A DNA stretch of 54,353 bases from Gillisia hiemivivida (GTDB lineage: Bacteria > Bacteroidota > Bacteroidia > Flavobacteriales > Flavobacteriaceae). The notes below the pieces were generated by a model. It searched no databases, was not told the DNA's origin, and saw only the letters and a program-made list of their open reading frames with translations. Made by a program: the position numbers and the translations under genes. Of the stretch, positions 1 through 54,353 are shown piece after piece. The DNA lies in assembly GCF_007997295.1 (NCBI RefSeq), contig NZ_VORY01000022.1:1-54353 (forward strand). Reading direction: 5' to 3'. How positions within the stretch are numbered: the stretch's first letter is position 1; each line of letters starts with the position of its first letter.

Positions 1-2
1 TA

Positions 3-212
3 AAAAGTCTGGAAGGTAAAACAGAGAAACAAAAAAACCACTATAAGAAAAAAGAGCTAAAAAGATATGTTTGGGCGATAGCTAGACTTGGTGGTTGGAA
101 AGGGTATGAAAGCAAAAGACATCCAGGGATAACAACCCTATGGATAGGATTGAAATATTTTAAAGCCGCAATGGAAGGGTGGACCATTCATAAAGATATG
201 TCCACACGATAG
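3..212 (+). CDS. IS4-family transposase, C-terminal fragment (cut by window edge)
   Basis: The frame is open from the window edge to a TAG at 210-212 and encodes 69 residues of the C-terminal end of a DDE transposase. The stretch WAIARLGGWKGYESKRHPG followed by TTLWIGLKYF matches the C-terminal tail of IS4/IS50-like transposases, where a similar ARLGGW...GxxTLWxGL motif occurs. The start and the catalytic residues lie outside the window, so I cannot tell whether the element is intact. It places a mobile element immediately left of the sensory cluster. Confidence 0.75.
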   Translation, partial: KSLEGKTEKQKNHYKKKELKRYVWAIARLGGWKGYESKRHPGITTLWIGLKYFKAAMEGWTIHKDMSTR

Positions 213-640
213 GAAGTATCGGGACAGGTTGACGATAATTTGAAGATTATCATTCTCTCCCATTTTTTAATTCCAAAAGTTAAAACAACTATGGAGAAAT
301 TGTTGCTTACTAAAAAATTTTGGAACCCTGTTTGAAGTACAACGAGAGTAAAAATAATAATTTTTATTTCAAAGTAAGTGGAAGGAATTTAAAGAAAAGC
401 TTAAATACTTTACCCAAAAAGAGATTCACAAAAGTTTTAAAGAACGTATTCCCCCCAATCAATCTGTTGATAAGAGGATGTATAAATTAATTTATAATGG
501 CCTTCATTCATTTCAAACTTAAAAAGTTGGAAGAACAGCTAAAGAACCGATAAGCGTACTGCAATAATAATTTCGTAAATTTAGATTGAAAATAATTTTA
601 TGATAAGTCCATCTCAATAAAATAATAAAAAACTATCATA
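213..640. other. Intergenic stretch between IS fragment and KaiC-like gene
   Basis: This A+T-rich stretch follows the transposase stop codon. It contains one open frame without a usable start codon (about 361-522, ending GLHSFQT), which I could not assign to a family and which may be gene debris. The last 100 bases must hold the promoter of the KaiC-like gene, but I see no unambiguous promoter motif. Confidence 0.4.
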
Positions 641-2158
641 ATGGCAAAAACTTCAAAAGTAGAAATTACGGCTAAGCCCAATAAGTTACTCAAATGCCCC
701 ACCGGTATCAAAGGTTTTGACGAAATTACCGAAGGCGGGCTTCCTAAGATTGGATCCACGTTAGTTTCCGGAAATGCAGGCTCCGGGAAAACGCTTTTTG
801 GGGTTGATTTTCTAATCAAAGGCGCAACCGATTATAACGAGCCAGGGGTTCTCATGTCGTTTGAAGAGACAGAAGAAGAACTCTTTAAAAATGTGGCTTC
901 TCTCAATATGGATTTGAAAGCGCTTGTATCTCAGAAAAAGATTGTGCTCCAACATGTTATTTTAGACCGTAAAGACATTCAAGAGACCGACTTTAATCTT
1001 GAGGGGATATTCGTTCTTTTGGAAGATGCTATTGATTCTATCGGTGCCAAACGTGTTGTTTTAGATTCTATCGAATCTATCTTTGCGGGCATTACAGATT
1101 TTGGCATTCTTCGCTTAGAGATAAAAAGACTTTTTAGGTGGCTTAAAGAAAAGAAAGTCACGGCAATCTTTACGGGGGAGGCCTCAAAAACCGGATCTTA
1201 TACACGTCATGGTCTGGAGGAATACATCTCCGATTGCATTGTTCTTCTGGATAACAGAGTCAAAGACGAAATTGCCACCCGTAGAGTTCGCATAATTAAA
1301 TATCGGGGGTCTCGTCATGGAACAAGCGAATATCCCTTTGTAATAGATGATGAGGGACTGTCAGTAATTCCTATCACGTCAGCAGGACTTGAACAACCGG
1401 GCACAGACAAGCGGGTTTCATCAGGCATTCCATCGTTAGATAAATTGTTCACGGGTAAAGGTTATACCAAAGGCAGCACCATACTGGCTTCGGGAACTGC
1501 GGGCTGCGGAAAAACAAGTTTTGGGGCGGCATTCGCAGTTGAAAGTTGTAAACGTGGGGAACGCTGTCTTCTCTTATCTTATGAAGAATCGGCAGGACAA
1601 CTTACTCAAAACATGAAATCTATCGGCATTGATTTTACGCCTTGGATAAAAAAAGGGCTCTTAAAGATTGTGGCTCTAAGACCATCCTTTCTTGGTTTGG
1701 AGATGCATCTATTGACTGTTTATAAGCTCGTTGATAGTTTCAAACCAAAGTCTGTGGTGGTAGACCCATTAACAAGTCTTATTGGCGAAGGCGACGAGCG
1801 TGAAGTTGCATCGATGCTTACCCGTATGATTGACCTCTTAAAATCCAAGAGCATCACGACTTTTTTTACAAGCCTTGTTTCTGCTAATTTTAAAAGTAAT
1901 ACAAGTGGCGAAATTGGTGTTTCATCTCTAATTGACACCTGGATTGTTGTGAGAATGGTAGAAGATGATGAAGGCAGAAGACGCACCCGGGAAGTATTCA
2001 TTGTGAAATCTCGTGGCACTAACCATAATACTGATGTGCACAAATTTACTATGAGCGATGATGGAATAAGCGTGACGCCTTATGATGAATCTACTTTTAA
2101 CCGAAATGAAAAAAAGAATTTTGATAAGAATGTTGCTGAGAATAAAAAAAATAAATAA
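641..2158 (+). CDS. KaiC-like double-domain RecA ATPase
   Basis: A 505-residue protein made of two consecutive RecA/KaiC domains, close to the length of cyanobacterial KaiC. The first has a Walker A motif GNAGSGKT (44-51) and paired glutamates in SFEET (75-76). The second has GTAGCGKT (285-292) and the matching SYEES. In the second domain, where clock KaiC carries its Ser/Thr phosphorylation sites, this protein has VSSLIDT with Ser428, Ser429 and Thr433, so autophosphorylation is possible. No kaiA or kaiB is present. KaiC homologues in non-cyanobacteria are linked to stress or light signalling and not necessarily to a clock. The gene is followed after 6 bases by a cheB-like gene, suggesting co-transcription. 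Confidence 0.88.
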   Translation: MAKTSKVEITAKPNKLLKCPTGIKGFDEITEGGLPKIGSTLVSGNAGSGKTLFGVDFLIKGATDYNEPGVLMSFEETEEELFKNVASLNMDLKALVSQKKIVLQHVILDRKDIQETDFNLEGIFVLLEDAIDSIGAKRVVLDSIESIFAGITDFGILRLEIKRLFRWLKEKKVTAIFTGEASKTGSYTRHGLEEYISDCIVLLDNRVKDEIATRRVRIIKYRGSRHGTSEYPFVIDDEGLSVIPITSAGLEQPGTDKRVSSGIPSLDKLFTGKGYTKGSTILASGTAGCGKTSFGAAFAVESCKRGERCLLLSYEESAGQLTQNMKSIGIDFTPWIKKGLLKIVALRPSFLGLEMHLLTVYKLVDSFKPKSVVVDPLTSLIGEGDEREVASMLTRMIDLLKSKSITTFFTSLVSANFKSNTSGEIGVSSLIDTWIVVRMVEDDEGRRRTREVFIVKSRGTNHNTDVHKFTMSDDGISVTPYDESTFNRNEKKNFDKNVAENKKNK

Positions 2159-2164
2159 CAATCA

Positions 2165-2740
2165 ATGAAAACAGTGCAACCTATATTCATTGTTGGCATT
2201 GGTGGCTCAGCCGGAGCGCTAAACGCGTATAAGGTGCTACTGGATGCAATGCCGCTTGATACAGGTATGGCATTTGTTATTATTTCCCACATGAACCCAA
2301 CCGCCCATAGTCAGTTGGCTAAAATACTACAGAGGCACACGAAAATGTCAGTAACCGTAGCTTTTGAGGCAATGCCTATTCTTGCGAATCATGTTTACGT
2401 AATTCCTACAGACTCGGATCTTACGATGGAAAATTATAGGTTCAAAGTAATTTCACCTCGCATTAGCAGGAACAAACAGATAGATATATTTTTTATTTCC
2501 CTTGCAAGTGAAATAGGTGTGCGTGCAATAGGCATTATCCTTTCGGGATATAATGGTGATGGCACCGAGGGCTGCAGGCATATCAAAGCTAACGGAGGAA
2601 AAACCTTTGTCCAGGACAATTCTGCCGAAGTTGACCACATGCCGATTAGCGCCCAGATGGCAGGCTGTGTTGATTTCGTATTACCACTTAAAAAAATTCC
2701 AGCTAAGCTGAAAAAATTAGCAGCGGCACTTAAAACTTAG
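2165..2740 (+). CDS. cheB: CheB-like methylesterase domain protein (short)
   Basis: A 191-residue stand-alone CheB catalytic domain without receiver domain. The catalytic triad expected for protein-glutamate methylesterases is visible: Ser15 in GIGGSAGA, His42 in IISHMNP and Asp132 in GYNGDGTEG. Full CheB has an N-terminal receiver of about 120 residues, absent here. It starts 6 bases after the KaiC-like gene. No cheR, cheA or methyl-accepting receptor is visible in the window, so its substrate is unknown and a role in classical chemotaxis is doubtful. Similar orphan CheB proteins occur in flavobacterial sensory clusters with PAS kinases. Confidence 0.85.
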   Translation: MKTVQPIFIVGIGGSAGALNAYKVLLDAMPLDTGMAFVIISHMNPTAHSQLAKILQRHTKMSVTVAFEAMPILANHVYVIPTDSDLTMENYRFKVISPRISRNKQIDIFFISLASEIGVRAIGIILSGYNGDGTEGCRHIKANGGKTFVQDNSAEVDHMPISAQMAGCVDFVLPLKKIPAKLKKLAAALKT

Positions 2741-2977
2741 AAACGATTTACAAACACGAAAATATTAGTTGGGAATTAAAAGTGTGTTATTAATTAACTT
2801 TGCTATGGCTTGACTTTTTTGTGATTTAAAATCCGTTATATCGGCAAGCCTGAAATATTGTACACCATTTAGGGAACCTTGCTAAAATAAAACCTACCGA
2901 GACACTTTTATTATCTTCCCCTTCGCTTTCAGATCAACCACGGCTGTATTCTTAATATTTATAAAAAATTTTAAAAA

Positions 2978-4003
2978 ATGAAAGCACCAAAATTTATAAT
3001 TGTAGTTGGCACTTCCGCGGGCGGTATGAATGCGCTGATTGAATTTGTTTCGCAGTTGAAAGAAAATATAGATGCAGCTTTTTTTATCGTGATGCACTTA
3101 TCACGCACAAGTATCAGTGATTTTTTAGTGCATCGTCTTCAACCTCATACCTCTTTAAAATGTGAAGTAGCAAAAGAAGATGCTAAAATAGAAAAAGGGC
3201 ATATTTACGTTGCTGCACCCAATCAACATTTACTCGTTAAGAAAAATAAAATTATTCTTGGCTGGGGTCCTGAAGAAAATCGTTGGCGACCTTCCATCGA
3301 TGTATTGTTTCGTTCAGCCGCTGCCGCTTACAGTACAAGAGTTATTGGGATTGTATTAACTGGCTCACTAGATGACGGAACTACAGGTATGTTAGCCATT
3401 AAAAGAAGTGGAGGTACCTGTATGGTACAAGACCCTAACGAAGCAGAATATCCTGACATGCCCCTATCGGTTCTTAATAACATGGAAGTTGATTACTGCA
3501 TTCCGCTCCATCAAATGGGTGAGACAATTTTTGAAATTAGTCAAAATAACCCCGAAGAAATTGCTGCCCCTCAAGATGTTATTATAGAATCTGAAATTGC
3601 TGAAAGAGTAGTGGTGGATTATGAGCATGTAAAACAATTAGGCGAAAAAAGTATTTATGCCTGCCCCGATTGCGGCGGTGGATTGTGGGACATCCCAAAA
3701 CAAAATGTCGGCCTGAATGACAAAGTCGGGCAGGGAAATTCCGACCGTTACCGTTGTCATATTGGGCATTCGTATTCTGAAAAAGATTTGGTAGTGAAGC
3801 AGGGAGAAATATTAGAATCTACACTATGGATAGCTTTGCGTATTATGGAGGAACGCAGAACGCTCCTTAAGAAAATGGAAGATGATAACCAGAAAAAAGG
3901 ATTGTCTAAAATGGCATCAAGCTATCAGGAAAAAGGAGAAGATATACAATTTCATGTTGACAAGATGAAAGAAATTTTATACGCGACTCAAGACACGTTG
4001 TAA
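2978..4003 (+). CDS. cheB: CheB-like methylesterase with C-terminal zinc-ribbon-like domain
   Basis: A 341-residue protein. Residues 1-190 form a CheB methylesterase domain with Ser13 in GTSAGG, His40 in VMHLSR and the aspartate of GSLDDGTTG. The C-terminal 130 residues add CPDCGGGLW and a later RCHIGHSY, a Cys/His pattern that looks metal-binding, followed by a charged helical segment. This architecture is common for non-chemotaxis CheB homologues in Bacteroidota. It lies 237 bases after the shorter cheB-like gene, so it may have its own promoter. The two CheB domains are only moderately similar and are therefore not a recent duplication. Confidence 0.87.
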   Translation: MKAPKFIIVVGTSAGGMNALIEFVSQLKENIDAAFFIVMHLSRTSISDFLVHRLQPHTSLKCEVAKEDAKIEKGHIYVAAPNQHLLVKKNKIILGWGPEENRWRPSIDVLFRSAAAAYSTRVIGIVLTGSLDDGTTGMLAIKRSGGTCMVQDPNEAEYPDMPLSVLNNMEVDYCIPLHQMGETIFEISQNNPEEIAAPQDVIIESEIAERVVVDYEHVKQLGEKSIYACPDCGGGLWDIPKQNVGLNDKVGQGNSDRYRCHIGHSYSEKDLVVKQGEILESTLWIALRIMEERRTLLKKMEDDNQKKGLSKMASSYQEKGEDIQFHVDKMKEILYATQDTL

Positions 4004-4447
4004 ATAAAGTCTTACCTCCGAATTTTTCTAAAAGCTTAAGAATAAATTCGTCTCCTGTAAATTTTAGCTGCATTAGCTGCAGAGTGCGAATCCGATGGCT
4101 CGGCTCCTAGAATTTTTAGAATTATTTTTCCCTGAACCCTTGTGATATACTTCAATGGCCGGCAACTAGGTTCTTGTTTGTAGTTACAGAAGACTTTTCT
4201 GCAATATTCGCTTGTTTTAATTAAAGCAAGTAGCGTGACAAGACATGCGTACCTGAAGATGTAGTCTCTAAAATAACATTTTTATTAAATATCTGCTTTT
4301 TTCGAGTCCAATGGGCAATTATGCTATTTGAAATGGTTGCGTCACCCTGAGACCCGTGATAAAAAAAATTATCTAGCGTAGGAAATTGACGTATGATGGT
4401 TCTCAGCAGATTTATTGTTTTAAGAACTTCTTTTTTGCAGTGTAGTG

Positions 4448-4531
4448 CTTCCCCAGCGTAAAATTTTCGAAGCCTTGGAGAAAATTTAGCTGGGGAAGTA
4501 CGGTTCCAATTATGCGGTAGCATAATTGGAA
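4448..4531. repeat. Two adjacent inverted repeats (hairpins)
   Basis: The first is a 51-base hairpin whose outer arms are cttccccagc (4448-4457) and gctggggaag (4489-4498), with inner A+T-rich arms pairing after one bulge. The second has perfect 12-bp arms ttccaattatgc (4504-4515) and gcataattggaa (4520-4531) around a GGTA loop. Only five bases separate them. No gene ends immediately before them (the nearest ends at 4003), and neither is followed by a clean T-run in both orientations, so ordinary termination is not the obvious reading. Confidence 0.7.
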
Positions 4532-4959
4532 ACACCTACAAAAAAGTGTCCTTTTTTTGGTTCCGTTTTTTTGGACTAACAAAAAAATGAACAGTCATTA
4601 AAATTAATCAAAGCTTTATAGACCAAAGGGAGTGTTTTACAAATTCTTGGAATTACCTCAATGAGAACACAAATCGTATTAAAAACTTGCAAGGAATTAA
4701 GTTTGTTAATTACCTATAAATCAGCAACTTACAGAATACGTCAATGGTAACTTGTTTCAGGGTCTTATACCCACATAAATGAGATGCTGAAACGAGTTCA
4801 GCATGACGGAAACAATCTGTAATTAATTAGTTATAAACTACTTACTGGAAAAAAAGTGGACATACAAAAATAAATTTAAGTCTAATTTAACAAAAAATAA
4901 TTAACTAAAATCTTAATTAAAACCTTTGGCTGTAGTTTAATCCATCGTTGTTTTAAAGT

Positions 4960-5050
4960 CCTCCCCTCAGGGGAGGATTTAGGAGGGGATGAGATTCCAA
5001 TTTATTTTAACTCATTCCAACCCCAGCCCTTCCCCAAGGGAAGGGAGCAA
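4960..5050. repeat. C-rich/G-rich flavobacterial intergenic repeat
   Basis: The stretch contains cctcccctcaggggagg, an inverted repeat, and later cttccccaagggaaggg, a second one, joined by about 50 bases. Paired blocks like these are typical dispersed intergenic repeats of flavobacterial genomes. No coding potential is seen. Confidence 0.5.
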
Positions 5051-5265
5051 ATATTTATTATTATCAACGCTTCTCTAAACTAGAGCCAAACCTTTTAAAA
5101 CTAGTATTGTAAAGACTTATATGGCATTTTAAAATATTGTTATCCTAGATAAGTTGGGGATTAAGTTCAATTATTACAATGCTGAATAGCTTTTTAAACA
5201 TTACTAAAAGTGTGTTGAAGAATTATCTATTATCAAAAAAGTTTCTCTTTTTGAGATGTCCTATC

Positions 5266-5335
5266 TTTTGGCCCGCACTCAGCCGCAGTGCGGTCTAGAG
5301 GACTTCATTCGACTATTTCTCAGGATAAACTTCTC
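5266..5335. repeat. Palindromic repeat shared with 13.09 kb
   Basis: The block starts ttttggcccgcactcagc, contains agtgcgg and gaggacttc, and ends aggataaacttc. An imperfect copy occurs at about 13085-13156 with the same order of blocks. The inner gcccgcact/agtgcgg arms can form a hairpin. Both copies lie close to remnants of tRNA-Leu. Confidence 0.55.
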
Positions 5336-5354
5336 ATTTTTTTGCATTTGTAAT

Positions 5355-5413
5355 TTAATAAAAAGCTCCAGATTTCTCTAAAACTTATAGTGCTTCGAGA
5401 GGACTCGAACCTC
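5355..5413 (-). repeat. Partial copy of tRNA-Leu 3' end plus its terminator (possible attachment-site remnant)
   Basis: Read on the minus strand, this holds the T-arm part of tRNA-Leu followed by a decayed copy of its terminator. The 18 bases cgagaggactcgaacctc (5396-5413) are identical to 24472-24489 inside the intact tRNA-Leu, and the adjoining cagatttctct with its poly-A flank matches the terminator at 24428-24460. The acceptor stem and the 5' part of the tRNA are missing. Integrative elements often use a tRNA 3' end as attachment site and leave such partial copies; that use here is inference. Confidence 0.6.
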
Positions 5414-5607
5414 AATGTAATCGCAAAAGGACATTGACACACATCAAAATTTAATAACTATTAACACTTGGATGTAATATTTTGCCAATTGTGAAATTAT
5501 ATTAATATTCGTAAGTTTTTTAGTCCTAATTTAATGTTTAGCAAAAATTATCCTTGAAGACCCTACAAAGGATAGTATTTCCCCCTTAAATTTTATAGAC
5601 CACTATT

Positions 5608-6009
5608 ATGAGATATGCTATTTCTTACGTGAGTACTGCAAACATAGATTTTCAAGATCAGGATATTGCAAATATGATGATTAAAACAAAACAATTTAAT
5701 TCTGAAGAAAAAATAACAGGTATTTTGCTGTATAACGAAAGAAGTTTTTTTCAACTTATCGAGGGTGAAAAGTAAACAATTCAGAAACTGTACGAAAAGA
5801 TCAAGCAAGATTCCCGACACAAAAATATTATTAAAATCTTAGAAAAACCGGTATTCGAACCTGCCTTTGATGGTTATTTAACTGATTTCATTACCGACAC
5901 AAAGAAATTTGATGAACCTCAATTAAAACACTACTTACACTATATTGAAGTTTTAGATCCTGAATCGGAAAAGGGAATAAAACGGGTAATTGAGGTAATG
6001 ATGGCTTAA
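5608..6009 (+). pseudogene. BLUF-domain blue-light receptor interrupted by a nonsense codon
   Basis: Read through a single in-frame TAA at 5773-5775, this encodes a 133-residue BLUF protein of normal length. The first part has the conserved Tyr in ISYVST (residue 7), the Asn in KQFNSEEKITGILLY, and FFQLIEGEK with the conserved Gln, which together contact the flavin. After the stop the frame continues without shift as TIQKLYEKIKQD and then the expected BLUF C-terminus to a normal TAA at 6007-6009. Family members usually carry Glu after GEK, so one G-to-T change (GAA to TAA) explains it. It lies just upstream of two-component genes, where a light sensor would fit. Confidence 0.8.
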
Positions 6010-6293
6010 AGAAATTTTTAGATTCGCTTTAATTATTTCTTTACCTACCATGTAAAAATTTTTAACAAATTAAACTTCCTTCATATTTGTTAAAGTATAG
6101 TTAAATATTTTATATTGTGGCGTCTATCAACGGATTAACATCACGGTTTTTCCGTTAAAACGAAGCAAATGTCACTTACGGGCGATTTATCAGGATTTAC
6201 TTAAAAAAAATCGAATTTCCTGATCAAAATAAACATTCTGTTTAAGACTTTTCTGCATTCAGCGTTGGGAAAGCGATCTCAAAAATATTTAAT

Positions 6294-7478
6294 ATGGAAA
6301 GTAAAATTGATAAACATCCTAATTCATATAATGAAGAAAAAACAATGACTGCACTCGAACTGTCTGAGCAAGCATTGGAGGCAAAGGATGAGGAGAAAAA
6401 TGAAATCGCCATTAAGCTGGCAATGGCCGTAAAAGAACTCTCTTTTCAAATTGAAGAAAATGGAAAAAGAGCAGAAGAACTAATTGTTGCAAATAAAGAA
6501 CTCGCTTTTCAAAGCGCGCAAAAAGATAAACGCGCAGCAGAACTCGTTAGTGCCAACAAAGAACTTGCTTTTCAAAACGAGCAAAAAGATAAACGTGCAG
6601 CAGAACTAGATATTGCCAATAAAGAACTGGCTTTTCAAAACGAGGAAAAAGATAAACGTGCAGCAGAACTCGTAATTGCCAACAGAGAACTTGCTTTTCA
6701 AAAAGGGGAAAAGAAAAAAAGAGCTGTCGAATTAATCGATTCCAACAAAGAAGTTGACGAATTGGAAAAGAGGGTGAAAGAGCGCACTGAAGATTTAGAA
6801 TCTTTTTCATATTCTGTATCGCATGATTTGCGCACACCACTTCGTGCTATTAACGGATACGCACAAATGCTAGGAGAAGATTACGGCAATGTGCTAGATG
6901 CCGAAGGAAAAAGATTGCTAGGGGAAGTGAGAAGCAATGCAAAAAAAATGGGTGTGCTTATAGATGACCTTCTTACATTTTCCAGATTGGGTAGAAAAGG
7001 AGTTAGAAAGTCTAATGTAGAGATGAATAAGTTGATTGAAACTGTTCTTGCCGAAATTAATCAAAGCCTAGCGCATAATGCCGAAATAAGGTTTAGCAAT
7101 CTGCTTCCTGCGACAGCAGACTATATTTTATTGAGACAGGTAATCACCAACCTTCTTTCCAACGCCATAAAATATTCTTCAAAAAAAGAGAATCCGGTGA
7201 TAGAAATAAAGTCGGAGCTAAAAAACGGAGCGCTCATATATTCTGTTAGCGATAATGGTGCAGGCTTCGATATGCAATATGTAAATAAATTGTTCGGGGT
7301 GTTTCAGCGACTACATTCCGATGAAGAATTTTCAGGCACAGGAGTAGGGCTTGCAATTGTACAACGAATTATTCATAAGCACGATGGAAAAGTATGGGCT
7401 CAAGGGATAGAAGGCGAAGGCGCAACCTTCTTTTTCAGCTTACCATTTAATGAGGAAAAAACAACAGAAAACGTATAG
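6294..7478 (+). CDS. Sensor histidine kinase with repeat coiled coil (no PAS domain)
   Basis: A 394-residue cytoplasmic kinase. Residues about 20-160 form a highly charged coiled coil built from 21-residue repeats of the type ANKELAFQNEEKDKRAAEL. This is followed by a HisKA domain with the phospho-accepting His in SVSHDLRTPLRAI and an HATPase domain with the N-box NLLSNAIKYSS, DNGAGFD and GTGVGLAIV. The kinase core resembles those of phytochrome-type kinases that signal to Rcp1-like regulators, and such a regulator starts 17 bases downstream. There is no recognisable input domain, so a partner protein may supply the signal; the broken BLUF gene is immediately upstream. Confidence 0.9.
   Translation: MESKIDKHPNSYNEEKTMTALELSEQALEAKDEEKNEIAIKLAMAVKELSFQIEENGKRAEELIVANKELAFQSAQKDKRAAELVSANKELAFQNEQKDKRAAELDIANKELAFQNEEKDKRAAELVIANRELAFQKGEKKKRAVELIDSNKEVDELEKRVKERTEDLESFSYSVSHDLRTPLRAINGYAQMLGEDYGNVLDAEGKRLLGEVRSNAKKMGVLIDDLLTFSRLGRKGVRKSNVEMNKLIETVLAEINQSLAHNAEIRFSNLLPATADYILLRQVITNLLSNAIKYSSKKENPVIEIKSELKNGALIYSVSDNGAGFDMQYVNKLFGVFQRLHSDEEFSGTGVGLAIVQRIIHKHDGKVWAQGIEGEGATFFFSLPFNEEKTTENV
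6426..6752 (+). repeat. 63-bp in-frame tandem repeats inside the histidine kinase gene
   Basis: Five units begin at 6426, 6489, 6552, 6615 and 6678, with a degenerate sixth from 6741. Each has 63 bases and encodes a 21-residue coiled-coil turn with ANKELAFQ and KRAAEL as constant parts. The three central units are the most similar at DNA level, which suggests recent expansion by slippage or unequal exchange. Confidence 0.85.
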
Positions 7479-7495
7479 TTTAAATTAACCAAATT

Positions 7496-7936
7496 ATGGA
7501 ATATAATACAGTCGAAATCCTGCTCATAGAAGATAACATGAACGATGCTGAGTTGGCAATTCGTGCATTTCGCAAAGGCAATATAAGCAATAATCTTATC
7601 CACCTTAAAGACGGAGCACAAGCACTCGAGTTTCTTTTTGGAACTGGAAAGTTTGAAGGCAGGGACACTAGTATTAAACCAAAAGTAATTCTGCTCGATC
7701 TAAAAATGCCGAAAATGGATGGGCTGGAAGTACTAACTCATATAAAGGCAAACAAACTTACAAAAGCAATTCCAGTTGTGGTGCTTACTTCTTCCAAAGA
7801 GCATCCTGATATAGAACGTGCCTATTCGTTAGGTGCTAATAGTTATATTGTAAAGCCGGTTGAGTTCGATGAATTTACAAAAATCGTCGCAGACCTTGGT
7901 TTTTACTGGCTGCTGAAGAATCAACCTCCTGTTTAA
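7496..7936 (+). CDS. Rcp1-like response regulator
   Basis: A 146-residue single receiver domain without output domain. The acidic pair is in LLIEDNMND, the phosphorylated Asp in ILLDLKMPKMDG, the Ser/Thr switch in VVLTSS and the conserved Lys in YIVKPVEF. The insertion FLFGTGKFEGRD before the phosphorylation site is characteristic of regulators that pair with phytochrome-type kinases (Rcp1 group). It sits directly after the coiled-coil kinase and before the large PAS kinase and may relay phosphate between them. Confidence 0.9.
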   Translation: MEYNTVEILLIEDNMNDAELAIRAFRKGNISNNLIHLKDGAQALEFLFGTGKFEGRDTSIKPKVILLDLKMPKMDGLEVLTHIKANKLTKAIPVVVLTSSKEHPDIERAYSLGANSYIVKPVEFDEFTKIVADLGFYWLLKNQPPV

Positions 7937-7958
7937 ATAAGCAATAAATCACTAGAAA

Positions 7959-10900
7959 TTGAAAACTAAATTAAAAATACTCCATCTCGAAGACATTGCT
8001 ACTGACGCGGAATTAGTGGAAAGAGAATTGAAAAAAGGAAATATTCAATTTGAGAAATTGGTTGTTGGTAATAAAGCAGCCTTTGAAAAAGCGCTTAATG
8101 AATTTAATCCTGAAATCGTACTAGCCGATCACACACTTCCTTCCTTTGATTCTTTAGAAGCAATAAAGATGATGAAGCAAAAAGGAATAAAAATCCCTAT
8201 CATACTGGTTTCTGCAACTGTATCTGACGAATTTGCTGTGGAAGTAATGAAAGCAGGAGCAGATGATTATATTTTAAAAGACAGACTCCATCGCCTGCCA
8301 CAGGCAGTGCTGAGTGCCATGGAGAAATATCGTTTAAAACGGGCAAAGGAAGTAATTGTAGATGAATTAAAAAGTAGTGAGCTTCATTTAAAAGAAGCGC
8401 AGGGAATTGCTAAATTGGGCAGTTGGGAAACAGACTTACAAACCTATAATGTAAAATGGTCGGACGAAATACACCGTATTTTTGAAACGAATCCAGAAAC
8501 ATTTCAAGTTACACATGAAGCCTTTCTTCATTATACACATCCGGATGATCGTACTAAAGTTAATGAAGCTTTTGAAAACTCGATTATCAGTCAAACACTC
8601 AATTCTGTAGAGCACAGGATCCTTACAGCAAACGGGACGCTGAAACACGTAATAGAAAATTGGATAATATTTCAAGACGATAATGGCCAACCTGTTCGTG
8701 CAGTAGGAACCTGTCAAGATATCACAGAAAGAAAACTTGCCGAGGAAGAAATAACTAAGTTATCACTTGTTGCTAGAAAGACCAGCAATGCCGTAGTTAT
8801 TACCGATGCACAAGGTAAAATTCAGTGGGTAAATGATGCTTTTACCCGGATGACAGGTTTTGAGCTTAACAAAATTATTGGGAAAAAACCGGGTTCTTTT
8901 TTACAAGGGCCCGAAACTGATCAAGAAGTTGCTGATTACATGCGCAGAAAAATTAGCAAAAGTCAAGCTTTTCAGTGTGATATAATTAATTATTCAAAAT
9001 CCGGCAAAAAATATTGGACTAATATAAAATGCCAGCCCGAATTTGATTCCACAGGTAAACTTACAGGCTTCTTTTCTATTCAAACAGATATAACTAAGGA
9101 CAAAGAAGCTGAACAAGCTATAGCTAAATTAACCGAAAGGATGACTCTAGCTACCAATTCGGCAAAAATTGGAATATGGGAATGGGACGTTGTAAACGAT
9201 CACCTTATTTGGGATAAAATCATGTACCAAATTTTCGGAGTTGTAGAAGATGAATTTAGTGGCGCATATGAAGCATGGGAAGCCATTGTTCATCCTGATG
9301 ATATTGAAAAAGCTAACAAAGATTCAAATGACGCTTTAGCAGGCATTCGTGATTATGAGTCAGAATTCAGGGTTGTGTGGCCAGATAAATCTGTTCATTG
9401 TATTAAAGGAAATGCTACGGTTATGCGCGATCCTACAGGGAAACCTTTGCGAATGATAGGTACAAATCTCGATATAACTGAGAAAAAAAGACTGGAGAAA
9501 GCAGTGGAAACTGAAAGAGATCAATTCTTTGAAATATTTTCAAATGCTCCATCTGCTATAGGAATGTTGAAAGGCGCAAATCATGTTTTTGAAATGGCAA
9601 ACCCACTTTATTTACAGTTAATAGGCAAAAAAGATATCATAGGAAAAACTGTAGCTGAAGTACTTCCAGAAGTAATTGAACAAGGGTTCGTTAGCCTGTT
9701 AGATCATGTTTACCAAACCGGCGAATCGTACACTGGAGCAGAGAAATTAGTTAAGGTAAATACGGAAGGGAATGGTGATTTTACTGATATTTATATAGAC
9801 TTCGTTTATCAAGCTTATAGAAATGGTGAAGGAAATATAGAAGGTGTTTTCTTTTTTATTAATGATATCACCGAACAAATAGTGTCGAATAAAAAAATCG
9901 AAAAAAGCGAGAAGCAATATCGCCAGATTGTAGAAACGGCACAGGAGGGAATTTGGAAGGTCGATGAGTTCAACAAAACCAACTTTGTTAATCAAAAACT
10001 TTGTGAAATATTAGAATATACAAAAGGTGAAATGCTTGGAAAAGAATTTTATTATTTCATGGATGAAGAGGGCAAACAATTTGCAGAAAAATTAATTCAG
10101 GATAGGCAAAGTGGAAAGGCAGGAAATCATGATTTTAAATTTATTTCAAAAAGTGGAAATGAAATCTGGACCAGTATTTCAGCTAACCCCATTTTTGATG
10201 AAGCAGGTGTTTATAAAGGAAGCCTGGCTATGGTAACTGATATTACGGATCGAAGAATCACAAATGAAAAACTTGTGAACAGTGAAGCAAGATTTAGAGG
10301 TTTGATTCAGTCGCAAACAAATTATGTGATAAGAACAGATCTCGAGGGCAGATATACCTATGGCAACAAGAAGTTTAGAGATGATTTTGGGTGGATCTAT
10401 GGGCAAAAGGATATCGTGGGCGAGCAATCCATGGTCTCTATTAATGAATACCATCACCCTCGCGTCCTAGCGACTGTCGAAAAATGCATGTCAAATCCAG
10501 GTCAGGTTTTTCAGATAGAAATTGATAAGCCGGCAAAGGGAGGAGGAGTAAAAACCACTCTCTGGGATTTTATATATCTAAAGGGAACTACAAATGAACC
10601 CGATGAAGTTCAATGTGTAGGTATTGATATTACAGATAGGGTCCAGGCAAATAAGGCATTGAAAAAAAGCAATACGCGTTATGAATTGGTTTCCAAGGCG
10701 ACATCAGATGCTATTTATGACTGGGACCTCAAATCAAACGTTTTACTGTATGGGGAAGCATTTTATGCCATGTTTGGTTATTCCCAGGAAGAATTTTCTC
10801 CTACAATAGAAGCTTTTCTTGAAAAAATTCACCCTGAAGAAAAGCATCATATAACCGAAAGTCTGAATAACAGTATTGAAGGAATGGAAAGCCATTGGAC

Positions 10901-12488
10901 AGCCGAATATAGGTTCAAAAAAGCAGATGGAAAGTATTCTTCTGTAATAGAAAAAGGATTTATTCTTCGGGACGAAAATGGCAAGGCCTTTCGTATGGTT
11001 GGTGCAATCCAGGATTTTACAGAGAGAAAGAAACTGGAAGAACTTTTAGACGAGGCCTCCAGATTTGCGCGAATTGGGAGTTTTGAAATAGATTGTGAAA
11101 AGGACACCCTGTTTTGGTCCCCGGTGACTAAAGAAATTCATGAAGTAACTTTGGATTACAACCCTACTCTTGAAAAAGGAATTCTTTTTTACAAAGCAGA
11201 AGAAAGCAGGAATGCCATGTCCAATGCATATATAAATGCTCTTAATGAAAACATTCCTTATGATCTTGAAATGCAGATAATAACAGCAAATGGAAATGAA
11301 CGCTGGATTAGAAAAATAGGCCGGCCAACTTTTGTAGATGGGAAATGTGTGCGAATTAATGGGAGCTTTCAAGATATTACAAATATGAAAAATTCAGAAC
11401 AGCAGGCCTTGAAAGCTTCAGAAGAAAAAGAGATTATTCTTGAGAGTATAGGAGATGCCTTTTTTATGGTTGATAATGATTGGAATGTGACATATTGGAA
11501 TCAACATTCTGAAGACTTATTGAAATGCGCCAAAGCTGAAATAATAGACAAAAATCTTTGGAATGTTTTTCCTGATGATATCCACACACAATTTTATAGC
11601 TGTTTTCATAAAGCTGTTAGGGAAAAGTCGATAGAAAATTTTGAAGAATACTATGACAGGGTAAACAAATGGTTTGAGGTTACTGCTTATCCATCAAATA
11701 GCGGACTCTCAGTTTATTTTAAAGATGTAACTGAAAGAAAAGAATCGGAGTTGCAAATTATAGAACTCAATAAAAACCTAAAGGCACATACAGAGGAGCT
11801 TGTTGAGGCTAATAAAGGGCTCGAGCAGTTTTCATTTATAGTGTCACACAACCTTCGCGCACCTGTGGCCAATATTCTTGGACTTGCAGATTTAATTGGT
11901 AAAGAAGACTACACTCAAGAAGTGAAAAACGATTTTCTGGAGGCACTACTCGATAATGTGAAACGCCTTGATGTTGTGATTTCCGATCTTAATTCGATTT
12001 TACAAGTAAAAGTGGAGATGGATGCGAAGAAACAAACGGTAATTCTCAATGATCTTGTATACTCTATAAAGAGCAGTATTCAAAATTTAATCGAAAAGAA
12101 AAAAGTACAGATCACAACACATTTTGATGTGCCTGCCATCCATACCGTACAAAGTTACCTTCACAGCATCTTTTACAACCTCATAGTAAACAGTATTAAA
12201 TATTGCAAGCCGGGAGTTCCTCCTCAAATAATGATAAGATCTGAATTAAAAGAAGGATCTGTGGTGCTCACTTTTGAAGATAACGGCATGGGAATTGATT
12301 TAGCAAAAAAGGGGAAACAGGTTTTTGGTCTTTATAAAAGATTTCATCACCAGATAGAAGGCAAAGGGATGGGATTGTTTCTCGTAAAAACCCAGGTTGA
12401 ATTGCTCGGTGGTAAAATTTCAATAGAGAGTGAAGTTAATGCAGGGACAAAATTCACTATTACAATTAAGGAAACAACTTTAAATTAA
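7959..12488 (+). CDS. Large hybrid sensor kinase: receiver, nine PAS domains, histidine kinase
   Basis: A 1509-residue soluble protein. An N-terminal receiver (about 1-125; phospho-Asp in IVLADHTLPS) is followed by roughly nine PAS/PAC units, many ending in a DITE(R/K)-type motif, then a HisKA with His in FIVSHNLRAPV and an HATPase with NSIKYC, DNGMGID and GKGMGLFLV. The second PAS has GSFLQGPETD, resembling LOV domains, but the flavin-binding Cys of the NCRFLQ motif is replaced by Gly. The start is TTG at 7959: receiver homology begins at residue 5 and the first in-frame ATG lies about 70 codons inside the receiver. No membrane segment is seen. It probably receives phosphate from the upstream kinase/Rcp1 pair and signals to the regulator 11 bases downstream. 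Confidence 0.9.
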   Translation: MKTKLKILHLEDIATDAELVERELKKGNIQFEKLVVGNKAAFEKALNEFNPEIVLADHTLPSFDSLEAIKMMKQKGIKIPIILVSATVSDEFAVEVMKAGADDYILKDRLHRLPQAVLSAMEKYRLKRAKEVIVDELKSSELHLKEAQGIAKLGSWETDLQTYNVKWSDEIHRIFETNPETFQVTHEAFLHYTHPDDRTKVNEAFENSIISQTLNSVEHRILTANGTLKHVIENWIIFQDDNGQPVRAVGTCQDITERKLAEEEITKLSLVARKTSNAVVITDAQGKIQWVNDAFTRMTGFELNKIIGKKPGSFLQGPETDQEVADYMRRKISKSQAFQCDIINYSKSGKKYWTNIKCQPEFDSTGKLTGFFSIQTDITKDKEAEQAIAKLTERMTLATNSAKIGIWEWDVVNDHLIWDKIMYQIFGVVEDEFSGAYEAWEAIVHPDDIEKANKDSNDALAGIRDYESEFRVVWPDKSVHCIKGNATVMRDPTGKPLRMIGTNLDITEKKRLEKAVETERDQFFEIFSNAPSAIGMLKGANHVFEMANPLYLQLIGKKDIIGKTVAEVLPEVIEQGFVSLLDHVYQTGESYTGAEKLVKVNTEGNGDFTDIYIDFVYQAYRNGEGNIEGVFFFINDITEQIVSNKKIEKSEKQYRQIVETAQEGIWKVDEFNKTNFVNQKLCEILEYTKGEMLGKEFYYFMDEEGKQFAEKLIQDRQSGKAGNHDFKFISKSGNEIWTSISANPIFDEAGVYKGSLAMVTDITDRRITNEKLVNSEARFRGLIQSQTNYVIRTDLEGRYTYGNKKFRDDFGWIYGQKDIVGEQSMVSINEYHHPRVLATVEKCMSNPGQVFQIEIDKPAKGGGVKTTLWDFIYLKGTTNEPDEVQCVGIDITDRVQANKALKKSNTRYELVSKATSDAIYDWDLKSNVLLYGEAFYAMFGYSQEEFSPTIEAFLEKIHPEEKHHITESLNNSIEGMESHWTAEYRFKKADGKYSSVIEKGFILRDENGKAFRMVGAIQDFTERKKLEELLDEASRFARIGSFEIDCEKDTLFWSPVTKEIHEVTLDYNPTLEKGILFYKAEESRNAMSNAYINALNENIPYDLEMQIITANGNERWIRKIGRPTFVDGKCVRINGSFQDITNMKNSEQQALKASEEKEIILESIGDAFFMVDNDWNVTYWNQHSEDLLKCAKAEIIDKNLWNVFPDDIHTQFYSCFHKAVREKSIENFEEYYDRVNKWFEVTAYPSNSGLSVYFKDVTERKESELQIIELNKNLKAHTEELVEANKGLEQFSFIVSHNLRAPVANILGLADLIGKEDYTQEVKNDFLEALLDNVKRLDVVISDLNSILQVKVEMDAKKQTVILNDLVYSIKSSIQNLIEKKKVQITTHFDVPAIHTVQSYLHSIFYNLIVNSIKYCKPGVPPQIMIRSELKEGSVVLTFEDNGMGIDLAKKGKQVFGLYKRFHHQIEGKGMGLFLVKTQVELLGGKISIESEVNAGTKFTITIKETTLN

Positions 12489-12499
12489 ATTTACTGAGA

Positions 12500-12916
12500 A
12501 TGAAAAAGAAACTGCGCTATATGGTGGTTGATGATGACGCTACCAATAATATGATCTGTAAATTCACAATTAAACGCTTTGATGAGGAGGCAGAGATACT
12601 AATATTTAATGAACCCGAAGAAGCGCTCGCTTTTATAAGAGAGAATTACGGCAAAAATACTGAAGCAGTGCCCACGGTACTATTTCTTGACATTAATATG
12701 CCCACTATGACTGGTTGGGAGTTTTTAGATGATTTTGCGCAGTTTGAAGAATCGTTGAAGGAACAATTCACCATATACATATTATCTTCTGCAATCGAAG
12801 ATTTTATAAAGGAAAAAGAAATATACCCCTGTATTCAGGGATTTCTTTCCAAACCTTTAAAAATAAACAATCTTGAGAGTGTAAAGGAGGAGCTATCCGA
12901 GTCACAGGTTTATTAG
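12500..12916 (+). CDS. Response regulator, single receiver domain
   Basis: A 138-residue receiver with YMVVDDDATNN, phospho-Asp in VLFLDINMPTMTGW, the Ser switch in YILSSAI and Lys in GFLSKPL. The motif set DINMP...GW(E/Q)F and GFLSKPL is shared with the two regulators at 50.5 and 52.7 kb, all following SHNLR-type kinases. There is no DNA-binding or enzymatic output domain. It is the last gene of the sensory cluster; the next 500 bases hold only repeats. Confidence 0.9.
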   Translation: MKKKLRYMVVDDDATNNMICKFTIKRFDEEAEILIFNEPEEALAFIRENYGKNTEAVPTVLFLDINMPTMTGWEFLDDFAQFEESLKEQFTIYILSSAIEDFIKEKEIYPCIQGFLSKPLKINNLESVKEELSESQVY

Positions 12917-13423
12917 ATCCTATTTTTGTTTTATGTTCGTCTTTAAAAGTGATCTCCTCAAATTTCAAATTTTGAGATTAGCCTACTAGGATCTATACCT
13001 CAATTTGTTTAAACAAAATTTTAAAAAAGTATTAGTCGGGTGGTTACCCATAAAATAAGCTCCAGATTTCTCTGAAGCTTTTTCTTTTTGGCCTGCACTG
13101 AGCTTGACGAAGTGCGGGCGAGAGGACTTCCTTCGACTACGATCAGGATAAACTTCATATCCTCTTGCCTTGCGGCACCAGATTCTAAGTCTAGTAGAAA
13201 CCTAGCGTACGTTGATAAATCATTGGTAATGAGAGTCATCTAAATTAAATCCTAGGTAATATTTAAATGAATTTGCACTTATTTGAGCAATTAATATTGC
13301 TAAACAGTACTATTGCGTGAATTAACAAAACTGATTAAAATTAGACCGTGAATAAAACACTTTGCGAATAAGTCTAATGATTCCATAGAGTAAACTTTTA
13401 AAACAGCCGTTTTAATAAAATCG
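12917..13423. other. Gene-free stretch with tRNA-Leu remnant
   Basis: This stretch separates the plus-strand sensory cluster from the minus-strand catabolic operon. It holds a degraded tRNA-Leu with its terminator (13056-13194) and otherwise A+T-rich DNA. A minus-strand open frame at 13021-13239 covers the tRNA remnant and is not credible. Confidence 0.6.
13056..13194 (-). pseudogene. Degraded tRNA-Leu copy with terminator
   Basis: Three blocks of the intact tRNA-Leu locus at 24.5 kb recur in the same order: the terminator hairpin (aagctccagatttctctgaagctt, 13057-13080), the acceptor/T-arm block gtgcgggcgagaggact (13112-13128), and the block ccttgcggca...gtctag covering variable arm and anticodon arm (13168-13194, two mismatches to the intact gene). 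About 40 bases of palindromic repeat separate the latter two, and the 5' part is missing. The tRNA cannot be functional. It may be an old attachment-site scar or repeat-mediated copy. Confidence 0.65.
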
Positions 13424-14602
13424 TTAAAAAGGCTTTAACAATTTCCTCCTTTTCATTTCATTTTTTATCAAATATAGCTCTCTTGAAGTCTGACCTGCTA
13501 CGGAGGTGTTTTCTTCAGCTCTCCTAAGCAAATATGGCATTACATCTTTTACCGGACCATATGGTAGGTACTTTGCAACATTGTATCCGAAGTTTGCGAG
13601 ATTGTAACTAATATGGTCACTCATGCCAAAAAGTTGACCAAACCAGATTCGTTTATCATTTTCTGCTATTTTACAACTCTGCATAATCTGCAATACTAAA
13701 TAAGTGCTTTCTTCATTATGTGTGCCGACAAACAAAGCCATGTTTTCCAAATTCTTTATCATGTATACAAGTACTGCGTTAAAGAGTGCATCGGTCGTTG
13801 CTTTATCCTTGCAGATGGGATCTTGATATCCTAATCTAATTGCCCTTTCCCGTTCTTTTTCCATATAGGCGCCCCGTACGAGTTTCATACCTATCTTAAA
13901 CCTACCTTCAGTTGCCTTTTGATGCAGTTCTTTTAGATAGTCCAATCTATCATGACGATAGAGTTGGAGGGTGTTAAATACAATTGCTGTTTCTTTATTA
14001 TATTTAAACATCATACTTTCTGCCAATTCATCAGCAGCATCTTGCATCCAACTCTCTTCGCCGTCTATTAAAATAAGAACATTATATTCATATGCTTTCC
14101 TACAAACCCGATCGTACCGATTTTTAATTCTATTCCATTCAACATGTTCTTCTTGGGTCAGCTTTTTCCCCTCTGTCAATTTCTCATAAATCTCAAAACG
14201 GCCAAACCCTGTTGGTTTAAATACTATATAGGGGATGGCTTTATTATGTCTGGCGTATTCCAGAGTTTTCAGAATTTTAAACATCGCCTTGTCAAATTGC
14301 CCTTCTTCTTCTTTCCCCTCTACAGAATAATCTAACACAGTATGCACATTTTTTGAAAACATTCTATCAATTACCGGTAAGCAATCGTCTTCCGTGATTC
14401 CCCCACAGAAATGGTCAAAAACGGTAGAGCGAATCAATCCTTCGACGGGCAACCGAAATTTTAGCGCAAACTTGGTTACTGCAGTTCCTATTTTCACCAA
14501 GGTATCCCGTTTTATCAATTCGAAAAGAAATCGTGCTCTTTCAAGTTCTGAATCTGATTTAAGCGCTAAAGCTACTTCTGTATTATCAAATATTTTTCCC
14601 AC
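13424..14602 (-). CDS. Proline dehydrogenase family flavoenzyme
   Basis: A 392-residue monofunctional proline dehydrogenase of the length usual in Bacteroidota. The family oxidises L-proline to pyrroline-5-carboxylate with FAD and passes electrons to quinone. Visible motifs are VFKPTGFGR, the flavin/substrate strand GMKLVRGAYMEKERE and the C-terminal substrate motif YLLRRAEENTS, which carries the arginines that bind the carboxylate. Its start overlaps the permease gene by 17 bases, so it is the last gene of the hyu operon. No pyrroline-5-carboxylate dehydrogenase is nearby. The operon context suggests that it may act on proline or a related ring imino acid released by the upstream enzymes; that is inference. 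Confidence 0.88.
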   Translation of the reverse strand: MGKIFDNTEVALALKSDSELERARFLFELIKRDTLVKIGTAVTKFALKFRLPVEGLIRSTVFDHFCGGITEDDCLPVIDRMFSKNVHTVLDYSVEGKEEEGQFDKAMFKILKTLEYARHNKAIPYIVFKPTGFGRFEIYEKLTEGKKLTQEEHVEWNRIKNRYDRVCRKAYEYNVLILIDGEESWMQDAADELAESMMFKYNKETAIVFNTLQLYRHDRLDYLKELHQKATEGRFKIGMKLVRGAYMEKERERAIRLGYQDPICKDKATTDALFNAVLVYMIKNLENMALFVGTHNEESTYLVLQIMQSCKIAENDKRIWFGQLFGMSDHISYNLANFGYNVAKYLPYGPVKDVMPYLLRRAEENTSVAGQTSRELYLIKNEMKRRKLLKPF

Positions 14603-15884
14603 TTAATTCTATATTTAGTATATTATTTAAAACAGCATATAGTGCACCTGAAACGATTAAAGATTGTACTGCTGGTATTCCAATAGGAAATTGATATTGT
14701 GTTAAATATCCTACTAAAAGACCCACCATAATACTTATTGTAGCCAACCAATTCCAAGATTTTTCTGTCGTAAACACAGTTTTGCTTACAAAAAAGTAAT
14801 GCGCCATTATAACTCCGGCTATAACGGGAACTATTAACGCTAGCGTATAAAGGAAATTAACAAACTGGTCCATAATGCCTATTAATGCTAAAATGATTCC
14901 TAATACGGCGAAAACCAGCGTCATTGTTTTTCTACTTTTATTATCATGTAGATTAAACATATTGCACAACACCAGACCACCCGTATAATTACTTACCAAT
15001 TGACTGGTCCACGTTGCGACCCATAACACTACAAAGCCCCAAGCAGGAAAACCAAGTTCTTGCATCACCTGTACGATATCCGAATTACCAGTACCCATAG
15101 ACATTATACCACCGACTATAAACAGTGGGAAACCTACGATGATAATGCCCAACGGAATTAAAATATTGTCTCTCCATGTAGGCTTTGCAAATCTTGTATA
15201 ATCTGGTGCAATTAACCATTGCGCAACATTAATACTGATAACCAGATTGATTGCCCCAATAAAAGACATTGAGCCTTCCGGGTTCCATGCGGTTATTTTT
15301 TCCCAACCCATATTATTTATGGATAAATAGAGCGCTACGGTTACCAGCAGCAATCCGGCTGGTATGGCTACATAATCTACCCATTTAATGGAAGCATATC
15401 CTAAAATGGAAGGAATCGCAAAAAGAAAACCGATACCCGCAGTACTTAAAATATATAACAAGAAATTTTCATCTTTATTAATGCCTACCAAAGCACTAAA
15501 AGCATCTGCGGCAACAGAGGTCTGTATGGCCCACCAACCTAAAGTCAAGGCTAAAATGACAATACCTACTATGATTCGTGATTGCTCTTTTCCAAAACTT
15601 AAAGATGCCAGTGCTGATGATGTTAAGCCTGTTTTTGCACCGATATAACCTTGTATGGCGTTACCTATCCATTGAAAAAATACAAGTGCTATCATTAAAA
15701 TGCCTATAATTTCTAAAAGACTAAAATTGCCTATTAGAATACCTCCTATCAACAATACCGGGATACAAAACTCTAAGCCGCCAAAAATAAAAGCGGGCAC
15801 ATACCAAGGTTGTCTTGCATTTTCTGGTATAGCTTCTGATGCATAATCAGTATGTTCTTGTGAGTTTGTTATTGTATTTTCCAA
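14586..15884 (-). CDS. NCS1-family permease (cytosine/hydantoin-type transporter)
   Basis: A 432-residue integral membrane protein with about 12 hydrophobic segments and the pattern of nucleobase-cation-symport-1 carriers, for example the GAKTGLTSSALASLSFG and WWAIQTSVAADAF regions near helices 2-3. The family includes cytosine (CodB), allantoin and hydantoin (Mhp1) transporters. Together with HyuA and HyuB in the same operon a hydantoin-like or other small N-heterocyclic substrate is likely, but the exact one cannot be read from the sequence. It overlaps the proline dehydrogenase gene by 17 bases and follows the cupin gene after a 176-base gap. Confidence 0.82.
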   Translation of the reverse strand: MENTITNSQEHTDYASEAIPENARQPWYVPAFIFGGLEFCIPVLLIGGILIGNFSLLEIIGILMIALVFFQWIGNAIQGYIGAKTGLTSSALASLSFGKEQSRIIVGIVILALTLGWWAIQTSVAADAFSALVGINKDENFLLYILSTAGIGFLFAIPSILGYASIKWVDYVAIPAGLLLVTVALYLSINNMGWEKITAWNPEGSMSFIGAINLVISINVAQWLIAPDYTRFAKPTWRDNILIPLGIIIVGFPLFIVGGIMSMGTGNSDIVQVMQELGFPAWGFVVLWVATWTSQLVSNYTGGLVLCNMFNLHDNKSRKTMTLVFAVLGIILALIGIMDQFVNFLYTLALIVPVIAGVIMAHYFFVSKTVFTTEKSWNWLATISIMVGLLVGYLTQYQFPIGIPAVQSLIVSGALYAVLNNILNIELSGKNI

Positions 15885-16060
15885 TTTTAATAATTTAGTG
15901 ATAGGTTCTCTAATTCAGTTTATGCATAGCCGCTTGACGTCCTAATGGATATTCTGAATTTTGTAAATATGACCACCCTTTAGGGCTGGGGCAAAGACAT
16001 ATTCGGCTATGGGATATTAAAATTAACTTTTAGTAATGTATGCGGATATACGTTTCAGTT

Positions 16061-16372
16061 TTATGTTTCCTTAAACAAAAAGAAAAGGATTTTACTATCC
16101 TCCAAGGTTTCTGTTTTGCGGATTTCGTCTTTATTTAAATAAATTAAATCACCTTGGTTCATGACTTTTTCGTTTCGATCTTTGGTAAATACCTTTAATT
16201 TTCCTGAAATTAAATAGGTTATTTCATGAGCACCTAGTGTCTTAAAAGGAAGAACCTGTCCTTTCTTTAAAACTACTGAACCACAATCTACAGCGACTCC
16301 TTTTTCTTGTTTTTGAATGATATATTTTAAATAATCATCATTTTCTGGATAACTTAATTTTATTACTTCCAT
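16061..16372 (-). CDS. Small cupin-fold protein
   Basis: A 103-residue single-domain cupin. It shows the two-motif layout: GQVLPFKTLGAHEITYLISGKL and then GDLIYLNKDEI, but the first motif keeps only one His of the usual HxH...E...H metal set, so metal binding is uncertain. It lies 15 bases after hyuB on the same strand. Small cupins in catabolic operons often act as isomerases or ligand sensors; nothing here decides between them. Confidence 0.72.
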   Translation of the reverse strand: MEVIKLSYPENDDYLKYIIQKQEKGVAVDCGSVVLKKGQVLPFKTLGAHEITYLISGKLKVFTKDRNEKVMNQGDLIYLNKDEIRKTETLEDSKILFFLFKET

Positions 16373-16387
16373 ATCTTAAGCAATTAG

Positions 16388-18067
16388 TTATAGTCCTGCC
16401 ATTTTAGGGTAATGTTCCAAGGCCTGTTCTTTGGTAATGAAGCCGTTCTTTAAATCTCTCTGAATTTTCTCTAAAGGTCTGTTTTCAGGATTACCATAAC
16501 CACCACCTGTAGCGGTTACCAATTTTACTCTATCGCCTTTATTCAGCTTGACATTTGTTACAACATTATAGGTCTCTTCTGTACCATCTGTTCTTATTAC
16601 CGTAAAGTAGTTGTAGCTTCCTTCTTTTCCTTCAAAAAGTCCCCAAGTAGGAATTGAATATCCTAGAAAAGCCCCAGTTAAGAAAGCCTCTTCAGACAAT
16701 ATTTTAAACGTTAGATATTGGCCATTCCCACCTTGAAATTCTCCGTATCCACCTCCTTCGTTATGAAATGCATATTCTTCTACAACCACTCCGTATTTTC
16801 TTTCTCGAGTTTCTGCTGGAATGTTGTAAGACTCCCCGTGTGCATAAGAGAATTGTCCGCGATTCCCATCGTGAGTTGCGCAACCTCCCCAACCTCCAGA
16901 AAGTGGTTCTGCTTGCACATAAAACTCATTAGTTACGGGATGAACACCAGAAATATAAGTTACACATACCGATCTAAAATGTCCAGCAGGTAATTTATCT
17001 GGAACAACAGGGCCTAATGTTTTTAACAATAGATCTATGGCCGCCAAGAACACTTCATAATAAACAGATATTGGTGCAGGTGCTTCTGCACTCACGATTG
17101 TCTTTTCTGGACAAATTAATTTAACATGCTTAAAAGATCCATTATTAGCAGGTAATGTTGGTGTGGTTATAGATTTGAAAGCTGCTCTAACTGCAGTTTC
17201 TAAACCAGTTCTGGATAAATTCAGCGGACCTTTTAACTGTTCGTGAGACCCTGTGAAATCACAGGTCATATTCTCATCTGAGATTGTTATTTTTAATTTT
17301 ATTGGAAAAGGGCCATTTCCAAAACCATCATTTTCTATCCATCCTGTATTTTCATAAACTCCATTCGGAATTTTTTTCAACTCTTTTAAACTAATTCGTT
17401 CCCCATATTCCATGAATTCTTCAGCAGCTTGTTTGTAAGCTTCCAAACCATATTTATCTATGAGCTTTATAATTCTCTCTGCTCCTACATCATTAGCCGC
17501 AATACCCGAAAACAAATCCCCTAAAGTACTTTTTGGCAATCTTACATTGGCTTCTAACATCTTAACAAGGGCTTGATTTAGTTTACCTTCTTCTTTAATT
17601 TTAACAAAAGGAAAATGAATGCCCTCTTGATAAATTTCTGTTGATACTGTTGATACCGAACCTGGATTTGTACCGCCAATGTCTGTCCAATGCGCCTTAT
17701 TTACAGTAAAAGCTATACGCTCACCTTTATAAAAAATAGGTGTAATTAGAGCTATATCCGATAAATGTGTTCCACCTCCGGCATAAGGCGTATTGGCAAT
17801 AATGACATCGCCCTCTTTTAATGGATTGTCCTCCCCAAATCGTTCTAATGTTTCTTCTACCACAAGGCTCATTGCAGCTAAAAAAGTAATTACTCCATTA
17901 CCTTGAGCTAGTAATCGTCCTTCCCCGTCCGTAATTCCAACAGCATAATCTAATGCCTCATAAATGATAGGGCTCATACTGGTCCGCTGAATGGTTTCAA
18001 ACATGGCCTCACCAATTGAGATTAAGGAATCCTGAATGATATCTGATGTAAATTTATTTAAACCCAT
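16388..18067 (-). CDS. hyuB: Hydantoinase B / oxoprolinase-type subunit
   Basis: A 559-residue protein of the HyuB family, which with HyuA forms ATP-dependent amidohydrolases such as N-methylhydantoinase and 5-oxoprolinase. The N-terminus (DIIQDSLISIGEAMFETIQRTS) and NTPYAGGGTHLSDIALITPIF are characteristic. The C-terminal part carries GGWGGCATHDG and TGGGYGNPENR, typical of the family. Its start is two bases after the hyuA stop, so the two subunits are translationally linked. Substrate cannot be told from sequence: 5-oxoproline, a substituted hydantoin or a related lactam are all possible. Confidence 0.9.
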   Translation of the reverse strand: MGLNKFTSDIIQDSLISIGEAMFETIQRTSMSPIIYEALDYAVGITDGEGRLLAQGNGVITFLAAMSLVVEETLERFGEDNPLKEGDVIIANTPYAGGGTHLSDIALITPIFYKGERIAFTVNKAHWTDIGGTNPGSVSTVSTEIYQEGIHFPFVKIKEEGKLNQALVKMLEANVRLPKSTLGDLFSGIAANDVGAERIIKLIDKYGLEAYKQAAEEFMEYGERISLKELKKIPNGVYENTGWIENDGFGNGPFPIKLKITISDENMTCDFTGSHEQLKGPLNLSRTGLETAVRAAFKSITTPTLPANNGSFKHVKLICPEKTIVSAEAPAPISVYYEVFLAAIDLLLKTLGPVVPDKLPAGHFRSVCVTYISGVHPVTNEFYVQAEPLSGGWGGCATHDGNRGQFSYAHGESYNIPAETRERKYGVVVEEYAFHNEGGGYGEFQGGNGQYLTFKILSEEAFLTGAFLGYSIPTWGLFEGKEGSYNYFTVIRTDGTEETYNVVTNVKLNKGDRVKLVTATGGGYGNPENRPLEKIQRDLKNGFITKEQALEHYPKMAGL

Positions 18068-18069
18068 GA

Positions 18070-20130
18070 TTACTGTATTTTACTGATAATAATATTTGCA
18101 TACTCATCAATTCTAAATTGATACTTTGGCGGAACAACTGTTGAAGTAGATTGTTCTACAATAATTGCAGGGCCTTCAATCGTCATACTTGGGTCTAATT
18201 TATCCCTATCAAAAAAGTTGCTGTCATGGATACCAGACACATCAAAATCTACTTTTTCGGTAGTAATTAATGCATCTTCTACAGTATTGCCCTTTGATTC
18301 AATTTTACCAATAACTGGCTTGTTTACGATGACCTCTGCAACAAGATGATAATTAACAATTTCAATATTTGTGTCCGAAAGGCTAAACGCATATCGCTTC
18401 TTATGTAGTTGATGAAAATTATTTTCTATTTCATCCATTTTCAAATTGGATAAACTGGCTAAACCGAGTTTTACCGAATGTTCTTGCCCCTTGTATCGTA
18501 GATCTAAATAGTACTCGAACTTGATATCTTCTTTTTGATACCCATCTCTTTCATAAGCTTTAATGGCTTCGTTTTTCATTTCTTTGAAAACATTCTTTAA
18601 AGCTGAAAACTTATCCTCATTCAAGTCCATAACGTCTGTACGAATGTAATCTCTTCTCAAATCTGACATTAACATTCCAAAAGCTGAAAACACACCGGCA
18701 TTTAATGGAACTATGACCTCGGGCATTTGTAGTTCTTCGGCCAAATATGCTCCGTGCATGGGGCCACCACCTCCAATAACCACTAAAGTAAAGTCTCTTG
18801 GATCATAGCCTTTGTTTACAGAAACACTTTTCAGGGCATTGACCATATTAGAATTGGCAACGCGAATAACACCACGTGCCACTTCTTCAATAGTCATATC
18901 CAATTCTTCACAAAGGGGCTTTGCCGCTTTTTGCAAACTGTCAAAATCCGGTTTTAATTCACCCCCTAAAAAGTAGTCTTTATGTATCCGGTTACAAACA
19001 ACGTTGGCATCTGTTGTTGTAAAATCAGAACCGCCTTTACCATAGGACGAAGGTCCTGGGTTGGCAGCAGCACTTTTCGGTCCAACGCGCATCTTACCAC
19101 CATCATCTAACCAAGCTATACTCCCACCGCCATTTCCAATTTCCACAATATCAATAACTGGTGTAAGAATGGGAAAGCCAGCTTGGGTTTTTGTCTTTTC
19201 AATATTATAAGTTGTTACTATTTTTGGTGTTCCATTTTCAATCAAGGAACATTTCGCTGTGGTACCTCCAATATCCAACACCAATAAATTTTCTTTCCCT
19301 ATAGTTTTACCTAATACTACTGCACCAAGCATACCACTTGCTGGGCCAGATTCAATTAACGTTATTGGGTTTGCCTTTACATCTTCAACAGTGGTAATTC
19401 CACCATTGGATTGCATGATGTACAAATCATTTTTGTATCCTAACTTTTGTAAATGATGGGTTAGGTTATTTAAGTATTTTGTAGCTAATGGTTTTACGTA
19501 AGCAGAAAGCACAGTGGTGCTTGTGCGCTCATATTCTCTCCATTCCCTAGTAACTTCATGCGAAGTTATGACTTCGAATTGTGGGTATTTAGCACGAATA
19601 TAAGTCGCCAATTGTTTTTCATGAATAGGATTTTTATACCCATGTAAAAAGCAAATTGCAATAGCTTCTACACCTTCTTTTATAAATGCTTCTATATGTT
19701 TATCTACAGATGTCTCATCTAATGGCGTGATAATTTCTCCTAAATAATTGATACGTTCTTTTACTTCTTGCCTTAAGTAACGCTCTACAAACGGTTCTTC
19801 TTTTTTAAAGTTGAAATTGTACAAGTCTGGTCTTGTGCCTCTGGCAATTTCTAGGACATCTCTAAAACCTTCGGTGGTAATCAACGCTGTTTTAGAGCCT
19901 TTCCTTTCTGTAATGGCGTTGATGACTACGGTTGTACCGTGGGCGAAAAAATCAATGGTATTTAAGTCTAAATCTATTTTTTTAATCGTATTGAGAATTC
20001 CTTTTTCAAATTCACCAGGAGTGGTACTCGATTTAGAGACCTTTACTTCCTTTACTTCCTTGTTTTCCTTATCATAATCAAAGAAAACAAGGTCTGTAAA
20101 CGTTCCTCCTATATCTGTTGCAACGCGCAT
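18070..20130 (-). CDS. hyuA: Hydantoinase A / oxoprolinase-type ATPase subunit
   Basis: A 686-residue HyuA subunit of full length. The N-terminus RVATDIGGTFTDLVFFD is the ATP-binding motif of the actin-like ATPase fold of this family. Later motifs are FAHGTTVVINAITERKG, ESGPASGMLGA, VLDIGGTTAKCSL and the glycine-rich VIGGGGPMHGAYLAEEL. It provides the ATP-driven activation half of ring opening, with HyuB as partner immediately downstream. A TonB receptor gene lies 241 bases upstream on the same strand, which suggests a common uptake-and-degradation unit. Confidence 0.92.
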   Translation of the reverse strand: MRVATDIGGTFTDLVFFDYDKENKEVKEVKVSKSSTTPGEFEKGILNTIKKIDLDLNTIDFFAHGTTVVINAITERKGSKTALITTEGFRDVLEIARGTRPDLYNFNFKKEEPFVERYLRQEVKERINYLGEIITPLDETSVDKHIEAFIKEGVEAIAICFLHGYKNPIHEKQLATYIRAKYPQFEVITSHEVTREWREYERTSTTVLSAYVKPLATKYLNNLTHHLQKLGYKNDLYIMQSNGGITTVEDVKANPITLIESGPASGMLGAVVLGKTIGKENLLVLDIGGTTAKCSLIENGTPKIVTTYNIEKTKTQAGFPILTPVIDIVEIGNGGGSIAWLDDGGKMRVGPKSAAANPGPSSYGKGGSDFTTTDANVVCNRIHKDYFLGGELKPDFDSLQKAAKPLCEELDMTIEEVARGVIRVANSNMVNALKSVSVNKGYDPRDFTLVVIGGGGPMHGAYLAEELQMPEVIVPLNAGVFSAFGMLMSDLRRDYIRTDVMDLNEDKFSALKNVFKEMKNEAIKAYERDGYQKEDIKFEYYLDLRYKGQEHSVKLGLASLSNLKMDEIENNFHQLHKKRYAFSLSDTNIEIVNYHLVAEVIVNKPVIGKIESKGNTVEDALITTEKVDFDVSGIHDSNFFDRDKLDPSMTIEGPAIIVEQSTSTVVPPKYQFRIDEYANIIISKIQ

Positions 20131-20371
20131 ATCTGTATATTTAATTAATTTTTACTTGGATTTTATCTATCAAAGCTTCGGCAGAATCAACTTAAGTTTG
20201 CACTTCGCCTACACTGGATGTTTCAATGACTATATGTACACTAATGCTCAATTCTCAGGAAGTGATTTTTACTTTTTAGTTTAGATTGAACAAAGCGTTT
20301 TAGATACTATTCACCCACTTAATTCTATAAGTATTAAATGGAGGGAATAGTTTTGAAAACGTTTAAAACAT

Positions 20372-22771
20372 TTAAAAGCGATAGCTTAAATCGACTCCAA
20401 ATGTAGTTGGTGTATGAGGGAATCTTAAATTACTAAATCCAAATTCTGCAGTAGGAAAAAATTCAGGATTATAAGCGGTATTCAAAATGTTGTTGGCCCA
20501 TAGGCTTACTCCTACTTTATCAAATTTCAGATTAATCCTACCGTTAAGTAAAGTATATGGCTCTTGTTTATATTCCTCTAAAGGATCCCAATATTGTGTT
20601 CCTCTATGATCGGCATTGATGTAGATTCCAATTTTTGAAGTCTCTCCCAAATCAAAATTACCGTTTGCACCTATTTGAATAGTGCTTTCTACAGTAAATG
20701 GTGAAGCATTACCGCTTACATCTACCACCTCAAAGGTTTCATAATCAAAAGCAGCTGCATTGGTAAGACGATTATATGTGCCTTCTAGTATTTTGCCTTC
20801 ATTAATTCCTATGCTGGCAAAGAAGTCAATGTTATTAGTTGCTTTAAATTTGATTTCTGACTCAAAGCCTCTAATTTCAGTTTTATCAAAATTGTAGATA
20901 CCAAGGATGGATGGAGTAAGAGGTATAAATGTGTATTGTTGTTGGTTCTCAAATTCAATATAATACACTGCATTATTGAAGATGATTCTGTTATTTAAGA
21001 AACTCGTTTTTATACCTAACTCATAATTATTGGTAAATTCAGGTTCATAAGTTCTATCAAATTTCACTGTCTCTTGAGAGTTGAATCCCCCACTCCTATA
21101 ACCTCGTCCATAATTGGCGTAAGTTAGGATGTCCTCTGTAAAGGCGTAAGCTATAGAAAATTTAGGTTGCCAAACTGTAATGTCATTCTCTAAAGTTGTG
21201 TTAGAAATACGAGATTCATTTTTTAGTCTATCATAGTCAACACGAACCCCAGCAGATAAGGTCAATTTTGGTGTAACTCTATAGTCTAAAAATCCAAAAC
21301 CAGCTAAGGTTTCTACTGTATTATCATCATCATTACCTACAAGAGGGTCTTCGCTGTAGTTGGCATTAGCAGCAGAAGCATCAACAAATCCTCCTTCATA
21401 AAAGGTTTTATTTAAGAACGTGGATGTATTAAGGTAACGTTGGCTGTTTTGGTATAAGCTTCCAAAAGTATAGTCAAAATTTGAATCTTTATCGGTCTTG
21501 GAAGTTACACGTATCTCCTGACTAAAGGTATCGGAATCTGACGTTTGAGACACTTTACTAAACGCATATTGAGAATAGTCATTTTCTCCAATATAATAGC
21601 GTTTTGTAGCATTAAAGGAAGTCACCGATTGGATATTCATATTCTGAAGTTTACCTTCAACTTTCAAACTACTTAGAGAGTTAGATAGATCGGAATCCCC
21701 TAATACATCACCAAAAACATCATTGGAGTAATCATCATCTTGAAGCGGTGGAATGGAAGGATCAAAAATATCTGTCTTGGTGATATAGTAGTTACCTCCA
21801 GCTTGTATCCCAAAATTATCCTGAACTAAAGTTGCAGACCATCTTGGACTAAACTTATATTTTAATTTAGCTCTAATATTGTATTCATCTGAAAAATCAA
21901 CTTTTTGATTCAAAAATGTGTTATCGATTAACCCATCAAATGTAGAATACCGACCTGTCACACTGTAGTAAAATTTGTTATCTACAAAGGCACCAGAAGA
22001 AGAAAGACCAGCTCTTAACAAACCACCATTACCAGCAGAAAATGTAGCTTTCGTTTTATTCTCATTGGCAGGATCTTTTGTGATGATGTTTATAGCACCC
22101 GCAATAGCATTTTTACCGTAAAGTGTACCTTGTGGACCTTTAATGAATTCCATTAATTCGATATCATAAAGCGACATATTCATGGCACTGGCATCTGGTA
22201 ATGTCATACCATCTATCACAACAGCCACAGGAGACTCTGCATTTCTAATTTGTGAAATACCACGAACAGTAAGGAAATTCACTCCTGGTTGTTGTGCTTG
22301 AGTAAAAGTCACGTTTGAAATTACAGAGGTAAAATCTTGAATATCTTGAATACCACTCGCCTCGATTTCTGCTGAACCTAAAGCTACGGTAGTTTCAGGC
22401 AAATCCTGTATGGCTTGTGTTCTCAATCGAGCATTAGTAGCTACAGAGGTAAAGCCTTGTACAGTCACCGCATCTAGTTGATCGGCTTTAGGCTCTAATT
22501 TAATAGTTAAGTAGGAACTTGTTATCGGTACAACTTTAGTCTCGTAGCCTAGAAAGGAAACTTCTAGTTCTTTGGAAGATTCCGCTACCGCTATTACGAA
22601 TTCACCATCAAAATCAGAAATCACCCCATTAGTTGGGTTTGATTTATCAACTATTGTTGCTCCTGCAATCGGGTTTCCTGACGAGTCAACTACAAGACCG
22701 CCAACGTCTTTTGATTCTTGGCTAAAACATACTTGTGCGAGTAAAGCGAATAATAAAAATAATTTTTTCAT
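20372..22771 (-). CDS. TonB-dependent outer-membrane receptor
   Basis: A 799-residue receptor with a signal peptide (MKKLFLLFALLAQVCFSQ), an N-terminal carboxypeptidase-regulatory-like beta domain (about 25-95), a plug domain (VAVVIDGMTLPD, GPQGTLYGKNAIAGAINIIT) and a long beta-barrel ending in DLSYRF. The plug motif with LYGKNAIAGAINI resembles receptors for small molecules and siderophore-like compounds more than the SusC type, and no SusD partner is adjacent. It heads the minus-strand operon with hyuAB, cupin, NCS1 permease and proline dehydrogenase and is the likely outer-membrane entry point for their substrate. Confidence 0.92.
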   Translation of the reverse strand: MKKLFLLFALLAQVCFSQESKDVGGLVVDSSGNPIAGATIVDKSNPTNGVISDFDGEFVIAVAESSKELEVSFLGYETKVVPITSSYLTIKLEPKADQLDAVTVQGFTSVATNARLRTQAIQDLPETTVALGSAEIEASGIQDIQDFTSVISNVTFTQAQQPGVNFLTVRGISQIRNAESPVAVVIDGMTLPDASAMNMSLYDIELMEFIKGPQGTLYGKNAIAGAINIITKDPANENKTKATFSAGNGGLLRAGLSSSGAFVDNKFYYSVTGRYSTFDGLIDNTFLNQKVDFSDEYNIRAKLKYKFSPRWSATLVQDNFGIQAGGNYYITKTDIFDPSIPPLQDDDYSNDVFGDVLGDSDLSNSLSSLKVEGKLQNMNIQSVTSFNATKRYYIGENDYSQYAFSKVSQTSDSDTFSQEIRVTSKTDKDSNFDYTFGSLYQNSQRYLNTSTFLNKTFYEGGFVDASAANANYSEDPLVGNDDDNTVETLAGFGFLDYRVTPKLTLSAGVRVDYDRLKNESRISNTTLENDITVWQPKFSIAYAFTEDILTYANYGRGYRSGGFNSQETVKFDRTYEPEFTNNYELGIKTSFLNNRIIFNNAVYYIEFENQQQYTFIPLTPSILGIYNFDKTEIRGFESEIKFKATNNIDFFASIGINEGKILEGTYNRLTNAAAFDYETFEVVDVSGNASPFTVESTIQIGANGNFDLGETSKIGIYINADHRGTQYWDPLEEYKQEPYTLLNGRINLKFDKVGVSLWANNILNTAYNPEFFPTAEFGFSNLRFPHTPTTFGVDLSYRF

Positions 22772-22930
22772 AATCGAGTTGTTTGTTAGCTTTTCTTTAA
22801 GTAATTGTTAGCCAATATAGAGAGATTCAATGCTAACTGGAATTATTCCTGTTAACTTAATATTTAATTTTTAAAATAGGAATTTAAATGGAATTATAGT
22901 ATAATTGACCTAATATAAGCACATAAGACA

Positions 22931-24232
22931 ATGATTGCAAGAGGAATTGAACTTACAAATAATTTCTACCTTGGTTTACATAAAGAACTTTTAGAGCTTT
23001 TTTCCCAGCATAATTCCATAGAGCTTAAAACCTTAACGGTTTTTCAACTATATGGTTTTGGCAATTACGATGAGGAAGCGGCGAACCTTAAAAGCTTTAT
23101 CACCGAGAAAACAGGCAAATGGATTAACGGGAAATATTTATATAATAAAAAGAGAGAAATAGATGCCGGCCACAAGACAAAAGTTAAGATAAGAAGGGAC
23201 TATTTAACAATTTTAATAACAGCAGCGGGCTACAAAGGCTACAACGACTATCTGCAGAATTCTACTTACATCAGTGCCGATGTTAGGGAAGTAGAGCAAG
23301 CAATACTGGAAGGTTCCGTTCAGAATGAGAACGTGCTATACTATGTAGGTTACTATGTCGAGGATAGGCAGTATTATATCAAATCAAAGTTCACAATATA
23401 CCAAATGAAATCTGCTTCTTGGGAAATATTATATTGGGAAAAGGACAAAGAGCCTACCATATATAGCTATTTTGGGAAATGTGTTCCAACGGGAGGTAGT
23501 GCCTTATCTTTTTATTTTAACAAAGAAGATTCCAGTTTGAACAAAGAGTGTTTTGTCAATTTGTTTTATGGTAATAATATGAATAATAAACCTCTGCTCT
23601 TAGGAGCATATTGTGGTTTTGGTAGAAGTAATAATCCCGTGATAGGCAAAATCATTTTTGAAGAGGTAGTCAATGCGGAAGCGCAGAATGAAAAAGTAAG
23701 AACAGATGAGATAAACCCAATATTTCATCATCACCTTTATTCGCAAAGATTAGAAGTAGACGGTATTTTGCCCCATAAGGATTCTGACTTATCCGTTTCA
23801 ATCAATCGCTTGGAGATAATTAATTTTTTGATTGGTAGTTATAGAGGGTATTATTTAGATAGGAATCAGTATCTCATTCACATTACTTTTCATGTTATAA
23901 ATGAGCTGGGGGAAATAAAACTTAAAATTAATAATACTAATTTCGAGGGTATAGGGAGATTAAACAAAACAGAAAACTATTTGATTTCTGAATTTAACGA
24001 AAAGAATCAAACTTCTTATTCGCAATTTTCTTTACAAGTTCAGCCGTTAGAAAAGGATTTGTTCGTTAGTCATATGTTAGTTTATACGGGAGGTAGTGTA
24101 ATTAATGGAAAAGGTCTATTGTGGAAGGTGAACGAAAAGAACTCAAAAGGAATACCTCTGACTAACGAATTCTATATAAATAAAAGCGATATAGATCCCC
24201 AAAAGGTCGAAAAAATCGAGCAATATCTCTGA
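22931..24232 (+). CDS. Unrecognised 433-aa protein, divergent from the TonB/hyu operon
   Basis: I do not recognise this family. The protein has no signal peptide and no clear membrane segment. Residues 1-115 are rich in basic and aromatic residues and helical (IELTNNFYLGLHKELLELF; GYKGYNDYLQNS) and could be a nucleic-acid-binding or effector-like part. The remainder looks beta-rich with repeated YYxxD-type segments (ENVLYYVGYYVEDRQYY; GSYRGYYLDRNQYLIHITF), as if two similar halves (about 140-290 and 295-425) were present. Its position, divergent from the TonB receptor with 159 bases between the starts, is the usual place for a regulator, but no known helix-turn-helix is visible. Confidence 0.6.
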   Translation: MIARGIELTNNFYLGLHKELLELFSQHNSIELKTLTVFQLYGFGNYDEEAANLKSFITEKTGKWINGKYLYNKKREIDAGHKTKVKIRRDYLTILITAAGYKGYNDYLQNSTYISADVREVEQAILEGSVQNENVLYYVGYYVEDRQYYIKSKFTIYQMKSASWEILYWEKDKEPTIYSYFGKCVPTGGSALSFYFNKEDSSLNKECFVNLFYGNNMNNKPLLLGAYCGFGRSNNPVIGKIIFEEVVNAEAQNEKVRTDEINPIFHHHLYSQRLEVDGILPHKDSDLSVSINRLEIINFLIGSYRGYYLDRNQYLIHITFHVINELGEIKLKINNTNFEGIGRLNKTENYLISEFNEKNQTSYSQFSLQVQPLEKDLFVSHMLVYTGGSVINGKGLLWKVNEKNSKGIPLTNEFYINKSDIDPQKVEKIEQYL

Positions 24233-24427
24233 AATTGACCTGACGTATTTTTTAATATTTGCCGGATAAAACCATTTCGTTTAAACCAAGGCTTTTGAAA
24301 ACCTGGAATTATCTATTGAAGGTCATTTAATAGAATATAGATTCAAAACATATCAAAATATAGAATTATATATTATCCCATAGAAAACGACCAAATGTCG
24401 TACCTGACTTTTTTCAGAATAAATTAA
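24233..24427. other. Short intergenic stretch left of the tRNA-Leu terminator
   Basis: A+T-rich DNA between the 433-aa gene and the tRNA-Leu terminator. I see no gene, strong hairpin or repeat in it. If the tRNA 3' end was used as an integration site, the element junction would lie within or just left of the tRNA. Confidence 0.4.
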
Positions 24428-24460
24428 TAAAAAAAGCTTCAGATTTCTCTGAAGCTTTTA
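24428..24460 (-). terminator. Intrinsic terminator of tRNA-Leu
   Basis: On the minus strand the sequence forms AAAAGCTTCAGA-gaaa-TCTGAAGCTTTT followed by more T residues, a strong stem with a T-run directly downstream of the tRNA 3' end. Decayed copies of this hairpin accompany the two tRNA-Leu remnants at 5.36 and 13.06 kb. Confidence 0.85.
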
Positions 24461-24465
24461 GCTTG

Positions 24466-24547
24466 TGCGGGCGAGAGGACTCGAACCTCCACACCTTGCG
24501 GCACTAGATCCTAAGTCTAGCGTGTCTACCAATTCCACCACGCCCGC
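24466..24547 (-). tRNA. tRNA-Leu (anticodon TAG)
   Basis: An 82-base class II tRNA on the minus strand. The acceptor arms GCGGGCG and CGCCCGC pair perfectly and are followed by discriminator A; CCA is not encoded. The D-arm contains GAATTGGTAGACACG. The anticodon arm CTAGA-CTTAGGA-TCTAG gives anticodon TAG. A long variable arm (TGCCGCAAGGTGT) confirms Leu, and the T-arm is GGAGGTTCGAGTCCTCT. Its 3' end points left toward the accessory region. Confidence 0.95.
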
Positions 24548-24744
24548 CTTATTTTTTGCATAAACTTGCTTTTCGGTTGATTCCGTCGGGCAAGCCCGCA
24601 TTTCCATTTTACAACACTTAGGATCCGCTGTAAAAATACTTACCTAGATAAGCGGCTGCAAATATACATAAATGTTTGAATATTCAAATAGTCCAGCAAG
24701 AAAATATCAATTTATTACCTTTACCTGATTTCAAAAAAAAAAGC

Positions 24745-26136
24745 ATGAAAAATTTAGATAAATATGTTGAAGAAAATAAAGATCGGTTTATAGAAGAGCT
24801 GATAGAATTATTGAAGATCCCTTCGGTAAGCGCAGACCCTTCCTACAAAAAGGATGTTTTGAAAACAGCAGAAGCCGTGAAGAATGCTTTGAAAGAAGCT
24901 GGATGTGATTCTGTAGAAATATGTGAGACTCCTGGATATCCAATCGTTTTTGGAGAAAAAATAATTGATAAAGAGCTTCCAACAGTTTTGGTTTACGGTC
25001 ATTATGATGTGCAACCAGCAGATCCTGTTGAACTTTGGGATAGCCCACCTTTTGAACCGGTAATCAAAAACACAAAAGTTCATCCTGAAGGAGCCATCTT
25101 TGCTCGTGGAGCCTGCGATGATAAAGGACAAATGTATATGCATGTAAAAGCATTGGAATATATGACCAAGACTGGGAGCCTTCCTTGTAATGTGAAATTC
25201 ATGATAGAAGGCGAAGAGGAAGTTGGAAGTGAAAGTCTAGGTTGGTTTATAGAGCGCAATAAGGAAAAGTTAGCAAATGATGTGATCTTGATCTCAGATA
25301 CCGGAATGATCGCAAAAGACACACCTTCAATCACCACAGGTTTACGCGGATTGAGTTATGTGGAGGTAGAACTTACAGGTCCTAACAGGGATCTTCATAG
25401 TGGATTGTACGGAGGAGCGGTTGCAAATCCTATTAATGTGCTTACAAAGATGATCGCTTCATTAACCGATGAAAACAATCATATAACTATTCCTGGATTC
25501 TACGATAAGGTAGAGGAACTGAGTACAGAAGAACGAGAGAAAATGGCAGAAGCACCATTTTCATTAGAAAAATATAAAGAAGCTTTGGATATCGAGGCTG
25601 TATATGGCGAGAAAGGATATTCTACTAATGAGCGTAATTCCATTAGACCAACATTAGATGTAAATGGTATTTGGGGTGGATACACTGGCGAAGGGGCAAA
25701 AACGGTAATTGCTAGTAAAGCATTTGCTAAGATCAGTATGCGATTAGTACCAAATCAAGATTGGCAGGAGATCACAGAATTGTTCAAAAAACAGTTTGAA
25801 AGTATTGCGCCTAAAGGGACCAAAGTAAAAGTGAAACCGCACCATGGAGGACAGGCTTATGTTACGCCAATTGATACTGTAGAGTACCAAGCAGCGAGTA
25901 ATGCATATAAAGAATCTTTTGGAAAAGAACCAATTCCGCAACGAAGTGGGGGAAGTATCCCAATTGTGTCACTTTTCGAAAAACAACTGAAAAGCAAGAC
26001 CATTTTAATGGGCTTTGGATTGGATAGTGATGCTATTCACTCGCCAAATGAACATTTTGGGATCTGGAACTACTTGAAAGGAATTAAGACGATTCCGTTG
26101 TTTTATAAGCATTTCACCGAGATGACGAAGAAGTAG
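24745..26136 (+). CDS. M20-family dipeptidase
   Basis: A 463-residue metallopeptidase of the M20 dipeptidase group, cytoplasmic, cleaving dipeptides with two zinc ions. Ligand regions are visible as VYGHYDVQP (His, and the nearby Asp), GACDDKGQ (bridging Asp), EGEEEVGS (catalytic and ligand Glu) and ISDTG. The lid domain includes TGLRGLSYVEVELTG, and the C-terminal SPNEHFG His is the last ligand. I chose the ATG at 24745, where family homology starts (MKNLDKYVEEN); the frame extends upstream to a TTG at 24676, but those 23 residues do not look like protein. It starts about 200 bases right of tRNA-Leu, transcribed away from it. Confidence 0.92.
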   Translation: MKNLDKYVEENKDRFIEELIELLKIPSVSADPSYKKDVLKTAEAVKNALKEAGCDSVEICETPGYPIVFGEKIIDKELPTVLVYGHYDVQPADPVELWDSPPFEPVIKNTKVHPEGAIFARGACDDKGQMYMHVKALEYMTKTGSLPCNVKFMIEGEEEVGSESLGWFIERNKEKLANDVILISDTGMIAKDTPSITTGLRGLSYVEVELTGPNRDLHSGLYGGAVANPINVLTKMIASLTDENNHITIPGFYDKVEELSTEEREKMAEAPFSLEKYKEALDIEAVYGEKGYSTNERNSIRPTLDVNGIWGGYTGEGAKTVIASKAFAKISMRLVPNQDWQEITELFKKQFESIAPKGTKVKVKPHHGGQAYVTPIDTVEYQAASNAYKESFGKEPIPQRSGGSIPIVSLFEKQLKSKTILMGFGLDSDAIHSPNEHFGIWNYLKGIKTIPLFYKHFTEMTKK

Positions 26137-26161
26137 GTTACCTATTGAATTGAATAAAAAC

Positions 26162-26231
26162 ATCCCGCAGATCGCACAGATTTACGCAGATTTATTTGCG
26201 TTTATCAGCGTAATCTGCGGGATTATTTTTT
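26162..26231. terminator. Long inverted repeat with T-run between convergent genes
   Basis: Perfect 11-bp arms atcccgcagat (26162-26172) and atctgcgggat (26213-26223) enclose further paired acgc/gcgt segments and are followed by tattttttg. Cgcagattta-type palindromes like this are common flavobacterial intergenic repeats. The position after the dipeptidase stop codon and before the convergent phnA stop fits a terminator for the plus strand and perhaps for both. Confidence 0.7.
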
Positions 26232-26273
26232 GATGTCATTTCGAGCGGATTCGAGAAGTTATAAGAGTAAAAT

Positions 26274-26852
26274 CTATAATTTCTTCACATATTGGGTGAT
26301 AATAACAATTTGCTGCCCATCTACTCTACCTTCAATATATTCGGCATTTTCATGATCTAGTGAAATTCTGCGTACTGCCGTTCCTTGCTTGGCAACCATA
26401 CTACTTCCTTTTACCTTGAGGTCTTTAATTAGTACAACACTATCTCCAGCTTCAAGGATCACTCCATTGCTATCTCTATGAACAATCGTTTTTGCTGCTG
26501 GATTTGCAACTTCAGTAGCTTTTGCCCATTCTTTCACATCCTCTTCCATATACATCATGTCCAAAAGATCTTGTGGCCAACCCTCATTTTTAAGTTTGCT
26601 GAGCATTCTCCATGCAACCACTTGCACTGCAGGAACTGTGCTCCACATGCTATCGTTTAAACATCTCCAATGGTTAGCTTCAACTTTTTCAGGATCTTCA
26701 AGTTGTTCTTTACAAGTATTGCAAGCAAGAATTACGCTGTCGGCACCCTTGGTTGGGCTTTCCGGCACTTCGTAGATCTGAGGATCTTCTGTTGAATTAC
26801 ATAATTCACATTTTGATCCGCTACGCTGAAATAATTCTTGTTCTACACTCAT
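26274..26852 (-). CDS. phnA: PhnA-family zinc-ribbon protein
   Basis: A 192-residue protein. The N-terminal zinc ribbon has two CxxC pairs, CELCNS (about 17-20) and CNTCKE (about 45-48). The C-terminal PhnA domain contains DSNGVILEAGDSVVLIKDLKVKGSS. Despite its name the family is not a phosphonate-degrading enzyme in most bacteria and its role is unknown. The gene stands alone, convergent with the dipeptidase gene. Confidence 0.88.
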   Translation of the reverse strand: MSVEQELFQRSGSKCELCNSTEDPQIYEVPESPTKGADSVILACNTCKEQLEDPEKVEANHWRCLNDSMWSTVPAVQVVAWRMLSKLKNEGWPQDLLDMMYMEEDVKEWAKATEVANPAAKTIVHRDSNGVILEAGDSVVLIKDLKVKGSSMVAKQGTAVRRISLDHENAEYIEGRVDGQQIVIITQYVKKL

Positions 26853-26939
26853 TGTTATTATATTTTGGAGGTAAAGGTAACCGATTCTTTAAAATACAGA
26901 AATGGATTAGGTATATCCTTTTTTTGTTGAAACAATTAT

Positions 26940-27040
26940 TTCGTCACCCTGAATTTATTTCAGGGTCTCTATTAAATGTTCTAATCTACTGTATTTTAAG
27001 ATTCTGAAACTCCCGAAGACTCGGGACAGAATGACGCCCC
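26940..27040. repeat. Flavobacterial intergenic palindromic repeat
   Basis: This contains cgtcaccctgaatttattt followed by cagggtct, an inverted repeat around ccctgaa/ttcaggg, and then gattctgaaactcccg...cgggacagaatgac, a second related block. These are dispersed repeat units with no coding potential; similar units lie near 4.79 kb and 41.6 kb. Confidence 0.5.
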
Positions 27041-27110
27041 TATAAGTTTAAGATACTTAACGGAAAATCAAAACGGAATTTTTCTTAAGGAATTAAAATA
27101 AAAAAAGTTG

Positions 27111-27153
27111 CTCTATGTTTGTAGAATTAAATATTTATTCTACATTTGTAGAA
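27111..27153 (+). promoter_or_regulatory. Two BlaI-type operators upstream of the blaI/M56 pair
   Basis: A perfect 16-bp palindrome ttctacatttgtagaa lies at 27138-27153, and a near copy ctctatgtttgtagaa at 27111-27126, with centres 27 bp apart. BlaI/MecI repressors bind TACA...TGTA dyads of this kind, often in pairs, and autoregulate. The start codon of the repressor gene is 22 bases downstream of the second site. Confidence 0.75.
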
Positions 27154-27175
27154 CAATCTAATAATTCAATATAAC

Positions 27176-27541
27176 ATGCAATTATCAAATTCTGAAGAAC
27201 AACTTATGCAGATCCTTTGGAAACAGGAAAAGGCATTGATGAAGGATCTTATTGAAGCTTATCCAGAGCCTAGACCTGCAACCACTACCGTGGCTACTTT
27301 GTTGAAAAGAATGCAGGATAAGAAATTTGTAGATTATATCCAATTGGGGCGTTCCCGGGAATATTTTGCTTTAGTGAAAAAGAAAGATTATTTCTCGAAA
27401 CAGATGAACGGGATGATCAAGAATTTTTTCAATGATTCCGCTTCGCAGTTCGCTTCCTTTTTTACCAAAGAAACCAATTTGAGCAAAGAGGAACTAGAAG
27501 ATTTAAAAAAGCTTATCGATAAAGAAATTAAAAGCAAATAG
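27176..27541 (+). CDS. BlaI/MecI-family transcriptional repressor
   Basis: A 121-residue repressor with an N-terminal winged helix (LSNSEEQLMQILWKQEKALM; PATTTVATLLKRMQDKKFV) and a C-terminal dimerisation helix region. Family members repress until a partner M56 sensor protease is activated. The M56 gene follows after two bases, and two palindromic operators lie upstream, so autoregulation of the pair is likely. No beta-lactamase gene is adjacent; in Bacteroidota such pairs often control other envelope-related genes. Confidence 0.92.
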   Translation: MQLSNSEEQLMQILWKQEKALMKDLIEAYPEPRPATTTVATLLKRMQDKKFVDYIQLGRSREYFALVKKKDYFSKQMNGMIKNFFNDSASQFASFFTKETNLSKEELEDLKKLIDKEIKSK

Positions 27542-27543
27542 TT

Positions 27544-29163
27544 ATGGAAATGTATTTATTAAAATCCGCTGCCTGCTTAGCTATACTGTTGCTTTTCTAT
27601 AAGTTTTTGCTAGAGAAAGAAAATATGCACGGTTTTAAACGCTTTTACCTGTTAATGTCCGCCTTGGTAGCCATTGTGATCCCATTAATCACCATAAAGA
27701 CGTATGTGGAACCTACTTCAGAAAATCTAAATAGCTTTATTTATTCTTCGGAAGTTTCTCCGGAAATAGTCGTAGAAAGCAGTGATTATTTTCCCTATAT
27801 TTTCTTCGGAATTTACCTTTTGGGAGTTTTGTTTTTCAGCATAAAGTTCTTCAGAAATTTACGAAGCTTGATAATTAAGATCAGAACAAATCCAAAGCTG
27901 AAATCAAATAGTTTTATAAACGTATTGCTTTCAGAAGAAATCCAACCTCATACCTTTTTCAGCTATATATTTTTCAACAAAGAGAAATATCTGCAGAATG
28001 AAATTCCGAAGGATGTGAAAATACATGAAGAAGCTCACGCAAGGCAAAAGCACAGTCTGGATGTTCTTTTTATTGAGCTATTTCAAATAATCTTCTGGTT
28101 CAATCCATTACTCTTTATTTTGAAAGATGCAGTAAAATTAAATCATGAATTTTTAGCTGACAAGGAGGTTATTAAAAATGGCATAAGTACTTCCGGTTAT
28201 CAGCAAACACTTTTAGAGTATTCATCACGGGATTTGCAATGCGACCTTGTAAACCCAATCAATTATTCATCAATCAAGAAACGATTTACAGTTATGAAAA
28301 CAAAAACATCAAGAAAAACAGTTTGGGTGCGAAGTTTATTGCTTCTCCCTTTAGCAGCTACATTATTCTATGGTTTCAGCACAAAAGAGGTAATAGAAAA
28401 GGAAGTTATTAATCCTAATCAAATAGTTGATAGTTATGAAATCCTGGAGTTAATGGTAGATGAAGATGGGCAAATCTTTAGGAATAATAAAAAAGTTAGC
28501 CTTTCTGAAATTGAAAACCTCGATTGGGAAAAATTTACTGATTATTCAATAAATGCTTCAGGCAATGCTCCCAAAGAAAATATACAGGAACTGATTGAAA
28601 TGATCATGGCTAAGCGGAAAGAAAAAGAAGGAAAAATTACATTGTGCACGTATGGGCCATCTGAAAGTGAGGATAACGTTTTAAACGAAATTTTCCAACA
28701 GGTACCACAGGAAAAAGCTACACCCAAAATGGTTTCGGAATATAATAAACTAGTCAGATACTATAATTCGATGCCGAAAGATAAGCGCATGGTAAAGCAA
28801 GAAGATATAAACAGGATGATGGCAATCCTTAGTAACATGACTTCGGAACAAAAAGCTAAGGCTGAAAAGATTAATTTTGATGTTCCGCCACCACCGCCTC
28901 CTGCTCCAGAAGCAGTTCATCCTGCACCGCCGCATTCAGAAAAAGGAAAGCTAACTCCACCACCTTCCCCTCCAGTTCCAACAGAACACATGAAAGAGCT
29001 TGCGACCAAGGGAGCAGTATTCTATTTTGAAGGCAAAGAAATCACAGGAAAAGAAGCTATTCAAATTGCGAAAAAAATTAAAGCGATACATATTCAAGTA
29101 AAATCTCAAAATTCTAAAAAACCAATTGTAAAATTATCTAAAGATCCATTTGTAGCGGATTGA
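27544..29163 (+). CDS. BlaR1-like M56 membrane metallopeptidase
   Basis: A 539-residue sensor protease. There are hydrophobic helices at about 5-20, 32-50 and 80-100, the zinc motif HEEAH (KIHEEAHARQKH) and the distal ligand region NHEFLADKEV, then a fourth helix near residue 265 (SLLLLPLAATLFYGF). The C-terminal 250 residues are periplasmic and contain a proline-rich linker (PPPPPPAPEAVHPAPP). There is no penicillin-binding domain as in BlaR1, so the signal is unknown. Two fragments resembling the last 40 codons recur downstream among repeats. Confidence 0.9.
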   Translation: MEMYLLKSAACLAILLLFYKFLLEKENMHGFKRFYLLMSALVAIVIPLITIKTYVEPTSENLNSFIYSSEVSPEIVVESSDYFPYIFFGIYLLGVLFFSIKFFRNLRSLIIKIRTNPKLKSNSFINVLLSEEIQPHTFFSYIFFNKEKYLQNEIPKDVKIHEEAHARQKHSLDVLFIELFQIIFWFNPLLFILKDAVKLNHEFLADKEVIKNGISTSGYQQTLLEYSSRDLQCDLVNPINYSSIKKRFTVMKTKTSRKTVWVRSLLLLPLAATLFYGFSTKEVIEKEVINPNQIVDSYEILELMVDEDGQIFRNNKKVSLSEIENLDWEKFTDYSINASGNAPKENIQELIEMIMAKRKEKEGKITLCTYGPSESEDNVLNEIFQQVPQEKATPKMVSEYNKLVRYYNSMPKDKRMVKQEDINRMMAILSNMTSEQKAKAEKINFDVPPPPPPAPEAVHPAPPHSEKGKLTPPPSPPVPTEHMKELATKGAVFYFEGKEITGKEAIQIAKKIKAIHIQVKSQNSKKPIVKLSKDPFVAD

Positions 29164-29355
29164 TCATATCGTTTTAATCATAAAGATTTTTCGATTCATC
29201 CGGATGCTTTAAAAAAAGAAGAGATTTCTCAGTCGGCAAAAGCTCCTTCGAAATGACACATGGTTAAGCATGATTTTGAGTTTATCATCTCGAGTATTGG
29301 GAGAGATCTCAATGGATCTGGTTGCTTCAAGTAAAGTAGAGATTTCTCAGTCGAC

Positions 29356-29481
29356 AAAATCATTGAACCTGAAAAAGCCAGAAATCTAGTGGAAGTTCAA
29401 AAAACTGTAAACGTTCAAATATCATATATGAACGAAGAAAAACCTACAGTAAAATTAACCGATAAAAAAGGTAATGATTAA
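29356..29481 (+). pseudogene. Fragment 1 resembling the M56 peptidase gene 3' end
   Basis: A 41-codon open segment reads KIIEPEKARNLVEVQKTVNV then QISYMNEEKPTVKLTDKK and ends in TAA. It resembles the C-terminus of the upstream M56 protein (AIQIAKKIKAIHIQV...KKPIVKLSKDP). It begins directly after a gagatttctcagtcgac repeat and has no start codon. Confidence 0.6.
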
Positions 29482-29776
29482 CAATATTGCTAGCGCGGAT
29501 TTCAAATCCGCGCCAACCAATTTCAAATCCGCGCCAACCAATCGGGATTTCTCAACTTCGCTCGAAACGACACTTTATTGAGCATGATTTTTTGAGCTTG
29601 TCATCCCGACCATCGGGAGAGATCTCAATGGAAGTAAATCTTTGTATCAAAGCAAAGATTTCTCAGCCGCGAAAAGCTTCTTCGAAATGACACGTGAACC
29701 ACGCAAAAAATATTGCTAGCGCGGATTTCAAATCCGTGCCAACCAATCGGGGCAAAAAAGGGGTTTCTCAATCGAC

Positions 29777-29902
29777 AAAATCATTGAACCTAAAAAAGCC
29801 AGAAACTTGGTGGAGGTTCAAAAGAGCGTGAACGTTCAAATAACTTATACTGACGAAGAAAAACCTCTAGTAAAATTATCCGATAAAAAGGATAAAGATT
29901 AA
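29777..29902 (+). pseudogene. Fragment 2 resembling the M56 peptidase gene 3' end
   Basis: A second 41-codon segment, KIIEPKKARNLVEVQKSVNV then QITYTDEEKPLVKLSDKK, ends in TAA. It is much closer to fragment 1 than to the M56 gene and begins after the same repeat (tttctcaatcgac). The changes between the fragments are mostly synonymous or conservative, which suggests that they were coding when they diverged. Confidence 0.6.
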
Positions 29903-30185
29903 CAATATTGCTTGCGCGGATTTCAAATCCGCGCTAACCAATCGGGGTTTCTCGAAATGACAATTTGTTGGGCATGCTCTTTTGAGTTTGTCATCTCGAC
30001 CGTTGGGAGAGATCTCAATGGAAGTAAATCTTTGTATCAAAGCATAGATTTCTCAGCCGCGAAAAGCTTCTTCGAAATGAACTGTGTTAGCGCGGATTTC
30101 AAATCCGCGCCAAACAATCGGTTGCTTCAAGTAAAGTAGAGATTTCTCAGTCGAAATAAGCTCCTTCGAAATGACAGTAAATAAT

Positions 30186-30221
30186 AAAAAAAAGGTTCTT
30201 TTAACTAAGAACCTTTTTTTT
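30186..30221. terminator. Bidirectional intrinsic terminator
   Basis: A perfect stem aaaaaaaaggttctt (30186-30200) / aagaacctttttttt with a six-base loop gives a T-run on both strands. It stands at the stop codon of the minus-strand DUF885 gene and closes the repeat block downstream of the M56 gene. Confidence 0.9.
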
Positions 30222-30222
30222 A

Positions 30223-31947
30223 TTATTGAATTTTTTTCTCGTTTTGAATATAATCATCTACCAATTTTTCCATGATCGCTAAGGTCACTGTGCCTTGAGA
30301 AAGGATAACTTCATGAAAATCGCGGATATCGAAATTCTCCCCTAATTCCTTTTCGGCTTTTTTACGTAATTCCCGAATCTTCAACTCTCCAATTTTATAA
30401 GAAACCGCTTGTCCCGGCCAAGAAATATATCGGTCTACTTCGGTATTGATCTCATGAAAAGATAAAGCGGTATTAGTTCTTAAAAAGTCAACTGCTTGTT
30501 TCTTGGTCCAGCCTAAAGCATGAATTCCTGTATCTACTACCAATCTGCAGGCTCGCCATTGCTCGTAAGTGAGTTTACCAAACATTTCATAAGGAGTTGT
30601 ATAAATGCCCATTTCTTCGGCTAAAAATTCCGAATATAATCCCCAACCTTCCCCGTAAGCGGAAAGATAAAAGCGTCTTCTAAATTTTGGAATGCTATCT
30701 CCTAATTCAGCATTTAGTGAGATCTGTAAGTGATGTCCAGGCACTGCCTCATGCGCTGTAAGCGATGGCAGCACATAAAGCGGCCTACTAGGTAGATCGT
30801 AGGTATTCACCCAATAATAGCCGGGCTGAGTGTCTTCTTGTGGAGAAATATATCTTCCTGTGGTATATTTTGGAGCAATGGCATCGGGTACTGAGGTAAC
30901 GCCATAAGGTTTACGTGGTAACTTTTTAAAGAATCTTGGTAACTGTGCATCGATCTTTTTTGAAATGTTCCGAGCTTCTTTTAAAAGTTCTTCGGGAGTA
31001 TTTGCATAAAATTGAGGGTCGGTTCTTAAGAAGAGAATGAATTCTTCGAAGGTACCTTCAAAATTCACCTCCTCGATAATTTGTTTCATTTCTGTATTGA
31101 TGCGCGCTACCTCTTTTAATCCAATTTCATGAATCTCTTCTGCAGTTAGATCTAGGGTGGTATAATAATTCAGTCTATTCTGATAAAATTCTGGTCCGTT
31201 GGGAATTTCTGAAACTCCTAAACTAGTTCTCGTTTTTGGTAAATATTCTTTATCGAAGAATTTCTTGATCTTCTTAAATTCGGGTAATACAGATTTCTTT
31301 ATCGCTTTTTCTGCAGCATCTAAAACTGAATCTTTTTGGGATTCAGATAAACCGGAAGGCAGATCATTAAAAGGGGAGTAATAGTAGCTGTCCTTATAAT
31401 TTTTAACTAGCTGATCGTTATAGGTGCTTTCATAACCTTCAAAGATCACTTTGGGTTGAGTGATACCTAATTCCAATCCTTTTCTGAGTAAAATGAGATG
31501 CTGACCTACATACTCCGGAATCGCATTCAATTTGTTGAGGTATGTTTTTACCTGAGAATAGTCTGCAAGTTGGGTGACATTATAAGGCAAGCTCAAATGA
31601 AATCCAGCGTCTGATAGCAAAGGGTTCAGGTATAATTTATATTCAAAAGTATCAATTGTTTCCTGAAGTTTATATTTTAAAAGCTCCAGAGAGATCATGT
31701 CTGTTTGGGACATTTCCGAAGCATTTAATAAATTCACCTTTTTTAATTGCTCACTTGCAAAAAGTGATTCTCTGCGATAGTGATCTTCTGTATAGAGACC
31801 CAACGGGAATTCCTTAACCTCATAACTTTTATGATCTTGAACCTGCTCTATGACATTATGAAGTTCTTCGGACTTCTGCTGAGAAAAAAGTGTTTGAAAA
31901 GAGAAAAAGCAAAAAGATAGCGTAAATAATAATTTGAAGCCTTTCAT
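30223..31947 (-). CDS. DUF885-family secreted metallopeptidase-like protein
   Basis: A 574-residue protein with an N-terminal signal peptide (LLFTLSFCFFSFQTLFSQ), so probably periplasmic. The DUF885 family resembles zinc carboxypeptidases; here the motif LTAHEAVPGHHLQ carries the HExxxGH-type metal site, followed by YGEGWGLYSEFLAEEMG with the likely third ligand. Length matches family members (about 570-600). It is a single gene, flanked downstream by a strong terminator and upstream by a 128-base gap. Confidence 0.88.
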   Translation of the reverse strand: MKGFKLLFTLSFCFFSFQTLFSQQKSEELHNVIEQVQDHKSYEVKEFPLGLYTEDHYRRESLFASEQLKKVNLLNASEMSQTDMISLELLKYKLQETIDTFEYKLYLNPLLSDAGFHLSLPYNVTQLADYSQVKTYLNKLNAIPEYVGQHLILLRKGLELGITQPKVIFEGYESTYNDQLVKNYKDSYYYSPFNDLPSGLSESQKDSVLDAAEKAIKKSVLPEFKKIKKFFDKEYLPKTRTSLGVSEIPNGPEFYQNRLNYYTTLDLTAEEIHEIGLKEVARINTEMKQIIEEVNFEGTFEEFILFLRTDPQFYANTPEELLKEARNISKKIDAQLPRFFKKLPRKPYGVTSVPDAIAPKYTTGRYISPQEDTQPGYYWVNTYDLPSRPLYVLPSLTAHEAVPGHHLQISLNAELGDSIPKFRRRFYLSAYGEGWGLYSEFLAEEMGIYTTPYEMFGKLTYEQWRACRLVVDTGIHALGWTKKQAVDFLRTNTALSFHEINTEVDRYISWPGQAVSYKIGELKIRELRKKAEKELGENFDIRDFHEVILSQGTVTLAIMEKLVDDYIQNEKKIQ

Positions 31948-32075
31948 ATAGGGATATTAAGTTATTCAGTCTTAAAGATATAATATACTAATGAATAGAG
32001 AAAATCGGATTAAATAGTTTGTTTAGGCCTAAGTTCCATAGCCGTCCAGAGATTCTTGATTTTAAAAGCTTCAGT

Positions 32076-33077
32076 TTAGTTCCCTAATATTCGATTCCCT
32101 AATTTCTTTATCACAGTCTTAGCTTCTTCAGGATCTCTAGGGGCTTCCTCCACAATTAATTCACCATTTTCTTGCTTCAAAATATAGCTAAACACAAATT
32201 TAGGATCTTCAGCTTCAGAATTAAAAGCACCAAAACGCAGGTCGTTGAAGTACAGATTTTCATCTCTTTGTGAAATGGTATACCAGCCTTGAGAAATAGC
32301 AATTAATCGGTCTAGCTTATTTTCACCATCAAAGGAGTCGACTAAAAAATGATTTTTAGGGATGCTTTTAAAAGTTATTGGTTGGGAATCGAAGATGGAA
32401 TAATCTCCAATTAAATAAGCATTTTCCAATTCTACATTTGCAGACCACATAATGGTGTTAAATGGGCTAGGTCTGGTTTGGAGTTGCAGATAGGGAACAT
32501 TTTGGGTTTCTAAAGCGTCTTTGAATTTGTAATAAGTTATTCCTTTTAAACCGATGGCACATAGCATGTATGCACTGCTTATAATGAGACCAAGATTATT
32601 ATATTTTGTTCTTTTTTTAGATCCGCGTTTGGATCGCATTGCGAGGATTACGAAGATTAGAAAAGGAAGGGTGTAGAGTGGGTCTATTACAAAGATATTC
32701 TTATAGGCGAGTCTAAGGTCTAATGGCCAGAATAGCTGCGTGCCCCAGGTAGTATGAGCATCTAATAACGGATGCGTCAGAAAACCCCAGAACATTAGCC
32801 AGGACCAATCTTTCCAGCTAACTCCGGTTTTCCTTTCTATTTTAGAAATGAGCCAACCAAAAATAGGGGCGAAAAGTATGGAAAACACAATGGAATGTGT
32901 GAAACCTCGATGGATCTCTATAGCAGTAAGAGTATCTGTAAAAAGAGGCGCGAATGAATCAAGATCTGGAATGGTGCCGGCAATAGCACCATATAGTATT
33001 GCTTTATTCCCAACTTTTTTGCCCAATACGGCTTCTCCAATGGCTGCTCCTAGAACTATTTGCGTAAGTGAATCCAT
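32076..33077 (-). CDS. YdjM-type membrane metal-dependent hydrolase (DUF457)
   Basis: A 333-residue membrane protein. The N-terminus MDSLTQIVLGAAIGEAVLGKKVG and the motifs GTIPDLDSF, EIHRGFTHS and LTHPLLDAHTTWG give the His/Asp pattern of the YdjM/DUF457 family, often called inner-membrane metal-dependent hydrolases. Four to five hydrophobic helices are present in the first 190 residues, and the C-terminal part is soluble. It follows the cellulose-synthase-like glycosyltransferase gene after six bases on the same strand, so it may be the last gene of that operon. Confidence 0.88.
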   Translation of the reverse strand: MDSLTQIVLGAAIGEAVLGKKVGNKAILYGAIAGTIPDLDSFAPLFTDTLTAIEIHRGFTHSIVFSILFAPIFGWLISKIERKTGVSWKDWSWLMFWGFLTHPLLDAHTTWGTQLFWPLDLRLAYKNIFVIDPLYTLPFLIFVILAMRSKRGSKKRTKYNNLGLIISSAYMLCAIGLKGITYYKFKDALETQNVPYLQLQTRPSPFNTIMWSANVELENAYLIGDYSIFDSQPITFKSIPKNHFLVDSFDGENKLDRLIAISQGWYTISQRDENLYFNDLRFGAFNSEAEDPKFVFSYILKQENGELIVEEAPRDPEEAKTVIKKLGNRILGN

Positions 33078-33083
33078 CTGAAA

Positions 33084-34556
33084 TTAAACTTTTGAAAGTA
33101 ATGACTTGAAAACAACATAACCAAACCCAGCAAACAGCATCAGATGAAATATAATAAGTCCAAAATCTTTCAGCACAAAAGCACTGTAGATGGCAAATCC
33201 AAAGTATAACCAAAGTAAACCTTCTATCATTGTGCTTAAGGATAGATTTTTTGATAAATACTTGTTGCCTTTCCAAGAATCTTTTAAATTATTTATATTG
33301 AATTTTGGCGTGCGAATGAAGTCGCTTTTTTTTCCGAAGTGGCCTTCCAAAACCGCAAGCGAATTATGTACAGAAAACCCCATAGCTACAGAAAAAAAGG
33401 TAAGGAACATTCCAATAAATTTAAAGAAACTGCCGATGCCCTTTCCGTGGATCTTTGCATAGGTAACCCAATAGCAGATAAAGAAAATAAGCGTACTTAT
33501 TGCAAAAAACGCGATCACATTAAAATAATTGCTGAATTGAGGATTTGTGTTTTTAATATATAGCACAGGCACGCTCAAAACAGATAAAAGCAATATCAAC
33601 AGGAACATACTGGAATTCAGTAAATGAAAAAATCCGTGGAATTTTGTTCCGGCTGTTAGCGTTTTGTCAAAAAGCAATTTAGAGTAATTTTTCTGAAAAT
33701 TCTCTGCTGCTCCCTTATTCCATCTAAATTGTTGAGATCTTGCGGCACTTATCACTACTGGTAATTCTGCTGGAGTTTCTACATTTTCCAAATATTTGAA
33801 CTTCCACTTCTTCATTTGCGCCCTATAACTTAGATCTAGATCTTCCGTTAGGGTATCTCCACTCCAGTTACCAGCATCCATAATGCATTCTTTCCGCCAT
33901 ATTCCAGCCGTACCATTAAAGTTGATAAAATGCTTTCCGAAATTTCTGCCGACTTGTTCCAGAATAAAATGAAAGTCTAATGCGAAAGCCTGAATTTTAG
34001 TTAATAGGGAATAATCTCTATTAATATGGCCCCATCTGGTTTGTACCACTCCAATATTATGATCTTTAAAAAAAGGCACTGTTTGAAGAAGCCAATCTGA
34101 TTTCGGCATAAAATCTGAATCGAAGATCGCTATGAATTCTCCTTTAGCGATTTTAAGTCCTTCTTTTAAAGCTCCGGCTTTAAAACCCGTTCTATCTTTC
34201 CGGGTAATATGTTTAATATCTAGCCCGTTTTTCTGAAGTTCAAGGATCTGTTGGGCTGTAGATGTTATAGTTTCATCTGTAGAATCGTCTAAAACCTGAA
34301 TTTCAAGTTTGTCTTGTGGATATTCTATTTTAGAAATATTTTCAAGCAATCTTTCCACTACATACATTTCATTATAAAGTGGTAATTGAATTGTAACTAG
34401 TGGAACCTCTGAAGAATTTGTAAAATCAAACTTAAGGCTAGTATCCTTTTTTTTGATCGATTTAAGGTAATTTAAGAGCAAGCTCAACTGGGAAAGGCTG
34501 TAAAAAAAAATAAGCACTAGCGAGAGGGTGTAAATAAATATAATCGCAAAGTCCAT
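33084..34556 (-). CDS. Membrane glycosyltransferase, cellulose-synthase-like GT2
   Basis: A 490-residue processive-type GT2 enzyme. It has one N-terminal helix (about 5-25), a catalytic domain with VTIQLPLYNE, the nucleotide Asp in QVLDDSTDET, the DSD motif in FIAIFDSDFMP, the acceptor Asp in TEDLDLSYRA and a QQFRW motif, and then four C-terminal helices. The D, DxD, D, QxxRW set is complete. It overlaps the next upstream gene (34556) by one base. Substrate is unknown; position in the arsenosugar locus suggests transfer of sugar or arsenosugar to a membrane acceptor, which is inference. Confidence 0.88.
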   Translation of the reverse strand: MDFAIIFIYTLSLVLIFFYSLSQLSLLLNYLKSIKKKDTSLKFDFTNSSEVPLVTIQLPLYNEMYVVERLLENISKIEYPQDKLEIQVLDDSTDETITSTAQQILELQKNGLDIKHITRKDRTGFKAGALKEGLKIAKGEFIAIFDSDFMPKSDWLLQTVPFFKDHNIGVVQTRWGHINRDYSLLTKIQAFALDFHFILEQVGRNFGKHFINFNGTAGIWRKECIMDAGNWSGDTLTEDLDLSYRAQMKKWKFKYLENVETPAELPVVISAARSQQFRWNKGAAENFQKNYSKLLFDKTLTAGTKFHGFFHLLNSSMFLLILLLSVLSVPVLYIKNTNPQFSNYFNVIAFFAISTLIFFICYWVTYAKIHGKGIGSFFKFIGMFLTFFSVAMGFSVHNSLAVLEGHFGKKSDFIRTPKFNINNLKDSWKGNKYLSKNLSLSTMIEGLLWLYFGFAIYSAFVLKDFGLIIFHLMLFAGFGYVVFKSLLSKV

Positions 34557-35248
34557 TATTTAAAACTGTATTTAAAAATCCAACCTAATATTTTAATTCC
34601 TGCAAAGATAGCCCCTTTAATGGTTCCTGAAACTTTTGAGACACCTATCCTGTTCTTGTAGTGCACAGGGACTTCTATATAAGTAAAATTCTGTTTTATG
34701 GCTTTAAGCTGCATTTCTACTGTCCAGCCATAAGTTTTATCCTGCATATTAAGCTGAAGCAATTTATTATATTTAATTGCTCTAAATGGTCCAAGATCTG
34801 TAAAATTAGCATTGAAAAATAACTTCATCAAAAAGGTAGCAAGTCCGTTTCCAAACCGCTGAGGAAAAGTCATAGAACCTTTTTCTCTCCATTTACTAAC
34901 ACGAGAGCCAACAACAAAGTCATAATTATCCTCTTGTATTGGCGCTACAAGCTTTGAAAGTTCCGCAGGATAATCGCTATAATCTCCATCCAGAAAAACA
35001 ATGATACTTGGTTTTTCGGATTTTTCAGAAATATAATCCATGCCTTTTAAACAAGCGTAACCATATCCTTTTTTGACTTCAAATAGCACGGTGGCTCCAG
35101 CATTTTTAGCAACTTCCGCAGTGCTGTCCGTAGAATTATTGCTAACCACAATGATCTCTGAAACTATCTCCGGGATTTCCTGAATTACTTTACCAATAGA
35201 AGCTTCTTCATTAAAAGCCGGGATAATAACAATGATTTTTTCAGACAT
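34556..35248 (-). CDS. GT2 glycosyltransferase, dolichol-phosphate-mannose-synthase type
   Basis: A 230-residue soluble GT2 domain with VIIPAFNEEASIGKVI, the nucleotide-binding VVSNNSTDST and the metal-binding FLDGDYSDYP; then GSRVSKWREKGSM and FGNGLATFLMKLFF. The pattern is that of polyprenyl-phosphate glycosyltransferases without the membrane tail. It lies 77 bases downstream of the 4Fe-4S membrane gene and is translationally coupled to the next glycosyltransferase. Together the two may build a lipid-linked or exported glycoconjugate. Confidence 0.88.
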   Translation of the reverse strand: MSEKIIVIIPAFNEEASIGKVIQEIPEIVSEIIVVSNNSTDSTAEVAKNAGATVLFEVKKGYGYACLKGMDYISEKSEKPSIIVFLDGDYSDYPAELSKLVAPIQEDNYDFVVGSRVSKWREKGSMTFPQRFGNGLATFLMKLFFNANFTDLGPFRAIKYNKLLQLNMQDKTYGWTVEMQLKAIKQNFTYIEVPVHYKNRIGVSKVSGTIKGAIFAGIKILGWIFKYSFK

Positions 35249-35325
35249 TCAGTGGGATCTCTTCTGTGTAATTTATTACTAGAACAAGGGTAGGTTCGAA
35301 TACAAAGGTAGTTACTTACAGAATA

Positions 35326-36903
35326 TTATTTCTGATTCAGTAGATCCATCAAATTAACATCGTTTCCTAGTAAGACTTCATTCGAATTTATTCTACCATC
35401 CAGAGAATCATTTTCTAGTTTAAGTACTCCTCGTGGGCATACAGCAGCACATATTCCACATCCAACACAGCTGGATCTTACAATACTTTCCCCTTTTTGA
35501 GCATAGGCTCTTACATCTATTCCCATTTCGCAGTAAGTAGAGCAATTCCCACAAGAGATACACTGTCCGCCGTTGGTAGTAATCCTGAATTTTGAAAATA
35601 AGCGTTGCTGCATTCCTAAAACTGCTGCCATTGGGCATCCAAATCTACACCACACCCTATTGCCAAAGATGGGATAAAAACCAACTCCAATCACCCCAGA
35701 AAATGCTGCTCCTATTAAGAAGCCGTACCACGAGCGCAACTGGTATGCCTGAAAAAAGAAAATTTCAGAATTCCCGCTAAAATAGTTGATCCCAATAATA
35801 GCCATAATGATCACAAAATATCCAATAGCTCCATATTTGGCATCTTTGGCAAGTTCCTGTCTTTTAAAGATCATAATAAGTGCAAAGAGCAAGGTTAAAA
35901 TTCCGGCCGATCCCCAGAGGAAAACATCTTGTGTGAGCCAGGTAACTTTGGAATCATCTCCCAAAAAGGAGTATACCACCGCGATGGTCATAACTACAAC
36001 AAAAACCAATACACTATGGATCACCCAACGTTCTACTTTCCAGGCAAATTGCGATTTATCTGATAAGTGTCTATAGGGGTCCCCGGCAGTTTCTGCTAAT
36101 CCGCCGCAACCGCAAACCCAGGAACAGTACCAGCGTTTTCCATATTTATAGGTTAAAATAGGGGAGATCACAAATATTGAAAGTATTCCAAAAGCGAACA
36201 TCATCAAACCTACAGAGCCGGAAGAAAAGAATTCATCTAATTTATACCCTGCGAAAAGGTCATAGTTCAACGGCCAGAGATTCGCGGGATTGAAATACGG
36301 CTGATTTAAACGGATAAGGATCTCCGGAATCAAAAATGCAAATCCCAGCTGAAAGAACATAACAGAAAATGTCCTTAAGATCTCGTAGTTATTATTGCGG
36401 TATTTCAGAATAAATTTATAACCAAAGATGAGGATGGCAAGCGTGTAGAGCGTTCCATAAACAAACCACTGGCTGGCCGGATTACCACTTATAAGCTTAC
36501 TAAGAGGGTCAAAAAGGGAAATAACACCGGTATTTTCTCCTTCGCTATTTAATCCCAAATACTCCGGAAACCAATAAAGGACTATATAAAAAAGCGTAAG
36601 CCCGATCCCTAGAAACCAGGCCGATAATCCGCGATTTGTTAATGATTTAAACCAGACTCCGTCGTTTTTAATACCCACGGGTTTTCCCCTATATGCATCG
36701 TTCGCAAAAACGATAGTTCCTCCAGCAATTAGCCCTAGGGACAGACTAAGAAACAGGGTTTTGTTAGGAAAATTGACATTGGTAAGAGCCAGTAAAAGAA
36801 TGAATAATCCCAGCAGGCCCAAAGCCGAAGCTATTTTTTGAGTTGTGGAAATTGAAGCCGGGGCATCTCCGGTCATGGACATATTATGTTCTATTTTACT
36901 CAT
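35326..36903 (-). CDS. Membrane 4Fe-4S electron-transfer protein (NapH/NosR-like)
   Basis: A 525-residue membrane protein with about nine hydrophobic segments. Cytoplasmic cysteine motifs are WYCSWVCGCGG, RVWCRFGCPMAA, CISCGNCSTYCEMG and CVGCGICAAVCPRG; the last two are classic 4Fe-4S ferredoxin sites. The CxxxCG-type loop motifs are typical of NapH/NosR/RdxA-like electron-transfer proteins. It overlaps the FAD oxidoreductase gene by four bases (ATGA), so they are probably a pair that moves electrons between NAD(P)H or quinol and an unknown acceptor, perhaps an arsenic species given the neighbours; that last step is inference. Confidence 0.87.
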   Translation of the reverse strand: MSKIEHNMSMTGDAPASISTTQKIASALGLLGLFILLLALTNVNFPNKTLFLSLSLGLIAGGTIVFANDAYRGKPVGIKNDGVWFKSLTNRGLSAWFLGIGLTLFYIVLYWFPEYLGLNSEGENTGVISLFDPLSKLISGNPASQWFVYGTLYTLAILIFGYKFILKYRNNNYEILRTFSVMFFQLGFAFLIPEILIRLNQPYFNPANLWPLNYDLFAGYKLDEFFSSGSVGLMMFAFGILSIFVISPILTYKYGKRWYCSWVCGCGGLAETAGDPYRHLSDKSQFAWKVERWVIHSVLVFVVVMTIAVVYSFLGDDSKVTWLTQDVFLWGSAGILTLLFALIMIFKRQELAKDAKYGAIGYFVIIMAIIGINYFSGNSEIFFFQAYQLRSWYGFLIGAAFSGVIGVGFYPIFGNRVWCRFGCPMAAVLGMQQRLFSKFRITTNGGQCISCGNCSTYCEMGIDVRAYAQKGESIVRSSCVGCGICAAVCPRGVLKLENDSLDGRINSNEVLLGNDVNLMDLLNQK

Positions 36904-38195
36904 AGCTGGTGCTGTTGAAGGTTTTCCTTAAAACTTTTAAAGATCTCTTTTTCGTGGTGTTTATAAAATTCAGGGTCAAAATTGGCTTGCTTTAAGTGAT
37001 CTATCACATAATCTACAGTTCTTTCCTCTGTAAGCCATTTATCAAAGGTTTCTTGTCTCATTCTAATTCCGAAGGTGTTAATTCCTACAAACTTCCTACT
37101 TCCTTCTTTATAATTTATGGTGATGCATTTTCTGCCAGCTTTGTGCTGCCAATGAAAATGTGCTTCTCCTTGCCTTGGTTCAGGAAAAACCCAACCATAA
37201 GTTTGATATTCTATATCAAAGAATTTTGCACTATTAAACCAATGTCCAGGATTGTATTCCATAGGGTTTCCACAAATTGTTTGAGCCACCACTTCGCCCA
37301 TCATTCTGCCGGTATACCAAACTGCTTCAACAGTTTTTCTTTCGCCTATTCCCTCATGCTGCTCTGCACAATCGCCAATAGCATAGATATTATCGTAATT
37401 TGTTTGAAGCGATCTATTCACTTTCACACCTTTACCGAGTTCTATTCCAGAATCTTTCAGAAAATTAATATTTGGGGAAACTCCTGCGGTAAGACCAACC
37501 AGATCGCACATAATTTCTTCACCAGTTTCTTCTACAATAACACTTTTTACTCGACCATTTTCGTCGGAAACTATTTCTTTTAAATTGGAATTTAATCTAA
37601 GTTCTATATGATGTTCTCGAATATGATTGTTGATTATTTCCGATTCTCCCGGCGGAAGTACGCCATTCCAAAAACTGGATTCCCTAACAAGTAAGGTCAC
37701 AGGAATATTTCTAGTGCTAAGCATTTCTGCAAGCTCAGAGCCTATAAGTCCGCCTCCTACAATGACTGCCTGTTTACAATTTTTGGTGTTTTCTTCTAAA
37801 AGTTCTATATCCTGTTTGGTAACCATTCCTTGAACCCCTTTGAGATCCTGACCTTTCCATCCAAATTTGTTATAATTGGAACCTGTGGCTATAATCAATT
37901 TATCGTAAGCCATAATTTCTCCAGATGAGAAAGTGAGCTGATTTATCTCAGGTTGCACCTGAGATACGAATGCATTTTTAAGTTCTATTCTGTTCTTTTC
38001 CCAGAACCAATCTTCATAAGGCTTTAAGTGATCCCATTTCATATGCCCCATATACACATACATAAGAGCCGTGCGAGAAAAGAAATGATCACTTTCTGAA
38101 GAAATTACTGTGATCCTTCTGTCAGATTGTTTTCTAATGTGTCTGGCGGCGGTAATTCCAGATATTCCATTGCCTATAATGACAATATGATCCAT
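36900..38195 (-). CDS. FAD-dependent NAD(P)-disulfide-type oxidoreductase
   Basis: A 431-residue flavoprotein. The FAD-binding N-terminus is IVIIGNGISGITAARHIRK, the NAD(P) fold is VIVGGGLIGSELAEMLS and the second FAD motif is YAIGDCAE. The layout matches rubredoxin/nitrite reductase-like enzymes without a redox-active disulfide. The C-terminal 110 residues form an extra domain. The start overlaps nothing upstream; the stop overlaps the 4Fe-4S protein by four bases. It is divergent from the DUF547 gene at 38313 (117-base gap), which probably contains both promoters. Confidence 0.9.
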   Translation of the reverse strand: MDHIVIIGNGISGITAARHIRKQSDRRITVISSESDHFFSRTALMYVYMGHMKWDHLKPYEDWFWEKNRIELKNAFVSQVQPEINQLTFSSGEIMAYDKLIIATGSNYNKFGWKGQDLKGVQGMVTKQDIELLEENTKNCKQAVIVGGGLIGSELAEMLSTRNIPVTLLVRESSFWNGVLPPGESEIINNHIREHHIELRLNSNLKEIVSDENGRVKSVIVEETGEEIMCDLVGLTAGVSPNINFLKDSGIELGKGVKVNRSLQTNYDNIYAIGDCAEQHEGIGERKTVEAVWYTGRMMGEVVAQTICGNPMEYNPGHWFNSAKFFDIEYQTYGWVFPEPRQGEAHFHWQHKAGRKCITINYKEGSRKFVGINTFGIRMRQETFDKWLTEERTVDYVIDHLKQANFDPEFYKHHEKEIFKSFKENLQQHQL

Positions 38196-38312
38196 ATTAT
38201 TCCTTATTTTTAGAAGATTGATAACAATCGGGTTAGTAGTTTTCTCAAAATTCGACTTAGACTTAATTCGTTTGGTCGCAGATTTGCGTATAACCTTTTA
38301 TAAATTAAAAAA

Positions 38313-39020
38313 ATGAAATATTTTTCCTTATTAATACTTCTAATTTCCAGCTTTTCATTTGCTCAGGAAACTTCAAAATTCTTTGATGCTTCCGATTCTT
38401 TTTTTAAGCAATATGTTAGTAATGGTAGGGTAAAGTACGCAGAAATAAAGCAGAATCCCAAGAATTTGCAGGAATTGTTGAGCCTTGCGAAACGAGTAAA
38501 AATTTCCACTGAAGACCCAGATGTCTATAAAGCTTTTTGGATTAATGCTTACAATATTGCCGTGATAAGTGGTATTGTTAAACAATTTCCCGTAAAATCT
38601 CCAATGGATATTGAAGGCTTCTTTAATAGAAAAAAACATAGTTTAGGGCAAAAATCGGTAACCTTAGATGATATAGAAAAGATACTTTTATTAGGGAACT
38701 ACCCTGATGAATCCAGGTTTCATTTTGTGCTGGTTTGTGCTGCTAAAGGATGCCCTCCTATAATTGCTGAAGCATATAGGCCAGAAACTTTGGAAAAGCA
38801 ATTACAACAACAAACCGTAAAAGCAATGAATTCTTCGGACTTTGTAAAGATCCAAAAGGATACGATATTGCTTTCAGAATTGATGAACTGGTATCAAAAA
38901 GATTTTACAAAGGAGGGTGTTAGTTTGATAGATTATATAAATAAATACAGGAAGACAGCAGTTCCTCCTAATTTAAAAATCGAATTTTATAATTATAATT
39001 GGGAGTTGAATGCACTTTAG
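38313..39020 (+). CDS. Secreted DUF547 protein
   Basis: A 235-residue protein with a signal peptide (LLILLISSFSFAQ) and a DUF547 domain. Characteristic segments are AFWINAYNIAVISGIVKQFP, the Cys/His region FHFVLVCAAKGCPPI and LMNWYQKDF near the end. The biochemical role of DUF547 is unknown; the conserved Cys and His suggest a cysteine-dependent enzyme. It overlaps the next gene by 11 bases. A paralogue lies at 40749-41558, so two DUF547 proteins flank the GH113-like gene within the arsenosugar locus. Confidence 0.88.
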   Translation: MKYFSLLILLISSFSFAQETSKFFDASDSFFKQYVSNGRVKYAEIKQNPKNLQELLSLAKRVKISTEDPDVYKAFWINAYNIAVISGIVKQFPVKSPMDIEGFFNRKKHSLGQKSVTLDDIEKILLLGNYPDESRFHFVLVCAAKGCPPIIAEAYRPETLEKQLQQQTVKAMNSSDFVKIQKDTILLSELMNWYQKDFTKEGVSLIDYINKYRKTAVPPNLKIEFYNYNWELNAL

Positions 39021-40071
39021 ATCTATTTCAACATTCATTAGGAGAAGGGCTTTAAATCTTCAATTTATCGTAATCATTAGCTTACTGATGGTGATAACAT
39101 CCTGCCAAGGGCAGAAGCAACAGGAAAAATTCAATGGGGTAAGTTTAGTGGCTTCCCGAGAATCTATTTCAAGTTCTCATATTAAACCTATTTTAGAGAT
39201 AAATTCTAATGCTGTAGCCGTTATGCCTTTTGGATTTATGGAAAGTTTATCCAGCCCCGACCTTAAATTCAATATTGAGCGGCAATGGGAAGGTGAGCGA
39301 TTGGAGGGTGCTAGAAAAACCACTCAGTTGTTACATTCTCAGGGTTTAAAAGTGATGATAAAACCACAGATCTGGATCTGGAAAGGTGAGTTTACAGGGA
39401 ATATAAAAATGACTTCTGAAGAAGATTGGAAGAAATTTGAAACGAACTATGAGGAATTTATTTTGTTGTATGCAAAAATGGCTGCTGAAGAAAATGTGGA
39501 ACTTTTTTGTATAGGTACAGAATTATATGAATTTGCGAATGAAAGAAAAGAATTCTGGGAGCAACTAATCACTAAAGTTAGAAAGATCTATAAAGGAAAA
39601 CTCACTTACGCCGAAAACTGGGATAAAGTGGAAAAGGTTAAGTTTTGGAATCGATTAGATTTTATTGGAGTAGATGCCTATTTTCCTTTAAGCGAGGGGA
39701 AATCTCCAAATATTGAAGAATTACGGGCTTCTTGGAAACCTTATAAGAGCCAATTAAGAGAGCTGTCCAATAAATATGATAGGAAGATCTTATTTACAGA
39801 GTATGGTTATAGAAACACCAATTATGCTACTCGACAACCTTGGGATTCTTCGAGAGAAGAAATTTCTATGAATTACGAATTGCAGTCTAATGCACTATCT
39901 GCCTTATATCAGGAATTTTGGAGGGAAGATTGGTTTTCTGGTGGATTCTTATGGAAATGGTTCCATAATCATGAACAAGCAGGCGGATTGGAAAACAATC
40001 AATTCACACCCCAAAATAAACCGGCTTTAAAAGTGGTAAAAGGTTTTTATGGAGGAATGGTCAGGGATTGA
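39010..40071 (+). CDS. GH113-like glycoside hydrolase lipoprotein
   Basis: A 353-residue TIM-barrel protein. After an N-terminal basic and hydrophobic stretch, MVITSC forms a lipobox (Cys about 32), so it is probably a lipoprotein. The barrel resembles GH113 beta-mannanases: FCIGTELYEF supplies the acid/base Glu and ILFTEYGYR the nucleophile Glu, with GGFLWKWF near the C-terminus. Its start overlaps the DUF547 gene by 11 bases and its end overlaps the convergent glycosyltransferase gene by 11 bases. Homologues often lie in arsenosugar loci of flavobacteria; a role in trimming a glycosylated arsenical is only a guess. Confidence 0.85.
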   Translation: MHFRSISTFIRRRALNLQFIVIISLLMVITSCQGQKQQEKFNGVSLVASRESISSSHIKPILEINSNAVAVMPFGFMESLSSPDLKFNIERQWEGERLEGARKTTQLLHSQGLKVMIKPQIWIWKGEFTGNIKMTSEEDWKKFETNYEEFILLYAKMAAEENVELFCIGTELYEFANERKEFWEQLITKVRKIYKGKLTYAENWDKVEKVKFWNRLDFIGVDAYFPLSEGKSPNIEELRASWKPYKSQLRELSNKYDRKILFTEYGYRNTNYATRQPWDSSREEISMNYELQSNALSALYQEFWREDWFSGGFLWKWFHNHEQAGGLENNQFTPQNKPALKVVKGFYGGMVRD

Positions 40072-40747
40072 TTCTACGTTTATAATATTGATGTAATTCT
40101 TCTGGAGAGGCTCCCCTAAGTCGTTTAATATAAATAGCGGCAAAACAAAACTGTAATTTCCAAACCCCAATTTCTTCATATCTGCGCGCCGAGGTGGTAA
40201 TTAATTTTGGAATTACTTTAAATTGGTTTTGATTGTAAAGCCTGCCAATAAATTCATTATCCTCATAAACCACAAAAGTTTCGTTGTAGCCACCGAGCTC
40301 CTTAAATAAGCTTTTGGTGATAAACAAGGATTGATCTCCTCCTCTGCAAGCCTTATGATTAAATTTCGTGAACCATCCCATCAAATTGAGCCACCAATGA
40401 TCCATATCAAACTTCATTTGAAAACAACCCGCTTTATTACCGGAGTTTATTTGATCCAGAATAGATTGGTCAAAGTTAGGAGGAGGGAAACTATCTGCAT
40501 GTAAAAAATAAAGGACATCAAATGTTGCTTTTTTCGCCCCTGTATTCATTTGTTTTGCCCTTCCTTTTTCAGAAGTAACATAAAAAACTCCGGAATACTC
40601 TTTTACAAGTTCCGGAGTTTTATCTGTGCTTCCGCCATCTACAACAATAATTTGATTATTGGTATAAGCAGAATTATTTTCAAGATAATCAAGTAGCCTT
40701 ATAATTCCGGTTTCTTCGTTTAAAACAGGGATAATAATGCTGATCAT
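40061..40747 (-). CDS. TIGR04283-type arsenosugar-associated glycosyltransferase
   Basis: A 228-residue GT2 enzyme: SIIIPVLNEETGIIRLLDYL, VVDGGSTDKT for nucleotide binding, LYFLHADSFPP for the metal site, and GGDQSLFITKSLFKELGGYNE toward the acceptor side. This short GT2 group (TIGR04283) is found with ArsM/ArsS loci and is named for arsenosugar biosynthesis. It starts one base after the DUF547 stop codon, so the two are co-transcribed. The sugar donor is not known from the sequence. Confidence 0.88.
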   Translation of the reverse strand: MISIIIPVLNEETGIIRLLDYLENNSAYTNNQIIVVDGGSTDKTPELVKEYSGVFYVTSEKGRAKQMNTGAKKATFDVLYFLHADSFPPPNFDQSILDQINSGNKAGCFQMKFDMDHWWLNLMGWFTKFNHKACRGGDQSLFITKSLFKELGGYNETFVVYEDNEFIGRLYNQNQFKVIPKLITTSARRYEEIGVWKLQFCFAAIYIKRLRGASPEELHQYYKRRINP

Positions 40748-40748
40748 T

Positions 40749-41558
40749 TTATTTTTGTTCGTTTAGATTCCAGTTATAATCTTTGTAAGTTACTGTAGTT
40801 CCATTAGCTATTTTCACATCAGAATATTTGTTGACGTAATCTATTATAGTTACCCCATCTTCAATAAAATCTTTTTTGTACCAGTCAAATATCGAAGACA
40901 ATTTAGCTGAATTTTTTGAGATCTCATTCTTATCTGAATTAATAAACTCCTTTGTAACTCTATCTAATTGCTCATTGATTTTAGCTGCGGTATAAGCTTC
41001 ATTCAATAATTTAGGACAAGAAATAGCGGCACAGTTAATTGCAAAATGTATTCTGGGTTCATTCATTTTTCTTAGAATACTGTTCTCTATACCACTCAAG
41101 GAAATTTTCACATCTCCGATAGTTATAATGTCTTTTGTCCAATTTCCATTGATGTCTTTAATGCTTTTTGTGGGATAGTTATTTAGAATAAGATCTACCG
41201 TATACGCATTATAAATATTGATATAATAAGCCAATTGTTCTTGAACAGACCAGTCTTTGGTAGGTTTTATTTTTGCGAGTTTCGAGAGATATGCATTTAG
41301 CTGCTCTCTATCTTTCATAAAACCTTTATAATCTACAAGTCCCTCTTTGGAAACGTGCTTTTTAAGCAAAGAATTCCATTCACTGTGGTCTACATTTACT
41401 TTAGAATTTACTGTTGTAGATGATAATTCTGAAGGAGCTTCATTTGTAGGCAAGCCTTTACTCGACAAACCTGCTGAAGAAATTAAATTGCAACTACTCA
41501 TGGTGGTTACCAAAGCCGCAAATGCAACTAAAAGGGTATAATATTTAGACTTTTTCAT
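40749..41558 (-). CDS. DUF547 lipoprotein
   Basis: A 269-residue DUF547 protein. The N-terminus LLVAFAALVTTMSSCNL ends in a lipobox (Cys about 23), so it is probably an outer-membrane or periplasmic lipoprotein. The domain shows YYINIYNAYTVDLILNNYP, IHFAINCAAISCPKL with conserved Cys/His, and IFDWYKKDF. It is clearly related to the protein at 38313-39020. It is followed after one base by the TIGR04283 glycosyltransferase gene and preceded by about 230 bases of repeats that separate it from arsM. Confidence 0.88.
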   Translation of the reverse strand: MKKSKYYTLLVAFAALVTTMSSCNLISSAGLSSKGLPTNEAPSELSSTTVNSKVNVDHSEWNSLLKKHVSKEGLVDYKGFMKDREQLNAYLSKLAKIKPTKDWSVQEQLAYYINIYNAYTVDLILNNYPTKSIKDINGNWTKDIITIGDVKISLSGIENSILRKMNEPRIHFAINCAAISCPKLLNEAYTAAKINEQLDRVTKEFINSDKNEISKNSAKLSSIFDWYKKDFIEDGVTIIDYVNKYSDVKIANGTTVTYKDYNWNLNEQK

Positions 41559-41785
41559 AAGTATGTTTTAAACATTAATAAAATTCGCTTCTTTTCACTA
41601 TCGGTAATCTTGTTGAGGAGCCTTGTAAATAAGACATTTCGACAAGCTCAGTGTGACAAGTATAATAAAATGTCATTCCGACAAAGGAGGAATCCCTTAG
41701 AATCTAGAGATTCTTCACTCCATTTCATTACGTTCAGGATGACAAAAAAAGTTGTCAAGCTGAGCCTGTCGAAGCTTATTTATTT
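41559..41785. repeat. Cluster of short flavobacterial repeats between arsM and the DUF547 gene
   Basis: Repeat-like units are seen: catttcgacaagctcagtgt, gtcattccgacaaaggagga, cgttcaggatgac and gtcaagctgagcctgtcgaa. The first and last are inverted copies of each other (caagctcag/ctgagcctg region) and could form a long hairpin. They may end the arsM transcript or arise from repeat mobility. No gene is visible. Confidence 0.6.
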
Positions 41786-42781
41786 CTAACAACATCCCCC
41801 ACCATCATAGTGGAAAGTAGATTCGCTAAAGTAGATATCATCTCTTCCTAAATCCTGTAAGGCAGCAGCAGTTTTATCGCAAATAGCCAAAGGCTGATTT
41901 TTTAGTAAAATGTGTCCTTTTTTATCATCAAAAAATGCTTCATCACCATAATAAATAGCAGCTTTTCCTGTAAAGATACAGGGTCCGTCTTCTGGCATTG
42001 GATCTTTAATAGCAGCGACTTCTATAGATTCTATATAGATCAATTCTTGTGTTGGGTAATTTTTTGGGTCTAAAATTCTGTAAGGCTTACGAGCTCTAAT
42101 TTCTATAGTTCCAAAACCAGCATCAGTAAGCGCTTTTACATATTCAGCAATAGGTAAACTTCCACTTAAACACAAAGCTCTTAGTCTAGAATCGTTTCTT
42201 AATTCCTCATTCATTGGTTGCTCACAAGTAGGATCGCTCATCACCAATTTTCCATGTGGCTTTAAAACCCGGTACATTTCTTCAATGGCTTTTTTGAGAT
42301 CTTCAGCTTTAAAAATATTGAATAAACAGTTTTGAGCTGCTACATCTACCGTATTATCTTCTACCGGTAAATTAAGAGCATCTCCTTTTTTCAAGGTTAC
42401 AAAATCACTTTTAAACCAAGGGTTAGCAGCTTCTGCTTCAACAAAATTCTTGCGAGAAGCTTCCAACATTTCGTCTACCATGTCTATCCCGATAACACCA
42501 CCTTTTTCACGATTAAAATATGCGAATTGAAGTAATTCCATTCCACCACCAACGCCTACATATAGCATTTTTGGATTATTAGAAAGATCTCTTGCATGCA
42601 CAGTACTCCCACAACCATAGTTCATTTCCTGCATAATTTTAGGGATCTTTAAACCAGGTAATTCCCAAACAGGATTTGTTGTACAACATAAGCCAACATC
42701 TGGTGTTAAGGCTGCCTCTTTATAAACATCGTAAGTAGTATCTAGATAACTCATTTCTTCTCTTTTATTAGGGTGATTCAT
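41786..42781 (-). CDS. arsM: Arsenosugar-type arsenite methyltransferase ArsM
   Basis: A 331-residue SAM-dependent methyltransferase. The SAM motif is MLYVGVGGGMELLQFA, with GVIGIDMVDEML and DVAAQNCLFNIFK. Cysteines expected to bind As(III) occur in GLCCTTNP near the N-terminus, in NYGCGST, in AQNCLF and in a C-terminal GGGCC tail. Family members methylate arsenite to mono- and dimethyl forms. This clade (with the Cys-Cys tail and ArsS nearby) is annotated as the arsenosugar type. It is the last gene before the repeats at 41.6 kb and follows the purine phosphorylase gene after 40 bases. Confidence 0.9.
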   Translation of the reverse strand: MNHPNKREEMSYLDTTYDVYKEAALTPDVGLCCTTNPVWELPGLKIPKIMQEMNYGCGSTVHARDLSNNPKMLYVGVGGGMELLQFAYFNREKGGVIGIDMVDEMLEASRKNFVEAEAANPWFKSDFVTLKKGDALNLPVEDNTVDVAAQNCLFNIFKAEDLKKAIEEMYRVLKPHGKLVMSDPTCEQPMNEELRNDSRLRALCLSGSLPIAEYVKALTDAGFGTIEIRARKPYRILDPKNYPTQELIYIESIEVAAIKDPMPEDGPCIFTGKAAIYYGDEAFFDDKKGHILLKNQPLAICDKTAAALQDLGRDDIYFSESTFHYDGGGCC

Positions 42782-42821
42782 TTTTAAGTAAGTTGTAATT
42801 ATTCAGTTTTAATTACAAGAC

Positions 42822-43634
42822 TTAAATGTTTTTAATCAATTCTTTAAATAACAAGATCATATCTGGCTCTGCTTTTTCTGCCATGGCGATGATCTCACTT
42901 ATATTTACGGGTTTTAAGTCGTCTGGGTTTCCTTCATCCGTAATTACTGAAATGGCAGACACCGGAATATTTAGATGATTAGCTACAATTACTTCTGGAA
43001 CTGTACTCATTCCTACAGCATCGGCTCCAATAATTTTTAAGTAGCGGTATTCTGCTCTGGTTTCTAATTGCGGACCAAGAACTGAAGCATACACGCCTTT
43101 ATGAAGCTTTATAGCGTGTTCTTTCGCAATCTTTTCTATAGCTGCATTCATTTTTGCATCATAAGGTGCACTCATATCTACAAAACGTTCTCCTAATTTC
43201 TCAACCCCTTTAAATGCTAATGGAGATCCTCCTTGAAGATTAATATGATCATCTATCAACATTAATTCTCCCTTTTTGAAATCTAAATTTATAGATCCAG
43301 AAGCATTAGAAACCAATAATTTTTTAATACCTAAACGTTCCATTACTCTTACCGGAAAAGTTACATCTTGTAAAGAGTAACCTTCATATAAATGAAAGCG
43401 GCCTTGCATTACAATTACTTTCTTTCCTTCTAAATTTCCGAAGATCAATTTTCCTTTGTGAAACTCTACGGTAGCAGTTGGGAAATGAGGAATATGATTA
43501 TAGCTGACTTCAGCTAAAATTTCTATCTCATCAGGAAGTTTCCCTAATCCAGTTCCTAAAATAACTCCTATCTCGGGAGCATAAAAACCTTTATCTTTTA
43601 AGTAATCTGTAGTTTCTTGTATTTGATTCGTCAT
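42822..43634 (-). CDS. Purine nucleoside phosphorylase (class I, trimeric type)
   Basis: A 270-residue phosphorylase. Motifs include GVILGTGLGKLPDEI (phosphate-binding), MQGRFHLYEGYS, GVYASVLGPQLETRAEYR and AVGMSTVPEVIVANH, then ISVITDEGNP with the purine-binding region. The family splits purine nucleosides into base and ribose-1-phosphate. Here it lies five bases after the TIGR04282 glycosyltransferase stop side of the operon and before arsM. In this pathway it could remove adenine from the 5'-deoxyadenosyl arsenical made by ArsS, leaving a phosphorylated arsenosugar; that step is inferred from context. Confidence 0.92.
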   Translation of the reverse strand: MTNQIQETTDYLKDKGFYAPEIGVILGTGLGKLPDEIEILAEVSYNHIPHFPTATVEFHKGKLIFGNLEGKKVIVMQGRFHLYEGYSLQDVTFPVRVMERLGIKKLLVSNASGSINLDFKKGELMLIDDHINLQGGSPLAFKGVEKLGERFVDMSAPYDAKMNAAIEKIAKEHAIKLHKGVYASVLGPQLETRAEYRYLKIIGADAVGMSTVPEVIVANHLNIPVSAISVITDEGNPDDLKPVNISEIIAMAEKAEPDMILLFKELIKNI

Positions 43635-43639
43635 ATTCT

Positions 43640-44251
43640 CTATTGAAAAAATTGTTGAAAAGCGCTATGTTCTTTGATATCACTAAAATAATCTACATCA
43701 TTTTTAGCCTCTAAAAGGACTTTGTTCTCTTTGTCTAAATCTTGTAAAGTATCTTTTAATACGGTATTGGTTCCCCATTCTTTATTAGCAAATAGAGCAG
43801 GTTTCAACTTGCTCATTCCTAATAAATAATAACCGCCATCTTCCGCAGGTCCAATTACAAAATCGTTATTGTCTAATTTTTTGAAAGCTTCCATTAAGTC
43901 TTCGGAAGTGATATCGTACATGTCACTCCCAATAATTATAATATTAGAATATCCATTTTTAAACCCCGCAGCAAATGCATGTTCCATTCTCTCTCCAAGA
44001 CCTTGTCCTACTTGTTGCTTCTTATTGTAAATGGATGCATCCCAGATATCATTCTCATGAATTTGTTCTGAATAATAAACTTCTTTGGTGATGGGTAAAG
44101 ATTCGGTAATCGAAACAGTATGGTCTAATAAGAATTTGTAGATATCTAAAGCAGTTTGATCTCCCAGGTCTTTTGCAAGTCTGGTTTTTACTTTGCCTAA
44201 CTCAGGATTTCGGGTAAAAATGAGGAGTAAATTTTTTTGATCCAAATTCAT
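43640..44251 (-). CDS. TIGR04282-type arsenosugar-associated glycosyltransferase (DUF2064)
   Basis: A 203-residue protein of the CofC-like nucleotidyl/glycosyltransferase fold. It has LLLIFTRNPELGKVKTRLAK at the N-terminus, IIIIGSDMYDI at the metal site and VIGPAEDGGYYLLGMSKL. The group (TIGR04282) recurs in ArsS/ArsM loci. It may activate or transfer the sugar-phosphate produced by the phosphorylase encoded five bases downstream. The reaction has not been fixed by sequence alone. Confidence 0.88.
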   Translation of the reverse strand: MNLDQKNLLLIFTRNPELGKVKTRLAKDLGDQTALDIYKFLLDHTVSITESLPITKEVYYSEQIHENDIWDASIYNKKQQVGQGLGERMEHAFAAGFKNGYSNIIIIGSDMYDITSEDLMEAFKKLDNNDFVIGPAEDGGYYLLGMSKLKPALFANKEWGTNTVLKDTLQDLDKENKVLLEAKNDVDYFSDIKEHSAFQQFFQ

Positions 44252-44266
44252 TAGAATTTTAAAGAA

Positions 44267-44776
44267 TTATGGTTTGTAAACCTTTTCGCCTTTGTTCAAA
44301 TATTTTGTCCAATGCTTAGAAAAGGCATGGATTTTTTGAGTTTCATTATTAGAAGAATCGTAGACGCTGTAGCCTTTGTTCATCCATTCAAAAATCCCTC
44401 CATAAAGGTTCTTTATGTTTGTATATCCTGCATCTTTAAGTTTTTCTGAAATATTTTCAGACCTAATCCCTAAAGAGCAATAAACAACAATTGGAACACT
44501 CTTATCTTTAATTTTTGAAGTAACATTTTTAGCTGAAAAATTATTATAGCCTACATAAATTGAATTTTTAAGATGACTTACCTCAAACTCTTCTTTTTCT
44601 CTAGCATCTAGAATAAAGACTTTTTCATTATCACTTTGCATCTTTAGCTCTTCCACAGAAATATAAGGAATACTGTGAGAGTTATATTTAGATAATAATT
44701 TATCCAGAGATTCCTGAGCATTTATTAGCCCGAGTTGAAATATGAAAAAGAGTAAAAAGCCTTGTTTTATGGTCAT
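44267..44776 (-). CDS. Exported rhodanese-like protein
   Basis: A 169-residue protein with a signal peptide (FLLFFIFQLGLINAQ) and one rhodanese domain. The active-site loop is VVYCSLGIRSENI with the catalytic Cys, and FILDAREKEEFEVSHL is the typical CH2A motif. Rhodaneses transfer sulfane sulfur; arsenate-reducing variants exist. Its place between arsS and the TIGR04282 gene suggests a role with thiols or arsenic redox in the periplasm, but this is inference. Confidence 0.88.
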   Translation of the reverse strand: MTIKQGFLLFFIFQLGLINAQESLDKLLSKYNSHSIPYISVEELKMQSDNEKVFILDAREKEEFEVSHLKNSIYVGYNNFSAKNVTSKIKDKSVPIVVYCSLGIRSENISEKLKDAGYTNIKNLYGGIFEWMNKGYSVYDSSNNETQKIHAFSKHWTKYLNKGEKVYKP

Positions 44777-44794
44777 ATTAATATAAAACTAAGA

Positions 44795-45853
44795 TTATGT
44801 AACTGTTCCTTGACAACTACTTCCTGCACCTGCAGTACAACCATAGCAGTGTTGGGAAATAATGATATTTCTATCATTTAAAAGATCTTCATTATAATCG
44901 CTGATATGTTGAACTTTACTGTCCACTTTTAGACCTAACATCTGGTTGAAATCACAATCATATAACCAACCATCCCAACTAATAGAAATAGTATTGGTGC
45001 ACATTACATTTTCTACAGCGGTGGGGTTGTAGGCTTCAACAAGTGCATACATATAATCTTCATAATTTTCTGAAGCTATTAGATATTCCAAAAATCTACT
45101 GATAGGAAGATTAGTAATTGCGAATAAACTATTAAAATCTATATTGAAATCTTCTTTTAACGCAACTTTAAAGTCATTTTGTAAGGCTTCTTGATTTGTT
45201 GGCAAAAACGCTCCTGAAGGATTATAAACCAAATCTAACTTTAAACCAGTTCCTTCTTGAGCATATCCAACAGCGTTAAGCATTTGTAAAGCTTTTATGG
45301 ATTTATCAAAAACACCCTCTCCACGTTGCTTGTCTGTCTTATCTCTTTTATAAAAAGGAAGAGAAGATGCCACATGAACTTTGTGCTTTTTGAAAAATTC
45401 TGGCAGATCGTGATATTTCTTATTGGCCAAAATAATGGTAAGGTTGGATCTTACAATAAAATCTTTAATCCCTGCTTTTGAAGCTTCTTCTACAAACCAT
45501 CTAAAATTAGGATTCATTTCCGGGGCACCTCCAGTAAGATCTAGTGTATGCGCTCCTGTATTTCTAATAACCTCAAGACATTGCTCCATAGTTTCTATAG
45601 TCATGATCTCTTTGCGATCTGGGCCAGCATCTACATGACAATGGGAACATACTTGATTACACATATAGCCTAAATTTAACTGGAGAATTTCCAGTTTTTT
45701 AGGTTTTAAGGGGAAGTGATCTGTTTCGGCTATTTTATCTTTAAACAATGGCAATTCTCCTTTTTTGAAGATTCCGTTGCTTAAAAATTTTAATTGGTTG
45801 GCAGGGTTAGAAAGATCGTCTTCTCTCGCTGCCAATGATTTTAATAAAGCCAT
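44795..45853 (-). CDS. arsS: Arsenosugar biosynthesis radical SAM enzyme ArsS
   Basis: A 352-residue radical SAM protein. The cluster motif CNQVCSHCH (CxxxCxxC) is in a context LNLGYMCNQVCSHCHVDAGP, and DLTGGAPEMNPNF is the SAM-binding GGE-like strand. The C-terminal domain carries further cysteines: CTNTISISWDGWLYDCDFNQ and CYGCTAGAGSSCQG. This is the pattern of ArsS (formerly a radical SAM/Cys-rich family). ArsS is reported to place a 5'-deoxyadenosyl group on methylated arsenic, giving the arsenosugar precursor. It is second in the minus-strand operon, 68 bases after the AhpD-like gene. Confidence 0.93.
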   Translation of the reverse strand: MALLKSLAAREDDLSNPANQLKFLSNGIFKKGELPLFKDKIAETDHFPLKPKKLEILQLNLGYMCNQVCSHCHVDAGPDRKEIMTIETMEQCLEVIRNTGAHTLDLTGGAPEMNPNFRWFVEEASKAGIKDFIVRSNLTIILANKKYHDLPEFFKKHKVHVASSLPFYKRDKTDKQRGEGVFDKSIKALQMLNAVGYAQEGTGLKLDLVYNPSGAFLPTNQEALQNDFKVALKEDFNIDFNSLFAITNLPISRFLEYLIASENYEDYMYALVEAYNPTAVENVMCTNTISISWDGWLYDCDFNQMLGLKVDSKVQHISDYNEDLLNDRNIIISQHCYGCTAGAGSSCQGTVT

Positions 45854-45921
45854 ATATTTTTTAATTCACTATTATAAAAAAACAAACTGGTAGGAATAAT
45901 TAAAATGCTGCACCCAGCAAA

Positions 45922-46257
45922 TTACATGCTAAGTTTATCGTATTTATTCATCATTTGAACTCCATGAACCAAGGTGGCGCCACTTTTAATTGCAGCTCCA
46001 ACGTGCACAGCTTCCATCATTTCTTTCTTATCTATACCTCTTTGCAAACCGTCCTTTGTATATGCATCTATACAGTAAGGGCATTGTACTACATGGGAAA
46101 CAGCTAAAGCAATTAATGATTTTTCACGAGCAGAAAGAGCGCCTTCTTCAAAAACTTTTCCATAATAATCGAAAAATTTAGTGCCTAACTCTTCATTCCA
46201 TTCGGAAATATTTCCAAATTTTCTTAAGTCGGCAGGATCATAATAGGTTTTAGACAT
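45922..46257 (-). CDS. AhpD-like carboxymuconolactone decarboxylase family protein of the arsenosugar operon
   Basis: A 111-residue AhpD-like protein with the redox pair CPYC (in VVQCPYCIDAYTKDG) and a downstream helix EAVHVGAAIKSGATLVHG. This group is called arsenosugar biosynthesis-associated peroxidase-like protein. It is the first gene of the operon and so probably defines the promoter. Its CxxC could reduce arsenic(V) or peroxides; which is unknown. Confidence 0.88.
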   Translation of the reverse strand: MSKTYYDPADLRKFGNISEWNEELGTKFFDYYGKVFEEGALSAREKSLIALAVSHVVQCPYCIDAYTKDGLQRGIDKKEMMEAVHVGAAIKSGATLVHGVQMMNKYDKLSM

Positions 46258-46284
46258 ATTTATATTTTATAGCATGTTTAATTA

Positions 46285-46301
46285 ATCGTAAAGGCTACGA
46301 T
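46285..46301. promoter_or_regulatory. Small inverted repeat upstream of the arsenosugar operon
   Basis: A perfect 6-bp dyad atcgta-aaggc-tacgat lies 28 bases upstream of the first gene of the minus-strand operon, in the region where its promoter or leader must be. It could be an operator, though a dyad this short can also be chance. Confidence 0.3.
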
Positions 46302-46576
46302 ATACTTACGAGTTTTTGGTAACATTGGTTTCAATTAAAGGAATTAGGATTTTAAAAGCTCAGTAATATCTATAATTATTCTGAAATAAGCCAATTGGCA
46401 ATTTTAAAATTAAATTAATGATTTGAGACTTCTGTGGGTCTAAACTTTTATTGGTGACCTTATCAATAAACTTCCGCAACAAGGTATTTAAAAAATAAGT
46501 GGATAAAAAAATTATGAAATAAGATTATGAAGTAATTATGACCAAATAACTGTTAAATGGTAATTTTAAGAAAGGT

Positions 46577-46660
46577 TTAATTGTTTTTACGAATTAATAC
46601 GATGGTTACAAATACAACAAGTAAAACTTCCAATGCTAATAAGATAAATACTGTGGTCAT
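46577..46660 (-). CDS. Possible 27-aa single-helix membrane peptide
   Basis: ATG to TAA gives MTTVFILLALEVLLVVFVTI followed by VLIRKNN: one continuous hydrophobic helix with a basic C-terminal end. This is the size and shape of small membrane subunits. No Shine-Dalgarno site is seen, which is normal in this phylum. The peptide matches no family that I recognise; a low-complexity A+T-rich region can produce such frames by chance. Confidence 0.4.
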   Translation of the reverse strand: MTTVFILLALEVLLVVFVTIVLIRKNN

Positions 46661-46985
46661 GTAAAAGTTATAAGTGAATGGATAATTCTATATAAGAATT
46701 TATTAGTGGAGCGAAGTTGGATTTAATAAAGCTGAGTTATGGACGTTTTTGCAAAAAAAATTAACGCTAATCCTGAATAAATTAACTTTTCTTAACAATT
46801 TTAGTTTTTAGGCTAATAATTTTATGAATAACGTTATTCTCATTAATCTTGCTGTTATTTGTTAATTACATTGTATTATCTGAAACCTTGACTTATTTTT
46901 GGTTGCCTATTTTGTTTAAATAGTATTCAGGATTTTAATAATTATGGGAACTAAAATTTTGGCTTTAATATTATAAAATTGTTTT

Positions 46986-48005
46986 ATGAAAATTGCAGTA
47001 AAGACCTTACCGGTTAATCAGATCATACAGGATATTTCTGAATTTTTAAATGCTTCTCTAGATATGGATGGTAGCGAACAAATTTTAAATATTCCAAAAG
47101 AATTTGGCGAGGGCACTATAAATGCTTCGAGTTTTGATTCTGGGATTGGGGTGATCTCTTATAATTGCAAATTCTATGAAGACGTTGAAATTCATTTTAC
47201 CTTAAATAGTATACATCCCCTAAAATTTATTTTTTGCTCTGTAGGGGAAGTTTCGCATTCATTTCAAGACACAGAGAAACTGAACAGTATTGAAGCCTAT
47301 CAAAATATTATTGTTTCCAGCAGTGGATACAATGGACATGTACTTTATTTTAAAGCGAATGTGCAAACGCATGTATCTAGTTTAGAAATAATACGCGCCA
47401 CTTTTTCTCATAGATCGAACTATAATTTTCAAGATCTGGACGATACTTTAAAGACTCTTTTTAAAGATGAGGTTTCTAAACATCAATTTTTTTATCAAGG
47501 AAACTATAGTATAAAAGCGGCAAATCTCATGGACCAGATGAATAGCAAAGAGCATTCAGGATTTTTGAGATCTCTTTTTCTTGAAGGAAAATCTTTTCAG
47601 ATGTTAGTAGTACAGATTGCACAATATCAGGATGATGAAGCTGAGGATAAATTACCTAAAATATTAAGAAAGTCTGATATTCAAAAAGTAGATTATGTTA
47701 CTAAAAGGATAGCTGGTGATTTAGCCAGTAATTTAACAGTAGAGAATTTAGCAAAGGAAGCGGGTACTAATGTGAATAAGCTTCAGGAAGGATTTAAATA
47801 TGTGTACGATCTTACAGTAAATAAGTATATTCAAAATATAAAGTTAGAGGCTGCAAAGGATATGTTGATGAATTCTGAAAAAAACATCTCAGAGATCGTT
47901 ATTGCCATTGGGTTGAACAATAGGAGTTATTTTTCTAAAATCTTCAAAGAAAAGTATGGAGTAAATCCAAAATATTTTTTAAAATCCTCAAAAAGTGATG
48001 TCTAA
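46986..48005 (+). CDS. AraC-family transcriptional regulator
   Basis: A 339-residue regulator. Residues about 240-335 form the double helix-turn-helix, with NLTVENLAKEAGTNVNKLQE and NISEIVIAIGLNNRSYFSKIFKEKYGVNPKYF. The N-terminal 230 residues are a sensor part without a recognised ligand domain. It is divergent from the arsenosugar operon and is the only DNA-binding regulator next to it, so it may control it; the 728-base spacing makes this uncertain. It is followed by a sensor kinase gene after 105 bases. Confidence 0.9.
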   Translation: MKIAVKTLPVNQIIQDISEFLNASLDMDGSEQILNIPKEFGEGTINASSFDSGIGVISYNCKFYEDVEIHFTLNSIHPLKFIFCSVGEVSHSFQDTEKLNSIEAYQNIIVSSSGYNGHVLYFKANVQTHVSSLEIIRATFSHRSNYNFQDLDDTLKTLFKDEVSKHQFFYQGNYSIKAANLMDQMNSKEHSGFLRSLFLEGKSFQMLVVQIAQYQDDEAEDKLPKILRKSDIQKVDYVTKRIAGDLASNLTVENLAKEAGTNVNKLQEGFKYVYDLTVNKYIQNIKLEAAKDMLMNSEKNISEIVIAIGLNNRSYFSKIFKEKYGVNPKYFLKSSKSDV

Positions 48006-48110
48006 ATAGGCATGCTTATTGACCTCTTTATTAATTAACTATAACTAACCGTTATAGTTTTTAAATATATATATTTATCGGGATTTATAAAAAAATACAC
48101 CCTACTACAG

Positions 48111-50465
48111 ATGAGCCGCAATAAGGGTTCTTTCAGTTTCAAAAGCAATTTCCTTTCCCGGCCAATTCTGGCAGGTGTTTTTTCGTTTGTCTTTCTTTTT
48201 TTATTAGGTTTTTTTCTTCTTTTCCAGAGTTATCAGATTATAAGAGAGTCTGAAGCAAGGGAAATGATTAATGTGATGGACCTTGTGGAAAAGAACCTGA
48301 ATAATTCTTTAAAGGATAGTTATTCTGTTGCATTAAGTATGGGCTTAATTATAGATGACGAGGGAAACATTAGAGATTTCGAACAATATGCTCCACTTTT
48401 ATTAGAGCAATATCCTGTGATAGATGTAGTCCAAATGGTTCCGGGAGGGGTGATTCGTAAAGTTTATCCATATCAAGCCAATAAGGCAGTTATAGGATAC
48501 GATATTTTAAAAGATCCTAAAACTCGAAAAGAAGCACTTAAGGCAATAGATGTTGGAAAAATGTATTTTGCAGGTCCTTTTGATCTATTGCAAGGAGGGA
48601 CAGCAGTTGTTGGTAGGTTACCTGTTTTTAAGAATAATAAGTTTTGGGGCTTTTCGGCAGTCATAATAAAGCTTGAAAGTTTATTAGAGCAGGCAGAATT
48701 AAATAAACTGGCTGGAGAGAAATATATTTTTCAATTCTCTAAAATAAACCCAGAATCTAATGAGGAACAATTCTTCCTTCAGAATGATTTAGATATAGAA
48801 TATAATATTTCAGAAACCATTCTTCTGCCAGACGGAGATTGGAAATTTTACATAGCGCTTAAAAACCCAAAAGAAGCATTCTACGAGCTTATACCAATGG
48901 CATTTTTTATTCTTTTAATCGCCAGTTGGTTGGGATGGGTGGTAACTCTCCTATTTAAACAACCTATTAGACTACAGGCCTTGGTGAATTCTCAAGCTGG
49001 GGAGTTGGCTGCAAGTGAATTAAAGTTTAGGACAATTTTTAACCAAGCAGCTGTTGGAATGGTAAGAGTGGAAACTGCAACCGGAAAATTTTTGGAGACC
49101 AATCAAAGATTTAGAGAGCTAAGTGGTTATAGTGCATCAGAACTAAATGGAATGAATTTTAGAGAGATTTCTCATCCTTCTGAAATTAATGAGAATTTAG
49201 CATTAATACAGCAATTATTAAATGGAGACATACGAGAATACAGTTTAGAAAAGCGACTCATTCAAAAAAGCGGTAATGTCTTATGGGTTAAGCTGTCCGT
49301 TTCTCCACTTTGGAAAAAAGATACTTCCGGGAGTACCCATATTGCAATTATTGAAGATATTTCAGAACGAGTAGTTGCACAGAATGAGCTAATGAAAAAC
49401 GAAAAAAGGTATCGTGCATTAGTAGAAAATGGGGGTGAAGTTGTTACTATTTTCAATAGAAAAGGGCAAGCGATCTATTCTTCCCCTGCAATCCAAAAAA
49501 TAGCAGGTTATTCTGAAGCAGAAATAAACTCAGTAAATCTTAGTTCCTTAATCCACCCTAAAGATATTGCAGAATTGGATAAGCAAATTTTAGAAGCCAT
49601 GAAATTTCCATCTAAACCCATTTCTGGTTTTACAATTCGGGCAAAGAATAAAAAAGGCGAATGGAGATGGGCAGAGTCCACAATCACAAATTTGCTGGAA
49701 GATTCTTCTGTAAAAGGATTTGTAGGCAATTTTAGAGACGTAAGTGAGAAAAAGGAAGCCGAGATAAATTTAAATAAATCTTACCAAATGGTAATGGAGC
49801 AAAATAGGAGGTTATTAAATTTCTCCTACATAGTTTCCCATAATTTAAGGTCTCATTCCAGTAATATTCAGGCAATTTTGAACCTGTATAATACAACCAG
49901 TGTTGAAGAAGAGAAGCTTAACTATATAGGCTTACTCTCAAAAGTAGGGAATGCTTTAAATCATACTTTAGAAGATCTCAATGAAGTTGTATCTATCAGT
50001 ACTAATCTCGACCTGAATATAGAGTCGTTACAAATCAATGCCTTTTTAAATAAAACAATAGACCTCTTAGAAATGCAAATTAGCGACAAAGGTGCTATAA
50101 TTAAAAGGGATGTCCCAGATGAAATGATCGTTAAATTTAATGCAGCCTATCTGGAAAGTGTGCTTTTAAACTTTCGCACAAATGCAATAAGATACAGGGA
50201 GCAAAAAAGGAAATTGGAAATTTCAATTCTTGGCTATAAAGAGAACGGAGATTGGATTTTAGAGATTGCCGATAATGGAGTTGGGATAGATTTGGAGCGT
50301 CATGGCGGCAAGATTTTCGGCTTGTATAAAACATTTACACAAACTCCCAATTCTCGAGGAGTTGGATTGTTTATTACCCGCAATCAAATAGAAGCTATGG
50401 GAGGAAGCGTAGCAGTGGAAAGTGAAGTTGGCGTAGGAAGTGTATTTAAAATATATTTTAAATGA
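48111..50465 (+). CDS. CHASE/PAS membrane sensor histidine kinase
   Basis: A 784-residue kinase. Helix 1 (about 18-42) and helix 2 (about 260-285) enclose an extracytoplasmic CHASE-type sensor domain (YPVIDVVQMVPGGVIRKVYP; GPFDLLQGGTAVVGRLPVF). Two PAS/PAC units follow (about 308-430 and 435-555), then a His-containing dimerisation helix FSYIVSHNLRSHSSNIQAIL and an HATPase with NFRTNAIRY, DNGVGID and RGVGLFIT. The SHNLRSH variant lacks the usual Pro after the His. Its stop overlaps the response regulator start (ATGA), the sign of a cognate pair. A decayed copy of its 3' end lies at 52499-52672. Confidence 0.92.
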   Translation: MSRNKGSFSFKSNFLSRPILAGVFSFVFLFLLGFFLLFQSYQIIRESEAREMINVMDLVEKNLNNSLKDSYSVALSMGLIIDDEGNIRDFEQYAPLLLEQYPVIDVVQMVPGGVIRKVYPYQANKAVIGYDILKDPKTRKEALKAIDVGKMYFAGPFDLLQGGTAVVGRLPVFKNNKFWGFSAVIIKLESLLEQAELNKLAGEKYIFQFSKINPESNEEQFFLQNDLDIEYNISETILLPDGDWKFYIALKNPKEAFYELIPMAFFILLIASWLGWVVTLLFKQPIRLQALVNSQAGELAASELKFRTIFNQAAVGMVRVETATGKFLETNQRFRELSGYSASELNGMNFREISHPSEINENLALIQQLLNGDIREYSLEKRLIQKSGNVLWVKLSVSPLWKKDTSGSTHIAIIEDISERVVAQNELMKNEKRYRALVENGGEVVTIFNRKGQAIYSSPAIQKIAGYSEAEINSVNLSSLIHPKDIAELDKQILEAMKFPSKPISGFTIRAKNKKGEWRWAESTITNLLEDSSVKGFVGNFRDVSEKKEAEINLNKSYQMVMEQNRRLLNFSYIVSHNLRSHSSNIQAILNLYNTTSVEEEKLNYIGLLSKVGNALNHTLEDLNEVVSISTNLDLNIESLQINAFLNKTIDLLEMQISDKGAIIKRDVPDEMIVKFNAAYLESVLLNFRTNAIRYREQKRKLEISILGYKENGDWILEIADNGVGIDLERHGGKIFGLYKTFTQTPNSRGVGLFITRNQIEAMGGSVAVESEVGVGSVFKIYFK

Positions 50466-50848
50466 AAAAGAGCATTTGTGTAATAGACGACGATATGATC
50501 TATCAGATGATCATAAAGAAGATCATTGAACGAACAGCTCAGTTTGAAACCATCAAATTCTATAATGATGGGATCTATGCGCTAGAAGATTTCAAAGATC
50601 TTGACGTTGTCCTCCCGGAATTGATTTTATTGGATATCAATATGCCACAAATGGATGGCTGGCAGTTTTTAGAAAGCCTGATAGAACATCGCCCAACTTT
50701 TAAAAATGAAACTATTATTTATATAGTTACTTCCTCTATAGCTAATTCCGACAGAGAGAAAGCAAATTCTTTTGATGAGATATCTGGATTTTTAAGCAAG
50801 CCTGTAAGTGTAGACTGTCTTGAAAAAATAATTAAAGAACATAGATAG
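50462..50848 (+). CDS. Response regulator, cognate to the CHASE/PAS kinase
   Basis: A 128-residue lone receiver with CVIDDDMIYQMIIKK, phospho-Asp in ILLDINMPQMDGWQF, YIVTSSI and GFLSKPVS. It overlaps the kinase stop codon by four bases. It has no output domain. The regulator at 52673-53062 is a close paralogue and has the same gene arrangement upstream. Confidence 0.93.
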   Translation: MKKSICVIDDDMIYQMIIKKIIERTAQFETIKFYNDGIYALEDFKDLDVVLPELILLDINMPQMDGWQFLESLIEHRPTFKNETIIYIVTSSIANSDREKANSFDEISGFLSKPVSVDCLEKIIKEHR

Positions 50849-51899
50849 AAGCGTGTTTAGTCTTTTTTAATCCCTCATTGAGGGTTTAATCCGCCTGACC
50901 GGCTGGGCAGGTTCCCCGAGGCCTGCCCGAAACATTCAGGCGGGCTTGCCTCGATTTTTTAAAAGTATTTTCCTCCCGAACCATCGGGACATACCTCCTG
51001 GGCTTGCCCCGAGGTTCTTGATTTTTACAGGCTATTTATTTATAATTAGTATTGTCCGGTAAAAAAAATTCTGGATTTCGGTGAGGCTAGAAGTAACGTG
51101 GATTAAGACTGTTTTCAATGTTTAGGAGCTTGCTATTGGAACACAGAATTATTTTTTCCTTTTTGAAAAATTCACGCAGATTAAAATATTGATTTTCAAT
51201 TAGTTGAAATGAAGTCTTACATCTTGAATCTAGCAGCGCAGCGATCTTATATCTTTTGTCGGACGACAATGATTTATAATATATGCTATAACTCTCTCTC
51301 TTTTCTTATATGTATAATTTGAAGTTGTTTTCTACATCAAGCATATTTCTCTGCTTATAAAATTGTTCCGCTAATAAGTGCGGCATAGTTTATATTCAGC
51401 GATAAAATTTTTCTCAATTGATCATGGCATCGGATAAAAAAACAAATTCATCGCCAATATTTCCTTCTGAGAATTTAGTGTTGATAACTGAAAATTTCAC
51501 TGATCTTGATTAATTATAGATATAAACAATTCTTAATATTTGTTTTTCACAGGTAATTTAACATATCGATAACTTAATAAAAGTTTGATTTCTTTATTTT
51601 TAAGAGAATTGATTCTTCTTGCTAAAACATTGTTTATGAAAGGTATGGAGGAGCGGTATGAAGTTGTCTACTCAGATAATTGGAGTGATGATTGGAATAT
51701 GGTTCTCGATGCAATGGGTGATATGCTGAGGTCATTAATATTGCACTCCTGCTATACTTTGCTTTATGTGTTTAGAGAAAGACTTGTACTAAACTGAATC
51801 AAAAAAGGGTGCGATCAAGGCCAATCTTTGCGGTTCTATTGGTAACCATTTAAAAAGAAGTAAAAGAAAAACAGCAAAAAATTAATTAAAACAAAAGTT
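50849..51899. other. 1-kb gene-poor stretch with G+C-rich palindromes
   Basis: The first 160 bases are G+C-rich repeats (see 50891-50943). The rest is A+T-rich and contains only short frames without family resemblance: a 29-codon frame at 51424-51513, a 60-codon minus frame at 51087-51269 and a 70-codon frame at 51585-51797. I see no support for any as a gene. Confidence 0.5.
50891..50943. repeat. G+C-rich nested palindrome (REP-like)
   Basis: Outer arms ccgcctga (50891-50898) and tcaggcgg (50936-50943) enclose inner arms gggcagg and cctgccc, forming a nested hairpin in otherwise A+T-rich DNA. A related C/G-rich unit (aaccatcgggacatacctcc) follows. This is consistent with dispersed flavobacterial palindromic repeats. 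Confidence 0.65.
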
Positions 51900-52358
51900 A
51901 TGGATAAGAATAAGGAATTATCATTTGAGGTCGAGAAGGAATTTGAAGTGCCGGTGAAGGAGTTGTATAAGGCCTGGATAGATCCCAAGTCATTGAAGCA
52001 GTGGTGGAAGCCAATGGGTAATTCCCTTACTAAAGTGGAGAACAATGTCACTCCCGGCGGATCAGTCCTTTATGAAGCAGGCGGGGAAGGGGAAGAACCA
52101 ATCCTTCTTATCAAGGGGGAATACGAGAAAGTTATCGATGATGAGCTGCTGGTTTACAGCTGGAACTTTAATTTGCCGAAAAATCCTGTAGAGGAAAGCC
52201 TGTACAAGTTGGAGGTGAAATTTTCTGAAACTTCCAACGGAAGCCGCATCCACGTAAATCAGAAAAACCTGAAGGATGAAGAAGCCTTGGTGGTACATCG
52301 CGAAGGTTGGGAAAAAGGACTCCAGGATCTAAAATCGTACTTGAGTTCAAAGGCCTGA
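51900..52358 (+). CDS. AHSA1/SRPBCC-family protein
   Basis: A 152-residue START-like domain (Activator of Hsp90 ATPase homologue 1-like group): FEVEKEFEVPVKELYKAWID and LKQWWKPMG at the N-terminus, GGSVLYEAGGEGEEP and the C-terminal helix HREGWEKGLQDLKSYL. Bacterial members bind hydrophobic ligands or act as polyketide-like cyclases; function here is unknown. It stands between the intact and the decayed kinase-regulator pairs and is transcribed in the same direction. Confidence 0.9.
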   Translation: MDKNKELSFEVEKEFEVPVKELYKAWIDPKSLKQWWKPMGNSLTKVENNVTPGGSVLYEAGGEGEEPILLIKGEYEKVIDDELLVYSWNFNLPKNPVEESLYKLEVKFSETSNGSRIHVNQKNLKDEEALVVHREGWEKGLQDLKSYLSSKA

Positions 52359-52498
52359 TCCAGATCCGGCTTCGATCTTGCCTGTGTCAACTTAGCATTA
52401 TACTCTCGGGCTTCATTTTCAGGTGTTTTTACTACTGAAACTTTCAATCATGTTTTAGAGGAGCTCTATTAAGTAGTAAATAATAGTACTAATCTGGA

Positions 52499-52672
52499 GA
52501 TAGGATAGTTTTGGAGCGGAAGGCTGACAATTTTTTCGGTTTGTATAAAACACTTACCCAAATTTTCAAGAAGTTGTATTATTTATAACTCATATTCAAA
52601 TGGATGTTATGGGAGTTAGTGTAGAAGTGATAAGTGAATTTGGTGTTGGAAGTGTATTTAAACTATATTTTA
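52499..52672 (+). pseudogene. Decayed 3' end of a duplicated sensor kinase gene
   Basis: DNA and translated pieces match the end of the kinase at 48111-50465: ttggagcg, a block reading FGLYKT-TQ, and the tail QMDVMGVSVEVISEFGVGSV against QIEAMGGSVAVESEVGVGSV. Small deletions and stop codons break the frame, and the last codons have lost one base, so the stop is no longer in frame. Only about the last 60 codons remain. The following response regulator gene is intact. Confidence 0.75.
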
Positions 52673-53062
52673 ATGAAAGAAAGCATTTGTGTAATAGACG
52701 ATGACCAAATTTATCAACTTATTATAAAAAAGGTAGTTGAGCACACCGGTGATTTTGATTCCATCTCTTTTTATAATGACGGGATTGAAGCTTTCGAGGA
52801 TTTTAAATCCCCTGAAAAATCACTCCCGGAAATTATTCTACTGGACATTAATATGCCAAAGATGGATGGATGGCAATTTTTAGACAATTTAAAGCTTCAT
52901 AGACCAAATTTTCATCAGAAAACCATCGTTTATATAGTTACATCTTCCATAGCGCATTCAGACAGAGACAAAGCTAAATCATATAAAGAAGTCTCAGGTT
53001 TTTTGAGCAAACCTTTAAGTGTAGAAAAATTAAAGGAGATCGCCGATAAGCATCGAAAATAG
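52673..53062 (+). CDS. Response regulator (paralogue whose kinase has decayed)
   Basis: A 129-residue lone receiver, very similar to the one at 50462-50848: CVIDDDQIYQLIIKKVVEHT, phospho-Asp in ILLDINMPKMDGWQF, YIVTSSI and GFLSKPLS. I chose the ATG at 52673 because it aligns exactly with the start of the paralogue; an upstream ATG at 52634 in the same frame only adds translated kinase debris. The coding frame is clean, so the protein may now work with another kinase, for instance the one at 48 kb. Confidence 0.9.
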   Translation: MKESICVIDDDQIYQLIIKKVVEHTGDFDSISFYNDGIEAFEDFKSPEKSLPEIILLDINMPKMDGWQFLDNLKLHRPNFHQKTIVYIVTSSIAHSDRDKAKSYKEVSGFLSKPLSVEKLKEIADKHRK

Positions 53063-53170
53063 ATTTTTAGGGCTTTATTGACTTTAGTCTCTAGCTTAAT
53101 ATCGAAATCCCACAACTTTTGGACTTGATCCACAATTAGGCTTGATCCGATAATGCATAGTGTATAAATT

Positions 53171-53204
53171 AAAAAAACCCCGAGACAAATGTCAAGGGGT
53201 TTTT
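53171..53204 (-). terminator. Terminator hairpin of tandem unit 1
   Basis: The stem aaaaaacccc / ggggttttt encloses gacaaatgtc, itself a small dyad. Copies occur at 53544-53577 and 53917-53950. Each lies downstream of a minus-strand GIY-YIG gene and would end its transcript; the T-run exists on both strands. Confidence 0.8.
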
Positions 53205-53246
53205 AAGGTGGTGCCTCCAGCCCCGAAGCATCGGGGGAACCAGGAA

Positions 53247-53531
53247 CTATTTTGCTTTATTTAAAATCTCAGGAAGTACTGAAGGCTCAGAAATAACTTT
53301 CTCAATAAACTTTTTGCTTTTCATTTTTTTGATAAATCGTTCCAAAAAGATTGCTTCATCTCTGGTTCTTGTTTTAAACTCTAATTTGATGATCCAATCT
53401 TCAGCCGCCTTTGTAAAGTTATTTTGAAAATAGTGGCTATTATGTTGTATTAATCTATGCTCTGGATCTGGACTTTCTCCGGTGTAATATTTATTAAGTT
53501 TTTCAGAATAAATAATATAGAGATAATGCAT
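53247..53531 (-). CDS. GIY-YIG domain protein, copy 1
   Basis: A 94-residue single GIY-YIG nuclease domain of the short UPF0213 type: HYLYIIYSEKLNKYYTGES supplies the GIY/YIG-like motif (here LYI...YTG), R/H residues follow in PEHRLIQHNSHYF, and the conserved Glu is in EAIFLERFIKKMKSKKF. The frame extends ten codons upstream through the terminator of the next unit, but the family start is the ATG at 53531 (MHYLYII). Function of the short group is unclear; related enzymes cut DNA. Confidence 0.87.
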   Translation of the reverse strand: MHYLYIIYSEKLNKYYTGESPDPEHRLIQHNSHYFQNNFTKAAEDWIIKLEFKTRTRDEAIFLERFIKKMKSKKFIEKVISEPSVLPEILNKAK

Positions 53532-53619
53532 AGTGTATAAATTAAAAAAACCCCGAGACAAATGTCAAGGGGTTTTTAAGGTGGTGCCTCCAGCCCCGAC
53601 TATTCGGGGGAACCAGGGA

Positions 53620-53904
53620 CTAATTTGTTTTCTCTAAAATCTCAATAAGTATCGCTGGCTTTGAAATAATTTTCTCAATGAATTTCTTACTTTTCATCTT
53701 CTTGATGAATCTTTCTAAAATAATGGCATCTTCTTTTGTGGTTGTTTCAAACTTCAATTTGATAATCCAATCGTTTCCTCCTTTGGTATAATTATTTTTA
53801 AAATAATGTGAATTATGCTGCTCTAATCTACGATCAGGATCTGGACTTTCTCCGGTGTAATATTTATTAAGTTTTTCAGAATAAATAATATAGAGATAAT
53901 GCAT
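53620..53904 (-). CDS. GIY-YIG domain protein, copy 2
   Basis: A 94-residue paralogue of copy 1, 373 bases away and with the same start (ATG at 53904). The N-terminal 25 residues are identical to copy 1; differences concentrate in the middle (FKNNYTKGGNDWIIKLKFET) and at the C-terminus (KPAILIEILEKTN). All candidate active-site residues are kept. Confidence 0.87.
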   Translation of the reverse strand: MHYLYIIYSEKLNKYYTGESPDPDRRLEQHNSHYFKNNYTKGGNDWIIKLKFETTTKEDAIILERFIKKMKSKKFIEKIISKPAILIEILEKTN

Positions 53905-53992
53905 AGTGTATAAATTAAAAAAACCCCGAGACAAATGTCAAGGGGTTTTTAAGGTGGTGCCTCCAGCCCCGACTATTTGGGGGAACCAGGGA

Positions 53993-54228
53993 CTAATTTG
54001 TTTTCTCTAAAATCTCAATAAGTATCGCTGGCTTTGAAATAATTTTCTCAATGAATTTCTTACTTTTCATCTTCTTGATGAATCTTTCTAAAATAATGGC
54101 ATCTTCTTTTGTGGTTGTTTCAAACTTCAATTTGATAATCCAATCGTTTGCTCCTTTGGTATAATTATTTTTAAAATAATGTGAATTATGCTGCTCTAAT
54201 CTACGATCAGGATCTGGACTTTCTCCGG
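53993..54228 (-). pseudogene. GIY-YIG domain protein, copy 3, cut by an insertion sequence
   Basis: This segment encodes the last 77 residues of a third copy (from the GESPDPDRRLEQHNSHYF region to ILEKTN), almost identical to copy 2. The N-terminal GIY-YIG motif is missing: homology stops at 54228, and the codon before it in frame is a TGA in foreign DNA. It is therefore not functional unless it restarts internally. Confidence 0.85.
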
Positions 54229-54353
54229 ATCATGACTAATTGTTGTGTTTATGCAAAAATTGTGGTTAATCTGTAGAGGAAGAATTCTACATTTTTTACT
54301 CCTCTGAACTGTGCTCTAAAGGCTTTTATTTTTGCGTTGAATGATTCTGCTGA
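54229..54353 (-). mobile_element. End of an insertion sequence (ISL3/ISAon1-like), running out of the window
   Basis: Foreign DNA begins at 54229 exactly where tandem-unit homology ends, starting atcatgactaattgttg on the plus strand. A transposase tail ends 20 bases further in. The other end and any target duplication lie outside the window. Confidence 0.75.
54249..54353 (-). CDS. Transposase C-terminal fragment (ISL3/ISAon1-like), cut by window edge
   Basis: The open frame from the window edge reads SAESFNAKIKAFRAQFRGVK then NVEFFLYRLTTIFA and ends in TAA. This ESFNAKIK...FRG...FFLYRL tail is typical of DDE transposases of the ISL3-like group common in Bacteroidota. Only 34 residues are in the window, so the exact family is uncertain. 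Confidence 0.8.
   Translation of the reverse strand, partial: SAESFNAKIKAFRAQFRGVKNVEFFLYRLTTIFA

Follow-up and report, generated by a model that had tools for sequence, protein, structure and literature searches.

On its gene content, the segment at positions 40061–46257 of the window (the whole 54,353-nucleotide stretch of Gillisia hiemivivida DNA analyzed here) is an arsenosugar-type biosynthesis cluster, and two of its products, a purine nucleoside phosphorylase (PNP) and a protein of family TIGR04282, are candidates for steps that follow the action of ArsS. In the route that we propose, arsenite would be methylated by ArsM and the arsenic adenosylated by the radical SAM enzyme ArsS; the cluster PNP would then remove adenine to give 5-deoxy-5-dimethylarsinoyl-ribose-1-phosphate, the TIGR04282 protein would nucleotidylate this compound to an NDP-arsenosugar, and the GT2-type TIGR04283 protein would move the arsenosugar onto an acceptor (for example glycerol or a lipid head group), with the AhpD-like, rhodanese and DUF547 proteins as putative accessories. 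The steps after ArsS are ones that we infer, and we judge the chance that the whole route is correct to be about even. Methylation of arsenite by ArsM is known in outline from other systems, and Cheng et al. 2021 is reportedly the key paper on ArsS. PMC12159101 describes a radical SAM enzyme that adenosylates arsenic.

The eight genes of the segment all lie on the minus strand, as open reading frames and NCBIfam profiles agree. They begin with the AhpD-like gene (TIGR04169; 45922–46257; CPYC motif; 199.2 bits against a cut-off of 120), which accompanies ArsS in 77 of 81 loci, and arsS itself (TIGR04167; 44795–45853; 438.9 bits against 300), which has the radical SAM cysteines as a CX3CX2C motif at residue 65 (CNQVCSHC). 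Next are a rhodanese-domain protein (NF045521; 44267–44776; CSLGIR motif; 210.8 bits against 145), whose hydrophobic N terminus looks by eye like a signal peptide, the TIGR04282 (DUF2064) protein, named a glycosyltransferase (43640–44251; 216.3 bits against 134), the PNP (42822–43634) and the arsenosugar-type arsenite methyltransferase ArsM (AsSugarArsM, NF038099; 41786–42781; 567.7 bits against 400). From their coordinates, successive gaps from the AhpD-like gene to arsM are 68, 18, 15, 5, and 40 bp. A 227 bp spacer (41559–41785) with a 22-nt inverted repeat inside it then separates arsM from a DUF547 gene; in many relatives a gene of the fatty-acid-hydroxylase family occupies this site. The DUF547 protein (40749–41558) has an N terminus that by eye is lipoprotein-like, and its structure model is confident (pLDDT 90.4) but matches no fold in the PDB at E ≤ 0.001. 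Its gene is 1 bp from that of the TIGR04283 GT2-type glycosyltransferase (40061–40747; 237.2 bits against 182), the predicted last enzyme of the route. An earlier note on this DNA had placed the arsenosugar core genes together here, mostly in one minus-strand operon, and both statements hold; the leftmost two genes of the region 38313–46257, a second DUF547 gene (38313–39020) and a GH113-like gene (39010–40071) that is a conserved neighbor in relatives, are on the plus strand. The gene order is repeated in other genera, so the cluster is not a chance assembly. Farther to the left, minus-strand genes for an FAD/NAD-dependent oxidoreductase (36900–38195) and a membrane 4Fe-4S protein that is distantly NapH-like (35326–36903) might supply electrons.

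The PNP gene is a regular companion of arsS in the family to which the window belongs. In a sample of 149 genomes of that family, all 111 with ArsS also have a PNP, which lies within 600 bp of TIGR04282 in 103 of the 111 and adjoins arsM (also within 600 bp) in 82 of the 86 that have ArsM, AsSugarArsM being absent from 25 of the 111; these are counts of genomes that ignore shared ancestry. When the PNP gene does not lie within 12 kb of arsS on the same strand (22 genomes), TIGR04282 is beside it in 22/22 and ArsM in 16/22. A wider set of 80 ArsS loci came from 79 of 120 other ArsS-bearing genomes (39 of family f17 and 2 of f37 being left out), some of them on short stretches. Of 67 ArsS loci of other families, none has such a PNP within 9 kb; outside the family the two PNP profiles give nearly equal scores to the same genes, and the PNP type is not readable. 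A survey of phosphorylase and ArsS gene order had been set beforehand as a test that could refute the phosphorylase step, and its result is split, with linkage within the family and none in the loci from other families.

The cluster PNP also belongs to a particular active-site type. Relative to ordinary PNPs it has leucine at the position of Phe200 and isoleucine at that of His257, it retains the equivalent of Glu201, and it has aspartate at position 243, a residue that it shares with ordinary PNPs. Every readable PNP from ArsS-bearing genomes of the family (98 of 98) has this L/E/D/I or V set of residues, as do 47 of 47 in a second set that overlaps the first (pieces under 150 bits and one unreadable row from each set were dropped; the PNP was typed in 91 of the 111 genomes). 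The Asn243 and His257 of 6-oxopurine-specific PNPs, whose roles are given in PMC9916683, are absent from the window protein, which has aspartate and isoleucine instead. In one genus (g2), the cluster type is present in 3/3 genomes with ArsS as opposed to 0/14 without it, and in those three it is an extra copy, the ordinary PNP being present as well, as it also is in genome G326. The accompanying PNP tree is a quick one, made without the truncated G289 and without G435, in which the PNP gene is broken. Together the cluster PNP residues fit a 5′-modified nucleoside.

That fit is also compatible with the main rival to our reading, in which the cluster PNP would be a 5′-deoxyadenosine/methylthioadenosine phosphorylase that clears by-products of SAM chemistry. 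Its place in the operon would then reflect a possible release of 5′-deoxyadenosine by ArsS, and the arsenical would keep its adenine or lose it by another route. In favor of such a role, the window genome encodes only three PF01048 proteins, namely the cluster PNP, a second PNP of DeoD type and one that resembles uridine phosphorylases, and none of the three exceeds a methylthioadenosine nucleosidase or phosphorylase cut-off. PNPs of the cluster type are, moreover, retained in 13 of the 22 PNP-bearing genomes of the family that lack ArsS, with TIGR04282 beside the PNP in 5 of the 13. On the other hand, the neighbors of the PNP are ArsM and TIGR04282 rather than simply ArsS, the 14 ArsS-lacking g2 genomes dispense with the cluster type, and the window PNP scores 93.9 bits on the methylthioadenosine phosphorylase model TIGR01694, whose cut-off is 274.85; we consider by-product clearing unlikely, if still worth serious attention. 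The earlier idea that the PNP phosphorolyzes the ArsS product gains from the linkage within the family and from the residues, and the 13 genomes that share the PNP type without ArsS count against it.

It is improbable that the PNP is an ordinary purine-salvage enzyme that lies in the operon by happenstance. It passes the cut-off of TIGR01700, the model for inosine/guanosine-specific PNPs, narrowly (298.1 bits against 293.35), and no other PNP of the trimer type turned up in the genome of the window; matches to PNP profiles are also nearly universal in a phylum sample (279/296 and 280/296 genomes with two profiles). Only 76 of the 149 family genomes pass the TIGR01700 cut-off. Salvage by happenstance sits poorly with the altered Phe200 and His257 positions of all the readable cluster PNPs, with the additional ordinary PNPs of the three g2 genomes and G326, and with the nearly constant proximity to arsM.

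For the TIGR04282 protein, the structure model (pLDDT 95.4) is most like the CofC-type nucleotidyltransferases, and such an enzyme could supply an activated donor for TIGR04283. Foldseek returned 412 matches at E ≤ 0.001; among the best 50, from which the ranking is taken, nucleotidyltransferases lead and the first glycosyltransferase stands at rank 29, and ranks 2–8 are taken by 3-PG guanylyltransferase, Rv2983 and MM2497, with E-values from 1e-8 to 2e-7. The GT-A-like fold is common to many glycosyltransferases. The protein scores 32.6 on the CofC equivalog TIGR03552, below the cut-off of 105, and is therefore not filed as CofC. A TIGR04282 gene carries the label fbiD in PMC8801600, so the resemblance to FbiD has been published before. 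In the earlier account both glycosyltransferases used the arseno-ribose-1-phosphate; the likeness of TIGR04282 to nucleotidyltransferases means that this step needs correction, with TIGR04283 remaining GT2-type.

A fuller version of the proposal, which we put forward tentatively and hold to be rather less probable than the route itself, has a dedicated PNP and NDP-5-deoxy-5-dimethylarsinoyl-ribose as a new activated sugar, and some relatives would import arsenicals through an ArsS-linked SusCD-SSS system. The least probable reading is that the cluster takes up outside arsenosugars and breaks them down or remodels them instead of making its own; these sugars would arrive free of adenine and on which PNP and TIGR04282 would act in the salvage direction: a SusC-SusD-SSS symporter-metallophosphoesterase set does adjoin ArsS in relatives, and the symporter occurs in 20 of the 149 family genomes (all with ArsS, and within 10 kb of it in 19) and is commoner where AsSugarArsM is missing (9/25 against 11/86; Fisher 0.015, shared ancestry ignored), but 91 of the 111 ArsS-bearing genomes lack it. 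The genome of the window is among those without the symporter (at E ≤ 1e-100), and it has both of the building enzymes ArsM and ArsS.

Arsenosugars are prominent organic arsenicals in seaweeds, so the route to them is relevant to the marine arsenic cycle and to food safety. If the proposed route is right, naming a phosphorylase and giving TIGR04282 a nucleotidyltransferase role would open two missing steps to direct tests in vitro. Among the titles, abstract openings and passages listed by searches of open-licence PMC articles, none connects arsenosugar synthesis with a PNP or with nucleotidyl transfer by TIGR04282, and none gives an account of the conversion of the adenosylated arsenical to a finished arsenosugar. 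The re-assignment also calls into question a database name that papers repeat when they deduce arsenosugar synthesis from genomes (PMC13077682).

Among known systems, the cluster PNP shares its fold family, phosphorolysis and the Glu201 equivalent with the trimeric PNPs (TIGR01700; solved relatives 4lna, 4m1e, and 8swt). In alignments 4lna and 4m1e likewise have leucine at the His257 position, and we know of no link of either to arsenic; this trait is therefore not unique to arsenosugar clusters. The TIGR04282 protein matches CofC/FbiD-type guanylyltransferases and 3-phospho-D-glycerate guanylyltransferase (7p97) in fold and in conserved lysine, arginine, and aspartate residues, and would differ from the CofC/FbiD types in its predicted sugar-1-phosphate substrate. 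Arsinothricin biosynthesis (ArsQML) resembles the present system in forming a C–As bond with a radical SAM enzyme and in having an ArsM-type enzyme (PMC12159101 and PMC8552651), but the group transferred there is 3-amino-3-carboxypropyl (PMC12159101) and not adenosyl as with ArsS, and the arsinothricin ArsM model scores 103.4 on the window, below its cut-off of 500. All five of the ArsM/ArsS arsenosugar families of NCBIfam (NF038099, TIGR04167, TIGR04169, TIGR04282, and TIGR04283) exceed their cut-offs at this one locus, and because NCBIfam places them under arsenosugar biosynthesis the cluster type is already known. The locus differs from that description in its PNP, rhodanese and DUF547 proteins, none of which NCBIfam names as an arsenosugar part, and in TIGR04282, which NCBIfam names for glycosyl transfer and which we assign provisionally to nucleotidyl transfer.

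Between 46257 and 40061 the minus strand of the window encodes an AhpD-like protein, the radical SAM enzyme ArsS, a rhodanese, a TIGR04282 protein, a purine nucleoside phosphorylase (PNP), an arsenosugar-type ArsM (AsSugarArsM), a DUF547 protein and a TIGR04283 protein, in that order; a GH113-like protein and a second DUF547 protein are encoded on the plus strand (38313-40071). The families named in this finding all pass their curated cut-offs (NCBIfam profile scores), and the arsenosugar cluster reported in the earlier note is present as described there and is mostly known in kind. The closest named ArsS relatives among the matches listed are those of Christiangramia and Zunongwangia (89% identity), which points to a probable origin in a marine flavobacterium near these genera; by the same reasoning the window's family, f1, is taken as Flavobacteriaceae. 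The two DUF547 proteins (40749-41558 and 38313-39020) have invariant cysteines in a CA-x-x-SCP stretch, and the first gave a confident structure model (pLDDT 90.4) that matched no PDB fold at E ≤ 0.001. Leftward beyond DUF547 lie an oxidoreductase gene and a gene for a distantly NapH-like 4Fe-4S protein (35326-38195), as well as two further GT2-type genes. Homologs of the oxidoreductase and 4Fe-4S genes also lie by ArsS at five loci of other families (four in f24, one in f28), which suggests that this pair may supply electrons to ArsS or AhpD.

ArsS exceeds its cut-off in 121 of 296 phylum genomes. Eighty loci were fetched from 79 of the other 120 ArsS-positive genomes (those omitted comprise 39 from family f17 and 2 from f37), and with the window's own locus 77 of 81 have an AhpD-like gene. 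AsSugarArsM occurs in 20 of the 296 genomes, every one with ArsS. AhpD and ArsS therefore form a wide core to which the AsSugarArsM type is a restricted addition; AsSugarArsM over cut-off is absent from 101 of the 121 ArsS-positive genomes. Among the 14 loci from the window's family, 10 have a PNP of the cluster family no more than 9 kb from ArsS, measured between gene centres, and an eleventh (L080) has one just beyond that limit.

The link between phosphorylase and ArsS across genomes that the earlier note's scheme implied holds inside this family, where all 111 ArsS-positive genomes have a PNP; at the loci read from other families it was not seen (0 of 67 have one within 9 kb, by the same measure). 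The family sample (149 genomes, 148 genera) was searched for four families. ArsS is found in 111 genomes; TIGR04282 (over cut-off in 118) and PNP (133) each include all 111, and AsSugarArsM is found in 86, each with ArsS. On the same strand and within 600 bp, PNP accompanies ArsM in 82 of these 86, and TIGR04282 in 103 of 111 ArsS-positive genomes versus 5 of the 22 ArsS-negative genomes having PNP. In twenty-two ArsS-positive genomes the PNP is more than 12 kb from ArsS or on the opposite strand (in some of these it is near, but on that other strand), and there it adjoins TIGR04282 in 22 and ArsM in 16; thus, PNP associates with TIGR04282 and ArsM even when ArsS is elsewhere. In a second, overlapping set of 80 named ArsS loci, PNP is present in 48 (42/67 when the downstream sequence extends 7 kb or more) and adjoins ArsM in 37 of the 40 holding both.

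In human PNP and MTAP, a hydrophobic residue at 257 favors 5'-modified nucleosides and Asp at 243 favors adenine. In alignments to solved PNPs the window protein carries Leu, Glu, Asp and Ile where human PNP has Phe200, Glu201, Asn243 and His257, a numbering transferred by motif. One source gives Glu201 and Asn243 roles at the 6-oxopurine and counts His257 among the active-site residues (PMC9916683), and another has Phe200 and His257 surrounding the inhibitor part that replaces the sugar (PMC10226123). Of 99 PNPs taken from ArsS-positive genomes (91 of the 111 in the family plus 8 others), all 98 readable ones have L/E/D plus I or V, as do the five that adjoin TIGR04282 in ArsS-negative genomes; 18 PNPs elsewhere are F/E/D/H (10) or L/E/D with I, V or L (8). 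The two types form separate clades in a quick tree (support 100 each), and ArsS-negative members are dispersed within the large clade, as repeated ArsS loss would give. Asp at 243 is common to both types, and Leu at 257 is found in the solved PNPs 4lna and 4m1e too, so these residues do not by themselves prove a role in arsenic metabolism.

The TIGR04282 model (46 sequences, pLDDT 95.4) best matches 3cgx, an uncharacterized member of the same family, followed by 3-phospho-D-glycerate guanylyltransferase, Rv2983 and MM2497 (FbiD and CofC), IspD, GlmU and further nucleotidyltransferases. The first glycosyltransferase ranks 29th, and four are among the best 50 of 412 matches (E ≤ 0.001). Residues K22, R24, D110, D185 and D187 are invariant in the 46 sequences, and the only other NCBIfam match is CofC, far under its cut-off. 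Glycosyltransferases belong to the same fold superfamily, so this evidence is good but not final. Of the two glycosyltransferases previously proposed to use the sugar phosphate, TIGR04283 stays a GT2-type protein and TIGR04282 is, by fold, probably of nucleotidyltransferase type; if so, PNP would provide the sugar-1-phosphate that TIGR04282 requires.

A route of ArsM, ArsS, phosphorolysis, nucleotidylation and glycosyl transfer has about an even chance of being right. Arsenosugars are beta-ribosides, and from the stereochemistry of such enzymes an inverting PNP step, a retaining nucleotidylation and an inverting GT2 step would yield a beta-riboside. Counting against it, AsSugarArsM is absent from 25 of 111 ArsS-positive family genomes, PNP adjoins TIGR04282 in five ArsS-negative genomes (G182, G312, G330, G397 and G419), and the cluster PNP type occurs elsewhere in eight further ones. 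Four of the five surroundings were read, and they hold rhodanese, TIGR04282, PNP and TIGR04283 together, with DUF547 in three; these are either relics or a module with another substrate or second function. Loci L182, L183, L184 and L185 hold such rhodanese-TIGR04282-PNP-TIGR04283 modules; in the genomes they come from, no ArsS exceeds the cut-off. Nucleoside salvage by the cluster PNP is a real if lesser rival, because the window genome has three PF01048 proteins and all of them fall short of a methylthioadenosine nucleosidase cut-off. Within genus g2 of the phylum sample, by profile scores, the three ArsS-positive genomes each have the cluster and the ordinary PNP, whereas the 14 ArsS-negative ones all lack the cluster type (6 with just the ordinary PNP, 8 with no match at E ≤ 1e-50); from these three positives, the cluster type appears to be gained or lost with the arsenic genes, and the other gene could do ordinary salvage. 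That the cluster enzyme is simply an ordinary PNP is unlikely.

The least probable reading, that the locus serves uptake or breakdown, is improbable for the window, whose genome lacks a detectable SSS symporter of the SusC-SusD-SSS symporter-metallophosphoesterase set that adjoins ArsS in some relatives (L211:8552-15461; L175:6846-13758, the latter from G404 of the window's genus). Of the 149 family genomes, 20 encode this symporter; all of them are ArsS-positive, 19 have it within 10 kb of ArsS, and it is commoner without AsSugarArsM (9/25 vs 11/86 with). Families f5 and f10 each include one genome with the set no more than 12 kb from ArsS. Import may be how some relatives obtain their arsenical. 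One relative (G134) has a PHO4-family transporter gene between ArsM and DUF547 (L214:6133-7251). A fatty-acid-hydroxylase-family gene, weakly like the ornithine lipid hydroxylase OlsE, lies within 12 kb of ArsS at 12 of 24 loci without and 11 of 23 with AsSugarArsM, mostly directly before DUF547, and its product could act on a lipid-linked product. At L213:8440-9333 it lies between ArsM and DUF547, as in many relatives. It is absent from the window, which has at that place a spacer bearing a 22-nt inverted repeat (86% complementary, 41638-41773). The repeat core has four matches in the window (at most two mismatches; 0.26 expected, 0/100 shuffles reaching four) and looks like a dispersed repeat.

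Arsenosugar clusters of this kind are already known, as five of the families carry arsenosugar-biosynthesis names in NCBIfam; new here are the comparative evidence for the phosphorylase step, the probable reassignment of TIGR04282 to another role, and the ArsS-linked import set.
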